Positions 1 to 40,149 of a DNA stretch of 40,149 bases are shown here, in pieces; the first letter of the stretch is position 1, and each line of letters begins with the position of its first letter. The notes beneath the pieces were generated by a model. It was not told where the DNA came from and ran no database searches. It was given only the letters and a program-made list of their open reading frames with translations. Source of the stretch: a virus; the IMG/VR virus record IMGVR_UViG_3300042485_002029, positions 1 to 40,149 of that record, one strand, 5' to 3'. Both the position numbers and the translations under genes were made by a program.

Positions 1-312
1 GATATAAAGATTTATCAAGCCATGACTGATGATGTATATGAAAGATTTAATAATATTGACTACCTACATGTTGATGCTGACCACTCATATGATCAGGTCT
101 ATCGTGATCTTGAGCATTATGGAAGTCGGATGAATAAACATAAGAAGTGGGCTATAACTATTCATGATACAAATAACCCTTCTGATGGAGACCATCCGCC
201 TATCGGCTCTTATAAAGCAGCAGTGGATTGGGCATCAGAGAATAATCACGACATGGTGAATTTTCCTGTAGGTTGCGGTACAGCATTAATTATGCCAAGA
301 GTCGGTTTCTAA
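1..312 (+). CDS. SAM-dependent methyltransferase, C-terminal part (5' truncated by window edge)
   Basis: The frame is open from base 1, so the gene begins outside the window; the ATG at 22 is internal. The visible part reads YLHVDADHSYDQVYRDLEHY, a hydrophobic strand, and then IHDTNNP. This is the pattern of the C-terminal half of class I methyltransferases of the Methyltransf_24 / cephalosporin-hydroxylase-like type, where the DADHSY acid and histidine lie at the active site. The glycine-rich SAM loop would be upstream. The stop TAA overlaps the next ATG (TAATG at 310-314), so it is translationally coupled to the next gene. The glycosyltransferases nearby suggest a glycan or small-molecule substrate, which is inference. 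Confidence 0.7.
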   Translation, partial: DIKIYQAMTDDVYERFNNIDYLHVDADHSYDQVYRDLEHYGSRMNKHKKWAITIHDTNNPSDGDHPPIGSYKAAVDWASENNHDMVNFPVGCGTALIMPRVGF

Positions 313-806
313 TGGACAGATGGGAATACCTAGTTAGCAAAGAGTATATGCTCAGACATCATATTTGTGAGTATTTCTTTGGCGACGACTTGGAAGCCGT
401 GATTGATGTGGGCGCTTATAAAAATACTATCAAAACCCATAACAGATTGATTGCTATTGACCCTCTGAAGTCTATCCCAGGAGCCTTTCATGGGTCCGTT
501 CAGGACTGGTTTGAAGGCGGTGTGGGCGATTTAAAACTAACAAACTGTGGAATCATGGCTATGGGGTTAGAAATTGAGGGGGGAGAGTCTGAGTGGGCTT
601 GCTTCAAGGCTATGGTGGATTCTGCTCGGGTGGTTATTGTTGAGTATTCTGTTGAGCATGAGCCTAGTGTGTTGCAGGCGAGTGCTATTGTGGAGTCAAC
701 TGATAAAAGAGTTACTGTGGCAGTAGATTTTGAATTTTGTGATTTGGATTTGCCGGGGTTTGTGCCCCATACAAAGAGAAGACTTATCGTCTTAGAAAGA
801 AAGTAA
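312..806 (+). CDS. Methyltransferase-like protein (FkbM/Rossmann-like)
   Basis: 164 residues. The start chosen is the ATG in the TAATG overlap with the preceding gene. An in-frame start at 273 would bury 40 bases in the upstream gene. Residues ~32-38 (VIDVGAY) followed ~14 residues later by LIAIDP resemble motif I and the acidic loop of a class I SAM methyltransferase. The rest is short for a complete enzyme, and no catalytic motif can be named. It lies between two other methyltransferase-like genes. A degenerate or minimal methyltransferase fold is likely; the substrate is unknown. Confidence 0.55.
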   Translation: MDRWEYLVSKEYMLRHHICEYFFGDDLEAVIDVGAYKNTIKTHNRLIAIDPLKSIPGAFHGSVQDWFEGGVGDLKLTNCGIMAMGLEIEGGESEWACFKAMVDSARVVIVEYSVEHEPSVLQASAIVESTDKRVTVAVDFEFCDLDLPGFVPHTKRRLIVLERK

Positions 807-808
807 TT

Positions 809-1477
809 ATGATTGATTTTATTAAGGAAGAGATGGATGCTATTTATTGGTGGCATCCCATCACCATTGGTGATTATGTAACGCCAGGGCATAATCAGGA
901 AACACCTGACACGTTTGACAATTTGGGTTTGCCAGAAAGTCTAGAGGGTAAGTCGGTTCTTGATATTGGTGCCTGGGATGGGTATTACTCATTTGGTTGC
1001 GAGAAGCTTGGTGCGAAGCGTGTTGTTGCTTCGGATAGTTTTGTTTGGCAACCTAATAATGTGGCTGATTGGAATGTTAGCGATGCTGGTTTTAAGTTCG
1101 CCCACAAGCATTTGGGTTCTAAGGTTGAGCAGTTGTTTGCTTCGGTTGAGGAGTTGGATCCGAAAATTCATGGCAAGTTTGATATTGTTTTGATGCTTGG
1201 TGTTATTTATCATGCGAAGGATCCGATTGGCTATTTGCAGAAGGCTTTTGATATGTCAAATGATTTGGTAATTATTGAAAGCCACGTTGATTTGATGGAT
1301 GCTCCGTATCCGGCTGCACGATATTATGTTCATAATGAGTTGAATAACGATAGTACAAACTTTTGGGGTCCTAATGCGTTGGCTGTTCGTGGAATGATGC
1401 AGGATATTGGGTATAAGGATATTACTGAAAAGGCATTGAAATCGGGTAGAATGATTTTCACAGGAAAGGTGAAGTAA
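809..1477 (+). CDS. CmoB/DUF1698-like SAM-dependent methyltransferase
   Basis: 222 residues. SVLDIGAWDGYYSFGCEKLG (residues ~49-68) is a textbook motif I of a class I methyltransferase, followed by RVVASDSF as the acidic loop and FDIVLMLGVIYHAKDP as motif IV/post-motif. The combination WDGYYSF plus GVIYHxKDP is typical of the DUF1698 family that includes tRNA-modifying CmoB, and of related small-molecule methyltransferases in glycan clusters. The context (glycosyltransferases on both sides) favours methylation of a sugar or similar over tRNA modification, but this is inference. It ends in TAATG, coupled to the RecA-like gene. Confidence 0.75.
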   Translation: MIDFIKEEMDAIYWWHPITIGDYVTPGHNQETPDTFDNLGLPESLEGKSVLDIGAWDGYYSFGCEKLGAKRVVASDSFVWQPNNVADWNVSDAGFKFAHKHLGSKVEQLFASVEELDPKIHGKFDIVLMLGVIYHAKDPIGYLQKAFDMSNDLVIIESHVDLMDAPYPAARYYVHNELNNDSTNFWGPNALAVRGMMQDIGYKDITEKALKSGRMIFTGKVK

Positions 1478-2406
1478 TGCTAGTAGTAGATAAAAGAAAA
1501 GGTGATCATATGCCGATTCATGAGGTCATTCCCACGCCAAGTGTTGGGTTGAATCGTGCGCTTGGCGGAGGTTTGAATACAGGAGCCACTCATTTGTTTT
1601 GGGGAACGCCTTCTGTTGGTAAAACGACGATGTGTTTCAGAATTTTAGCGGAAGCGCAGAGGCGTGGTTATCGCCCTGTAATTATTGACTCAGAGTATTC
1701 GTATAATGATGAGTACGCAAAGAAGTGCGGAGTCAATATTGAGGATGTTGTCGTTATTCAGTCAACTATTGTTGAAGAGATTATGAAAGCATTGATTGGG
1801 TATCTTACGAATGATGTGGAGAAACACATCTTCTTGTTTGACTCACTGTCTAACATTATTAAAGAAGAGTTTTATGATAAGCCTGAGGGTGGTAAGGCAA
1901 TGGGGCTTCAGTCTCGTTCACAGGGTTATCTTCTTCAGAAGCTTGTTAACTATTTGCATAAAGAGCGAAACATTATGCTGTTTGTTGCTCACCAGACAGT
2001 TGACTTGAGTGGTATGTTTGCTGTTACTAAAGCTAAGATGGGTAATACTGTTCACCATAATATGCATAATATTGTGAAGTTGTTCTTGTCAATGTCTTCT
2101 AAGGAAATGGAGCGAGACGATGCTCACACTATTACTTCGCAACGTGCAGTGTGGACAATTGAAAAGACGAAGCAGATTCCGACAATCGGTGCTACAGGAT
2201 TCTATTATGTACTACCACAGGCAGGTCAGATTGACGTTGATCGTGAGATTATTGATATCGCAGTTGAGATGGATATTATTCAACGCCGTGGAGCATGGTA
2301 TTCTTATAACGATAAGAAGTGGAATGGCATGAATGCGATTGACCTGTCAGATGATGATAAGGCGGTCATTCAGAAGCAAATACTTTTGGAGAAAATGGAT
2401 TCGTAA
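1477..2406 (+). CDS. recA-like: RecA-like recombinase (phage RecA/UvsX family)
   Basis: 309 residues. The Walker A loop GTPSVGKTT is at residues 43-51 and the Walker B strand HIFLFDSLSN has D122. The C-terminal segment EIIDIAVEMDIIQRRGAWYSY is a strong RecA/UvsX signature, matching the end of the RecA core. The family polymerises on single-stranded DNA and drives strand exchange for phage recombination and recombination-dependent replication. The ATG at 1477 overlaps the previous stop and has AAAGGTG upstream; the ATG at 1510 is an alternative start that also has a Shine-Dalgarno sequence. It is shorter than bacterial RecA (about 350), as usual for phage versions. Confidence 0.85.
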   Translation: MLVVDKRKGDHMPIHEVIPTPSVGLNRALGGGLNTGATHLFWGTPSVGKTTMCFRILAEAQRRGYRPVIIDSEYSYNDEYAKKCGVNIEDVVVIQSTIVEEIMKALIGYLTNDVEKHIFLFDSLSNIIKEEFYDKPEGGKAMGLQSRSQGYLLQKLVNYLHKERNIMLFVAHQTVDLSGMFAVTKAKMGNTVHHNMHNIVKLFLSMSSKEMERDDAHTITSQRAVWTIEKTKQIPTIGATGFYYVLPQAGQIDVDREIIDIAVEMDIIQRRGAWYSYNDKKWNGMNAIDLSDDDKAVIQKQILLEKMDS

Positions 2407-3654
2407 ATGATTTTTTCAATACATACTGACGATCACATCAGGAGCGGTAAACAGAAGAATGGTTATTCCTACGGGTATAACCGAATTTGTAAGCATTTCT
2501 CCCAGTATCAGCATGATGGTAAAACCTTAAAGGTGACCAGGAATGATCCTCGGTCTCAAATTCAGTTGTTTTATATGGAGCCAGAGTGGTATAACCAAAA
2601 CAACATGACCGACTTGAGGGAGCCTGGGTTTAAAAAGTTTCATGACCATCAATATAAGATACAAGGAACTCACCTAGAAGCAACGAAGGTGTGGAGTCAT
2701 TGGATTGATTCCATGAATGCTGTGGATGAGATTTGGGTAGGTAACTACTTTGCTAGAGACGCTGTTATTAATTCCGGCATCACAACACCGACATATGTTT
2801 TTGAACATGGCATTGATGATATGTGGACTCCAAAACTTCGTGGTCAAGGAAACAAGGTGAGATTCCTTCACGTTGATTCAGGAAGCCCTCGTAAGCGTTC
2901 TGATTTGGTACAAGACGCTTTTATTAAACTGTTTGGTAGCAGAGATGATGTTGAATTAACTTTAAAGTACCACGAGAGTGAAGGCTATAGCGTCTTAGAT
3001 TTGTTCAGCCGTGATGTGATTCGCAGCAATATTAGTAAAATCTATAAAACTCTATCGCAAGATGAAATGGTCAAATTGTTTCATGATCATGACGTACTTG
3101 TATATCCATCAGAGGGCGAAGGCTTTGGATTTATTCCTCTACAAGCCCTTGCAACAGGAATGCCAGTAGTCTCAACAAGTAGATGGTGTTCTTATGATAA
3201 GTATTTCAAAGACAATATCATTGAGTCAAAGCTGGGTAAGACAACCCATACTGGCTATGACCACGGAGAGGTTGTCCTTGCAGACTTTGAGTCTTTAATG
3301 CATTTAATGCAGAACGCTTATGACAATATAAATTCACAATCAGAATCCTTTTATAAACAAGCCGGAGCCGTATATGAAGAATATAACTGGCAGAAAAGAG
3401 TTAACTACATGCTTGATTCTTTAATCAACAGAGTCGGTATTGATATGTTGAAATCTGTATCAATAGAAGAAGACACCACTTCTCGTTTCATATACTTTCA
3501 AAGAGGGATTTCGTACCATACCAAATCTATGGTCACTTTCACAAGGGAAGACCCTCTCCATGTTGTCTCCGCTGAGGAATACAAGAAATTGATATCAATT
3601 GATAACTTTAGGGATCCTACCGAGCAAGAGCTCTCGGATTACCTGAGCTATTAA
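2407..3654 (+). CDS. GT-B glycosyltransferase (GT4-like)
   Basis: 415 residues, starting right after the recA-like stop. The C-terminal half carries VRFLHVDSGSPRKRSDLVQDAF and then VYPSEGEGFGFIPLQALATG (from ~residue 236), the nucleotide-sugar-binding motif of GT4 enzymes. The second Glu of the usual E-x7-E motif is Gln here. A substrate such as UDP- or GDP-sugar is expected; the acceptor may be phage DNA, virion protein or host glycan and cannot be read from sequence. The last ~60 residues (after LDSLINRVG) are an extra domain without a recognised motif. A second enzyme of the same type is at 9100-10167. Confidence 0.8.
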   Translation: MIFSIHTDDHIRSGKQKNGYSYGYNRICKHFSQYQHDGKTLKVTRNDPRSQIQLFYMEPEWYNQNNMTDLREPGFKKFHDHQYKIQGTHLEATKVWSHWIDSMNAVDEIWVGNYFARDAVINSGITTPTYVFEHGIDDMWTPKLRGQGNKVRFLHVDSGSPRKRSDLVQDAFIKLFGSRDDVELTLKYHESEGYSVLDLFSRDVIRSNISKIYKTLSQDEMVKLFHDHDVLVYPSEGEGFGFIPLQALATGMPVVSTSRWCSYDKYFKDNIIESKLGKTTHTGYDHGEVVLADFESLMHLMQNAYDNINSQSESFYKQAGAVYEEYNWQKRVNYMLDSLINRVGIDMLKSVSIEEDTTSRFIYFQRGISYHTKSMVTFTREDPLHVVSAEEYKKLISIDNFRDPTEQELSDYLSY

Positions 3655-3658
3655 CCTG

Positions 3659-3667
3659 TGGTATAAT
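3659..3667 (+). promoter_or_regulatory. Extended -10 promoter TGG-TATAAT
   Basis: A perfect extended -10 (TGG then TATAAT at 3662-3667) lies just after the glycosyltransferase stop. A start point 6-8 bases downstream falls on the ATG at 3673, so the mRNA would be leaderless. No clear TTGACA is seen 17 bases upstream. It likely drives the SNase, methyltransferase and deaminase genes. Confidence 0.6.
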
Positions 3668-3672
3668 TATGC

Positions 3673-3792
3673 ATGGTACTTTTTGTCGTTGTATTGATTA
3701 TTGGAATATCAGCAATTGCTATTCTTCAGGCTAAATTACTTGTTGACGAAGTAAAAGAAAGTGCCAACTTGGAGAAGAAAGATGGCAGATAA
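3673..3792 (+). CDS. Small single-pass membrane protein
   Basis: 39 residues, MVLFVVVLIIGISAIAIL at the N terminus forming one hydrophobic helix of about 20 residues, then a charged tail (KLLVDEVKESANLEKKDGR). No Shine-Dalgarno is present, but a TATAAT ends five bases before the ATG, which fits leaderless translation. It overlaps the SNase gene by 11 bases. The function is unknown; the topology would be N-out or N-in with a short cytoplasmic tail. Confidence 0.55.
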   Translation: MVLFVVVLIIGISAIAILQAKLLVDEVKESANLEKKDGR

Positions 3793-4162
3793 GTTTTGGT
3801 ACACAGCAAAAGTTCTTGGGGTTGTTGACGGAGATACAGTTGATCTCCTTGTTGATGTTGGTTTTGATATTCACTTCCAAATCAGGGTTCGCCTTCATGG
3901 TGTGAATACCCCAGAGAGCAGGACTACCAATAAACTAGAGAAGGCAGCCGGTTTGAAAGCAAAAGAGTTTGTAAAGCATTGGGCGGAAGAAAACCCAGTT
4001 GTTTTTATTAACACAATTGCCGACAAGAAAGAGAAATTTGGTAGAATCCTTGCTAAGATATATTCGGATGAAAAATTATCATCTTGTTTAAATGAAGAAT
4101 TGATCACCAAAGGTTTTGCTAAAGCATACTTCGGTGAGAAAAAAACAGAGTTCACAAGTTAA
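3782..4162 (+). CDS. Staphylococcal-nuclease-like (SNase/thermonuclease) protein
   Basis: 126 residues from the ATG at 3782, which has GGAGAAGAAAG upstream; an earlier in-frame start at 3761 lacks a ribosome site. VVDGDTVDLLVDVG (14-27), IRVRLHGVNTPES (34-46) and FGRILAKI (86-93) match the three conserved blocks of SNase enzymes, which cut DNA and RNA using Ca2+. The arginines R37 and R88 and E45 correspond to catalytic residues. The calcium-binding Asp of GIDTPE is Asn here (GVNTPE), so activity could be altered. No signal peptide is seen, so it would act inside the cell, for example in host DNA breakdown. Confidence 0.75.
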   Translation: MADKFWYTAKVLGVVDGDTVDLLVDVGFDIHFQIRVRLHGVNTPESRTTNKLEKAAGLKAKEFVKHWAEENPVVFINTIADKKEKFGRILAKIYSDEKLSSCLNEELITKGFAKAYFGEKKTEFTS

Positions 4163-4189
4163 ATATTCGCTCTAGTAGAAAGAAAAAAT

Positions 4190-5053
4190 ATGCAAGCAAT
4201 AGATTTGTTTTGCGGTATGGGTGGTGCTTCTCTAGGCATCAAGAATGCTGGATATGATGTAGTCGGCTTTGATGCTTGGAATCACGCTATTGTTTCTCAT
4301 AATAGCAACGATATGCCAGCGGTCAAGATGTCAATCACAGAGACTACAGATTGGATATCTGTTTTGGAAAAGATTGGCATAAAGCCTGGAATTGATTTGC
4401 TGTGGGCGAGTCCTCCATGCCAGCCGTTCTCTCAGGCTAATGGTGGTGCTAAGAGTGTTGATGATTCCAGAGATGGATTCCCTGCCACTATTTCTGCAAT
4501 TAAACAATTGGTTCCAAGACTTGTCGTTATTGAGAATGTAAAAGGTTTGGTGTCAAAGAATAACCTTGTTCATTTTAATAAATATGTCAAGCAGATTGAA
4601 GAGTTGGGTTACTCTGTAAAATGGGAAGTGCTGGATGCTTCTGATTATGGAATACCTCAATCAAGGAAGCGTTGTTTTATGGTTGCAAGGGCTGATTTTG
4701 CAGAACCTGTTTTCCCTGAAAAGAATCCCAACAAGATCACTATGGCTAAAGCATTGAAAAGGCATGACATTCCCCATTGGGCACATCAGCGCCCCTCTAC
4801 GACGATTGTAGGGTCATTTAAGCCCGAAATGGTTGCTCCCCCAACATGGCGTAAACCTGGTGATGGACCAAGACAGAATCAACCCGATGCGATTTTGATT
4901 ACTTTAGAAGAGGCATTGATTTTACAAGGGTTCCCTAAGAAATATACTGTGAGTGGACCAAAGACTGCACAATGGCTTCAGGTCGGGAATGCAGTTCCAC
5001 CAAAAATGGCTCAACTATTAACGGAGGCTAACAAGCAACATGAAAAGAAATGA
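4190..5053 (+). CDS. dcm-like: DNA (cytosine-5-)-methyltransferase
   Basis: 287 residues. All main C5-methyltransferase motifs are visible: motif I DLFCGMGGASLGI (5-17), motif IV SPPCQPFSQ with catalytic C77, motif VI VIENVKGL (E115), motif VIII QSRKRCFMVA, and motif X QVGNAVPPKMA near the C terminus. The target-recognition stretch between VIII and X is very short, so the site is probably simple. No cognate restriction enzyme is adjacent, so self-protection against host restriction is the likely role. Its last 14 bases overlap the next gene. Confidence 0.88.
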   Translation: MQAIDLFCGMGGASLGIKNAGYDVVGFDAWNHAIVSHNSNDMPAVKMSITETTDWISVLEKIGIKPGIDLLWASPPCQPFSQANGGAKSVDDSRDGFPATISAIKQLVPRLVVIENVKGLVSKNNLVHFNKYVKQIEELGYSVKWEVLDASDYGIPQSRKRCFMVARADFAEPVFPEKNPNKITMAKALKRHDIPHWAHQRPSTTIVGSFKPEMVAPPTWRKPGDGPRQNQPDAILITLEEALILQGFPKKYTVSGPKTAQWLQVGNAVPPKMAQLLTEANKQHEKK

Positions 5054-5339
5054 AAAAGAAGAAGCAAAGCGTGATGGTGCAAGACCAGTAAAGAATTCAG
5101 GTCGTGGAATCCGAAAGGGTGATGCGACAATGAATGAGTTTATTATTGATTACAAACACAATGGTAAGACTTTTACTTTAACAAGAGACGCTTGGATCAA
5201 ATTACGGAAAGACGCTTGGAAATCAAATTACAAACATCCTTTAATTTCTGTAGTGCTTGGAGAAGACTCTGACGTAAAAGTTGGTATAATTGAATGGCAT
5301 TTATTAAAAGAATTAATTGAAGGATCAGAATATGAATAA
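5040..5339 (+). CDS. Putative Holliday-junction-resolvase-like endonuclease (small PD-(D/E)XK type)
   Basis: 99 residues. The arrangement RDGARPVKNSGRGIRKGDA, then FIIDYKHNGKTFTLTRDAW and then a helix-strand end, resembles the short phage resolvase-like nucleases. In these a glycine-rich N terminus precedes KGDx-n-(F/Y)xxExK and a SxSLxxxxW segment. The expected E-x-K is D-Y-K here, so catalysis is uncertain. It overlaps the end of the methyltransferase. Recognition is from pattern only. Confidence 0.45.
   Translation: MKRNEKEEAKRDGARPVKNSGRGIRKGDATMNEFIIDYKHNGKTFTLTRDAWIKLRKDAWKSNYKHPLISVVLGEDSDVKVGIIEWHLLKELIEGSEYE
5282..5290 (+). promoter_or_regulatory. Candidate internal extended -10 (TGG-TATAAT)
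   Basis: The same nonamer as at 3659-3667 and 24862-24870 occurs here inside the preceding coding region, about 42 bases before the ATG at 5332. It could start transcription of the small genes and the dCMP deaminase. Being inside a reading frame (codons for Val-Gly-Ile-Ile) it may also be chance. Confidence 0.3.
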
Positions 5340-5475
5340 GAAATTTTTTGCGTATAAGCTTTATGAATTCAGATCATTTGGGGTAATGATTGACTATTGT
5401 GAAAAGCCATATCATGTTGGCTTCTACTTGTACAAGTGGGCAATAGGTATCACTTTTGGGAGTAAGAATGGTTAA
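5332..5475 (+). CDS. Hypothetical 47-residue protein
   Basis: The ATG lies inside the stop region of the previous gene (8-base overlap) and the end overlaps the next gene by 8 bases, which is the packing used throughout this operon. The sequence is aromatic-rich (KKFFAYKLYEF, GFYLYKWAIGITFG). It is not a clear membrane helix. No family is recognised. Confidence 0.5.
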   Translation: MNKKFFAYKLYEFRSFGVMIDYCEKPYHVGFYLYKWAIGITFGSKNG

Positions 5476-5620
5476 CATGCCGGATCTCTCTGACTCTGAA
5501 CAGATTTCAGAGCAAAGAAAGACTATTAAGTTTTGGATTGACCACTGCCATTCTCTAGAGGATAGGATTGAAGACCTGAAGTGCCAACTAAAAATGGCGG
5601 TTGAGAAGGACAATGCATAA
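5468..5620 (+). CDS. Hypothetical 50-residue coiled-coil-like protein
   Basis: Starts 8 bases before the previous stop and ends 8 bases into the deaminase gene. The C-terminal half (FWIDHCHSLEDRIEDLKCQL and on to MAVEKDNA) has heptad-like spacing of Ile, Leu and Met and is probably a short amphipathic helix. No function can be assigned. Confidence 0.5.
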   Translation: MVNMPDLSDSEQISEQRKTIKFWIDHCHSLEDRIEDLKCQLKMAVEKDNA

Positions 5621-6080
5621 AATTCAACCTCCTAACGAAAAAGAGAAGAAATGGCTTAGGTCTGTTGATGAATTATCTAAGATCTTTTCAACCTGCTCCA
5701 GAAGGCAGTATGCATCAATAATAGTAGCAAGCAATGGTCGTGTTGTTGGTATGGGTTACAATGGCGCTCCTGCAGGATTCAAGCACTGCACTGATGGTGG
5801 TTGCCCTAGAGCTTTTACTGACGTTGAGCATGGAAGTGTCTATGACAACTGTGTAGCGATACACGCTGAGGCAAATGCTATTTTATGGAGCGATACCTCT
5901 GCAAGGCAGGGCGGAACTCTATTTGTTAATGGACCTCCATGTTTTAGTTGTGCCAAATTGATTGCAAATTCGGGGATCTCTAAGGTTGTTTTCTATCCCG
6001 ATCAAGAATACGCAAACATTACTGATATACTGATTTTTTTAAACAAAGCAAAAATAAAAATAGCGATAGGAGAAAGATAA
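5613..6080 (+). CDS. Deoxycytidylate (dCMP) deaminase
   Basis: 155 residues from the ATG at 5613 (AGAAGG just upstream). The zinc-site motifs are complete: HAE at 84-86 (zinc His and proton-shuttle Glu) and PPCFSC with C110 and C113. The N-terminal CSRRQYASIIV and GYNGAPAGFKHC blocks are typical of dCMP deaminases (ComEB family). The enzyme converts dCMP to dUMP and so feeds thymidylate synthesis during phage replication. It sits with DNA-metabolism genes. No thymidylate synthase is in the window. Confidence 0.88.
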   Translation: MHKIQPPNEKEKKWLRSVDELSKIFSTCSRRQYASIIVASNGRVVGMGYNGAPAGFKHCTDGGCPRAFTDVEHGSVYDNCVAIHAEANAILWSDTSARQGGTLFVNGPPCFSCAKLIANSGISKVVFYPDQEYANITDILIFLNKAKIKIAIGER

Positions 6081-6081
6081 T

Positions 6082-6402
6082 ATGGCTGACATAGTGGTTG
6101 ACCCAGACTGGCTCGCAAGCCAGATGGGTGATAAGGCTGAGGAATTTATTGAATGCATGAGGATTATTCAGGACATTATTGAGAATCCTAGTGATTATGT
6201 AGGTATGCAGGCAATTAAATATCTAAATGTACTTGCAGCTTATAGAACACAGATGATTGTTAAGTCACAAGCGTTTAAGCGCAGATCAAGCATCATGAAT
6301 GAGCAAGATAAGTTAGTTAATGATATATGGAAGACAATGTATGAAGCATTAAGTGAGAACATTAACGCTCTCAAAATAGCAGCAAAGGGAACATCAAATT
6401 GA
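6082..6402 (+). CDS. Hypothetical phage protein (helical, 106 residues)
   Basis: Begins two bases after the deaminase stop with GGAG nine bases upstream. It is predicted mostly helical (DKAEEFIECMRIIQDIIENP, and KYLNVLAAYRTQMIVKSQ). It is positioned directly before and overlapping the Cas4-like nuclease gene by four bases, so the two may work together, for example as a nuclease partner. No known motif was found. Confidence 0.6.
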   Translation: MADIVVDPDWLASQMGDKAEEFIECMRIIQDIIENPSDYVGMQAIKYLNVLAAYRTQMIVKSQAFKRRSSIMNEQDKLVNDIWKTMYEALSENINALKIAAKGTSN

Positions 6403-7136
6403 AAGCACTAAAGCAACTTAAGAACCCAATAGTGGTTGATAAAGAGCCGGTTATTGAACAACTTATTACAGATGCAATTGATGAGCATTTGCAGAAGAGA
6501 AATAAGCCAGCCTTAAAGAAAGTCAATGGCTTTCATCCAAGTTATACGAACCAATGCCAAAGGTATTGGAACTATCTCTTCCAGGGCGTAGAAGTTCAGA
6601 CTTCTTTCAAATCTCAGACATATCGTATTTTTGACAATGGACACGCTGTTCATGAGAGACTTTACTCCTATTTTAGAGAAATGGGCATCCTTGTAGCAGA
6701 AGAAATCCCTGTAACATACGGTACTCCACCAATTGAAGGCACTGCGGATGGTATCATTGAATGGTACGGTCGTAAATTAATTGAGTTAAAGTCAATTAGT
6801 GCAGAGGGCTTTCATTACAGGCAACTGTATAACAAGCCTAAAGATGACCACTACAGGCAGGCACAGATTTATCTGAGATGTCTGGATTTGGATAGCGGGT
6901 ATGTAATTTATGAAAACAAGAATAACCAAGAAATCCTCCCTGTATTCATAGAGAGGGATGATGCGTTTGTTGATAAGTTATTTAAAAAGTACAACACTAT
7001 CTACACAGATTTTCAAAATGGCGATATGCCAAAGCACCCTTACAAGAGGTCATCTGCGCATTGCGCATCATGTGATCTTGCTGAGATGTGCTGGTCAGAA
7101 GGGGCGCAAAATGAGAGCAAGGAAGAACCGTTTTAA
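6399..7136 (+). CDS. Cas4-like PD-(D/E)XK exonuclease with Fe-S cysteines
   Basis: 245 residues, TTG start overlapping the previous stop, with AAGGGA upstream. Active-site residues of the RecB/Cas4 family line up: H85 in GHAVHE, D117 in GTADG, E129-L-K131 and Q155 in YRQAQIYL. Cysteines C53, C222, C225 and C231 form the one-plus-three arrangement that holds a 4Fe-4S cluster in AddB/Cas4-type nucleases. The likely role is 5' or 3' resection of DNA ends for recombination with the RecA-like protein. No cas1 or cas2 is nearby. Confidence 0.8.
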   Translation: MKALKQLKNPIVVDKEPVIEQLITDAIDEHLQKRNKPALKKVNGFHPSYTNQCQRYWNYLFQGVEVQTSFKSQTYRIFDNGHAVHERLYSYFREMGILVAEEIPVTYGTPPIEGTADGIIEWYGRKLIELKSISAEGFHYRQLYNKPKDDHYRQAQIYLRCLDLDSGYVIYENKNNQEILPVFIERDDAFVDKLFKKYNTIYTDFQNGDMPKHPYKRSSAHCASCDLAEMCWSEGAQNESKEEPF

Positions 7137-7153
7137 TTCTGCTTATGCAGAAT
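7136..7153 (+). repeat. Perfect 7-bp inverted repeat in the intergenic gap
   Basis: ATTCTGC, loop TTAT, GCAGAAT sits between the Cas4-like stop and the next ATG. The same arms (TTCTGC/GCAGAA) recur at 26094-26114 upstream of the tRNA. It could be a weak hairpin or an operator. Confidence 0.4.
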
Positions 7154-7157
7154 AACA

Positions 7158-7466
7158 ATGTTTGATGAAGAAAGCCGGATTTGCTCAAACGAGGATTGTC
7201 TAAAGACATTCAGTGCAAAAGTATATAACGCTATGTACTGTTGTGCTGAATGTCGGAAGAAAGTTACTAATAAAAAACTACTTGATGCTTATTACGAAAA
7301 GAAATTAAATAAGAATAAAAAACGAGTATGTAAAACAAAAGTTTGTACAACGATACTATCAAGCTATAACAAAGAAGATATCTGTGAATCTTGTAAGCAT
7401 GAGAGGTATATTAAAAGACTTATTTCTTGGGGTTGGGATGAAACCAAGCTTAGGAATGAGTTATAA
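7158..7466 (+). CDS. Cysteine-rich zinc-binding-like protein
   Basis: 102 residues with three cysteine groups: CSNEDC (9-14), CCAEC (28-32) and CKTKVC plus CESC further on. The first two groups (Cx4C...CCxxC) look like a zinc ribbon or treble-clef finger. The basic middle section (RKKVTNKKLLDAYYEKKLNKNKKR) suggests nucleic-acid binding. It lies between nuclease genes. The exact family is not recognised. Confidence 0.6.
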   Translation: MFDEESRICSNEDCLKTFSAKVYNAMYCCAECRKKVTNKKLLDAYYEKKLNKNKKRVCKTKVCTTILSSYNKEDICESCKHERYIKRLISWGWDETKLRNEL

Positions 7467-7467
7467 T
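7462..7467 (+). promoter_or_regulatory. -10 box TATAAT, probably leaderless
   Basis: TATAAT overlaps the stop of the preceding gene and ends seven bases before the ATG at 7475. A start point at the usual distance would coincide with the ATG, and no Shine-Dalgarno precedes it. Confidence 0.5.
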
Positions 7468-7474
7468 ATTATCT

Positions 7475-8059
7475 ATGGGTTTAAGCTATCTTAAAAAGAC
7501 TAATGTAAAAACAGTCTTATCAATAGACCCTGCTTCGCATTCCCTTGCCTGGTCTATTACTGAGTATGATAACGGCATCAAAGTAATCAAGACCGACAAG
7601 ATCACTTTTGCTAAAGGGGCAGCGATTGAAGAAAAGTTCAATGCAATCAAACTCGGTGTTCAGAAGATATGTGAGCAGTACAACCCTCAAGTTTGCGTCA
7701 TTGAACAGTCTGTCTATATCCAGAACTTTCAGACAAGCCGTTTGCTTTCATACATAATTGGATTCACCTGGGGTATTGCTTCTTTGCATTGCGAAAGTGT
7801 CATGGATGTAAGCCCATTGGTTTGGCGTAGTGGAGTAGGTTACAAGAACCTTACCGCAAAAGATAAAGAAGCCATGAGTAACGATGGCACGAAACGAAAT
7901 ATAGAACTGAAGAAGAAAGAGGAGAGGAAGAAGCGAGTCCGTATCATTATTCAAGATAATTTTGTAACTGACAACATTGATCTTGGTGATGATGATATTG
8001 TTGATGCCGTAGGCATTGGCTTGTGGTATTGGAAAGTGAAGGTGCAGAATGGCAAATGA
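7475..8059 (+). CDS. RuvC-like Holliday junction resolvase
   Basis: 194 residues. RNase-H-fold catalytic acids are visible: VLSIDPASHSLAWSI (D18), VCVIEQSV (E77) and the C-terminal DDDIVDAVGIGLW. The spacing fits the RuvC/Yqg-type resolvases that cut four-way junctions to resolve recombination and replication branches before packaging. The stretch LTAKDKEAMSNDGTKRNIEL with a following KKKEERKKR is a basic insertion before the last motif. The gene appears leaderless behind its own TATAAT and overlaps the next gene by 11 bases. Confidence 0.8.
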   Translation: MGLSYLKKTNVKTVLSIDPASHSLAWSITEYDNGIKVIKTDKITFAKGAAIEEKFNAIKLGVQKICEQYNPQVCVIEQSVYIQNFQTSRLLSYIIGFTWGIASLHCESVMDVSPLVWRSGVGYKNLTAKDKEAMSNDGTKRNIELKKKEERKKRVRIIIQDNFVTDNIDLGDDDIVDAVGIGLWYWKVKVQNGK

Positions 8060-8345
8060 GCCGTATAAAGACAAAGCGTGGCTTTATGAACACTACGTCA
8101 CTAGAAGAATGAACCTGACTGATATTGTGAAGGTGCTTAAGCAGACTTACAACATTGAAGTTACGCCACAGGCTGTCTATAACTGGTGCGCTAAATATGA
8201 ATTGCTTAAGTTCAGAGGCAAGGGACGAAACCTTGCTTCAACAACTTTGAGAAGACCGAAATCCCCTATGCAGGAAGCGGTTGAAAGAAGAAAAAGAGAA
8301 CAACAGAAGGCTAATAAGCTTAGAAAGAAAGGTATGGGAAGATGA
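8049..8345 (+). CDS. Helix-turn-helix DNA-binding protein
   Basis: 98 residues, AAGGTG upstream of the ATG. Residues ~22-55 (NLTDIVKVLKQTYNIEVTPQAV then YNWCAKYELL) form a homeodomain-like or resolvase-type helix-turn-helix. The C terminus is a strongly basic helix (ERRKREQQKANKLRKKG). It could be a regulator or a small-terminase-like DNA recogniser. It overlaps both neighbours. Confidence 0.65.
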   Translation: MANEPYKDKAWLYEHYVTRRMNLTDIVKVLKQTYNIEVTPQAVYNWCAKYELLKFRGKGRNLASTTLRRPKSPMQEAVERRKREQQKANKLRKKGMGR

Positions 8346-9097
8346 AAAGAAGTGTCACTATCAAGGACATTGTTAATTTTGCTCAGTTGGATATGATTTA
8401 TAATCAAGTTCGTATGATTGAGGCAAAGCAGAATGAATCCGAGTATAAATGTTTGGGTTCAGGGAAGTGCTGTCACATTGGTTTAGTTATTCCAATGCTG
8501 GAGTGTGCAAACATTGCATTCCGTTTGAACCAGCAATACTATCTTCATATTGAAGACAAAGGGCATGAATTCGCTAAGGACTGGATGAATGGAGTCGTTG
8601 AGTCGCTTAAGCAAGCGATGTATGACGAGACATGGAAGCCAGGTGGAGAGACAGAAAGATTGTGCGCCTTTTATAAAGGTGGATGCACCATTTATGGTTA
8701 TAGACCAATGGTATGTCGTTCTTTTGGAACGATCACCCCTGTTGATGATTTTTGTCCAAGAATTAGAAATGTTAATGGGAACATTGATTTCTTTTCCGGC
8801 GCTCCTGTCCAGAAAGTTGTAAAAGGTATTCAGGACTTGTTTAAAGAATATGCAAAAGACAAGCATGAGAATTACGACATGACCGTTTATATGCCGTTAG
8901 GTGTTCTGAGTTTCTTAATTGAAACAGAAGACTTGCAGAAATTGGCTGAAGATACGGATCCAAAATTCTGGGTTGGGACTTCTGGTTGGTTTAATTATAG
9001 AATTGAATACACGAAACTTCACGGATACAGCATTGAGGAATTGGAAAAGGCTGCTGGTGAAGGTGGAAAAGTTCTCGCCTTTGACCCTTCTTTGTAA
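8342..9097 (+). CDS. YkgJ/UPF0153-type cysteine-cluster protein
   Basis: 251 residues. CLGSGKCCHIG (37-47) and later CAFYKGGCTIYGYRPMVCR reproduce the CxxxxxCC ... CxIYxxRPxxCR pattern of the YkgJ family, thought to bind an Fe-S or zinc centre. A further Cys (FCPRIR) follows. The C-terminal ~80 residues are an extra region ending in a possible helix. The role in phages is unknown; such proteins often sit with replication or modification genes. It overlaps the HTH gene by four bases. Confidence 0.75.
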   Translation: MKRSVTIKDIVNFAQLDMIYNQVRMIEAKQNESEYKCLGSGKCCHIGLVIPMLECANIAFRLNQQYYLHIEDKGHEFAKDWMNGVVESLKQAMYDETWKPGGETERLCAFYKGGCTIYGYRPMVCRSFGTITPVDDFCPRIRNVNGNIDFFSGAPVQKVVKGIQDLFKEYAKDKHENYDMTVYMPLGVLSFLIETEDLQKLAEDTDPKFWVGTSGWFNYRIEYTKLHGYSIEELEKAAGEGGKVLAFDPSL

Positions 9098-9099
9098 TC

Positions 9100-10167
9100 A
9101 TGACGAAAATAATTTGGAATGGCACTAGCCTGCGTCAAAAAAGAAATGAAGGCTACAAGAATTCAGAAGATGAGATTGTATCAAGACTCATAAAGAATGG
9201 CTTGGATATCACAAGAGAGTGTCTTGTGCCAAAAGACGTTCAGTTTATAAACAACTCTGGCATTGGTTTGGCATACGAAAGCAATGCATCAGAGAGGGTC
9301 TCGTCTGATATTCTCATCAACAATAGATTACCTCATGATTACCAAGTCGGCTCAGGATATTCAATTGGCTTCTCATACTGGGAAACCAATAAGCTCCCGA
9401 GTCAATGGGTGACTAGAATGAATCAGATGGATGAGATTTGGACAACTTCTTTGTGGGCTAAGAATGTCTTCATTGACTCAGGGGTTATTGTGCCGGTTTA
9501 TAATTTCTCATTGGGAATCCATAAGGAATTTTTCTATCCAATCTTGAGAACGAGAAAGTCGCCGTTTACATTCCTAAGCATTGGCTCTCCATCTACTCGT
9601 AAGAATAGCCAGGTCGCTGTTGATGCGTTTATAAAGATGTTTGGCGGGAAAGATGGGTATCGCCTTTTATATAAATCCGTTGATTGTCCTGACGCTAGAT
9701 TGAAAGATGCAGGAGGAGGTGTTCTTCCTATCAGTAGTCACCCTCAGATTGATATTATTGATAAAGATGTTGACCTTGAGACTCTGAGTAAAATTTATGA
9801 CTCTGTGGATTGCTTAATCTACCCGACAAGCGGTGAGGGCTGGGGGATTCTTCCATACCAAGCAATTGCAAAAGGTATTCCAACGATTTGCACTAATGCA
9901 ACATCTTGTACTGAGTATGCAGAAATGTCTGTTCCTCTTGATTATAAGTGGAGTAATTACAACATGAGCGGTATATATGAGGACACTGGTACATGGGCAG
10001 AGCCAGACTTTGATGACCTATGTGATAAGATGTTATATGTCGTAAATAATTATGATGAGATTGCCAAGAAGACTTACGACAATGCAACCGCCCAATTTGA
10101 GACTATGACTTGGGATTGGGCTGCGAAAGGCTATTACGATAGATTATGTCAGATATTGAACCAGTAA
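9100..10167 (+). CDS. GT-B glycosyltransferase (GT4-like)
   Basis: 355 residues, related in layout to 2407-3654. FTFLSIGSPSTRKNSQVAVDAF begins the C-terminal Rossmann domain, and YPTSGEGWGILPYQAIAKG is the nucleotide-sugar motif, again with Gln for the second Glu. The N-terminal domain has GIGLAYESNASERV and a WETNKLPSQWVTRMNQMDEIW block also typical of phage and capsule GT4 enzymes. It ends inside the next gene (22-base overlap). Donor and acceptor cannot be deduced. Confidence 0.8.
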   Translation: MTKIIWNGTSLRQKRNEGYKNSEDEIVSRLIKNGLDITRECLVPKDVQFINNSGIGLAYESNASERVSSDILINNRLPHDYQVGSGYSIGFSYWETNKLPSQWVTRMNQMDEIWTTSLWAKNVFIDSGVIVPVYNFSLGIHKEFFYPILRTRKSPFTFLSIGSPSTRKNSQVAVDAFIKMFGGKDGYRLLYKSVDCPDARLKDAGGGVLPISSHPQIDIIDKDVDLETLSKIYDSVDCLIYPTSGEGWGILPYQAIAKGIPTICTNATSCTEYAEMSVPLDYKWSNYNMSGIYEDTGTWAEPDFDDLCDKMLYVVNNYDEIAKKTYDNATAQFETMTWDWAAKGYYDRLCQILNQ

Positions 10168-10730
10168 GAGAGAAGACTCTCTTTGATAAAATTAGAGACG
10201 TTGAAGATGTGGGGCTTCTCCATGTTAAGGGTTATTCCAACCATGAGATTGCTTCACTTCTTGCAATAAGTTCTAACGACGTTAAGATGTATATTGAGGA
10301 GTACAAAAAGATCCTCAACAGGAAGGCTGACGAAGATCCATACTTCCTTGAAAGGGTTCAGTTTAATACAATCAAAGCTCTCAAAGAGTTTGATGAGTTA
10401 AGCAAAGAAGCCTGGGAGACAATTAACATTGCAACAGATCATGGAATGGTCGCAGCGAGAATCCAGGCTATTAAGTTAGCCGGAGAGTTAGCCACTAAGA
10501 AAGCTCAGTTGCATAAACTGATGGTCGGTAACAACTCCGATGCGGAATATATTGGAAGAATGCAGAAGGCAGAGAATGTCAACCAAATGCTTTCAAGAGT
10601 TCTCCGTGATGTTATTTCAAAGTTCCCAGAAGTTGCTGATGCTGTAAGAAGAGAATTGTCAACCGCTTTTGAAATCCTAGAAGAACCTGTTGAGGAGATC
10701 ATAGATGCTGAATTTACAGAAGCCCCATGA
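10146..10730 (+). CDS. terS-like: Terminase small subunit-like protein
   Basis: 194 residues immediately upstream of terL. An N-terminal helix-turn-helix (VKGYSNHEIASLLAISSNDV, ~27-46) is followed by long helices and an acidic C-terminal tail (EPVEEIIDAEFTEAP). This is the architecture of phage small terminases: DNA-recognition domain, oligomerisation helices, then a tail that contacts the large subunit. Assignment rests on architecture and position, not on a named motif. Confidence 0.65.
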   Translation: MSDIEPVREKTLFDKIRDVEDVGLLHVKGYSNHEIASLLAISSNDVKMYIEEYKKILNRKADEDPYFLERVQFNTIKALKEFDELSKEAWETINIATDHGMVAARIQAIKLAGELATKKAQLHKLMVGNNSDAEYIGRMQKAENVNQMLSRVLRDVISKFPEVADAVRRELSTAFEILEEPVEEIIDAEFTEAP

Positions 10731-10805
10731 GTTGAGAATTGGTTTTTTGCACAAACCCAAGGGAAAAACTTCATGTGTTGAGAACCTCTTTTTTGCACAA
10801 ACCCA
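10731..10805 (+). repeat. Two 29-bp direct repeats before terL
   Basis: GTTGAGAATTGG plus TTTTTTGCACAAACCCA (10731-10759) and GTTGAGAACCTC plus the same 17 bases (10777-10805) match at 25 of 29 positions with a 17-base spacer. They fill the gap between the small- and large-terminase genes; the second ends next to the terL ribosome site. They could be binding sites for the small terminase or a regulator. Confidence 0.7.
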
Positions 10806-10820
10806 GGAGGTATTTATAAA

Positions 10821-12560
10821 ATGACCGACTACCTAGGCGTTAATTTAAATTATGACGATTTTGATAAACTTCTTCGTCAAGATGAACTTATGGAAGCACC
10901 TGTATCTATTGAAACTTTTGTTCAAGATAAAAAATATTTAGGACTTCCTCCGCTTTCACCAATTCAATTGGAGATAGTAAAGCATAGCACCCAAATACTG
11001 AAACTTCCAACCTTAATAAAATTATATGGCGAAGAAGCTGGATTGGAACATTACAAAACATACACCGACAATGAAGTGATTTGTATGTTAGGAAAAGGTT
11101 CCGGCAAAGACCATTGTGCGAGAATATCTATTGCATATACGGCATATTTATTGCATTGCTTAAGAGACCCATTGAACTATTATGGTAAGGCTAAAGGTGT
11201 TTATATAGACCTGTTAAACCTTGCTGTAAACGCTCAGCAAGCCCAAAGAGTATTCTTTGAACCATTGAAGAACTTATTACTTTCTTCTCCTTATTTTAAT
11301 AGCGTAGGTTTTGAACCAAGAGTTTCGGAAATCTTTTTCTTTAGTAGACCAGTAAGATGTTTCTCAGGTCACTCAGAAAGTGAAGGCTGGGAAGGTTATG
11401 AAGTATTATCTATAATTTTAGACGAAATCTCAGCCTTTAAAACAGATGCTGAAACTAAAGGAGATCATAGATCAAAAGGTTCAGCATCAGCAATTTATAA
11501 CATGAGTAAATTATCTGTTATGTCTCGTTTCCCAGAAGTCGGTAAAGTTATTCTTCTATCTTTCCCTAGATATAAAGGAGACTTTATTCAGCAAAGATAT
11601 TTTAATTCCCGGAATAATGCTGAACCAAAAACTTGGTCAATCAAAGCTGCAACATGGGAAGTTAATCCTACAATTAAAAGAGAACAATTGGAATCGGAAT
11701 ATATTAGAAATCCAATTGAAGCCAGGGCTAGATTTGAATGTGAACCTCCAACAATGGAAGATGCTTACTTTAGAGATGCGGATTTAGTGAGAAAAGCATT
11801 TAACTATGGAGAAGATCCGATAGATGAAGATGGTCAATTCAAACCTTGGTTTAATAATAAAGATGGTCATGTACGTTTTATTCATATTGACTTGGGGCTT
11901 AAAAGAGACAGATCAGCTTTATCTATGGTTCACTGTTCCGGCTTAAGAGAGGTTAAAACATCAATGGGTATTGAAACTTTACCTGTAGTTAATGTTGACT
12001 TTGTACATTCATGGGAAGCAAAACCTGGTGAAGAAATTAACTTTTCATCTGTACGTCAAATGATTGTTGATTTGTGTAGGAAATTTAATGTTGGGTTAGT
12101 AACTTTTGACAGATGGCAGTCTGTAGAAATGATTCAAAGTTTAAAAGCTCAGGGTATAAATGCTAACTTCCACAGCGTTAAGAAAACAGATTATGACACA
12201 CTGATGACTACAATTTATGATACAAGATTAAGAGGTTATTGGAATGAACTATTAGTTGAAGAAGAACTTCTTAAACTGAGATTGTTCTCTAATAATAGAA
12301 TAGATCACCCAAACTCTGGCTCTAAAGATTTAGCAGATGCTATTGCCGGGTCTGTTTTTAATTGTATTGAGAATATGTCAATTGACCAAGAGATAGAGAT
12401 TGAAATCCTCGGTTCAGGTTTAGAATACGAAACCAAAGAGGATTTAGAGGATTATGGTACTGTGACTGTGTATAATGGTAAAGAAGGCAAGAACGTAGCC
12501 GGATATTCAAAACAAGTAATGAAGCCTGAAGAGGCAGAAAGATGGTTAGAAACAATATGA
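10821..12560 (+). CDS. terL: Terminase large subunit (ATPase and nuclease)
   Basis: 579 residues with GGAGG upstream. The ATPase domain shows Walker A GKGSGKD (91-97) and Walker B LSIILDE (D201, E202). The RNase-H-like nuclease domain shows IHIDLGLKRDRSAL (D357), VTFDRWQS (D430) and SKDLADAIAGSVFN (D503/D506), the three acids that bind metal. TerL pumps DNA into the procapsid and cuts the concatemer. An N-terminal region of ~80 residues precedes the motor. This is the best hallmark that the window is from a tailed phage. It overlaps the next gene as ATGA. Confidence 0.93.
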   Translation: MTDYLGVNLNYDDFDKLLRQDELMEAPVSIETFVQDKKYLGLPPLSPIQLEIVKHSTQILKLPTLIKLYGEEAGLEHYKTYTDNEVICMLGKGSGKDHCARISIAYTAYLLHCLRDPLNYYGKAKGVYIDLLNLAVNAQQAQRVFFEPLKNLLLSSPYFNSVGFEPRVSEIFFFSRPVRCFSGHSESEGWEGYEVLSIILDEISAFKTDAETKGDHRSKGSASAIYNMSKLSVMSRFPEVGKVILLSFPRYKGDFIQQRYFNSRNNAEPKTWSIKAATWEVNPTIKREQLESEYIRNPIEARARFECEPPTMEDAYFRDADLVRKAFNYGEDPIDEDGQFKPWFNNKDGHVRFIHIDLGLKRDRSALSMVHCSGLREVKTSMGIETLPVVNVDFVHSWEAKPGEEINFSSVRQMIVDLCRKFNVGLVTFDRWQSVEMIQSLKAQGINANFHSVKKTDYDTLMTTIYDTRLRGYWNELLVEEELLKLRLFSNNRIDHPNSGSKDLADAIAGSVFNCIENMSIDQEIEIEILGSGLEYETKEDLEDYGTVTVYNGKEGKNVAGYSKQVMKPEEAERWLETI

Positions 12561-12748
12561 TTAAGCAAAATAATAATGATCAGTTTAATCCAACATACGA
12601 AGAGATTCTTGAAGAGTTTAGCGCAGCTAATTCTCGTCTAGTTCTTGAGAACATTGCTTTAAAAATTCGTTTGTCAAAGGTTGAGTCTTTTTGTAAGCAA
12701 TTGCAAGAGAGTTCGCAAACACAAACCAAAGACTCAGATGTGTTTTAA
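12557..12748 (+). CDS. Hypothetical coiled-coil protein
   Basis: 63 residues from the ATG in the ATGA overlap with terL. LEEFSAANSRLVLENIALK and the following IRLSKVESFCKQLQESS are leucine-zipper-like heptads. The Gln/Thr/Ser-rich tail is polar. Tight coupling to terL suggests a packaging accessory role, which is inference. Confidence 0.55.
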   Translation: MIKQNNNDQFNPTYEEILEEFSAANSRLVLENIALKIRLSKVESFCKQLQESSQTQTKDSDVF

Positions 12749-12871
12749 TATTGCCTTGTAAAATAATTTTATAAAACTTGGTAGTTCGGGTTGCAACAAG
12801 AGGTAAGAGTAGGTAAAGTGAACAAGTCAAGAGGCAAGCCCTCGTCAATAAACAATCAGGAGATAAATAAA

Positions 12872-13216
12872 ATGACTACATTCAATATCAAAGCAGTTGA
12901 TTCTTTTCCAGAAATTACAAGAACTGGTCGTACATCGGAAGAATTAAAAATGATTATTAATTCATTAGAGATGTCAAGCAAGACCGGCACAGTTTTTTCA
13001 ATTGAAGCAGTTGAAGCGGGAAAGAAATTTAATTCATTGCAACAACGTATCCGTTCACAAGCAAAAAAACTAAACCTTCGTGTAACTATTCATTTTGACA
13101 GTAACGCAAACACACTTTTCTTTAAGGCTTCTTCTGAAGCAAAAGTTCCTAGTGAGAAGTCGGTTTCAGCAAAAGATGTCAAGTCCGTAAAGACTGTATC
13201 CAAAACAAACGCTTAA
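12872..13216 (+). CDS. Hypothetical basic protein
   Basis: 114 residues from the ATG at 12872, which has AGGAGA upstream; a longer frame from 12791 lacks support. The gene sits alone between a 123-base gap and a strong terminator. The centre (FNSLQQRIRSQAKKLNLRVTI) is basic and helical followed by a strand pair, and the tail is Lys/Ser/Val-rich low complexity. The pattern would fit a small nucleic-acid-binding or structural protein; no family is recognised. Confidence 0.55.
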   Translation: MTTFNIKAVDSFPEITRTGRTSEELKMIINSLEMSSKTGTVFSIEAVEAGKKFNSLQQRIRSQAKKLNLRVTIHFDSNANTLFFKASSEAKVPSEKSVSAKDVKSVKTVSKTNA

Positions 13217-13238
13217 ACAAGAAAATAATTTAAAAGGA

Positions 13239-13268
13239 GGGCTTGTGGCAACACAAGCCCTTTTTTTT
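13239..13268 (+). terminator. Rho-independent terminator
   Basis: GGGCTTGTG, loop GCAA (GNRA), CACAAGCCC, then eight T. It ends the terL-side transcript. Confidence 0.9.
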
Positions 13269-13271
13269 ATG

Positions 13272-13277
13272 TATACT
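13272..13277 (+). promoter_or_regulatory. -10 box TATACT for a leaderless gene
   Basis: TATACT, preceded directly by TG, follows the terminator's T-run and ends six bases before the ATG at 13284. There is no room for a ribosome site between the terminator and the ATG, so the gene is almost certainly leaderless. Confidence 0.6.
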
Positions 13278-13283
13278 ATCGGC

Positions 13284-14135
13284 ATGGCTATTTTTGAAGA
13301 ACAAACTATTGAAATTACAAATGAAGAAATTAGTAAATGGTATCCAATGCTTGCAATGCCTTGTTACGATCAACTAATTAGTGAACCTACTTTTATGTCA
13401 ATGATGAGGGTTGCAATGTCTTTTAAAGATATTGGACTTAAGTTTTCTATTGCAACGATTTCTGATTCTTTGATATCAAGATCAAGAAATCAAATGGTTG
13501 CTAAGTTTTTGGCAAACCCAGAGTTTACACATATCATGTTTATTGACGTTGACTTGGGTTTTATCCCTGACGATATCTTAAAGCTTTTGTGGCACGATAA
13601 AGATGTCATTACAGGTGCGTATCCGATTAAGGATGTTAACTGGGATAAAGTTAAGTTAAATTCTGATAAAGGATATCCGGCTGATAAACTCTTAGAAAGA
13701 AGTTTACGATTTGTTGTTAACCCTGTTAAAAATCCGGGTAATGCTACTGTTAATGTAGATAAAGGTGCAATTGAAATCTATGATGCGGGGACAGGGTTTA
13801 TGTTGATCAAGAGGTCTGTCTTTGAGAGAATGATTCAGGCTTACCCTGAGTTGCATTACAATGACGATACAGGCTCTTTAAATGAAGAAGAGAGGAAATG
13901 GACATATGCATTCTTTAATTCATATGTAGATCCTGATAAGCACAGGTTCCTTTCTGAGGATTATGGATTTTGTAGGTATTGGCAAGAGATTGAGGGTAAA
14001 GTTTGGGTTGACCCATCAATTGAGATGATGCATTTGGGAAGAATGAAATATAAAGCAACAATGCTTACATTCCTTGAGGATAATATTGTTTCAACAGAAA
14101 CTGCAAATGAATTACAAAAGGGCGATGAAGCATAA
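13284..14135 (+). CDS. GT-A glycosyltransferase-like protein
   Basis: 283 residues from the ATG at 13284. An in-frame start at 13245 lies inside the terminator and is rejected. FIDVDLGFIPDDI carries a DxD metal/nucleotide-sugar motif, and LSEDYGFCRYWQEIEGKVWV then MMHLG matches the acceptor-side end of GT-A enzymes (ED catalytic pair, distal His). It resembles the Anp1/Mnn9-like or GT2-like proteins encoded by large phages. Together with two GT4-like genes this makes three glycosyltransferases in 14 kb. Confidence 0.72.
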   Translation: MAIFEEQTIEITNEEISKWYPMLAMPCYDQLISEPTFMSMMRVAMSFKDIGLKFSIATISDSLISRSRNQMVAKFLANPEFTHIMFIDVDLGFIPDDILKLLWHDKDVITGAYPIKDVNWDKVKLNSDKGYPADKLLERSLRFVVNPVKNPGNATVNVDKGAIEIYDAGTGFMLIKRSVFERMIQAYPELHYNDDTGSLNEEERKWTYAFFNSYVDPDKHRFLSEDYGFCRYWQEIEGKVWVDPSIEMMHLGRMKYKATMLTFLEDNIVSTETANELQKGDEA

Positions 14136-14157
14136 AACCGTGAGTTCAAAAAAATTG

Positions 14158-14163
14158 TATACT
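14158..14163 (+). promoter_or_regulatory. -10 box TATACT for candidate small RNA
   Basis: TATACT preceded directly by TTG, the same context as the boxes at 13272 and 25398. It lies ~85 bases before a strong terminator with no reading frame between. Confidence 0.45.
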
Positions 14164-14169
14164 AAACTT

Positions 14170-14247
14170 TAGTGTAAGTTTAAGATTAATAAGCGGTGGT
14201 TCAAACTTAATCTAATTAAATGGCGGTAAAATTACCGCCATTTTTTT
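14170..14247 (+). ncRNA. Candidate ~78-nt small RNA with terminator
   Basis: Starts about seven bases after TATACT and ends in a perfect terminator (TGGCGGTA, loop AAAT, TACCGCCA, seven T at 14221-14247). AGATTA and TAATCT in the body can pair, and AAGTTT/AAACTT is an alternative. The sequence GGTTCAAAC resembles a tRNA T-loop, but no cloverleaf forms. There is no reading frame. Confidence 0.5.
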
Positions 14248-14355
14248 ATGAGCCAATTAAGATAGACTTTCCGCAAGCTAACTTCCTTTCATTCATTTCA
14301 AACTTGTTTCTTCCATTAATCGCAAGATTCTTCAAGTCTATCGTTGATTAATTAA

Positions 14356-14451
14356 TCACATACTTTCCGCTCTGAATCTTATCTCACTCAATTCCTCACG
14401 AGAAAAATGTTTTTCTAAATTTCTTTTATGTGGAGGTTTTTTCTCAACCAT
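14356..14451 (-). CDS. Possible 31-residue leftward peptide
   Basis: The only frame of note on the minus strand in this gap: MVEKKPPHKRNLEKHFSREE then LSEIRFRAESM. The charge-rich helical composition is protein-like, but no ribosome site or promoter is clear and length alone allows chance. Confidence 0.22.
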   Translation of the reverse strand: MVEKKPPHKRNLEKHFSREELSEIRFRAESM

Positions 14452-14588
14452 TTACCCGATACAATGACAAAGAAAAAAAGTTTTTTAATTGCAAATTAAG
14501 TTTAAGTTTAATTCTAAGTTAATAAAATTATTTCTTTAATGAATATGTATACCGCAAACAAACTTATCGTAAGAGAAAGGTTAAGATA

Positions 14589-15095
14589 GTGAGTAATTTA
14601 ACAGCTGAGGAAGTGAATAAGCGACTGATGAATTTAAAGGTTGTGAAAAATGGTAAGGATTTTGGTACGATATACCGTATAGAAAATGTTATAGATAATG
14701 GTTGTGAATATTTTGAGTGTTATACAACACTTGGTCGCACGTTTAATGCTAATCTAATACTTAATTCAATGTCTGCAATTCGGCTTAACCGTAAGGCAAC
14801 TACTAATGTAAATAGTGACGATAAAGTTACTGTTTTACCCGTAGGATATCCTGATGGTACAGAAAATGCTAAAAGATTTAGTGGACCTCATAAAATACAT
14901 ATTGCTATTCCTTATGTTACAGAAGCTATAAATAATAGAGCTACTGTAAATAATTCTAATAGTGATGAGAAGAGTGAGGTTATATCTATTACTTCTCATT
15001 CAACTTCAGACAATGCTTTTCCTGAAGAAAATTTTGAAGGTTATGCATATAAAATTAGAGCTATACAAAATCAGAGAAAGTTGGGGAATATCTAA
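14589..15095 (+). CDS. Hypothetical protein, first gene of the small-gene operon
   Basis: 168 residues, GTG start with AAAGG nine bases upstream. The N-terminal half (KVVKNGKDFGTIYRIENVID then CEYFECYTTLGRTF) looks like a beta barrel or SH3-like fold. The C-terminal half is Asn/Ser-rich and disordered-looking. It ends with a TAATG overlap to the next gene. No family is recognised. Confidence 0.6.
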   Translation: MSNLTAEEVNKRLMNLKVVKNGKDFGTIYRIENVIDNGCEYFECYTTLGRTFNANLILNSMSAIRLNRKATTNVNSDDKVTVLPVGYPDGTENAKRFSGPHKIHIAIPYVTEAINNRATVNNSNSDEKSEVISITSHSTSDNAFPEENFEGYAYKIRAIQNQRKLGNI

Positions 15096-15580
15096 TGAAT
15101 GAAGAATTTGATCAAGAGTTTGAAATAGTTGATTTAGATGAAAAAGAATTGAAGAAAATACGTGGTAATAGAAAACCTAGTGTTTTATTAAACTTTGATA
15201 GTTTTATAAACTTTGTTGATGATGAGTTTGAAATTGTTGATATAGATTATGATTTAGCACAACAAATAGAAAATGGTGAACGAAATAAAAAACACGTTCA
15301 CGTTAATTCATTCTTTGATATTCCTTTGAATGAAAGAACATTCTTTAAAAATGAGAGAGCGGATTATGCCTTAGCTTATAACTTAGTTCATAGTAGAGTT
15401 ATGAGATTGGCAAGAAAGAAAATCTATTTTGAAATTACTGATGATCTTAATTTTGGATTATTAGAAAAGCAAGATAGAGAAGAATTAAAGGTAATGCAAT
15501 TTATGATTACTTTAGATATTGAAGATCCAAATGATGAAGCAGTTATAAAATTTAAGCAAAAACATAAAATGGAGGTATAA
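15095..15580 (+). CDS. Hypothetical acidic protein with internal repeat
   Basis: 161 residues. The motif (E)FEIVD(L/I)D occurs twice (residues ~8-15 and ~46-53), so the N-terminal half may be an internal duplication. The C-terminal half is helical (ADYALAYNLVHSRVMRLARK). FEIVDI also occurs in the two leftward paralogues at 34059 and 34682, which may be chance given the short word. Confidence 0.6.
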   Translation: MNEEFDQEFEIVDLDEKELKKIRGNRKPSVLLNFDSFINFVDDEFEIVDIDYDLAQQIENGERNKKHVHVNSFFDIPLNERTFFKNERADYALAYNLVHSRVMRLARKKIYFEITDDLNFGLLEKQDREELKVMQFMITLDIEDPNDEAVIKFKQKHKMEV

Positions 15581-15581
15581 A

Positions 15582-15851
15582 GTGTTAGAAGAAAACTTTA
15601 TAAATATTAATGAAGATCATTTAGAAGAACTAAAAAAAAGAATGCAAATGTTAGAGTATATTGGATTTACTCTTAATTTTGTAGAGGAAGATACTTCTTT
15701 AACAAAGTCTGCTATTAAAGCTTTCAGAAAAAGTTTTGAAAGTTTTAATATTAGATATATTGGTAACGGTGAATATGTAAAAGATATTATATGTGGTGAC
15801 GAAGTTGCTTCATATGTTGTTTATAAAGCTCATCTTACCAGTAAATGGTAA
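15582..15851 (+). CDS. Hypothetical protein, possible paralogue of next gene
   Basis: 89 residues, GTG start behind a strong GGAGG at ideal distance. The layout (N-terminal helix, AIKAFRKSFESFNIRYI, then a strand ending EVASYVVY) matches that of the next gene (AINAFIGSLEKHDIKY ... ELVEDFVF). The two are probably diverged duplicates. Function unknown. Confidence 0.6.
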   Translation: MLEENFININEDHLEELKKRMQMLEYIGFTLNFVEEDTSLTKSAIKAFRKSFESFNIRYIGNGEYVKDIICGDEVASYVVYKAHLTSKW

Positions 15852-15877
15852 TAACAATTAAACAATGAGGAGAAAAT

Positions 15878-16180
15878 ATGAACAAGGAAGAAGAAGAAAT
15901 TCTTCGTAAGAAGATACAGCAAAGAGTAAGAGAAGACAATATTCTCAGAATGATGTCTAAAATGGATATTTTGAGAGATGTTGTAAAATATCTTGATATG
16001 ATTAAACACTCTTATGATAGTAAAGCAGCTCTTGAAACTGCAATAAATGCTTTTATTGGCTCATTAGAAAAACACGATATAAAGTATGATAAAGAAAATA
16101 ATACTTACTATTTAACAAGAGATCAACGAACTGGTGAATTAGTAGAAGATTTTGTTTTTCATACTGGTATAAAATACTAA
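15878..16180 (+). CDS. Hypothetical protein, possible paralogue of previous gene
   Basis: 100 residues with GGAG five bases before the ATG. A very charged N-terminal helix (NKEEEEILRKKIQQRVRED) precedes the region shared with 15582-15851. Last gene before a strong terminator. Function unknown. Confidence 0.6.
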   Translation: MNKEEEEILRKKIQQRVREDNILRMMSKMDILRDVVKYLDMIKHSYDSKAALETAINAFIGSLEKHDIKYDKENNTYYLTRDQRTGELVEDFVFHTGIKY

Positions 16181-16203
16181 GAAGTAAGTTTAAAAATAAA
16201 TAG

Positions 16204-16232
16204 AAGCCGGGGTTAATAGCCCCGGCTTTTTT
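16204..16232 (+). terminator. Rho-independent terminator
   Basis: AAGCCGGGG, seven-base loop, CCCCGGCTT, then TTTT. It ends the 14589-16180 transcript. Confidence 0.88.
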
Positions 16233-16264
16233 ATATCTAAAGTTAAATACTAGAGAGGTAAACA

Positions 16265-16471
16265 ATGATAATTGCTAGATTAAGAATACAAGCTGACCAC
16301 GATAAATTTTTAATGAATGTTCCATTCTCTAATACAAAACAAGCAGAAGAGTGGTGCAGTAATCATATTAATAAAGATTATTGCGGTAATGGAATTGTAG
16401 AGTACATTAGTCTTACTGATTATAACACAATGAAAACAGAAGAATACTTTACCATAAAAGGGGAACAATGA
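16265..16471 (+). CDS. Hypothetical small protein
   Basis: 68 residues, AGAGAGG upstream. Begins IIARLRIQADHDKFLMNVPF then a helix with AEEWCSNHI, resembling a small alpha/beta fold (ferredoxin-like). First gene after the terminator. Overlaps the next start by four bases. Confidence 0.55.
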   Translation: MIIARLRIQADHDKFLMNVPFSNTKQAEEWCSNHINKDYCGNGIVEYISLTDYNTMKTEEYFTIKGEQ

Positions 16472-16683
16472 AGCTTACTCAAGTTGAACGTAGGAAGATA
16501 AAAGAAATGAGAGAAATACTTGCTCAAATTACTTTCTTTTATAATGCTATGCAAAGTGAAAAAATGTCTAACGAAGTAAGGCAGAGATGCTTAGAAAACG
16601 TCAGAGAAAAGAAAAAGCAATTAGAAAAGTACAGTGCCAAATTGAATTGGTATCTAATTAGTGAAGACAAAGCGAAAGGATAG
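16468..16683 (+). CDS. Hypothetical coiled-coil protein
   Basis: 71 residues, AGGGG upstream. Nearly all charged helix (VERRKIKEMREILAQITFF then CLENVREKKKQLEKYSAKL). Probably a helical hairpin. Function unknown. Confidence 0.55.
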   Translation: MKLTQVERRKIKEMREILAQITFFYNAMQSEKMSNEVRQRCLENVREKKKQLEKYSAKLNWYLISEDKAKG

Positions 16684-16687
16684 TGTA

Positions 16688-16912
16688 ATGGCTATATGCG
16701 TTTATTGTTCGTCGGATTACTTAGATGAACGATTAGAGCTTGGTTATGATTATTGTTTAGCAGAATCTTGTCAAAGATTTGGTTTAGACAAATCAGAGAG
16801 AGCCTTTAGAAAAATATACACCCCAGCTTTATTACATAAGAGTAATTATTTCTGGATTAAAAAGTCAGAGTTAAAAACTCTAAATGTCCGTTCAGACTTA
16901 CTAGGAGAATAA
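16688..16912 (+). CDS. Small cysteine-rich protein, zinc-ribbon-like
   Basis: 74 residues from the ATG at 16688 with AAAGGA upstream (a GTG at 16661 is less likely). AICVYCSSDYL and CLAESCQRF give a CxxC...Cx4C arrangement fit for one zinc. The rest has aromatic and basic residues. It ends in TAATG with the next gene. Confidence 0.58.
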   Translation: MAICVYCSSDYLDERLELGYDYCLAESCQRFGLDKSERAFRKIYTPALLHKSNYFWIKKSELKTLNVRSDLLGE

Positions 16913-17160
16913 TGTCTTATACATACAAATTCAATAAAGAAAAAATAACCTTTTCAACAGACATGGAAAAGGTTATCCATAAAACTGTTTCTTCAATTCG
17001 TTATGGAGAAAAGATAAGCCTTAGTTGTTCACCAAAGAATAAAGAAGAGCGAGACGATATTGTTTGGGTAATTAAGAAATCAGCCTGCTATAACAATATT
17101 GAGATTAAAGCAAAATGGAAGCCTGATTTTAAATCAATTAACATAATTCATCAAATATAA
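16912..17160 (+). CDS. Hypothetical small protein
   Basis: 82 residues, AGGAG four bases before the ATG. Beta-rich N terminus (YTYKFNKEKITFSTD) and a helix followed by strands (NIEIKAKWKPDFKSINII). No recognised family. Confidence 0.55.
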   Translation: MSYTYKFNKEKITFSTDMEKVIHKTVSSIRYGEKISLSCSPKNKEERDDIVWVIKKSACYNNIEIKAKWKPDFKSINIIHQI

Positions 17161-17174
17161 GGGGGATATTGAAA

Positions 17175-17507
17175 ATGGAAACAAAAGTATGTCAAGGCTG
17201 TGGTTTGGATAAACCGTGGTCATTTATAAATAATGCATTTGATAACGGTTCTGCTATCTCTATTGATGGTGGTTATTCAATGTTTCATGATGACGTAGAG
17301 AATGGCTGTTTAATTAAGTTAGAACTGTGCCATGAATGTACGTTATCTTTATTTAGAAGTATTCCTATTCTTTCTGAAAGAAAAGGATTGCATAGCGTTT
17401 CAATTAATAGTCCACAATATCCACTTTGTTGTGAATTTTCTTGGACAATTGAAAATGGTGAAGTTATTTATGGAACAGAAGAACACTCAGAAAAGGAATT
17501 GGTTTAA
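17175..17507 (+). CDS. Hypothetical zinc-binding-like protein
   Basis: 111 residues from the ATG at 17175, nine bases after GGGGG; a TTG at 17169 is too close to that site. VCQGCGLDKPWS and LCHECTLSLF provide two CxxC knuckles separated by ~45 residues, and CC appears later. Probably a small zinc domain. Function unknown. Confidence 0.58.
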   Translation: METKVCQGCGLDKPWSFINNAFDNGSAISIDGGYSMFHDDVENGCLIKLELCHECTLSLFRSIPILSERKGLHSVSINSPQYPLCCEFSWTIENGEVIYGTEEHSEKELV

Positions 17508-17612
17508 ATGGAATACGAAAAAGAAGAGCTATACGATTGGGAAATTGATATTTATGAGAATGAAGATTGGAACTTATGGGAAGAGGAGTTTTTAAATAAT
17601 GAATGGTATTAA
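17508..17612 (+). CDS. Hypothetical 34-residue acidic peptide
   Basis: The ATG directly abuts the previous stop, and the end overlaps the next gene by 14 bases. It is extremely acidic and aromatic (EEELYDW- and WNLWEEEF-like content, five Trp/Tyr pairs). Such acidic mini-proteins in phages can mimic DNA, but this is only a composition-based idea. Confidence 0.45.
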   Translation: MEYEKEELYDWEIDIYENEDWNLWEEEFLNNEWY

Positions 17613-17742
17613 TAAAAACAACATCAATGATTTTTGTGATCAAGTTGATTATGAGACAATGACTCAAGAATTATTGAATGATCGTGAACAAGAAAAAGAT
17701 TCATGGGTAAGCCAAAATCAAAACCATTGGGGGTCAGAATGA
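17599..17742 (+). CDS. Hypothetical 47-residue protein
   Basis: Overlaps the previous gene by 14 bases and the next by four (ATGA). Polar, Asn/Gln-rich (MNGINKNNINDFCDQ ... WVSQNQNHWGSE). The chained overlaps support translation; function unknown. Confidence 0.48.
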   Translation: MNGINKNNINDFCDQVDYETMTQELLNDREQEKDSWVSQNQNHWGSE

Positions 17743-18239
17743 ATAAGGAAAGAATGTTGGAATTAGCAGAGTTCATAGAAAAGTTGCCTGAAAAGCAATT
17801 TGATATGACAAGTTGGGTAAAAGATTTAAGGTCTAATCAAGGTGATTTGTATTACAAAGAATACTTCAAAAATGAATATGAAGTATTTGATTGCAATACA
17901 GTTTGTTGCATTGCTGGTTGGGCAGTAGGTTTATTTAACGGTACTGGTATTATTAAGACTAATACTCTTCTAAGAGTTGATGAAGATACTATTGTTAAAC
18001 AAGCTACTAAGTTATTGGACTTAACAAGGTCTCAAGCAGTTGAATTGTTTTATTTAAATCCTGATTCAATTTGGGATCTTTATGCAGTAAAACTTGATCT
18101 TGAACAAGATATGGATGGGCTTTATATTATTAATAACAAACAAGCTGCATATGTATTAAAAGACATTGCTGCTGGTAACGTAAAAGAATTTGACTTAGAT
18201 AATTCTTATGTAGATGATGACGATTGGAGTTGGATGTAA
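17739..18239 (+). CDS. Hypothetical phage protein with CIAGWA motif
   Basis: 166 residues from the ATG at 17739 (GGGGG five bases upstream, ATGA overlap); an upstream start at 17703 is unlikely. The segment FDCNTVCCIAGWAVGLF is a motif seen in a widespread family of small phage proteins with an otherwise unknown role. The region after it (LLDLTRSQAVELFY) is helical and the tail is acidic (YVDDDDWSWM). The Cys pair may bind metal. Confidence 0.62.
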   Translation: MNKERMLELAEFIEKLPEKQFDMTSWVKDLRSNQGDLYYKEYFKNEYEVFDCNTVCCIAGWAVGLFNGTGIIKTNTLLRVDEDTIVKQATKLLDLTRSQAVELFYLNPDSIWDLYAVKLDLEQDMDGLYIINNKQAAYVLKDIAAGNVKEFDLDNSYVDDDDWSWM

Positions 18240-18934
18240 TGGTTGATTATGAAAACAATATAGAAGAATCAGCAAGGTTGGCTCTTAAGAAACCCGAAGA
18301 TTTTGGATATTGGGGTTCTGAAGATATGTTTAAAACTTGGGGATTTACTGGTCATGATAAATCAAGAGATGCTGGAATATTAGATAGATCTAATTTCAAA
18401 GTCATCTCTGAGAATTTAATGAGCGAGTATCCTGAAGATTGCAGAATTGAATCATACAGTCATTGGCTTGTTGGTAATGTTGAAAGATTAGTTTGTCGTA
18501 TCCTGTTGGATGAAGATAAAGGTATTGTGGAAGATAACATCACAGATGTCTTTAGATTGGCAATGAGATGGCAAGATATGCTTAATGATTATCCAATTGC
18601 TAATGAAGATGATTGGTCAGATGAATGCTATAAGGAATGTATTGAAACTCTTGAAGGAATGGGTGACTATCTTTTAAAGATGATTGATACATCAAATGAA
18701 GACTGGGCAGAAAATGTTCACTTCTACTTAATGCAAGAAATGAATGTTGAGTTTGATCCTGATTGTGATTTATATCCTAGTGATGATCAAATTCGTTTAG
18801 CAGTTTATTCCTTAAAGTTATGGAATTTAGAAGAAAAAGAAGAATGGGATAGTTGGGCAGAAGATGCTGGGCTTGAACCAATTTATAACAAAGACAAAGA
18901 TAAAAACCAACTAAAATTGTTTGAGGAGTTTTAA
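18239..18934 (+). CDS. Hypothetical acidic protein
   Basis: 231 residues from the ATG in a TAATG overlap (an earlier TTG at 18224 is less likely). Rich in Asp, Glu and Trp, mostly helical, with repeated W-containing segments (YWGSEDMFKTWGF, NEDDWSDECYKEC, SNEDWAENVHFYL). No recognised domain. It ends in TAATG with the next gene. Confidence 0.58.
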   Translation: MVDYENNIEESARLALKKPEDFGYWGSEDMFKTWGFTGHDKSRDAGILDRSNFKVISENLMSEYPEDCRIESYSHWLVGNVERLVCRILLDEDKGIVEDNITDVFRLAMRWQDMLNDYPIANEDDWSDECYKECIETLEGMGDYLLKMIDTSNEDWAENVHFYLMQEMNVEFDPDCDLYPSDDQIRLAVYSLKLWNLEEKEEWDSWAEDAGLEPIYNKDKDKNQLKLFEEF

Positions 18935-19122
18935 TGAATCTAACTTACTTTGCACAAGACGGAAGTTTTGGAGATGCTCATAATATTGAGATAATTGATA
19001 CATCTGATTTTAATGAAGATGATTGGACAAATATTTGGGAAGCTGGAGATAGTAACAGAACATCTGTTGCATTAGAAATTGTTTTAAATAAAATAACCAA
19101 CACAATAGAAAAGGAAAAGTGA
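18934..19122 (+). CDS. Hypothetical small acidic protein
   Basis: 62 residues with GAGGAG upstream. Contains DFNEDDWTNIWEAGDSNR followed by a helix. Function unknown. Confidence 0.52.
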   Translation: MNLTYFAQDGSFGDAHNIEIIDTSDFNEDDWTNIWEAGDSNRTSVALEIVLNKITNTIEKEK

Positions 19123-19123
19123 A

Positions 19124-19675
19124 ATGCCAAATTGGTGTACTAATGAATTAAACCTATACGGACCAAAAGAAGATGTTGAATCTTTTATGAAAAAAGTTGT
19201 GCAAGAAGAAGGCAAAATCTGTCTTTTTGAATCAACTTATCCAACTCCTGTTGAGTTAATGGGAGAGGCTACTTTTAAAAAAGTAGATGAACTTACTCCA
19301 GAAGATTTAGTTCTTATTGAAGAATATGGAGCAAGTGATTGGTATCACTGGAGGATTAACAAATGGGGAACTAAATGGGAATCTGAAGATACTTATCTTT
19401 TGTTTGAAAGAGATATTGAGGGCAAGGAAGAGTTTAAGGAAATCGCATATAGATTTGATACAGCTTGGGGTCCAGCAATTGATTGGCAAAAGAAAGTTTC
19501 TGAAGATTATCCAAACATTATTTTCCATCTTTGGTATGAAGAAACAGGAATGGGTTTTGCTGGAACACTTACTAATTTTGGAGGAGAAACAAAAGAAGAA
19601 GTTGGAACTCAAGTTCTAGCTAAAGACCCGGATATGGAATATATGTACGAAATGTATAAGATGGAGAAAGCATAA
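19124..19675 (+). CDS. Api92/DUF1281-like protein (MPNWC family)
   Basis: 183 residues. The N terminus MPNWCTNELNLYGPKEDVE and the central WRINKWGTKWESED block followed by FDTAWGPAIDWQ and HLWYEETGMGFAG match the Api92-like/DUF1281 family. It is common on phages and plasmids and has a ferredoxin-like fold. The biological role is not established. AAGGAAAAG precedes the ATG, and it is coupled to the next gene through TAATG. Confidence 0.78.
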   Translation: MPNWCTNELNLYGPKEDVESFMKKVVQEEGKICLFESTYPTPVELMGEATFKKVDELTPEDLVLIEEYGASDWYHWRINKWGTKWESEDTYLLFERDIEGKEEFKEIAYRFDTAWGPAIDWQKKVSEDYPNIIFHLWYEETGMGFAGTLTNFGGETKEEVGTQVLAKDPDMEYMYEMYKMEKA

Positions 19676-20172
19676 TGGGATTAGATAATATACCAAAGAC
19701 ATATCCTTGTGTATTGGAAAAGACTGCGATATACAACGATAGTAATCAAATTGATTGCGAAGCAACACAGAATGCTGATAAGTGTCCTTATAAAAGAGAG
19801 TTTGAATCTGATCCATTGGTGAAAGATACAACTCCGATTTACGGAATGTTTGGTACTGATTGTTGGTATAGAGGTAAGTATGGGAATTATTTACTTTCTA
19901 TTCTTGATGCTGGTGCTAATGAATATATGGAATCAGGCTATGGAATTGATTTTTATGGTAATGGTTTTGGTGATGGTGAAGAGGGAATCAATGTAGATGA
20001 TTGTTTAAAAATGCATAGATTCTTTATTGATCACGTAGAAGAATTTACATATCAAGCAACTCAGCAGTATGGTAAAGACGAAGTAGAGCCTTTGGTTAAA
20101 GATTGGATTTACGCTGCTTGGTGGTTAAAGTTTATTGGAAATTATGGAGAGGGTTCAGGTATTTGGTACTGA
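19675..20172 (+). CDS. Hypothetical phage protein (MGLDNIP type)
   Basis: 165 residues. The start MGLDNIPKTYPCVLE is a pattern seen in uncharacterised phage proteins. Cysteines at ~12, 28, 37 and 63 could bind a metal. The aromatic-rich second half contains YGIDFYGNGFGDGEEG. It overlaps the next ATG by one base (TGATG). No function known. Confidence 0.6.
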   Translation: MGLDNIPKTYPCVLEKTAIYNDSNQIDCEATQNADKCPYKREFESDPLVKDTTPIYGMFGTDCWYRGKYGNYLLSILDAGANEYMESGYGIDFYGNGFGDGEEGINVDDCLKMHRFFIDHVEEFTYQATQQYGKDEVEPLVKDWIYAAWWLKFIGNYGEGSGIWY

Positions 20173-20525
20173 TGTTTAGTTTTGAAGATTTCAATACAGA
20201 AAATGAAGTTAATGATGATAATTCAGATGATACAGAGTTTGTTAATAGAGTTATGACATTGACTCGGATTATAAAACAAACTAATTTCAATGACGAAAAT
20301 GAAAGGGAATTCTTTATGATGCATGTAATTAATATGGCTTTTGATGATGCTAACCCTAATAATGAGAGAGCAATTGATGTAGTGATTGCTCTTTCAGTTC
20401 ATTTGATGTCTGTGCTTAAAGGTATCCATTACTACAAAGAGGAGTATTTGGATCATTTTGATACCAACATTATGTTGCCAATGATCTCTAATCTTAATGG
20501 TTCATCGGAGGATGATGGTGAATAA
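20172..20525 (+). CDS. Hypothetical acidic helical protein
   Basis: 117 residues from the ATG at 20172 in a TGATG overlap (a longer frame starting at 20103 is inside the previous gene). Helical core FFMMHVINMAFDDANPNNE then VVIALSVHLMSVLKG. It overlaps the whiB gene by eight bases. Unknown function. Confidence 0.56.
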   Translation: MFSFEDFNTENEVNDDNSDDTEFVNRVMTLTRIIKQTNFNDENEREFFMMHVINMAFDDANPNNERAIDVVIALSVHLMSVLKGIHYYKEEYLDHFDTNIMLPMISNLNGSSEDDGE

Positions 20526-20862
20526 TGACTGGATAGGAAAAGCTGCTTGTTATGGTAAAGGAAGCGAATTGTTTTTCTCTGACAGTACATTTAAAACCAT
20601 AAATAAAAGAATGATTGAGCAAGCAAAAAATGTTTGCAGGACCTGTTCTGTTTCAGCAGATTGCTTAGCTTATGCAATAAATCAAGATGAAAGGTTTGGT
20701 ATTTGGGGAGGTTATTCTTCTAAAGAATTGTCAGTCCTTAAGTCATACTTTTCAATACAGAAGATAACAAAAGAAGAAGCATCTGTTTTAGTTAATAAAA
20801 CAGTGCTTGATGTTAAAGCAGCATTTAAAAATACTCTATTTGTAAGGAGCAATAATGGATAA
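20518..20862 (+). CDS. whiB-like: WhiB-family Fe-S transcription factor
   Basis: About 114 residues from the GTG at 20518, six bases after GGAGG; ATG codons at 20497, 20512 and 20515 are alternatives but sit on or too near that site. The four cluster cysteines are C11, C40, C43 and C49 (CRTCSVSADC gives the CxxCx5C part), followed by the GIWGG turn at 61-65. WhiB proteins bind a 4Fe-4S cluster and the primary sigma factor region 4 and are confined to Actinobacteria and their phages. Mycobacteriophage TM4 encodes one that interferes with host WhiB2. This is the main evidence for an actinobacterial host. Confidence 0.9.
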   Translation: MNNDWIGKAACYGKGSELFFSDSTFKTINKRMIEQAKNVCRTCSVSADCLAYAINQDERFGIWGGYSSKELSVLKSYFSIQKITKEEASVLVNKTVLDVKAAFKNTLFVRSNNG

Positions 20863-21337
20863 TTTAGACCCGGATGGAAGCATTGATTTAAATTTTGATG
20901 GAGAGGTAAGTATTAAAGATATGAATGAGCAATTGCATATCCCAGTTAAAGTAGAAGAAAAGAATTGTGAGCAAAGAATTCGTGACTCTCTCAATTACAG
21001 AGAAAAAGAATTTGACGCTTATTTCAAATCATATGATGATTATGAGTTTGACGAAGACGATGAAGATGACGTTGAGATTCTAAAATATATCAACGATAAC
21101 GACATTGATGCACAGTCAATCTTTCAAGCAGATTATGGTATGACTAAAAAAGTTGTTGTAAAAATAGAATTTAGTGGAGGTGGACCTGCTGATTATCTTA
21201 AAGTAACTATGGATGAAGATGGAGAGTTTATTGAAAGAGTTGATTATTTCTTTGTTGACTGGTATGACTATGCCGAAAGAAAAGTTGATGAAGATTCACC
21301 ACTATATCGTTATGCCGAATTTAAATTAAGCTACTAA
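20855..21337 (+). CDS. Hypothetical very acidic protein
   Basis: 160 residues with AAGGAG upstream. Contains YDDYEFDEDDEDDVEI, a strong acidic stretch, then a beta-rich half (KKVVVKIEFSGGGPADYLKV, a strand-turn-strand with a GGG turn, and VDYFFVDWYDYAERK). The second half resembles small phage proteins of unknown role. Overlaps whiB by eight bases. Confidence 0.57.
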   Translation: MDNLDPDGSIDLNFDGEVSIKDMNEQLHIPVKVEEKNCEQRIRDSLNYREKEFDAYFKSYDDYEFDEDDEDDVEILKYINDNDIDAQSIFQADYGMTKKVVVKIEFSGGGPADYLKVTMDEDGEFIERVDYFFVDWYDYAERKVDEDSPLYRYAEFKLSY

Positions 21338-21348
21338 GGAGAAACAAA

Positions 21349-21966
21349 ATGGAAAATATTAATGTAACATTGGGAATTGACAACGAAGCAGTTATTCAGA
21401 TTGCTAATTTAGTTGAAGAGCAATTGAAAGATTCAAACAATATTGTTGAAACTATTGAAGAAGTAATCGCCAATACTGACTTTGATGAAACTATTACTAA
21501 TTGGATGGATGATAACTTTAATTTTACAGATCATCTTGAGCGTGTAGACTTAGCAGATTTTATTGATTATGATGACTTGTCTGACAAAATTGATATTGAT
21601 TTTAAACTAAGAGATGCTATTAGTGATCATGATTTTGGTGATGAAGCCAAAGATTTACTTGATAGTTATAACCCAAATACTGCTTGTAGTTTAGGTCAAT
21701 CATTTACTGATTCAATTCAGCAAGCAATTGAGTATTTATTAGAAACAACTGATTTATCAACAAGGATTGAGCAGTCAATTATTCAAAATAAACAGTCTGA
21801 AATAATTTCTGCAAAAGTAAATGAAATGTATCAGAGTCGTTTGCAGTACCTTGAGATTGAAAACAAACGAAAGTTTGAAAGAGAACTTATTGAGTATGCA
21901 AATGCAGTAGAAGAAGCCAAAAAGCTTGTTGAACAATCAGAATTCGTTTACCAAAAAGAAGCCTAA
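21349..21966 (+). CDS. Hypothetical acidic helical protein
   Basis: 205 residues with AAGGAG upstream. Repeated acidic helices (LVEEQLKDSNNIVETIEEVI, DFIDYDDLSDKIDIDFK) and a C-terminal coiled coil (MYQSRLQYLEIENKRKFERE onward). It may be a scaffold-like or regulatory protein; no domain is named. It ends before a strong terminator. Confidence 0.57.
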   Translation: MENINVTLGIDNEAVIQIANLVEEQLKDSNNIVETIEEVIANTDFDETITNWMDDNFNFTDHLERVDLADFIDYDDLSDKIDIDFKLRDAISDHDFGDEAKDLLDSYNPNTACSLGQSFTDSIQQAIEYLLETTDLSTRIEQSIIQNKQSEIISAKVNEMYQSRLQYLEIENKRKFERELIEYANAVEEAKKLVEQSEFVYQKEA

Positions 21967-21977
21967 TAAATCAACCA

Positions 21978-22004
21978 AGAGGGGGGAGAAATCCCCCCTC
22001 TTTA
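21978..22004 (+). terminator. Rho-independent terminator
   Basis: AGAGGGGGGA, loop GAAA (GNRA), TCCCCCCTCT, then TTT. A near copy is at 31401-31425. Confidence 0.85.
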
Positions 22005-22020
22005 AAACAAAAGGAAAATT

Positions 22021-23706
22021 ATGTTAAAAGATTATATTGTTATTGAAAATAGTGCAGACACAGTAAGTCGTATCTCTTTAGAAAAATTAGGTTTTTCTAC
22101 TAAGAGGAATGACGCTAATACAATTGGACAATTTGGTTCAGGAATTAAGTATGCACCAATTGCTGCAGTTCGTAATAACCTTGAGTGGTTCTTTACTGGT
22201 CACGATGATAATGGACCATTTACTTTAGAGTATATTTCACAAAAAGAAGATGGTATAGATTGCATTGCTTATAAGTATGGAGATTATATTAAGTCATCTT
22301 CTTTTACTTTAGAAGCAGGTGTTTTATCTTGGGAAGATTCTTTTCAAATAATTCGTGAGCCAATTGCTAATGCAATTGATGGTTCAAAAATGCAACCAAA
22401 TGGTTGGTATAATGTTATGTTGATAACGGTTGATACAGAAGATCCTGAGTCAATGAAAAAACTTGAGCCTAAAGAGGGAGTGTTTAGAGTTTATATTACT
22501 GCCTCTCCTAATCTTATGAAGATTATTGATAATTACAATCTTTACTTCGCAATGAACAGAGAAGCTTTGTTTGAAAACAACGGAACAAAGTTGTTTAAGA
22601 AAATTGATGAGAAAGCAAGATTTTATTGTCATGGTATTTTGGTAAGAGAAGAAGAAAAGTATGACTCTGTTTTTGATTATCAGTTTGACGATATCACTCT
22701 TAATGAAGAGCGTAGTGTTAAATCATTGTATGATCTTGAGTATAGTGTCACAAGGACAATGTGTAGATTAACGAATAAAGAACTAATTGCTGAATACATT
22801 GAAGTATTCCAATCAGCAGATGAAGATGATCAAGTTTGGGAATTAGTTCGTTTAGCAAATCAAACTTTTAAATGGTCTGTAAATGATTCTTCACAAGAAG
22901 CTTGGCAACAAGTATGGAATGAAAAGTTTGGACCTAATTCAGTTATCCTTAGCCAAATAGAATACAACGTAAGTTCAATTCGTACTGGTTTGAAATTGAA
23001 GAAACTTAAGCCTATCTTAGTGAAGAATCATACAGCGTTTGCTTTGTTTAAGGATATGGGTATCCCTACCTCACTGACTAGCTTAACTCAAGAATATCAT
23101 TTTGATGTTAGTGATGACACTAAAGATTTCCCTCGGCTAGAGGTTGCGATGAGGATTGCAGAAAAGTTTGAGCCGGGACTTCAGAATCTTAATAAGAAAA
23201 TTGGTATCCTAAATGCAAATGGTACCGACGTTCTTGGTATGGTTTTGAATATGGAAGATGAGGAAAATAAAAGGATTGTAATTGAGAAAAGCCATGCTCA
23301 ATCAAGTACTGTTGAAGAATTGATTGCTACAATAATTCACGAGTACGATCATTATGAGAGTGGGATTAGAGATAGTAATGACCATGCTGGTCGTTCTTTC
23401 AGAGATCTTGCGGATAAGCGAATTGGTAAGTTAATTTATGCAGCCAATAAAGATGATATCTTGAATGCTGGTGATGAGTGTGTTTATATTAATTACTCAG
23501 ACTTCTATGACGTTGGAGGGTTTAATTATGAACTTGAATACTCTAGGAACTTGGATAGTTACATCTTGAATATTGGTAATAAGAATTGGCTTTTGAAGTT
23601 AAGTGGACTTCCTGTTAAGTATAAAGGTGTTTGCGAAATTTCAGAAGACGGAAAAGTAATTAGTATCCCATTTGGTTGTAAAGTAACGATAGAAAGAAGT
23701 TTGTGA
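22021..23706 (+). CDS. GHKL-like ATPase with C-terminal HExxH metallopeptidase motif
   Basis: 561 residues, AAAGG upstream. The N terminus has DANTIGQFGSGIKYA (31-45), the ATP-lid glycine motif of GHKL/HSP90-type ATPases as found in phage rIIA-like proteins; the preceding IENSADTVSRISL could replace the usual N-box. HEYDH at 440-444 is a zinc-metallopeptidase HExxH followed by YESGIRDSNDHAGRSFRDLA, which offers a third ligand. The last ~80 residues form a beta domain. Known phage GHKL proteins of the FGSGxKYA type exist, but their job is unclear. The fusion suggests ATP-dependent control of proteolysis or an anti-host effector. The linkage of both motifs in one frame is directly visible. Confidence 0.72.
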   Translation: MLKDYIVIENSADTVSRISLEKLGFSTKRNDANTIGQFGSGIKYAPIAAVRNNLEWFFTGHDDNGPFTLEYISQKEDGIDCIAYKYGDYIKSSSFTLEAGVLSWEDSFQIIREPIANAIDGSKMQPNGWYNVMLITVDTEDPESMKKLEPKEGVFRVYITASPNLMKIIDNYNLYFAMNREALFENNGTKLFKKIDEKARFYCHGILVREEEKYDSVFDYQFDDITLNEERSVKSLYDLEYSVTRTMCRLTNKELIAEYIEVFQSADEDDQVWELVRLANQTFKWSVNDSSQEAWQQVWNEKFGPNSVILSQIEYNVSSIRTGLKLKKLKPILVKNHTAFALFKDMGIPTSLTSLTQEYHFDVSDDTKDFPRLEVAMRIAEKFEPGLQNLNKKIGILNANGTDVLGMVLNMEDEENKRIVIEKSHAQSSTVEELIATIIHEYDHYESGIRDSNDHAGRSFRDLADKRIGKLIYAANKDDILNAGDECVYINYSDFYDVGGFNYELEYSRNLDSYILNIGNKNWLLKLSGLPVKYKGVCEISEDGKVISIPFGCKVTIERSL

Positions 23707-23825
23707 TGAGACTTAGAACATATATGACAATTATAACAATTTCAGGCATTATTGTATTCCCAATCATTGCTATATTTGTATTCATGGCATTGGTTTGTGC
23801 AATAGCAGTAAGTGGTTGGAAATAA
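23706..23825 (+). CDS. Small single-pass membrane protein
   Basis: 39 residues in a TGATG overlap with the ATPase/peptidase gene. After MRLRTYMT comes an uninterrupted hydrophobic helix (IITISGIIVFPIIAIFVF and on), ending SGWK. Two or three positive residues precede the helix, so the N terminus is probably inside. Function unknown; could be holin-like or a membrane partner of the preceding protein. Confidence 0.55.
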   Translation: MRLRTYMTIITISGIIVFPIIAIFVFMALVCAIAVSGWK

Positions 23826-23826
23826 T

Positions 23827-24204
23827 ATGCCTAAATACGAAAACTACTATGTTGTTGAATATAGGTTTCCTGTAAAAGTAGAAGATGTTTCTACAGTGCA
23901 GGAAGCTATGTCTAAAGGTAATAGAATATGTGAGCGAATGTTTGGCTTTAAGCCAGACAATTGGTTTGCTCGTATCTTTGAATATTCCACTAGGCATAAG
24001 GATCCGGGAACAATTAGGGAATACTTTTATAATCCCAATTCTGTATCTTATAGGGAAATTACTAAGAACATTGGATACTTCTCCCAGTTGGTAAAGGATA
24101 ATAAAGAACCAGAGGATATAGATAACTATGAAGAAATCTTTAATAGACTATCTTCTGATTCAGAAGTAAAGATTGTTTATAAGGAAGTCAAAGATGACAA
24201 ATGA
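23827..24204 (+). CDS. Hypothetical protein
   Basis: 125 residues from the ATG at 23827 (one base after the previous stop; an upstream in-frame start at 23812 is less likely). Begins YENYYVVEYRFPVKVEDVST, an alpha/beta pattern similar to the small DpnD/PcfM-like proteins further on. The middle has GFKPDNWFARIFEYSTRHKD. It overlaps the HNH gene by 11 bases. No named family. Confidence 0.57.
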   Translation: MPKYENYYVVEYRFPVKVEDVSTVQEAMSKGNRICERMFGFKPDNWFARIFEYSTRHKDPGTIREYFYNPNSVSYREITKNIGYFSQLVKDNKEPEDIDNYEEIFNRLSSDSEVKIVYKEVKDDK

Positions 24205-24631
24205 GAGAACAGTTATTTGTGCTGGCTGTTTAGAGAAATTTAAGGTTTCTCAAACAGCTATGTACAGAAATAGAAGAAGTTGCGGGAAACTTATTTGTAT
24301 GGAAGTTATTAACTTAAAAGTTGCTACTGAGAATGCCAAAAAGAAGCAAAAAAAGATTAATAGTGGAACATTTAGAAATGGAGTCCCAATTGATCTAAAG
24401 CAGATTATTTATAAAAGAGATGCTTTGTGTATTAATTGTGGTTCCGAATTTAAACAAAATAAAATGCAAGTACATCATGTTATCCCAGTAAGTGATAATG
24501 GTTTGGATAACTTAAACAACTTAGTTTTGTTATGTGAAAAGTGTCATGTCAAAGTACATCAGGAAGGATGTGAAAAGTATTATGGAAAGTTTAGATCCTA
24601 CATTAAAAGCTTGGAGAAAACTAGCGTCTGA
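24194..24631 (+). CDS. HNH endonuclease
   Basis: 145 residues from the ATG at 24194. CINCG (C79, C82), MQVHHVIPVSDNG (H94, H95), LDNLNNLVLLCEKCHVKVH (N near 109, C114, C117, H122) give the complete HNH metal finger. The N terminus carries another finger (CAGC ... CGKLIC). HNH enzymes cut or nick DNA; in phages they are free-standing homing nucleases or packaging helpers. It overlaps the next gene by 50 bases, unusual even here. Confidence 0.82.
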   Translation: MTNERTVICAGCLEKFKVSQTAMYRNRRSCGKLICMEVINLKVATENAKKKQKKINSGTFRNGVPIDLKQIIYKRDALCINCGSEFKQNKMQVHHVIPVSDNGLDNLNNLVLLCEKCHVKVHQEGCEKYYGKFRSYIKSLEKTSV

Positions 24632-24869
24632 TAGATACAAATCAATTTATGATGATGATTTTGTTGATACAACATTTGTCATAAAGTGGTGCGAATCTTT
24701 ATTATCAGTATTGAAAAAAAATAAAGATGACAAAGACTTTGTATTTGATGTGCTAGATTCAGGAACAGAATTTTTTATAACTGAATTGTCAAAACAAGAA
24801 AAAAGAGACGCTTTCGGTTATATACTGGGAATTGCTACCCGCAAAGACGAAGAGAAAGGAATGGTATAA
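24582..24869 (+). CDS. Hypothetical protein
   Basis: 95 residues from the ATG at 24582 (AGGAAGG upstream). The helical core contains VIKWCESLLSVLKKNKDD then FDVLDSGTEFFITEL. Its last codons (Met-Val-stop) form the TGGTATAAT promoter box for the next gene, a neat reuse of sequence. Start uncertain, because it lies deep in the HNH gene. Confidence 0.5.
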   Translation: MESLDPTLKAWRKLASDRYKSIYDDDFVDTTFVIKWCESLLSVLKKNKDDKDFVFDVLDSGTEFFITELSKQEKRDAFGYILGIATRKDEEKGMV

Positions 24870-24870
24870 T
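24862..24870 (+). promoter_or_regulatory. Extended -10 promoter TGG-TATAAT
   Basis: The same nonamer as at 3659. The expected start point at ~24877 leaves only ~6 bases before the ATG at 24883, so the mRNA is leaderless or nearly so. It overlaps the end of the previous gene. Confidence 0.6.
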
Positions 24871-24882
24871 ATTAGTACCGAT

Positions 24883-25254
24883 ATGAGAATAAGACCTTTT
24901 GAAGAGCATAAAGATAACCTATTCACAGACTATGTTCTGCAGATTTTCAATGCGCACACTTCAGAAGATAATCATGAAGTTCTTGAAATGCTTATGGAAT
25001 CTTTTTCAAAAGAAGCTTATGAGCAAAAATCATTTTTCCCTGGGGTAATCTTTGGGGCAATGGTTCATATGTTAATGATGATGCAGATCATTTCTAAAGA
25101 GAAGATGTGTTCAATGGAAGAATCTATGGAAGAATACAATAATTTGTATAATCAAAACAGAAATGCTCTTTCTAGAATGCTTGGAAATAGACCAGAATAT
25201 GCAGAAGAAATGGTTAAGAAGTTCATGGAACAAATGCGTAAGGATACAGAATAG
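24883..25254 (+). CDS. Hypothetical Met-rich helical protein
   Basis: 123 residues from the ATG at 24883, chosen because the promoter box ends at 24870; a longer frame from 24832 would start upstream of the transcript. Helical with many methionines (FGAMVHMLMMMQIISKEKM, then MEESMEEYNNLYNQNRNAL). No membrane span is certain. It is a single-gene unit before the structured leader region. Confidence 0.57.
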   Translation: MRIRPFEEHKDNLFTDYVLQIFNAHTSEDNHEVLEMLMESFSKEAYEQKSFFPGVIFGAMVHMLMMMQIISKEKMCSMEESMEEYNNLYNQNRNALSRMLGNRPEYAEEMVKKFMEQMRKDTE

Positions 25255-25397
25255 AATCCTTTTGTTTGTAATAATCAAGTATTCTTTTGCATACTCAATT
25301 TGAGAAAGAATAACTATGAACAATAACCAAGTAAGGGTAAAACTATGGGCAAGTAGCCGTTGCCTTTATTGATTAACTTCATTTAATAACAATAGTG
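25255..25397 (+). other. Intergenic stretch with inverted repeats
   Basis: TATTCTTT (25280-25287) can pair with AAAGAATA (25305-25312) around CTCAATTTGAG (25294-25304), a nested hairpin with no T-run. An 18-codon frame starting at 25317 (MNNNQVRVKLWASSRCLY) has no convincing start. No tRNA fold was found here. Confidence 0.4.
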
Positions 25398-25403
25398 TAT
25401 ACT
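25398..25403 (+). promoter_or_regulatory. -10 box TATACT upstream of structured leader
   Basis: TATACT preceded by GTG, as at 13272 and 14158. It would start an mRNA near 25410 with a leader of about 175 bases before the lytic enzyme gene. Confidence 0.5.
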
Positions 25404-25584
25404 TATAGATTAACTTAAAAGGAGGTGATGCCTATTGACAAAACTTATGTGAAGCAAGTAGCATCCGAATAAATATTGATGCAATTATCTTGTTTCGCAC
25501 ACCTTAGCAAAAGCTAATGCGGTGAACTAAATCTGTTTGTAGACAGAAGATGTAATCGTAAAATCTAAAACTAAAGGAGCGAAA
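25404..25584 (+). promoter_or_regulatory. Structured 5' leader, candidate riboswitch
   Basis: A long leader with mutually exclusive pairings: GATGC (25427-25431) can pair with GCATC (25461-25465), which can instead pair with GATGC (25478-25482). Then TTAGC-AAAA-GCTAA (25504-25517) with flanking CACC/GGTG, and TCTGT/ACAGA (25532-25547). An AAAGGAGG at 25418-25425 precedes only a five- or fourteen-codon frame, as in leader peptides. In Actinobacteria, cell-wall lytic genes such as rpf often sit behind c-di-AMP (ydaO) riboswitches. A partial resemblance (GGTGAAC) exists, but the family is not established. Confidence 0.45.
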
Positions 25585-26064
25585 ATGAAGAAAATACATC
25601 GTTACATTTTTGTGTTTTTAATAAGCCTAATGGCTACTAATATAAATATAAGTACAGTTCATGCGAAAGAAAGTGCATGGAAGACAGTAATAATTAAGAC
25701 AAGTCGTGGAGATAGAAAGGTATATATCCCCAATGATTTAACAAAGAGATGCCCTCAATGGGTACCTCTTTTTAGAGAATATAAATTACCTACTGAAGTT
25801 TTTTCATATATTGCTTGGCGAGAAAGCCGATGCAGAAGTGTTGCTATTAATGCAAGATTTGATAAGTATGGAAAAATTGTTTGGACATTAAACAAGAATA
25901 GAACATATGATTCTGGTCTGCTTCAGATTAATTCATCATGGAGAACTTTAACAAAAGAGGTTTGTAAAACAAATCTAGAGGGTCTTCTTAAGGTTAAGTG
26001 TAATGTCAAGGTTGCCTCTGTTCTTTATAACGAAGGCAAAGGTCTTGGTAACTGGAGCCTTTAA
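25585..26064 (+). CDS. Secreted lytic transglycosylase / lysozyme-like enzyme
   Basis: 159 residues with AAAGGAG upstream. A signal peptide is clear: MKK-HR, hydrophobic core FVFLISLMATNI and a cleavage-like VHA at 25-27. The mature part has AWRESRC with E80 as catalytic Glu, DSGLLQINSSW (109-119) and ASVLYNEGKGLGNWS, the pattern of SLT/Rpf-type muralytic domains (E, then GLLQIN, then N-G-W). Cys pairs (56/83 and 127/139) may form disulphides outside the cell. It cuts peptidoglycan; it could help lysis, entry by later phages or host resuscitation. It is separated from any visible holin and has its own regulated leader. Confidence 0.75.
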   Translation: MKKIHRYIFVFLISLMATNINISTVHAKESAWKTVIIKTSRGDRKVYIPNDLTKRCPQWVPLFREYKLPTEVFSYIAWRESRCRSVAINARFDKYGKIVWTLNKNRTYDSGLLQINSSWRTLTKEVCKTNLEGLLKVKCNVKVASVLYNEGKGLGNWSL

Positions 26065-26073
26065 TAACAAGGT

Positions 26074-26129
26074 TTGGTTAAAGCCGTAGAAAATTCTGCC
26101 TAGCATATGCAGAAGAAAAGTTTAACCAA
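26074..26129 (+). ncRNA. Nested stem-loop directly upstream of the tRNA
   Basis: TTGGTTAAA (26074-26082) pairs perfectly with TTTAACCAA (26121-26129), enclosing TTCTGC (26094-26099) and GCAGAA (26109-26114). The enclosed loop contains the palindrome GCATATGC. Two stacked stems in a gap with no reading frame, 10 bases before the tRNA, suggest a processed RNA or tRNA-processing signal. Confidence 0.4.
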
Positions 26130-26139
26130 TATGCTATAC

Positions 26140-26212
26140 GCTTCCATAGCTCAATGGATAGAGCAACAGACTTCTAATCTGTAGGTTGTAAGTTCAAGTC
26201 TTACTGGAAGCA
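26140..26212 (+). tRNA. tRNA-Arg (anticodon TCT)
   Basis: Acceptor GCTTCCA (26140-26146) pairs with TGGAAGC (26205-26211), discriminator A at 26212. Anticodon arm ACAGA-CTTCTAA-TCTGT gives anticodon TCT for AGA codons. The T-arm contains GTTCAAGTC. CCA is not encoded (next bases CAA). AGA is common in the AT-rich phage genes, so the tRNA probably compensates for host codon bias. Confidence 0.92.
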
Positions 26213-26216
26213 CAAG

Positions 26217-26247
26217 AAAAAGACATTGCTTAGGCAATGTCTTTTTT
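26217..26247 (+). terminator. Rho-independent terminator after the tRNA
   Basis: A perfect 13-bp stem (AAAAAGACATTGC, loop TTAG, GCAATGTCTTTTT) followed by T. It ends the lytic enzyme-tRNA transcript. Confidence 0.9.
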
Positions 26248-26277
26248 GATATATAAACACAAATAGGAAAGGTATAT

Positions 26278-26682
26278 ATGGTAAATCAAAAAAAACAAGC
26301 AAGTCGTCAGGCTTTTCTTGAAGCAATAGTTGAAGCAAGGCAGTCTTTAATGAAGATACTTTATGCCTATGATGACATAGACAGTGATGATAATGGTACA
26401 ACTTCTGATAATTATCCATTTAATGGATCCTTTGATGAATGGATTTATGATTATTGTCATTGGGTAGAAGAGCTAGAAGATAAGTGGGAGAATATGTTTT
26501 CTCCAAGCATAACAGTAGGAGAGCTGATTAATCTTGTGGGTCACTTACCTCACGAGACTCAATTTACAATTGCAACTAAAGATGACTACATTAATATTGT
26601 TGATATTTCATTACCTGATGATGAAACATATACCACTGTAGTATTACATCAAGGTTGTATGTTTAGTCCAACACAAGTTTAA
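26278..26682 (+). CDS. Hypothetical acidic protein
   Basis: 134 residues, AGGAAAGG upstream. N-terminal helix (ASRQAFLEAIVEARQSLMKI), a Trp-rich acidic centre (FDEWIYDYCHWVEELEDKW) and a C-terminal beta part (TVGELINLVGHLPHETQFTI) resembling the small N-terminal segments found in phage DUF proteins. First gene after the tRNA terminator. Function unknown. Confidence 0.58.
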   Translation: MVNQKKQASRQAFLEAIVEARQSLMKILYAYDDIDSDDNGTTSDNYPFNGSFDEWIYDYCHWVEELEDKWENMFSPSITVGELINLVGHLPHETQFTIATKDDYINIVDISLPDDETYTTVVLHQGCMFSPTQV

Positions 26683-26690
26683 GGAGCATT

Positions 26691-26900
26691 ATGACAGACA
26701 GAGAGCTTATTATAGAAATCATGAAGAAAATACAATTGCCGGGTGAAGATTATACAGATGGCGAATGTATGGATGAAATCATTACTCTCATTGAAGAATC
26801 AGGATTTGATTTTAATTGGGATGAATGGCATGCAAATCAATTAAAGTATGCAGGTCGTAAAGTATTGCCACTCTCTAAAAGTAAGGATGTTGATTTATGA
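26691..26900 (+). CDS. Hypothetical small acidic protein
   Basis: 69 residues with AAGGAG upstream. Helical start (RELIIEIMKKI) and the segment GFDFNWDEWHANQLKYAGRK. It ends in ATGA overlap with the next gene. Confidence 0.54.
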   Translation: MTDRELIIEIMKKIQLPGEDYTDGECMDEIITLIEESGFDFNWDEWHANQLKYAGRKVLPLSKSKDVDL

Positions 26901-27073
26901 GCGAGATTAAAGGAGATCAAAATGCTCTTGATAAATGGGCACTAGATTTACTGGCAGATTTATTTAGAACCCCTGATTGGCAAGATATTCAACTATCTTA
27001 TATTGAATATGTTATTAATTGTACAGGTAGAATTACTCAAGAGGAAGATGGTGATTTTGAAGATGATGTATAA
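26897..27073 (+). CDS. Hypothetical 58-residue acidic protein
   Basis: ATGA overlap with the previous gene and eight-base overlap with the next. Helical, with LDKWALDLLADLF and a poly-acidic tail (EEDGDFEDDV). No known family. Confidence 0.52.
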   Translation: MSEIKGDQNALDKWALDLLADLFRTPDWQDIQLSYIEYVINCTGRITQEEDGDFEDDV

Positions 27074-27251
27074 AGTATATGAATTATATCAATATACAGT
27101 TAGTTACTATGTTGAAGCAGAAAGTAAAGATGAAGCATTAGACATGGTAATTGATAATCCAAGTGAATATCGAGATTATGAATTAGATGATGATGAACAC
27201 ACATTGATGTATAGAATAGCAGAAAAGGTGGTAGACAATGAAAACCAATGA
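27066..27251 (+). CDS. DpnD/PcfM-like small protein
   Basis: 61 residues from the ATG at 27066 (27063 also possible). The pattern YELYQYTVSYYVEAESKDEA then a helix matches the DpnD/PcfM family layout: strand, strand, VEAxSxEEA, helix. Similar proteins are encoded at 32441 and 32904, so this is a small paralogous group. Function in phages unknown. Overlaps the next gene by 14 bases. Confidence 0.58.
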   Translation: MYKVYELYQYTVSYYVEAESKDEALDMVIDNPSEYRDYELDDDEHTLMYRIAEKVVDNENQ

Positions 27252-27633
27252 TATTAGTAAAGTAGGAGTTGAATTTCAATACAATAATTATTGTACTTGT
27301 TCATATGATGCTGAATGTACAGGTGAATGTTGGGAATGGAATACGGATGACTTTAACGACATAACAGAGACATTATTTGACAACAATGAAACTTATTGGT
27401 GGAAAGTATCTGGTATTAGATTATGGGATGGTAATCATTATGGTTACGTTCGTGCAAAGACTCCAGCAGATTTACTTTTAGGTATGGGAGTAGATAGTTT
27501 ATGGACAATGAGGGGAAAAGTATTTGATGACCATATTGAATACTCTTTATATCACCATGACGCTCCGACTGGAAGTAGTAGTAAAGTTGAGATTATCACT
27601 GAACAACAAAGAGAAGATTGGGGTTTGTATTAG
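27238..27633 (+). CDS. Hypothetical Cys/Trp-rich protein
   Basis: 131 residues. N-terminal YCTCSYDAECTGECWEW has four cysteines in 12 residues, fit for metal binding. The centre (ETYWWKVSGIRLWDGNHYGY) is beta-rich, and LLLGMGVDSLWTMRGKVFDD follows. No family is recognised. It ends at TAGTG with the next gene. Confidence 0.56.
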   Translation: MKTNDISKVGVEFQYNNYCTCSYDAECTGECWEWNTDDFNDITETLFDNNETYWWKVSGIRLWDGNHYGYVRAKTPADLLLGMGVDSLWTMRGKVFDDHIEYSLYHHDAPTGSSSKVEIITEQQREDWGLY

Positions 27634-27866
27634 TGTTTAATGTAAGGCAAGTAGGTCCAGTACCTAAAGAAACAAGAGAAGCAGTTTGGAGAATCTTTAG
27701 AGAATGGCAGGAGAATCAAGTGAAAAATGATGTTTATATTGAAGCAGCAATGGATAATTACGAAGAAGAAAATGATGAGTATGAACCAGAGGATGACGAT
27801 GAGGATGAAGAAGAAGCTTATTGTCCAGCCTGTGGTTTCCCTAAATGCAGTGGATACTGCTTATAG
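27633..27866 (+). CDS. Hypothetical protein with acidic stretch and zinc knuckle
   Basis: 77 residues from the GTG overlapping the previous TAG; a TTG at 27618 is an alternative. A helix (EAVWRIFREWQENQV) leads into a continuous acidic run (EPEDDDEDEEEA), then CPACGFPKCSGYC, four cysteines for one zinc. The mix suggests interaction with basic proteins or DNA-mimicry. Function unknown. Confidence 0.5.
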   Translation: MFNVRQVGPVPKETREAVWRIFREWQENQVKNDVYIEAAMDNYEEENDEYEPEDDDEDEEEAYCPACGFPKCSGYCL

Positions 27867-27878
27867 AAAGGTAATGAA

Positions 27879-28175
27879 ATGAATTCAATGAAAGCAATGG
27901 AGATCTATAAGAAAATCGGAAGTGCAGATTGGTATTACAACTATTCTGATGACTACGGTTATTATAAAAGAGGAGAGGCTGAATGTAGAGAAGTTCAAGA
28001 CTTTATTAAAAGTAATGAATGGACTATAGATGACGTTGAAATGATTAGGAATGAAGCAAAGAATAATCTTGCCCTTGATGAACGATATAGTGACGAGTCA
28101 AGAGAAAAGATGCTTGTATGGTGGAATGATAAGATTAATTGGTTATTTAAGGGTGTAATTGATGAACAATCTTAA
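27879..28175 (+). CDS. Hypothetical protein
   Basis: 98 residues with AAAGG upstream. The aromatic-rich N terminus (DWYYNYSDDYGYYKRGE) is followed by helices. Overlaps the next start by 14 bases. Unknown. Confidence 0.55.
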   Translation: MNSMKAMEIYKKIGSADWYYNYSDDYGYYKRGEAECREVQDFIKSNEWTIDDVEMIRNEAKNNLALDERYSDESREKMLVWWNDKINWLFKGVIDEQS

Positions 28176-28428
28176 TCTTACTTATACAGAAGAATTACCT
28201 GAAACAATTCAAGTTCAGTTGGTTGCTTCTTTTAATGTTGATCCTATTAAGCAAGCAATCCTTGAGCCAATTGAGGAGTATTATAAAATGGATGTCTTTG
28301 ATTTTAAAGTGTCTTTAGAAGAAATCTTAACCGTCGTGTTGGATCTTGTTAAAGATATGGTTCCATCATTGGATATGAACTTTGATATAAGTATGACCGA
28401 CGAGAAAGGAAATGAATTATGGGTGTAA
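28162..28428 (+). CDS. Hypothetical protein
   Basis: 88 residues from the ATG at 28162. Alternates short strands and helices (IQVQLVASFNVDPIKQAIL, VSLEEILTVVLDLVKDMV). Overlaps the next gene by 10 bases. Unknown. Confidence 0.52.
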   Translation: MNNLNLTYTEELPETIQVQLVASFNVDPIKQAILEPIEEYYKMDVFDFKVSLEEILTVVLDLVKDMVPSLDMNFDISMTDEKGNELWV

Positions 28429-28631
28429 TTAATAGAACAGATGATAAGTTTTATACTGTCATTGTTAGTGGGAGATGGTTTGTAAAAGCAAGCCATTTAT
28501 TAGAAGCACAAAACATTGTGTATGAAGCATTGTTAGGTAATGATCCAGAAAATGTTTTGTCTTGGGGAGAAATTGATGAACAAAATATTCAAATACTTCC
28601 CGGCACACATCATTCTATTGAGGTGGAATAA
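28419..28631 (+). CDS. Hypothetical small alpha/beta protein
   Basis: 70 residues. KFYTVIVSGRWFVKASHLLE then AQNIVYEALLG follows a strand-strand-helix order like that of the DpnD/PcfM-like group, without the clear VEAxS word. Unknown function. Confidence 0.52.
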   Translation: MGVINRTDDKFYTVIVSGRWFVKASHLLEAQNIVYEALLGNDPENVLSWGEIDEQNIQILPGTHHSIEVE

Positions 28632-28633
28632 AG

Positions 28634-28879
28634 ATGCAATGGCATTATGTAATTAATTTTGATACAGAAACTAACCTATGGGAACACGATGTTGATACCG
28701 AATCAGTTTATTTTGATAATAAAACAGTTTGGGATACCAACACGGGAGAATGGTTAAATCAACATAGAGGAAATGGCACTTATCTTAAAGATGCTGATCG
28801 TATGGACAATATGATTGCTCAAGCAATTAATTATTTAAACAGAGAAAGAAAGGAAGCTTATGAAAGGCTTAGTAATTAA
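28634..28879 (+). CDS. Hypothetical small protein
   Basis: 81 residues. Begins MQWHYVINFDTETNLWEHD and ends with a charged helix (AINYLNRERKEAYERLSN). Overlaps the next gene by 20 bases. Unknown. Confidence 0.52.
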   Translation: MQWHYVINFDTETNLWEHDVDTESVYFDNKTVWDTNTGEWLNQHRGNGTYLKDADRMDNMIAQAINYLNRERKEAYERLSN

Positions 28880-29231
28880 AGCAAATGGTGAAGCAGAAGT
28901 GATTGATCAAGAGTGGTCTTATGAACAGATTAATGAAACTGTTGGAGGCTACATTGAGGTAATTAGTTTTGGTGAGAATAGATACTTTGCTTATGCAAAT
29001 GAAGAAGCAAAGATTTTAGAATTGCCTGTGAATGAGTTTGTAACAGATATGTGGTATAACTCAGGACAAATAGTATTGCTAGGAGATTATATTTCTGGAG
29101 ATGTTGTATTCTTTGGAGGTATAGATAACAATGGCGATAATGAAGAAGTTCAGCAGAGTCTTATTGATTCAGTTAAACTATTAGGAATGAATGTAAAAGA
29201 AAATATCAACCAAACAGTAGGAGAAAAATAA
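28860..29231 (+). CDS. DUF3846-like protein
   Basis: 123 residues with AAAGGAAG upstream. GLVIKANGEAEVID, EQINETVGGYIEVI, YFAYANEEAKILELPVN and ISGDVVFFGG follow the DUF3846 layout seen in many phage and plasmid proteins (strand, helix with xVGGYIExV, YxNEE). Function unknown. It ends in TAATG with the next gene. Confidence 0.7.
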   Translation: MKGLVIKANGEAEVIDQEWSYEQINETVGGYIEVISFGENRYFAYANEEAKILELPVNEFVTDMWYNSGQIVLLGDYISGDVVFFGGIDNNGDNEEVQQSLIDSVKLLGMNVKENINQTVGEK

Positions 29232-29731
29232 TGTCATTGAACTTTGATCTAAGTAGTATTGAGTATTTTAAACAGAATCCAGATGAGATGTGGATTAAGG
29301 TTAATAATGGTGATGGAGAATATGAAGATGTCAACACCAAAACTAAATCCTTAATCTTTGGTTGTATGTCTGTCGGTTTTGGTCAGATTAATAAAGCAAC
29401 TGCTGCTGAATGGTATGGAAGGTATAAACTTCTTGAGAAGTTTGAGGGTCATTACCTTTATAGTACTTATAAAGAAGGAGAAGAACTTGTGAAGTATCTC
29501 CTTACACCTGATGTTTTGATTCAGCATTATGGATTATCAACTAATGTTAGTAAGATTACTACAACAAATTGGGTAAATAATTTGCTTCGTCATACTTACG
29601 ACAAGAAACTTAAAAAAATGAGTGCCAGTGATGTTAAGGCTTATATTTCAGTCTTCAAGATGGAATTCAATGATTACGTAGAGAAACTAGAAGAAGAGAA
29701 AGTTGTAGTTGATGAAAAGATTGAAGTATGA
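29231..29731 (+). CDS. Hypothetical protein
   Basis: 166 residues with AGGAG upstream. The segment LIFGCMSVGFGQINKATAAE then WYGRYKLLEKFEGHYL is distinctive, and the tail is a coiled coil (FNDYVEKLEEEKVVVDEKIE). Probably helical. No family recognised. Confidence 0.58.
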   Translation: MSLNFDLSSIEYFKQNPDEMWIKVNNGDGEYEDVNTKTKSLIFGCMSVGFGQINKATAAEWYGRYKLLEKFEGHYLYSTYKEGEELVKYLLTPDVLIQHYGLSTNVSKITTTNWVNNLLRHTYDKKLKKMSASDVKAYISVFKMEFNDYVEKLEEEKVVVDEKIEV

Positions 29732-29906
29732 ATTTGTCTATGAAGAAAATAATGGATTTGCTTGTTACTATATAAAAGCAATAGATGAGAAGAAAGCCGG
29801 TCATTATATGACCGGCTTTAATCTTTTACCAGACGCTATTGATTACCTAAATCAATTGATATACAAGAATGTTGAATCCGACAGACGATTAGATCAAGTT
29901 AAATAA
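29712..29906 (+). CDS. Hypothetical small protein
   Basis: 64 residues from the ATG at 29712, overlapping the previous gene by 20 bases. YEFVYEENNGFACYYIKAID then a helix; again strand-strand-helix. Unknown. Confidence 0.5.
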   Translation: MKRLKYEFVYEENNGFACYYIKAIDEKKAGHYMTGFNLLPDAIDYLNQLIYKNVESDRRLDQVK

Positions 29907-29914
29907 GGAGAAAT

Positions 29915-30259
29915 ATGGTAACTAAGAAAGCCCCAAAGAAGTTTACAGAAAAGAAAGACTCTAAGACTGAGCAGCAACTTTTAATTCAAAGTGCGATTAC
30001 AAGTCATTATAGTCTTTTAACTCCGCTTGCGGGTTGTAAACACATTTATGTTAAGAACCCTCTTAATGCACAGATCAAGCATTTCTCAGTTAAAGATAAT
30101 AACTTTGCTGAGTATGTAAAAGAATTGTCTGACCTTGGATTGGGTAGTAAGCTTGAGAAAGACTTTACTGAACTAATCTCTAAAGATAATAGCTGGAAGG
30201 AAGTTTATGACTTTCTTGCTAATAATAATTCATTCAACCAAAATTCAACTAACCAATAA
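29915..30259 (+). CDS. Hypothetical basic protein
   Basis: 114 residues with AAGGAG upstream. Lys-rich N terminus (VTKKAPKKFTEKKDSKTEQQ), then a mixed domain (CKHIYVKNPLNAQIKHFSVK). One of the few basic products in this block; may bind nucleic acid. Unknown. Confidence 0.55.
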   Translation: MVTKKAPKKFTEKKDSKTEQQLLIQSAITSHYSLLTPLAGCKHIYVKNPLNAQIKHFSVKDNNFAEYVKELSDLGLGSKLEKDFTELISKDNSWKEVYDFLANNNSFNQNSTNQ

Positions 30260-30272
30260 AGAAAGATAAAAC

Positions 30273-30545
30273 ATGAAAGACACAGTAAACCTCAAGACAA
30301 CAACAGGCTTCCCATGTGGATTAACTATCAAGATGGTTAGGACTATGACTGATAAAGAAATGGAAAATGAGGGCTGGGAACGTCGTCATTATGAAAATAC
30401 TAATCCAACTTGTATGGTTTTATCTGACGATACAATTATCTATCCAGCAATGGATGAAGAAGGTAATGGACCTGGACAATTCTTTGGAACAAATAAAAAG
30501 AATGAATCATTTATGCTTGCACTAACTAGAGCAGATGAAAGTTAG
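30273..30545 (+). CDS. Hypothetical protein
   Basis: 90 residues. VNLKTTTGFPCGLTIKMVR, MENEGWERRHYENTNPTCMV and the end GPGQFFGTNKKNESFMLAL suggest a beta-rich single domain. Unknown. Confidence 0.54.
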   Translation: MKDTVNLKTTTGFPCGLTIKMVRTMTDKEMENEGWERRHYENTNPTCMVLSDDTIIYPAMDEEGNGPGQFFGTNKKNESFMLALTRADES

Positions 30546-30553
30546 GAGTAATT

Positions 30554-30793
30554 GTGACAACAACTAAAGATACAACATTGTATTACGAAATCTCTTTCAG
30601 AGACTTTAGAGGAACTTTAGATACTGACCAAACTCCTGAAGAAGCATTAAATGAACTAATGAGTCTTATTGTTATGAACTCTCGCAAAGTTAAGTGGATG
30701 AAAGAAAATATATTTATTACAGTTTCTAAGAATCGCAATATTGAAGCGTGGCATAACCCTGATGAACCTGATCAACTTAAATACAAACCATAA
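30554..30793 (+). CDS. Hypothetical protein
   Basis: 79 residues, GTG start with AGGAG five bases upstream. LYYEISFRDFRGTLDTDQTPEE then a helix and a strand; a small alpha/beta fold. Unknown. Confidence 0.54.
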   Translation: MTTTKDTTLYYEISFRDFRGTLDTDQTPEEALNELMSLIVMNSRKVKWMKENIFITVSKNRNIEAWHNPDEPDQLKYKP

Positions 30794-30806
30794 GTAAGGA
30801 GAAATT

Positions 30807-31385
30807 ATGATTACAGAAGTGAAAGTAATACCTGATGAGATTACAAGTGATTACGAAGCTTTCTTGAAAGTCAAGGCTCATTTGTTAACTCAGAAAGATA
30901 AGTGTATTCATCCAATAACTCATGATTGTTCTTATAGAGGATATCTTGAAAGAGATGTTGATCAAGTAAGATCTGATGTTAATGAGGAATTACTTAATGA
31001 ATTCGGTGAAGATGCTTTTAAATTTGAAAGCATAGATGAGATACAAAGAATTAGTGAACAACTATATCATCTTGTTTCAATCGGAGAAATTAATTATGGA
31101 CAATGCGCAATAGGTTGTTTAATAAAAGATGAACAATATGATCCGGATTATGTAGAAGAAAAAGCAGTTACTGAAGAGTCAGTTATTGTAGCGTTAATGG
31201 AATCAAATCCAAAATGGGAAATTGATGATATTTCTATGAATCTATTAGAAAATCTTCAGCAAGTCCATGACAGAGTGAATGTTACAGACTGGGAAAAATA
31301 TTTGGACAACATGGAAAATATGTTCCAAGGTAAGTCAAAATTAATTTCTGAGTTTGAAGTGCTGAAGTCACGATATATCTATTAA
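30807..31385 (+). CDS. Hypothetical acidic helical protein
   Basis: 192 residues with AAGGAG upstream. Mostly helical (SIDEIQRISEQLYHLVSIGE, LENLQQVHDRVNVTDWEKYL) and two isolated Cys in CAIGCLI. Last gene before a terminator. Unknown. Confidence 0.57.
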   Translation: MITEVKVIPDEITSDYEAFLKVKAHLLTQKDKCIHPITHDCSYRGYLERDVDQVRSDVNEELLNEFGEDAFKFESIDEIQRISEQLYHLVSIGEINYGQCAIGCLIKDEQYDPDYVEEKAVTEESVIVALMESNPKWEIDDISMNLLENLQQVHDRVNVTDWEKYLDNMENMFQGKSKLISEFEVLKSRYIY

Positions 31386-31400
31386 TTGTAAAAATACAGG

Positions 31401-31425
31401 AAGAGGGGAGAAATCCCCTCTTTTT
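31401..31425 (+). terminator. Rho-independent terminator
   Basis: AAGAGGGGA, loop GAAA (GNRA), TCCCCTCTT then T. Near copy of the one at 21978-22004. Confidence 0.87.
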
Positions 31426-31426
31426 G

Positions 31427-31432
31427 TATTCT
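31427..31432 (+). promoter_or_regulatory. Candidate -10 box TATTCT after terminator
   Basis: TATTCT preceded by TTG follows the terminator's T-run, the same order as at 13261-13277. It would give a ~47-base leader for the gene at 31486. Confidence 0.35.
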
Positions 31433-31485
31433 AAACCATTAGAGAGCAAAATAACGGGCAATAAAGAAACCCTGGGAGGGAATAT

Positions 31486-31584
31486 ATGAAGCATTTTTTG
31501 ATAGTCACGATAGAGATAATCATAATTGCAGCAGCTGCTACTTTAATAATTAACTATTTTAGTTCGGATAAGAAAGAGGATTAA
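31486..31584 (+). CDS. Small single-pass membrane protein
   Basis: 32 residues with GGGAGGG six bases upstream. MKHF, then a hydrophobic helix (LIVTIEIIIIAAAATLIINY) and a charged tail SSDKKED, so the C terminus is likely cytoplasmic. A strong ribosome site makes it credible despite its size. Unknown function. Confidence 0.6.
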   Translation: MKHFLIVTIEIIIIAAAATLIINYFSSDKKED

Positions 31585-31586
31585 CT

Positions 31587-31805
31587 ATGGCAATTGTAAA
31601 TGTTGATAGAGTTCAATGTGGAATGATCTTAACTGGTCTTAATACTATTTATAACAATAAAAGTTTCATTGAGGCATTGCAACCAGTAACTAATTTTGAT
31701 AGCAAAGACTTATTGTCTTTAATTGAAGAATTTGAGAATGTTGTTGTTGAACTTATAGCTTCGGAGTATGACAAGAAAGGTATCCAATGGAAATTAGTGA
31801 GTTAG
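31587..31805 (+). CDS. Hypothetical small protein
   Basis: 72 residues with AGAGG upstream. Helical (CGMILTGLNTIYNNKSFIEAL, LSLIEEFENVVVELIASEYD). Overlaps the next gene by 19 bases. Unknown. Confidence 0.54.
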   Translation: MAIVNVDRVQCGMILTGLNTIYNNKSFIEALQPVTNFDSKDLLSLIEEFENVVVELIASEYDKKGIQWKLVS

Positions 31806-32038
31806 AGGTTTTTCCTGAGAGAATCAATGTGACTAAAGTTATTACATATGATGTGGAAGGCATTAGGCAACAGATTATTTCAGATAACCGGGCAAAAGAT
31901 GAAGAAATAGAAGTAACTTTAGAAGATGTCATTGAAATGATTTATCATTACGCCGAAGAGGACTTTGGTTGTGGATGGGGTCATAGAGATAATCTTAAAG
32001 ATTTGATTTTCCAAGACGAAAATGGAGAGGACTACTAA
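31787..32038 (+). CDS. Hypothetical small acidic protein
   Basis: 83 residues. YDVEGIRQQIISDNRAKDEE then VTLEDVIEMIYHYAEEDF and GCGWGH. The order strand-helix-helix resembles short phage proteins of unknown function. TAATG overlap with the next gene. Confidence 0.53.
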   Translation: MEISELEVFPERINVTKVITYDVEGIRQQIISDNRAKDEEIEVTLEDVIEMIYHYAEEDFGCGWGHRDNLKDLIFQDENGEDY

Positions 32039-32220
32039 TGTCAGAAGATGATATTCATAGAGTAATTGGTACCTTATCGTTTATTGATGACTATTTGGTA
32101 AAAGATAACCGAACGGATCCCCTTGAGATTGAATCTTATAGATTAGGCATAGCCGACGCTATCAGTATTCTTTCGGAATATGATGATCTTATTGGCGGAG
32201 TAGATGATGACAACAGATAG
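32038..32220 (+). CDS. Hypothetical small acidic protein
   Basis: 60 residues in a TAATG overlap. Helical (DIHRVIGTLSFIDDYLVKD, YRLGIADAISILSEYDDLI). Unknown. Confidence 0.52.
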   Translation: MSEDDIHRVIGTLSFIDDYLVKDNRTDPLEIESYRLGIADAISILSEYDDLIGGVDDDNR

Positions 32221-32228
32221 GAATATTA

Positions 32229-32435
32229 ATGTTAGTTAAATATACAATTCATAAGTTTGGAACGCCGAAAATGGCTTTTCCTAATCACCCTAGTTATTGG
32301 GAGAGTGAGTATTGGAATGACTATGATGGTTGGGGTCATAAATCAACTGCAACTATCTATGATGATAATAAGAAGTTTTTGCCTTTAGAGGGCGAATGGG
32401 TTGAAATTTACGTTAACGAAACAGAGGAAGGATAA
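32229..32435 (+). CDS. Hypothetical small protein
   Basis: 68 residues. VKYTIHKFGTPKMAFPNHP then SYWESEYWNDYDGWGHKSTA; beta-rich with many aromatics. Unknown. Confidence 0.52.
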   Translation: MLVKYTIHKFGTPKMAFPNHPSYWESEYWNDYDGWGHKSTATIYDDNKKFLPLEGEWVEIYVNETEEG

Positions 32436-32440
32436 ATATT

Positions 32441-32623
32441 GTGACAAAGTACATAGTATCAGTAACTGAAGAGATTGAGCATACCTATGAGATTGAGGCA
32501 GAGTCTAAAGAAAATGCTGAGGAGATCTTTTATTCATATGAAGATGATCAGTTGATGGATTTAGATTTAGGTGGAGCCATAACCTGGGGAAAACCTTGGG
32601 ATATTACAGAGTCGGAGGATTAA
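32441..32623 (+). CDS. DpnD/PcfM-like small protein
   Basis: 60 residues, GTG start with AAGGA upstream. KYIVSVTEEIEHTYEIEAES then KENAEEIFY is the clearest DpnD/PcfM-type signature in the window: two strands, (I/V)EAESKExA, helix. Paralogue of 27066-27251 and 32904-33071. Confidence 0.6.
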   Translation: MTKYIVSVTEEIEHTYEIEAESKENAEEIFYSYEDDQLMDLDLGGAITWGKPWDITESED

Positions 32624-32626
32624 GTT

Positions 32627-32863
32627 ATGATTGACAATACAGTTGATATGTTGGGTAGGCTTGAGGGCATTGCTCACTTTTTAGAAGACATTGACGAGAA
32701 AGAAGCAGCTAAACAAAGCAGTTTTTCTATGGAAGAATGTTATAAAGATATCTGGCTAATTTGGGAGTATATTGTAAAGTTGGATACTGCTCTTAACAAT
32801 GGTCATAAAGAAATTATCAACCTTAGAGAGCATATTGCTAATCACAAAATGCCCCCAATGTAA
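32627..32863 (+). CDS. Hypothetical helical protein
   Basis: 78 residues with GGAGG upstream. Helical hairpin (MLGRLEGIAHFLEDIDEKEA, IWLIWEYIVKLDTALNNG). Unknown. Confidence 0.54.
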   Translation: MIDNTVDMLGRLEGIAHFLEDIDEKEAAKQSSFSMEECYKDIWLIWEYIVKLDTALNNGHKEIINLREHIANHKMPPM

Positions 32864-32903
32864 GGAGTAAATTATCATAAGTATTATTAACAAAAGGAGG
32901 GCT

Positions 32904-33071
32904 ATGAATAAATATATTATTAACGCATTTGTGGCTATTGAAGTAAATGCTGAGACCAAGGAAGAAGCCCTTGACAAGGCATACGATAAGATTTTTGATA
33001 ACCCAATAAGACCGGGAGAACTTAAGTTTTATATTGAGGAAATTGAGCGGGGCATTGATGAAGATATCTGA
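32904..33071 (+). CDS. DpnD/PcfM-like small protein
   Basis: 55 residues with AAAAGGAGGG five bases before the ATG. KYIINAFVAIEVNAETKEEA then a helix is the same strand-strand-(V)NAETKEEA-helix layout as at 32441. The good ribosome site supports it. It overlaps the next gene by 14 bases. Confidence 0.6.
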   Translation: MNKYIINAFVAIEVNAETKEEALDKAYDKIFDNPIRPGELKFYIEEIERGIDEDI

Positions 33072-33210
33072 TGATGTAATCCCATCACTAGAGTATATCT
33101 ATAATGCCTTAGAGATAAATAAGATGCTTCAGTTTGATGAGAGAGAGTATTATCGTAAGAGAATATTAGATGTCATCGCAATAGTTGCGGAGTATAAAGA
33201 TTATCCTTAA
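33058..33210 (+). CDS. Hypothetical small helical protein, last rightward gene
   Basis: 50 residues. IPSLEYIYNALEINKMLQFD then EREYYRKRILDVIAIVAEYK. Overlaps the previous gene by 14 bases and is followed by 848 bases without a gene. Unknown. Confidence 0.5.
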   Translation: MKISDDVIPSLEYIYNALEINKMLQFDEREYYRKRILDVIAIVAEYKDYP

Positions 33211-33424
33211 TAGAGATATTCCTAGAGTAATAGAGATAGATTCTATAGAGAAGAAGAGAAAGAGTTATCCCCAGATGTGAATAAGTTTGTGGATTACCTA
33301 TAGAGAAAGCAATACGTCTGTAACTATGAGACGGTAAATGTTCCAATTATGTGTATATATATTTAAATAGAAGGTAGTAAGCATATGCTTGAGACAGTGC
33401 CTATCTTTTATAGTTAAAGCAATT

Positions 33425-33482
33425 AAAAGCCAATAGACAAGCCTAATCGTAAGATTTATGGTAAGTTTATTGGCTTTTTTTT
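33425..33482 (+). terminator. Rightward terminator with long loop
   Basis: AAAAGCCAATA (33425-33435) pairs with TATTGGCTTTT (33468-33478), followed by more T (eight in all). The 32-base loop is unusually long, so this may be the 3' end of a small RNA; a TATAGT box lies ~15 bases upstream. Confidence 0.7.
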
Positions 33483-33565
33483 GTGCCAAAAATCAGCTAT
33501 TTTTAGTAAAATTTAAGAAAAAGATTAAGAATTAGATTAAAAATGAGTATTTCTTTGCAATAAAA

Positions 33566-33579
33566 CGAACAAATGTTCG
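33566..33579. promoter_or_regulatory. Perfect LexA/SOS-box-like palindrome
   Basis: CGAAC-AAAT-GTTCG matches the LexA operator CGAAC-N4-GTTCG of Actinobacteria and Bacillus exactly. No gene starts within 270 bases on either strand, so it may control the origin-like region or a small RNA. Host LexA binding is inference. Confidence 0.55.
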
Positions 33580-33858
33580 CCGGCATAAACAAAGGTCTAA
33601 GATAAAGCTATCTATACTCTCTCTATAGAGAATAGAGACACCTATAACCCCCCAAATTAAGTTTAAGGTATCTCCCAGGAGTTGAGAACCGCCGGGGTGT
33701 AGAGAATTGATTAAGTTTCCTCTATAGGAGTAGAGACATCATTAGGAATTGAAAAGCCCTATGAGTTCAAACAAAAATACAAACCCAACCTACATTATAA
33801 GTATAAGTTTTAGAATTGAAAATACACTAAATTTGAGAATAAGTTTAAGTTTAATTTT

Positions 33859-33899
33859 GCGGGTGTTCAACGGCTGCTAAAGCGTTGATCACACCCGCC
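33859..33899. repeat. Stem-loop repeat SL0
   Basis: Arms GCGGGTGT and ACACCCGC; core GGCTGCTAAAGCG is a variant of the common CTGAAG core. Next to a degraded promoter and no gene, so perhaps a remnant cassette. Confidence 0.6.
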
Positions 33900-33959
33900 T
33901 AATAAGAAATAGAATTAGAATATGTATTAAAGATGAAAATAAGTTTATCCCCAAACCAT

Positions 33960-33998
33960 CGGGCGTTCAAGGCGCTTCAGCGCCGACGAACGCCCGCC
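33960..33998. repeat. Stem-loop repeat SL1 (inverted core)
   Basis: Arms CGGGCGTTC and GAACGCCCG; inner palindromic stem GGCGC-TTCA-GCGCC. The core is GCTTCAGC, the reverse complement of GCTGAAGC found in most other copies. Confidence 0.7.
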
Positions 33999-34007
33999 AA
34001 ATTGGGC

Positions 34008-34042
34008 AAAAAAAAAGGCGAGCCTCTCGGCTCACCTTTTTT
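34008..34042 (-). terminator. Terminator of cassette A
   Basis: On the minus strand GGTGAGCC, GAGA (GNRA) loop, GGCTCGCC, then nine T; also T-rich on the plus side, so it may work both ways. Confidence 0.85.
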
Positions 34043-34058
34043 CTTATTCTTAATCTTA

Positions 34059-34388
34059 TTATTTTTTGCGAGTAATAACGCAAGTGTTTTCATTATTCCA
34101 TGTCACACTTACGACGACATTCACAAGACCCGCAACCGTTGTCACACGGTTCCGCATCTTGGCGGTAAAAGCCTTCTGCTCGGCAATAGTGAGACCGTCG
34201 GGGATCTTGACCCACTTGATAGCCTTGCCCGCAGGCAGGGCAAGCAGGGCTTGACCGAGACCGTCATTGCGGTAAGGCTCACGACCACGCTTGGCGAGTG
34301 TGTGTGCGATATCCGCAATATCCACAATTTCAAATTCATTCTCATTCATTGGCTCCGCATTAGCGGTCACCTGTGCTTTGTTTGTCAC
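34059..34388 (-). CDS. Cassette A protein, leaderless, paralogue of cassette B
   Basis: 109 residues from a GTG at 34388, exactly six bases after TATATT; no ribosome site exists, and a longer frame from 34415 would start upstream of the promoter box. N terminus VTNKAQVTANAE is related to that of cassette B (VTDKAQPTAKAE). The body (FEIVDIADIAHTLAKRGREP, AIKWVKIPDGLTIAEQKAFT, VVVSVTWNNENTC) is very similar to cassette B. Predicted helix-rich start and a beta end; no known family. Confidence 0.68.
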   Translation of the reverse strand: MTNKAQVTANAEPMNENEFEIVDIADIAHTLAKRGREPYRNDGLGQALLALPAGKAIKWVKIPDGLTIAEQKAFTAKMRNRVTTVAGLVNVVVSVTWNNENTCVITRKK

Positions 34389-34394
34389 ACTATT

Positions 34395-34415
34395 AATATA
34401 CATATGTAATGTCAA
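34395..34415 (-). promoter_or_regulatory. Cassette A promoter
   Basis: TTGACA (34415-34410), nine-base spacer, TATATT (34400-34395), then six bases to GTG. Confidence 0.7.
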
Positions 34416-34454
34416 AAATGTATTAAATGTGGAGAAAAGTTAATAGCCAAAACT

Positions 34455-34495
34455 GCGGGCGTACAACATACGCTGAAGCTTGTTGCACACCCGCC
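34455..34495. repeat. Stem-loop repeat SL2
   Basis: Arms GCGGGCGT and ACACCCGC; core ACGCTGAAGCTTG. Lies upstream of promoter A. Confidence 0.72.
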
Positions 34496-34582
34496 TGTGT
34501 TGAAAGTTGAAAGAGGACTCAAACACAAACCTACTGATTAGATTTCATACTAAAGATGAATTAATTTATTGCCTCAAAATCA

Positions 34583-34621
34583 CGGGTGTTCAAGGCGCTT
34601 CAGCGCCGCAGAACGCCCGCC
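34583..34621. repeat. Stem-loop repeat SL3 (inverted core)
   Basis: Arms CGGGTGTTC and GAACGCCCG; inner GGCGC-TTCA-GCGCC as in SL1. Confidence 0.7.
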
Positions 34622-34630
34622 GTTCGGGGC

Positions 34631-34665
34631 AAAAAAAAAGGCGAGCCGATCGGCTCGCCTTTTTT
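34631..34665 (-). terminator. Terminator of cassette B
   Basis: A perfect 20-base palindrome GGCGAGCCGATCGGCTCGCC flanked by A-run and T-run, able to stop both strands. Confidence 0.85.
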
Positions 34666-34681
34666 CTCATTCTATTTCCTA

Positions 34682-35020
34682 TTACTTTTTGCGCTTAATA
34701 ACGCACTTATCTTCATTATTCCACGTAACACTGATAGTCACCGCTATTCCATCGGCAATAGTCTTAACACGATTACGCATTTTATACGTAAACGCCTTGC
34801 GCTCTTCTACCGATAAACCAGCAGGAATGGTTACCCACTTAATAGCCTTGCCTACTGGCAACGCTGTAAGAGCCTGAGCAAGCGCCTCGTTACGGTAAGG
34901 CTCACGACCTCGCTTAGCGAGGGTATGCGCAATATCCGCAATATCCACGATCTCAAACTCAAACTCATTCATTTCATTCTGTGCCTCTGCTTTAGCAGTC
35001 GGCTGTGCTTTATCTGTCAC
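34682..35020 (-). CDS. Cassette B protein, leaderless, paralogue of cassette A
   Basis: 112 residues from a GTG at 35020, six bases after TATATT. Most positions match cassette A across the whole length (shared DIADIAHTLAKRGREPYRN, KAFTYKMRNRV, SVTWNNED). Divergence is concentrated near the N-terminal linker and around GIAVTI. A tandem duplication that kept its own promoter, stem-loop and terminator. No known family; the conserved Trp/Asn end may be a binding surface. Confidence 0.68.
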   Translation of the reverse strand: MTDKAQPTAKAEAQNEMNEFEFEIVDIADIAHTLAKRGREPYRNEALAQALTALPVGKAIKWVTIPAGLSVEERKAFTYKMRNRVKTIADGIAVTISVTWNNEDKCVIKRKK

Positions 35021-35026
35021 CCTTAC

Positions 35027-35047
35027 AATATACTTATGCAACGTCAA
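35027..35047 (-). promoter_or_regulatory. Cassette B promoter
   Basis: TTGACG, nine bases, TATATT (35032-35027), six bases to GTG. Confidence 0.68.
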
Positions 35048-35086
35048 AAATATATTAAATATGGAGAAAAGATGAACCCTAGAACT

Positions 35087-35127
35087 GCGGGAGCACAAGT
35101 ACGCTGAAGCTCCCCTGCACTCCCGTC
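35087..35127. repeat. Stem-loop repeat SL4
   Basis: Arms GCGGGAG and CTCCCGT; core ACGCTGAAGCTCC. Immediately followed on the plus strand by a T-tailed terminator. Confidence 0.72.
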
Positions 35128-35167
35128 AAACGATTGCACAAACTTTTGTGCTGTATCGTTTTTTTTT
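35128..35167 (+). terminator. Plus-strand terminator after SL4
   Basis: AAACGAT plus GCAC pair with GTGC plus ATCGTTT, followed by a run of nine T. It faces right, opposite to the genes, and suggests a rightward small RNA containing SL4. Confidence 0.65.
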
Positions 35168-35222
35168 CTATCTTGGGAATACACTAAACTCCCCAAACTA
35201 TCTATGCTAGAAGCGTTGGGGT

Positions 35223-35248
35223 GATCCCCCCGCCGAAGCGGGGGGATC
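35223..35248 (-). terminator. UUCG-capped hairpin after cassette C
   Basis: On the minus strand GATCCCCCCGC-TTCG-GCGGGGGGATC, an 11-bp stem with an extra-stable UUCG loop but no T-run. The same hairpin occurs at 37591-37616. Possible T-less terminator or mRNA end protector. Confidence 0.65.
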
Positions 35249-35261
35249 GGGGAATGGTTGC

Positions 35262-35747
35262 TTATTCTCCGAGGTCTAGTTTATCCTCACCTATCCACTT
35301 TATATCTTCTTCTTGGTCTAGTAGCGCCTTGAATATTGCCCTAGAGATATTCTTCTCTTCTTCTGTTGGGATCTCTTTGAGTATTTCTTCAATGATCTCT
35401 AGTTTCTTCTCTCTCAGTTCCCAATATCTCGTATACCATTCTAGATACCGTGGATCTACCTTAGACAGTCTCTCATGCTCTTTTTCAGCACTTTTCAGCA
35501 TTTTTTCTTCTGCCGAGAGTATTTCGTCATTGCGCTTTATACCGAGTTCACCGCTTGCGTATTGAACGGTAATTTTGTAGACATGGGGTTTATCAGTAGC
35601 ACCAATAGCCTTAGTCAAGATAAAGCGTATCTCTGCGATCTGCCGTTTATCTGTCGGGGTTTGGAAAAACTTGGGCACCAATACTGTCTTGTTTGGCATT
35701 ACGTTCAACGCATCTACAAGAAACTTCATTTCATTATCTTCTAACAT
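35262..35747 (-). CDS. Cassette C protein, coiled-coil
   Basis: 161 residues with AAAGGACA four bases before the ATG, so unlike A, B, D and G it is translated from a ~38-base leader. N-terminal alpha/beta part (FLVDALNVMPNKTVLVPKFF, AEIRFILTKAIGATDK, YKITVQYASGELG), then a long charged coiled coil (AEEKMLKSAEKEHERLSKVD and WELREKKLEIIEEILKEI). No known family. Confidence 0.65.
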   Translation of the reverse strand: MLEDNEMKFLVDALNVMPNKTVLVPKFFQTPTDKRQIAEIRFILTKAIGATDKPHVYKITVQYASGELGIKRNDEILSAEEKMLKSAEKEHERLSKVDPRYLEWYTRYWELREKKLEIIEEILKEIPTEEEKNISRAIFKALLDQEEDIKWIGEDKLDLGE

Positions 35748-35785
35748 ATATTGTCCTTTATCTAGGTGTTACTGCTTACACTTAC

Positions 35786-35806
35786 AATATACTTATGCGA
35801 TGTCAA
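35786..35806 (-). promoter_or_regulatory. Cassette C promoter
   Basis: TTGACA, nine bases, TATATT (35791-35786); start codon ~38 bases downstream. Confidence 0.68.
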
Positions 35807-35845
35807 AAATTTATTAAACGTGGAGAAAAGTTAGACATAAGATCT

Positions 35846-35885
35846 ACTGGTGTTTAAGCTCGCTGAAGTTTCCTACACACCAGCG
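35846..35885. repeat. Stem-loop repeat SL5
   Basis: Arms CTGGTGT and ACACCAG; core CTCGCTGAAGTTTC. The stem bases differ from SL2 but still pair. Confidence 0.7.
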
Positions 35886-35895
35886 AAACAAAGAC

Positions 35896-35929
35896 AAAAA
35901 AAAGAGAGGGGGTCTTGCGACCCCCTCTC
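35896..35929 (-). terminator. Terminator of cassette D
   Basis: Minus strand GAGAGGGGGTC-GCAA-GACCCCCTCTC then T-run. Identical to 38154-38187. Confidence 0.87.
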
Positions 35930-35941
35930 GGGTGAACGGGA

Positions 35942-36262
35942 TTAGAACGGGCTAGGCGAAAGGCTCTCAATGAGAGCAATGAAGACCTCTTGAAGATCTT
36001 CATCCATGTCCTGCTGTTCCAGGACTTCCCGCATATGATGCTGGAAGACATCGTTGAGGTAACGCTTGCCCTTAGGACCGCTTCCTGCGATCCAAGAGAA
36101 TGCATCATCCAACATTTGTAAGATCTCATCCTGATCCATCCTGTCGCAACGAATGAGTTGAAACAAGATGTCCTGCTGAGAGATGGATACGGATAGGTCA
36201 AGTTGTGACACTTGACTTGAAGGGACCTCCGCAGATGCGGTCGGTATGGGCTGAATGCTCAT
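35942..36262 (-). CDS. Cassette D protein, leaderless
   Basis: 106 residues from the ATG at 36262, exactly six bases after TATATT. The first ~18 residues (MSIQPIPTASAEVPSSQV) are nearly identical to cassette G, but the rest is different: SISQQDILFQLIRCDRMDQ, then helices rich in Asp and Gln ending LIESLSPSPF. Helical, acidic, no known family. The shared start looks like a recombination junction or an N-terminal tag. Confidence 0.67.
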   Translation of the reverse strand: MSIQPIPTASAEVPSSQVSQLDLSVSISQQDILFQLIRCDRMDQDEILQMLDDAFSWIAGSGPKGKRYLNDVFQHHMREVLEQQDMDEDLQEVFIALIESLSPSPF

Positions 36263-36268
36263 ACTTTC

Positions 36269-36289
36269 AATATACATATGCGATGTCAA
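36269..36289 (-). promoter_or_regulatory. Cassette D promoter
   Basis: TTGACA, nine bases, TATATT (36274-36269), six bases to ATG. Confidence 0.7.
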
Positions 36290-36328
36290 ATGTGTGCTCA
36301 ATTTGGAGAAAAGTTAGACACAAGATCC

Positions 36329-36369
36329 GCCGGAGTTCAAGAGACTGAAGCCTTTCCTGAACTCCAGCG
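36329..36369. repeat. Stem-loop repeat SL6
   Basis: Arms CGGAGTTCA and TGAACTCCAG; core GAGACTGAAGCC. Confidence 0.72.
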
Positions 36370-36370
36370 A

Positions 36371-36405
36371 AACAACTACACAAACCTTTCTGTCGTATAG
36401 TTGTT
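36371..36405 (+). repeat. Plus-strand hairpin after SL6
   Basis: AACAACTA pairs with TAGTTGTT, with further partial pairing inside, then CTTTG. Same position relative to SL6 as the T-tailed terminator after SL4, but with a weak T-run. Confidence 0.5.
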
Positions 36406-36465
36406 CTTTGTATCGTGAGAGTATATTAAACATTTCCAACAGGTGCCCCTAAAAGCGTGGGGGGA

Positions 36466-36489
36466 ACCCCCCTGCCGAAGCAGGGGGGT
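36466..36489 (-). terminator. UUCG-capped hairpin after cassette E
   Basis: Minus strand ACCCCCCTGC-TTCG-GCAGGGGGGT. The loop matches those at 35223 and 37591 but the stem differs by paired changes (CTGC/GCAG). Confidence 0.65.
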
Positions 36490-36502
36490 CGGGGGGAATT
36501 GG

Positions 36503-36883
36503 TTAGGCGAAGCCGATATCTACGCCGTGTTGTTCTGCCGACTCAACCATATCGGCTATGAATTGGTAGTGACGGTGACCCTCTAGCAGGTGAAGCCTAG
36601 AGCGAACAAGAGCGGTAGATACGTCGCCTGAGTGCACCTTGGGTAACCCCATAGCACCCATAATCTCAAACAACGAGGAATAGGTTATGTGACCCTTTAC
36701 CTTTTCAAACTCGGTAGGGTAGAAGTCTACGTCCCAAGGCTCGTCACCGCAACCGTCACAGCGAGATCTGCCGTAATTGTAGTCCTCAGAGGAAACCCAT
36801 ACCAACGCACCGCAACCACCACACTTGTGGGGGGCAGGATCACACTTACGCAACACATAATCAGGAGAGATATTGACACCCAT
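36503..36883 (-). CDS. Cassette E protein, zinc-ribbon
   Basis: 126 residues from the ATG at 36883 (AAAGGA six bases upstream; an ATG at 36898 has no site). Residues ~18-51 hold CGGCGALVWVSSEDYNYG and CDGCGDEPW, two CxxC pairs of a zinc ribbon, followed by a helical C-terminal part (YSSLFEIMGAMGLPKVHSGD, HLLEGHRHYQFIADMVESAE). The zinc domain suggests nucleic acid or protein binding. About 52% G+C in a 60-base sample, higher than the left part. Confidence 0.66.
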   Translation of the reverse strand: MGVNISPDYVLRKCDPAPHKCGGCGALVWVSSEDYNYGRSRCDGCGDEPWDVDFYPTEFEKVKGHITYSSLFEIMGAMGLPKVHSGDVSTALVRSRLHLLEGHRHYQFIADMVESAEQHGVDIGFA

Positions 36884-36930
36884 TGCATTTCCTTTCATTA
36901 AGGTAGGTACTGTCGTTTCCCTACACTTCC

Positions 36931-36951
36931 AATATACATATGCGATGTCAA
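36931..36951 (-). promoter_or_regulatory. Cassette E promoter
   Basis: TTGACA, nine bases, TATATT (36936-36931); start codon ~47 bases downstream. Confidence 0.68.
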
Positions 36952-36990
36952 AAATGTATTAAATATGGAGAAAAGTTAGACACAAGATCT

Positions 36991-37030
36991 ACTGGCGTAA
37001 AAGCTCGCTGAAGCAACCTATACACCAGTC
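36991..37030. repeat. Stem-loop repeat SL7
   Basis: Arms CTGGCGT and ACACCAG (one mismatch); core CTCGCTGAAGCAAC. Confidence 0.68.
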
Positions 37031-37041
37031 AAAACAGAGAC

Positions 37042-37074
37042 AAAAAAAAGGAGGAGCCTTTCGGCTCCCCCTTT
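37042..37074 (-). terminator. Terminator of cassette F
   Basis: Minus strand AAAGGGGGAGCC-GAAA-GGCTCCTCC then T-run (one mismatch). Confidence 0.83.
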
Positions 37075-37121
37075 GTATGACCCTGCTGGATATGTGGCAG
37101 GTCTCCCGATATGTCCTATCT

Positions 37122-37343
37122 CTAGGCTTTTTGCTCTTCAAGCATTGCAACGACGACTTCTTGGATAAGTTCCATGTCATCTTGGGCAAACTTGAAGATC
37201 TCAATGACACGAAGAAGGAGTTCTTCGTAATCACCGAGACTGAATGACTCCTCAATCAGTTGCTTCACCACAATGTACGTGACATTGTGCTGACGCGGGC
37301 GACTGAGGATCTCATTCACAACAGGGGCGATGGGGCTGTCCAT
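37122..37343 (-). CDS. Cassette F protein, small acidic helical
   Basis: 73 residues from the ATG at 37343, five bases after GGAGG (strong AAAGGAGG). Mostly helical: IAPVVNEILSRPRQHNVTYI, EESFSLGDYEELLLRVIEIF, DMELIQEVVVAMLEEQKA. Strongly acidic. No known family. Confidence 0.65.
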   Translation of the reverse strand: MDSPIAPVVNEILSRPRQHNVTYIVVKQLIEESFSLGDYEELLLRVIEIFKFAQDDMELIQEVVVAMLEEQKA

Positions 37344-37395
37344 GTTCACCTCCTTTCATTCCCGTAAGGTAGGCACTCTCTCTCCTACCTTTACA

Positions 37396-37416
37396 ACTAT
37401 ACATATGCGATGTCAA
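37396..37416 (-). promoter_or_regulatory. Cassette F promoter
   Basis: TTGACA, nine bases, TATAGT (37401-37396); long leader with strong ribosome site. Confidence 0.66.
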
Positions 37417-37455
37417 ATACGTATTAAATTTGGATAAAAGATGAACCCCATATCA

Positions 37456-37495
37456 GCCGGAGTACAAGTACGCTGAAGCATCCCGTACTCCAGCG
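37456..37495. repeat. Stem-loop repeat SL8
   Basis: Arms GGAGTAC and GTACTCC; core GTACGCTGAAGCATC. Confidence 0.72.
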
Positions 37496-37497
37496 AG

Positions 37498-37530
37498 ACG
37501 ACTACACAAACCTTTCGGTCGTGTAGTTGT
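37498..37530 (+). repeat. Plus-strand hairpin after SL8
   Basis: ACGACTACAC pairs with GTGTAGTTGT, followed by TCTTTG. Homologous to 36371-36405. Confidence 0.5.
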
Positions 37531-37590
37531 TCTTTGTGTTGTGAGAATCTATTAAACATTCCCAGCAGGTAGCCCTAAAAGCGTTGGGGT

Positions 37591-37616
37591 GATCCCCCCG
37601 CCGAAGCGGGGGGATC
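37591..37616 (-). terminator. UUCG-capped hairpin after cassette G
   Basis: Identical to the hairpin at 35223-35248 (GATCCCCCCGC-TTCG-GCGGGGGGATC on the minus strand). Confidence 0.67.
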
Positions 37617-37630
37617 GGGGGGATCGTGAC

Positions 37631-37942
37631 CTAATCAGGGCTGTATTGGCAGCTCTCATCATTGCGGATAACCGCAGTCACGAACATCTCAAAATGGCGG
37701 GCATCAGCGCCAAGTGAGAACAACTGAGCGTAAATACGCTTGATGTGCATTTTCTCCCCGCCGTTATACAGCGAGTATTCATCAAGATAGGTATTTAGAT
37801 CAGCACGGGTATCCGTGTAATCGTAGAACCGCTCAAGTTTCTCAAACCATTGTGCGGTCATATCCAATACGGGTATCTCAGGGTTGGTTACCTGAGTTGA
37901 AGGAACCTCCGCAGAAGCGGTCGGCATGGGCTGAATGCTCAT
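37631..37942 (-). CDS. Cassette G protein, leaderless
   Basis: 103 residues from the ATG at 37942, six bases after TATATT. Begins MSIQPMPTASAEVPSTQV, shared with cassette D, then an unrelated body: FEKLERFYDYTDTRADLNTY, MHIKRIYAQLFSLGADARHF, FVTAVIRNDESCQYSPD. Mixed helical; no known family. Confidence 0.67.
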   Translation of the reverse strand: MSIQPMPTASAEVPSTQVTNPEIPVLDMTAQWFEKLERFYDYTDTRADLNTYLDEYSLYNGGEKMHIKRIYAQLFSLGADARHFEMFVTAVIRNDESCQYSPD

Positions 37943-37948
37943 ATAAAC

Positions 37949-37969
37949 AATATACTAATGCGATGTCAA
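37949..37969 (-). promoter_or_regulatory. Cassette G promoter
   Basis: TTGACA, nine bases, TATATT (37954-37949), six bases to ATG. Confidence 0.7.
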
Positions 37970-38008
37970 ATATTTACTAAATATGGAGAAAAGATGAACC
38001 CTATATCC

Positions 38009-38051
38009 GCCGGAGTACAAAGTGTCTGAAGACTTCCTCTGCACTCCAGCG
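38009..38051. repeat. Stem-loop repeat SL9
   Basis: Arms CCGGAGT and ACTCCAG; core GTGTCTGAAGACTTC. Confidence 0.7.
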
Positions 38052-38153
38052 AAACCCTTTGCCGAAACTTCGGGGTTATTGCATTCCCTTGTGTGTTGAG
38101 AGAGCATATTAAAGAAACCAACATAGGTCTACCCCAATGGCTTGGTGTTAGGC

Positions 38154-38187
38154 AAAAAAAAGAGAGGGGGTCTTGCGACCCCCTCTC
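38154..38187 (-). terminator. Terminator of cassette H
   Basis: Exact copy of 35896-35929: GAGAGGGGGTC-GCAA-GACCCCCTCTC and T-run on the minus strand. Confidence 0.87.
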
Positions 38188-38192
38188 GGGTA

Positions 38193-38558
38193 TTACTTGC
38201 TGTGTCGGGTTTCCCATAACACTTGGTTCAGTTCATTCTCCATCTGATCCCATATCTCACCACGATGAAACAACTCTCTAGCCGGCTGAAACGCTAGGCA
38301 AGCGCTCAAGAATATGACCGAGAACACGATGAACAATTCCAAGCCTGCCCCGAGCGTGTTCTGCTGAACCGCCCAAGTCGTGAGCACAAGCCCTAGAGAG
38401 CAGATCGTGCCAAGTAGAGCAAACGCCCAAGCGCACTGCTTGAAACGATACCCTGCGGCATCTCTAGCCATCGTAGCGATCTGAACCTTGTCGTATTCAA
38501 AGTAAAGAGCGGGATCGGATAAAACACGGACAGAACGGAGATATTGTTGCTTATTCAT
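38193..38558 (-). CDS. Cassette H protein, two-span membrane protein
   Basis: 121 residues with GAAAGG upstream of the ATG. Two hydrophobic helices: CAWAFALLGTICSLGLVLTT (~42-61) and LFIVFSVIFLSACLAF (~75-90). They are joined by a short polar loop, with long charged cytoplasmic ends (EYDKVQIATMARDAAGYRFK, EIWDQMENELNQVLWETRH). This hairpin topology fits superinfection-exclusion or membrane-stress proteins, which is inference. Confidence 0.68.
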   Translation of the reverse strand: MNKQQYLRSVRVLSDPALYFEYDKVQIATMARDAAGYRFKQCAWAFALLGTICSLGLVLTTWAVQQNTLGAGLELFIVFSVIFLSACLAFQPARELFHRGEIWDQMENELNQVLWETRHSK

Positions 38559-38602
38559 AACTACCTTTCAGTAGAGATACTTCCTTTTCTCTCTACCCTT
38601 AC

Positions 38603-38623
38603 AATATACTAATGCGATGTCAA
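38603..38623 (-). promoter_or_regulatory. Cassette H promoter
   Basis: TTGACA, nine bases, TATATT (38608-38603); ~45-base leader with ribosome site. Confidence 0.68.
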
Positions 38624-38662
38624 ATATATGTTCAATATGGATAAAAGTTAGAACCAACCACT

Positions 38663-38701
38663 GCGGGTGTAACTTCTTGCTGAAGCCTCGTTACTCCCGC
38701 C
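38663..38701. repeat. Stem-loop repeat SL10
   Basis: Arms GCGGGTGTAAC and GTTACTCCCGC (bulged); core TTGCTGAAGCCTC. Last copy of the array. Confidence 0.68.
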
Positions 38702-39185
38702 ATTGACTCGGGAAACACAGGATTTGCAAAGAGAAAAAAAACAGCATGTAGCATTGTAAAAATATATACTCAAATTTTGCTTGAGATTGGGTCGGGGGGA
38801 AAGCTGTTAAAGTTTGTCTAAATTTGGGGTTGGGTAACGAAGCCGGGGGAATGGTTTTAAAAGTCGGGGGAGAAGCCTTGGGGAAGGTTTCAGAGGCTAT
38901 GGGGAAGTTTAAGAGAGTTAGGATTCTCATTGGAAGGGGAAGAGTCCACAAAGGGGCATTTAAAATTCGGGGTTTAAGGTTTCCTAGCTTTGTCGCAGAC
39001 AATGGTTATGGGTGGCAAAGATATGTATAGGGGTGGTATGGATATATACAATTCGGTATATTGGGGATTAGGGGTGGACTTGGGAAAACCCTTCGGGGAC
39101 CATGTTCGGGCGAAAGAGTCACCGGTATACAAACATAGATAGTCATAGATAGCCATAGTCAGCCATTAGTATTCGGGTCGCCCAC
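38702..39185. other. G-rich non-coding stretch
   Basis: 484 bases without a convincing gene. The plus strand has about ten runs of four or more G at irregular 10-40-base spacing from 38794 to 39100. A TATACT box at 38765-38770 could start a rightward transcript. Near 39133-39170 short ATAGATAG/CCATAG repeats occur. Frames on both strands exist but have no ribosome sites. Confidence 0.5.
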
Positions 39186-39764
39186 CTAAGGTATTTGGTT
39201 TAAGCCTTCACGGAAGTTGATGTTCAAAATGTATCTAAAGGGATGCTCAACGGGGTTTGTGCCGGCATGGAGTTGGGAACCGTCAAAGATTACAGCCCGA
39301 CCTCTTTTGGGTTCAACCCTTCCAACCTCGTTGTGTTCCTTATCAAAGAATATAGTTGGTCCGTCGCAATCGTTGATGTAGTAGATACAGACGAGATGGG
39401 GGATTTCTTTCCCGTCATCATATTTCATGTCCGTGTGAGGGATCTGGGGTTCGTATCCCAGGTATGGGGGATATGGGAATGTGAGGTTCACCTTTGCTCT
39501 AAAGAGAGTGAAGTCTCCGTATTTCTTTAGTAAAGCCCCGAAAACTGGAATGATGACCTCAAAGTGTGCAGAGCGTGTTTCTTCCCCATGCATATATAAG
39601 AAGTGAGTGAACTGCTCGGGGGCGTGGAACTTCTTCTCCAGCAGCCACTGATCTTTAGTAAAGATATGTGACTTGTACATCCGGTAAGCAAACTTTGGGT
39701 CTGACACGTAGGACAAGAAGGCTCGCTGCTCATTCGTTGTAATGAAATCATCAATAACTTCCAT
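39186..39764 (-). CDS. 2-oxoglutarate/Fe(II)-dependent oxygenase
   Basis: 192 residues. The iron ligands are H110 and D112 (IPHTDMKYDD) and H166 (QLHAGTNP); R177 in PFRYILNINF would bind 2-oxoglutarate. The pattern matches prolyl-4-hydroxylase-like phage oxygenases (2OG-FeII_Oxy family). They hydroxylate amino acids, bases or small molecules; the substrate here is unknown. GAAAGAAG precedes the ATG. It is transcribed leftward, separate from the cassette array. Confidence 0.85.
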   Translation of the reverse strand: MEVIDDFITTNEQRAFLSYVSDPKFAYRMYKSHIFTKDQWLLEKKFHAPEQFTHFLYMHGEETRSAHFEVIIPVFGALLKKYGDFTLFRAKVNLTFPYPPYLGYEPQIPHTDMKYDDGKEIPHLVCIYYINDCDGPTIFFDKEHNEVGRVEPKRGRAVIFDGSQLHAGTNPVEHPFRYILNINFREGLNQIP

Positions 39765-39779
39765 ATCGCTTCTTTCTGC

Positions 39780-39817
39780 TAGAAAACCAAAGCCCCCACT
39801 TTTTAGGGCAGGGGCTT
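39780..39817 (-). terminator. Terminator between FmdB-like and oxygenase genes
   Basis: Minus strand CCAAGCCCC, 14-base loop, GGGGCTTTGG, then TTTTCT. It lies just upstream of the oxygenase start, so that gene probably has its own promoter, which I could not pinpoint. Confidence 0.5.
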
Positions 39818-39863
39818 GGCGTAACTATAACGGTCTTAAGAATATTAAGCCCAATATATTATA

Positions 39864-40040
39864 TCATGTCCTTGAATTCTTATAAAACCCTCCGCCCTTG
39901 AGTTGAATCAAAGGGGGATTGTAAACCTGGGATAATGGAGCTCCGCATTCCGGGCAACCATCAACAGTCAAATCTTGTTTAATTGACCTGTGCTCAGAGT
40001 ATTCGTGACCTTCTGAGCATTTGTACATATAAAAAGGCAT
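39864..40040 (-). CDS. FmdB-like zinc ribbon protein
   Basis: 58 residues. MPFYMYKCSEGHEYSEHRSI (C8, H12) and DGCPECGAPLSQVYNPPLIQ (C29, C32) follow the FmdB/CxxC_CxxC regulatory-protein layout: P(x)Y-Y-C-xx-GHxF ... CPxCG ... V. The end LKGGGFYKNSRT matches the family's GGGFY tail. Such proteins are common in bacteria and phages, with an unclear function in metal binding or regulation. Confidence 0.75.
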   Translation of the reverse strand: MPFYMYKCSEGHEYSEHRSIKQDLTVDGCPECGAPLSQVYNPPLIQLKGGGFYKNSRT

Positions 40041-40057
40041 CCTGATATCCTACCACA

Positions 40058-40141
40058 TTATTTTTTCTGATTTAATTTATGCAAATAAATTGTAACCGCT
40101 AAGTTCAACAATCCTATTGACCAACCAATGTAATATCTCAT
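40058..40141 (-). CDS. Possible membrane peptide, may extend past window
   Basis: 27 residues from the ATG at 40141: MRYYIGWSIGLLNLAVTIYL then HKLNQKK, a single hydrophobic helix with a basic tail. It ends 18 bases before the FmdB-like start. The frame stays open to the window edge, so it may be longer. Confidence 0.38.
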   Translation of the reverse strand: MRYYIGWSIGLLNLAVTIYLHKLNQKK

Positions 40142-40149
40142 TCTATCTT

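Follow-up and report, generated by a model that had tools for sequence, protein, structure and literature searches.

An array of eight small-gene units

The window, meaning the whole 40,149-nucleotide stretch of viral DNA analysed, contains eight consecutive units on its minus strand between 33860 and 38701, each consisting of an upstream hairpin, a promoter, a small gene and a terminator-type hairpin. The array of repeated units is real, confirming what the initial annotation observed. Because all sequences used here are metagenomic, promoters, terminators and transcripts are predictions. Features are listed from right to left, with hairpins placed by a covariance model, promoters by match to a consensus, and gene lengths given after start correction.

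38762..38778 (-), array head element AAAATTTGAGTATATAT, one per array, 142-151 nt 5' of the first unit promoter
38662..38701 (-), upstream hairpin H, of the first unit, 29.6 bits
38603..38635 (-), promoter H, TTGAACATA box and TATATT -10
38193..38558 (-), gene H, 121 aa, without relatives
38154..38187 (-), terminator H, GC stem and U-run
38010..38049 (-), upstream hairpin G
37949..37981 (-), promoter G
37631..37942 (-), gene G, 103 aa, apparently leaderless, N-terminal tag shared with D
37591..37616 (-), GC hairpin 3' of gene G, without U-run
37457..37493 (-), upstream hairpin F
37396..37428 (-), promoter F
37122..37349 (-), gene F, 75 aa
37042..37071 (-), terminator F
36992..37028 (-), upstream hairpin E
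36931..36963 (-), promoter E, nearest to consensus
36503..36898 (-), gene E, 131 aa, without Pfam match
36467..36488 (-), GC hairpin 3' of gene E, without U-run
36330..36367 (-), upstream hairpin D
36269..36301 (-), promoter D
35942..36262 (-), gene D, 106 aa, apparently leaderless
35896..35929 (-), terminator D
35847..35883 (-), upstream hairpin C
35786..35818 (-), promoter C
35262..35747 (-), gene C, 161 aa
35223..35248 (-), GC hairpin 3' of gene C, without U-run
35088..35125 (-), upstream hairpin B
35027..35059 (-), promoter B
34682..35020 (-), gene B, 112 aa, GTG start, apparently leaderless, F1 family (AlphaFold2 model, pLDDT 83)
34632..34665 (-), terminator B, U-run on both strands
34583..34619 (+), inverted hairpin copy 3' of gene B, plus strand scoring higher
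34456..34493 (-), upstream hairpin A, best in the window, 39.1 bits
34395..34427 (-), promoter A
34059..34388 (-), gene A, 109 aa, GTG start, apparently leaderless, F1 family
34010..34045 (-), terminator A, U-run, one stem mismatch
33960..33996 (+), inverted hairpin copy 3' of gene A
33860..33897 (-), hairpin of a gene-less, degenerate terminal unit, adjoined by a degenerate box

The claim that each small gene has its own copy of one promoter holds: eight minus-strand sites match 38-43 positions of a 43-position consensus, each with an open reading frame downstream, whereas any other site on either strand of the 40 kb window reaches at most 26. Small single genes under one common regulatory sequence are thus a feature of the array. 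The promoter consists of a TTGAATACA box, 17 or 18 nt and a TAnnnT -10, which differs from the standard -35/-10 arrangement with its 17-nt spacer. Taking TTGACA as a sigma-70 -35 element leaves, by hand reading, only 9 nt to TATATT, and that reading was rejected. A dedicated phage sigma factor was dropped as a candidate, as Sigma70 r4 is absent and r2 is present only as a sub-threshold fragment in the window. Genes A, B, D and G appear leaderless, as their start codons follow the -10 at a distance of 6 nt.

Other details of the initial annotation needed adjustment. The covariance model recovered its eight stem-loops at agreeing coordinates and added three copies, at 33860, 33960 and 34583; all units share one orientation, but two of these extra hairpins, after A and B, are inverted. 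Only five of the eight units (A, B, D, F and H) have a U-run at their terminator-type hairpin, while C, E and G end in GC hairpins that lack one. A and B are paralogues (73% identity, family F1) among bodies described as otherwise unrelated; D and G, however, also share their first 18 codons, MSIQP(I/M)PTASAEVPS(S/T)QV. The region is indeed richer in G+C, though not at the quoted 52% versus 37%: 1-kb windows give 42-48% in the array and mostly 31-35% in the 20 kb to its left.

Searches of Pfam, PHROGs and PDB returned no functional relative of the cassette proteins. Hydrophobic stretches suggest that gene H encodes a membrane protein, and cysteine pairs suggest a zinc ribbon in the product of gene E. 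The window A/B protein as query found no close relatives, and the F1 family is absent from 50,697 phage records. PDB and Foldseek searches gave no PDB match for this family; its best viral structural match by Foldseek is an uncharacterised phage protein (TM 0.78/0.82), followed more weakly by DUF7609 proteins.

Related arrays and their frames

The phages that carry the array are uncultured and form a family infecting low-GC actinobacteria; these hosts are probably very abundant freshwater bacteria. RecA, RuvC, terminase and WhiB are core genes shared with Stanwilliamsviridae (Streptomyces cluster BE). Terminase relatives lie among Streptomyces BE-type phages at only ~39% identity, and the array phages therefore belong to a different genus or family. 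When the whole locus was compared with cultured phages by BLASTN, no match appeared. The one cultured relative scanned, phage Gilson, gave no such array in the part of its genome covered (104-128 kb): any repeat there has only 3-4 copies, one of these repeats being a host-like promoter, and no frames were seen.

Sixteen distinct related arrays of 4-12 units apiece occupy a syntenic locus, with small rightward genes in a block on one side and a 2OG-oxygenase gene on the other. L120, the nearest contig by its oxygenase gene, stops just short of the array. Each array ends in the protein family F1 (A and B in the window), present in two to four copies, and the remaining cassettes turn over. The head element stands at the same place in the window and in G005, G006, G008, G009, G015, L128 and L132; used alone as a search pattern, it uncovered three new arrays. 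The window's promoter pattern gave no match in viral contigs when exact, nor in 23 relatives with 3 mismatches, and a window-trained PSSM missed the relatives' arrays, because each lineage has its own version. In every genome the hairpin and promoter are of the genome's own version, with frame identity of 63-76% within one genome versus 57% between genomes; the frames therefore evolve in concert.

The upstream hairpin lies ~27 nt 5' of the TTGAATACA box. It scores at or above threshold at 77% of unit positions, against 7.5% of random positions in the same arrays. Compensatory changes occur in nine of the ten stem pairs and, under strand-neutral scoring, 49 mismatches are G-U versus 12 A-C. Given this covariation, and a much greater tolerance of G-U than of A-C pairs, the hairpin probably acts as RNA. 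It could instead be a cruciform or a double-stranded operator, holding a phage activator in phase with the promoter. In most units 24-29 nt lie between the box and the 3' edge of the hairpin, and such fixed spacing fits a DNA element more naturally than RNA. However, the G-U over A-C asymmetry is unexpected in a double-stranded palindrome, and we regard the operator as possible but doubtful.

Turnover of units and exchange of gene bodies

Comparison of the related arrays, which the initial annotation had proposed, revealed that whole cassettes have been gained, lost and relocated and that the breakpoints lie within the repeats (L132 versus G006, G005 versus G008, L145 versus G008); the same genes in fixed order with no exchange is not what relatives show. 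The proposed modular locus with units exchanged at repeated flanks therefore stands, but where the phages compared are closest the moving part is mainly the gene body, with crossovers outside the hairpins.

The clearest of these swaps all belong to a single sub-group, made up of four phages. L145 has G008-type genes in G005-type frames, and L164 the reverse. Genes of L145 units 2, 3 and 6 are 97-99% G008-type in nucleotides, while their hairpins are only 44-55% identical to those of G008; in unit 6 the hairpin, promoter and leader are 91-100% G005-type. In unit 5 the frame is G005-type (89-98%) and the gene it encloses is only 53% identical. At sites distinguishing G005 from G008, frame and gene disagree in L145 (Fisher, p = 5e-22, 5e-30 and 6e-21) and, in the opposite direction, in L164 (p = 3e-25 and 5e-8), although these sites are linked and the p values overstate their independence. 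A double-crossover alignment was obtained. As the hairpin-promoter frame is resident and phage-specific, crossing over falls within the leader/start and gene-end/terminator regions, not in the hairpins. We regard the array, its frames and their concerted evolution, whole-unit turnover and gene-body exchange as shown.

Could the promoter/stem-loop unit itself be the mover, carrying its gene along as in T4-like phages? The gain and loss of whole units at breakpoints within the repeats agree with this, as do L164 and G008, in which F2 and F1c have both gene and frame in common. However, gene and frame histories differ in L145 and L164 and the frames remain genome-specific, which makes mobile regulatory cassettes unlikely. 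We find it improbable that tandem duplication and vertical divergence alone produced the repeats, with apparent swaps reflecting rate differences or assembly chimeras. The F1 copies are clear tandem paralogues and the contigs all come from metagenomes, but the nearest relative switches several times per contig, in opposite directions in L145 and L164. A single misjoin cannot produce the L145 frames, since they are 76-100% identical to those of G005 and not copies, and rate differences cannot yield a 99% G008-like gene inside a 97% G005-like leader. An integron-like array, with the hairpins as sites at which a site-specific recombinase inserts and excises cassettes, would account for a folding hairpin in each same-oriented unit, but we rejected it as very improbable and largely refuted: a search confined to tyrosine recombinases (PF00589) was negative in all 10 records and positive in 14 of 14 control genomes, crossovers fall at leader and gene end and not at the hairpin, and every unit here has its own promoter, whereas integron cassettes generally have none (PMC11014356).

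We therefore consider it likely that the locus is an expandable accessory-gene array, in which genes sit in lineage-specific expression frames and both units and gene bodies are exchanged. A frame would run from upstream hairpin through a 27-nt gap, TTGAATACA box, 17 or 18 nt, TAnnnT -10, leader and gene to terminator, the leader being either a 5' stem-loop or, in leaderless genes, a tag that itself encodes one. With a complete frame of its own, each gene would give a monocistronic transcript, controlled separately regardless of its neighbours. During co-infection, RecA-type homologous recombination would insert, remove or transfer whole units between frames, as all frames in one genome are alike; it may also replace the gene body alone, as leader, start region and gene-end/terminator are alike between phages. 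We infer homologous recombination as the agent of exchange, and the phages' RecA and RuvC, with no tyrosine integrase in the 10 records, fit this. Gene conversion, or selection to fit a phage-specific transcription factor, may keep frames uniform within a genome, so that genes would form a shared pool while control elements stay the phage's own. The frames may be co-adapted to a phage factor, for which WhiB is a candidate. More tentatively, and with somewhat less than an even chance, the frames could be a lineage-specific expression key, co-evolving with a phage factor and the RNA hairpin while a pool of gene bodies circulates among co-infecting phages. If so, genes would be shared and control private, unlike mobile regulatory cassettes.

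Function and comparison with known systems

The cassettes may serve in host takeover or counter-defence. The idea is drawn by analogy from two systems: the anti-defence genes of archaeal viruses, which have been tested for function and share a single conserved early promoter (PMC11065993), and the host-takeover module of SPO1 (PMC6873191). In the literature searched, the statement that such a modular locus was not described for this group holds.

The closest known kinds are the PeSLs of T4-type phages and the archaeal-virus anti-defence promoters. PeSLs place promoter and stem-loop around small accessory genes and are thought to mediate recombinational shuffling (Arbiol 2010, doi 10.1093/gbe/evq006; Comeau 2014, doi 10.1093/gbe/evu129; via PMC4503421 and PMC3950731). 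In the array, too, repeated promoter and stem-loop units flank small accessory genes, and genes are gained and lost at breakpoints in those units. However, the array belongs to a phage group unrelated to T4-type phages and lacks the host-like early promoter of the T4-type myovirus; it has a phage-specific promoter with a 17/18-nt gap, an additional covarying non-terminator hairpin at fixed spacing, and lineage-wide homogenisation. Its gene bodies are exchanged without the frame, and the regulatory unit itself is not the mover in L145 and L164. Given these separate histories and genome-specific frames, we do not class the array as a PeSL proper.

In actinobacteriophages, the ESAS/SAS repeats of mycobacteriophage Cluster K and the 17-bp repeats of Cluster O are likewise intergenic with inverted arms, and the ESAS consensus differs between subclusters much as the frame versions do (PMC3203893, PMC4351075). 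Unlike the array's, Cluster O arms are invariant, and the available text of these sources reports neither a per-gene promoter-terminator frame nor hairpin covariation. The SPO1 module is also a small-gene cluster with dense promoters, and its genes act on host functions; it is organised mostly in operons, and the available text reports no repeated hairpin frame (PMC6873191). In haloarchaeal HGTV-1 and halovirus HF2 many genes are preceded by a conserved promoter-containing repeat, which in HGTV-1 includes an inverted repeat, but the promoters are archaeal, and the HF2 repeats keep strongly conserved sequences and positions throughout the genus and do not form lineage-specific sets (PMC3950731, PMC8707807).

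The archaeal-virus anti-defence genes resemble the array in being small and single, with their own regulatory copy each (3-12 per genome) and a regulatory sequence that differs between viruses, although the available part of that source describes neither a terminator/hairpin frame nor gene-body exchange (PMC11065993). The array offers an answer, at the level of sequence, to the question of how small accessory genes can be swapped between phages and still be expressed. As it can be found by head element or hairpin model alone, it provides a ready catalogue of candidate host-takeover or counter-defence genes without known relatives, in parallel to promoter-guided searches in archaeal viruses.

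Organization and setting of the array

The earlier proposal of eight gene cassettes of one build is borne out. On the minus strand of the window, from 38701 to 33860, a whole-window scan with the control-region consensus gave eight sites matching at least 38 of 43 positions, all others reaching 26 or fewer, and one small gene follows each of the eight. GC content is 42-48% in the array versus mostly 31-35% before the rise. The initial annotation also gave every unit, from H (first) to A (last), a terminator hairpin. A GC-rich hairpin does lie downstream of each gene; in A, B, D, F and H a U-run follows, so that the hairpin can be read as an intrinsic terminator, while the hairpins of C, E and G have no U-run. 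Another hairpin stands upstream of every unit promoter. Three additional hairpins mark the left end of the array. Two are inverted copies, one behind gene B and one behind gene A, both genes belonging to protein family F1. These copies lie 3' of each F1 gene, at 34583-34619 and 33960-33996, and similar ones occur in G005, G008 and G015, related metagenomic phage contigs with counterpart arrays.

Because this 40-kb virus fragment encodes WhiB, RecA and RuvC and its terminase is ~39% identical to those of Streptomyces cluster BE phages, its sequence identifies it as an actinobacterial phage. As host of window-type phages we infer a low-GC actinobacterium. The Ca. Planktophila phage isolates appear to be a different group, since their genomes measure about 39 kb and carry a sigma-factor gene (PMC10202952). 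Viral contigs hold more than 300 terminase relatives. Mapping of the window proteins onto seven long relatives showed collinear genomes, with the array between a block of small rightward genes and a 2OG-oxygenase gene in all six whose records extend there. Sixteen distinct arrays were analysed, later finds included, some of them cut by contig ends.

In a more distant relative, L138 (G027:83000-99000), F1-like genes occur together with short repeats whose hairpins are of another kind, perhaps the array in an early or degenerate state. Elsewhere in the window, a C-5 cytosine methyltransferase gene (Pfam) and a deoxycytidylate deaminase-like gene (4190-5053 and 5601-6080) are unmatched in all seven long relatives and look recently acquired. 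Pfam assigns the product of 39186-39764 (minus strand) to the 2OG-Fe(II) oxygenases, but the PHROG family that it matches best bears the name DNA endonuclease V; either that name looks wrong or the family looks mixed.

Elements of the frame

Each gene is set in a frame of upstream hairpin, promoter, leader (or leaderless start) and terminator. Promoters of most genomes read TTGAATACA, then 17 or 18 nt, then TAnnnT, and the gap is fixed within each genome: 18 nt in the window, G005, L128 and L135, and 17 nt in G006, G008, G009, G015 and L133. Other box variants occur in G007, L126 and L155. A single head element, AAAATTTGAGTATATAT, opens the array:

Positions of this element: window 38762-38778 (minus strand), G005 14209, G008 83786

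A search with the head element as its only pattern returned known arrays plus L145, L155 and L164, three that were new. Several genomes carry head-element-like copies (2-3 mismatches) once or twice elsewhere, near the terminase region, so the element may represent a wider class of leftward promoters.

The upstream hairpin ends ~27 nt before the promoter box. Across 109 units in 13 arrays, 77% of the units reached the pairing-score threshold versus 7.5% of random positions in the same arrays. RNAalifold retained ten pairs, nine with compensatory changes. Between Watson-Crick pairs, stem positions held 49 G-U versus 12 A-C under scoring neutral between the two, and thus the folding strand is the array-sense strand. 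This points to, without proving, a hairpin that acts as RNA. Over 670 kb, matches to a covariance model were confined to the arrays; the model was trained on array members, and its informative part is the lack of matches elsewhere. In intergenic regions of the arrays of the window, G006, G005, L133, L135 and G008, many units have a second TTTAATACAC/TTGAGTATGC-type box upstream of the hairpin, perhaps an additional promoter whose transcript would include the hairpin.

The first 40 nt of predicted transcripts are likewise prone to fold, with a mean z of -1.71 versus -0.68 within genes. In a class of leaderless units (the window, G006, L132, G007, L155), unrelated proteins share a TAxAEP-type N-terminal tag, whose DNA encodes a stem-loop covarying between CCGC/GCGG and CTGC/GCAG. 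The tag spans 12-18 residues (window 36187-36340 and 37867-38020; also G007, L155 and G006) and may be a module for starting translation, not a feature of the protein.

Turnover of units and exchange of gene bodies

The F1 family is present in two to four copies, always at the array end, and the other cassettes vary between arrays. One sub-group keeps a discernible order, F7-F11-F3-F4-F5-F2-F1, with units missing, extra or moved. Gain and loss of whole cassettes with breakpoints in the repeats, the check proposed in the initial annotation, was seen, the breakpoints falling in frames. L132 and G006 agree at 89.5% until 13 nt beyond the first -10, their first genes then differ, and agreement returns from the F9-unit hairpin onward; L132 also lacks one entire G006 unit. 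L145 and G008, 93.6% identical over 7 kb of backbone, differ by an additional F7 unit inserted in L145 at the promoter.

Gene bodies, by these alignments, also move within resident frames. Units 2, 3 and 6 of L145 hold G008-type genes (97-99%) with hairpins just 44-55% identical to G008; in unit 6 the hairpin, promoter and leader are 91%, 100% and 97% identical to G005. In L145 unit 5 the frame is G005-type, and the gene inside it shares 53% identity with its G005 counterpart. Unit 3 of L164 is the reverse case, a G005-type gene in a G008-type frame (96-97%). Sites distinguishing G005 from G008 give strong frame-gene conflict in five units, in both directions, with p values that are descriptive because the sites are linked. 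In L145 unit 3, the alignment places the two crossovers at the leader/start region and at the last codons/terminator. Assembly chimeras could produce such mosaics, but repeated switches in opposite directions, with frames not copied from G005, argue against them. Mean frame identity is 63-76% among units within a genome versus 57% between genomes, and orthologues at 96-100% protein identity can sit in frames that differ as much as two random units of one phage.

Possible mechanism and relation to known systems

Because each cassette gene would be an independent transcript, whichever gene body sits between leader and terminator would be expressed under the phage's own regime. Homologous recombination during co-infection fits as the probable agent of exchange, since array-bearing phages encode RecA and RuvC and no tyrosine integrase was recognisable in 10 records. 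The uniformity of frames within a phage suggests co-adaptation to a factor. A search for sigma-70 factors gave no candidate above its cut-off; WhiB homologues occur in all seven long relatives, and WhiB could be the factor that the frames match. Archaeal viruses (PMC11065993) and SPO1 (PMC6873191) offer an analogy that makes the suggested counter-defence role plausible; supporting homology was absent among the cassette proteins.

In the papers searched we found no description of a homogenised, lineage-specific frame that stays put while gene bodies move, together with an upstream hairpin that covaries and keeps a fixed distance. HGTV-1, HF2 and mycobacteriophage clusters K and O offer partial parallels to the array, and the closest concept is that of the T4 PeSLs (as cited in PMC4503421 and PMC3950731).
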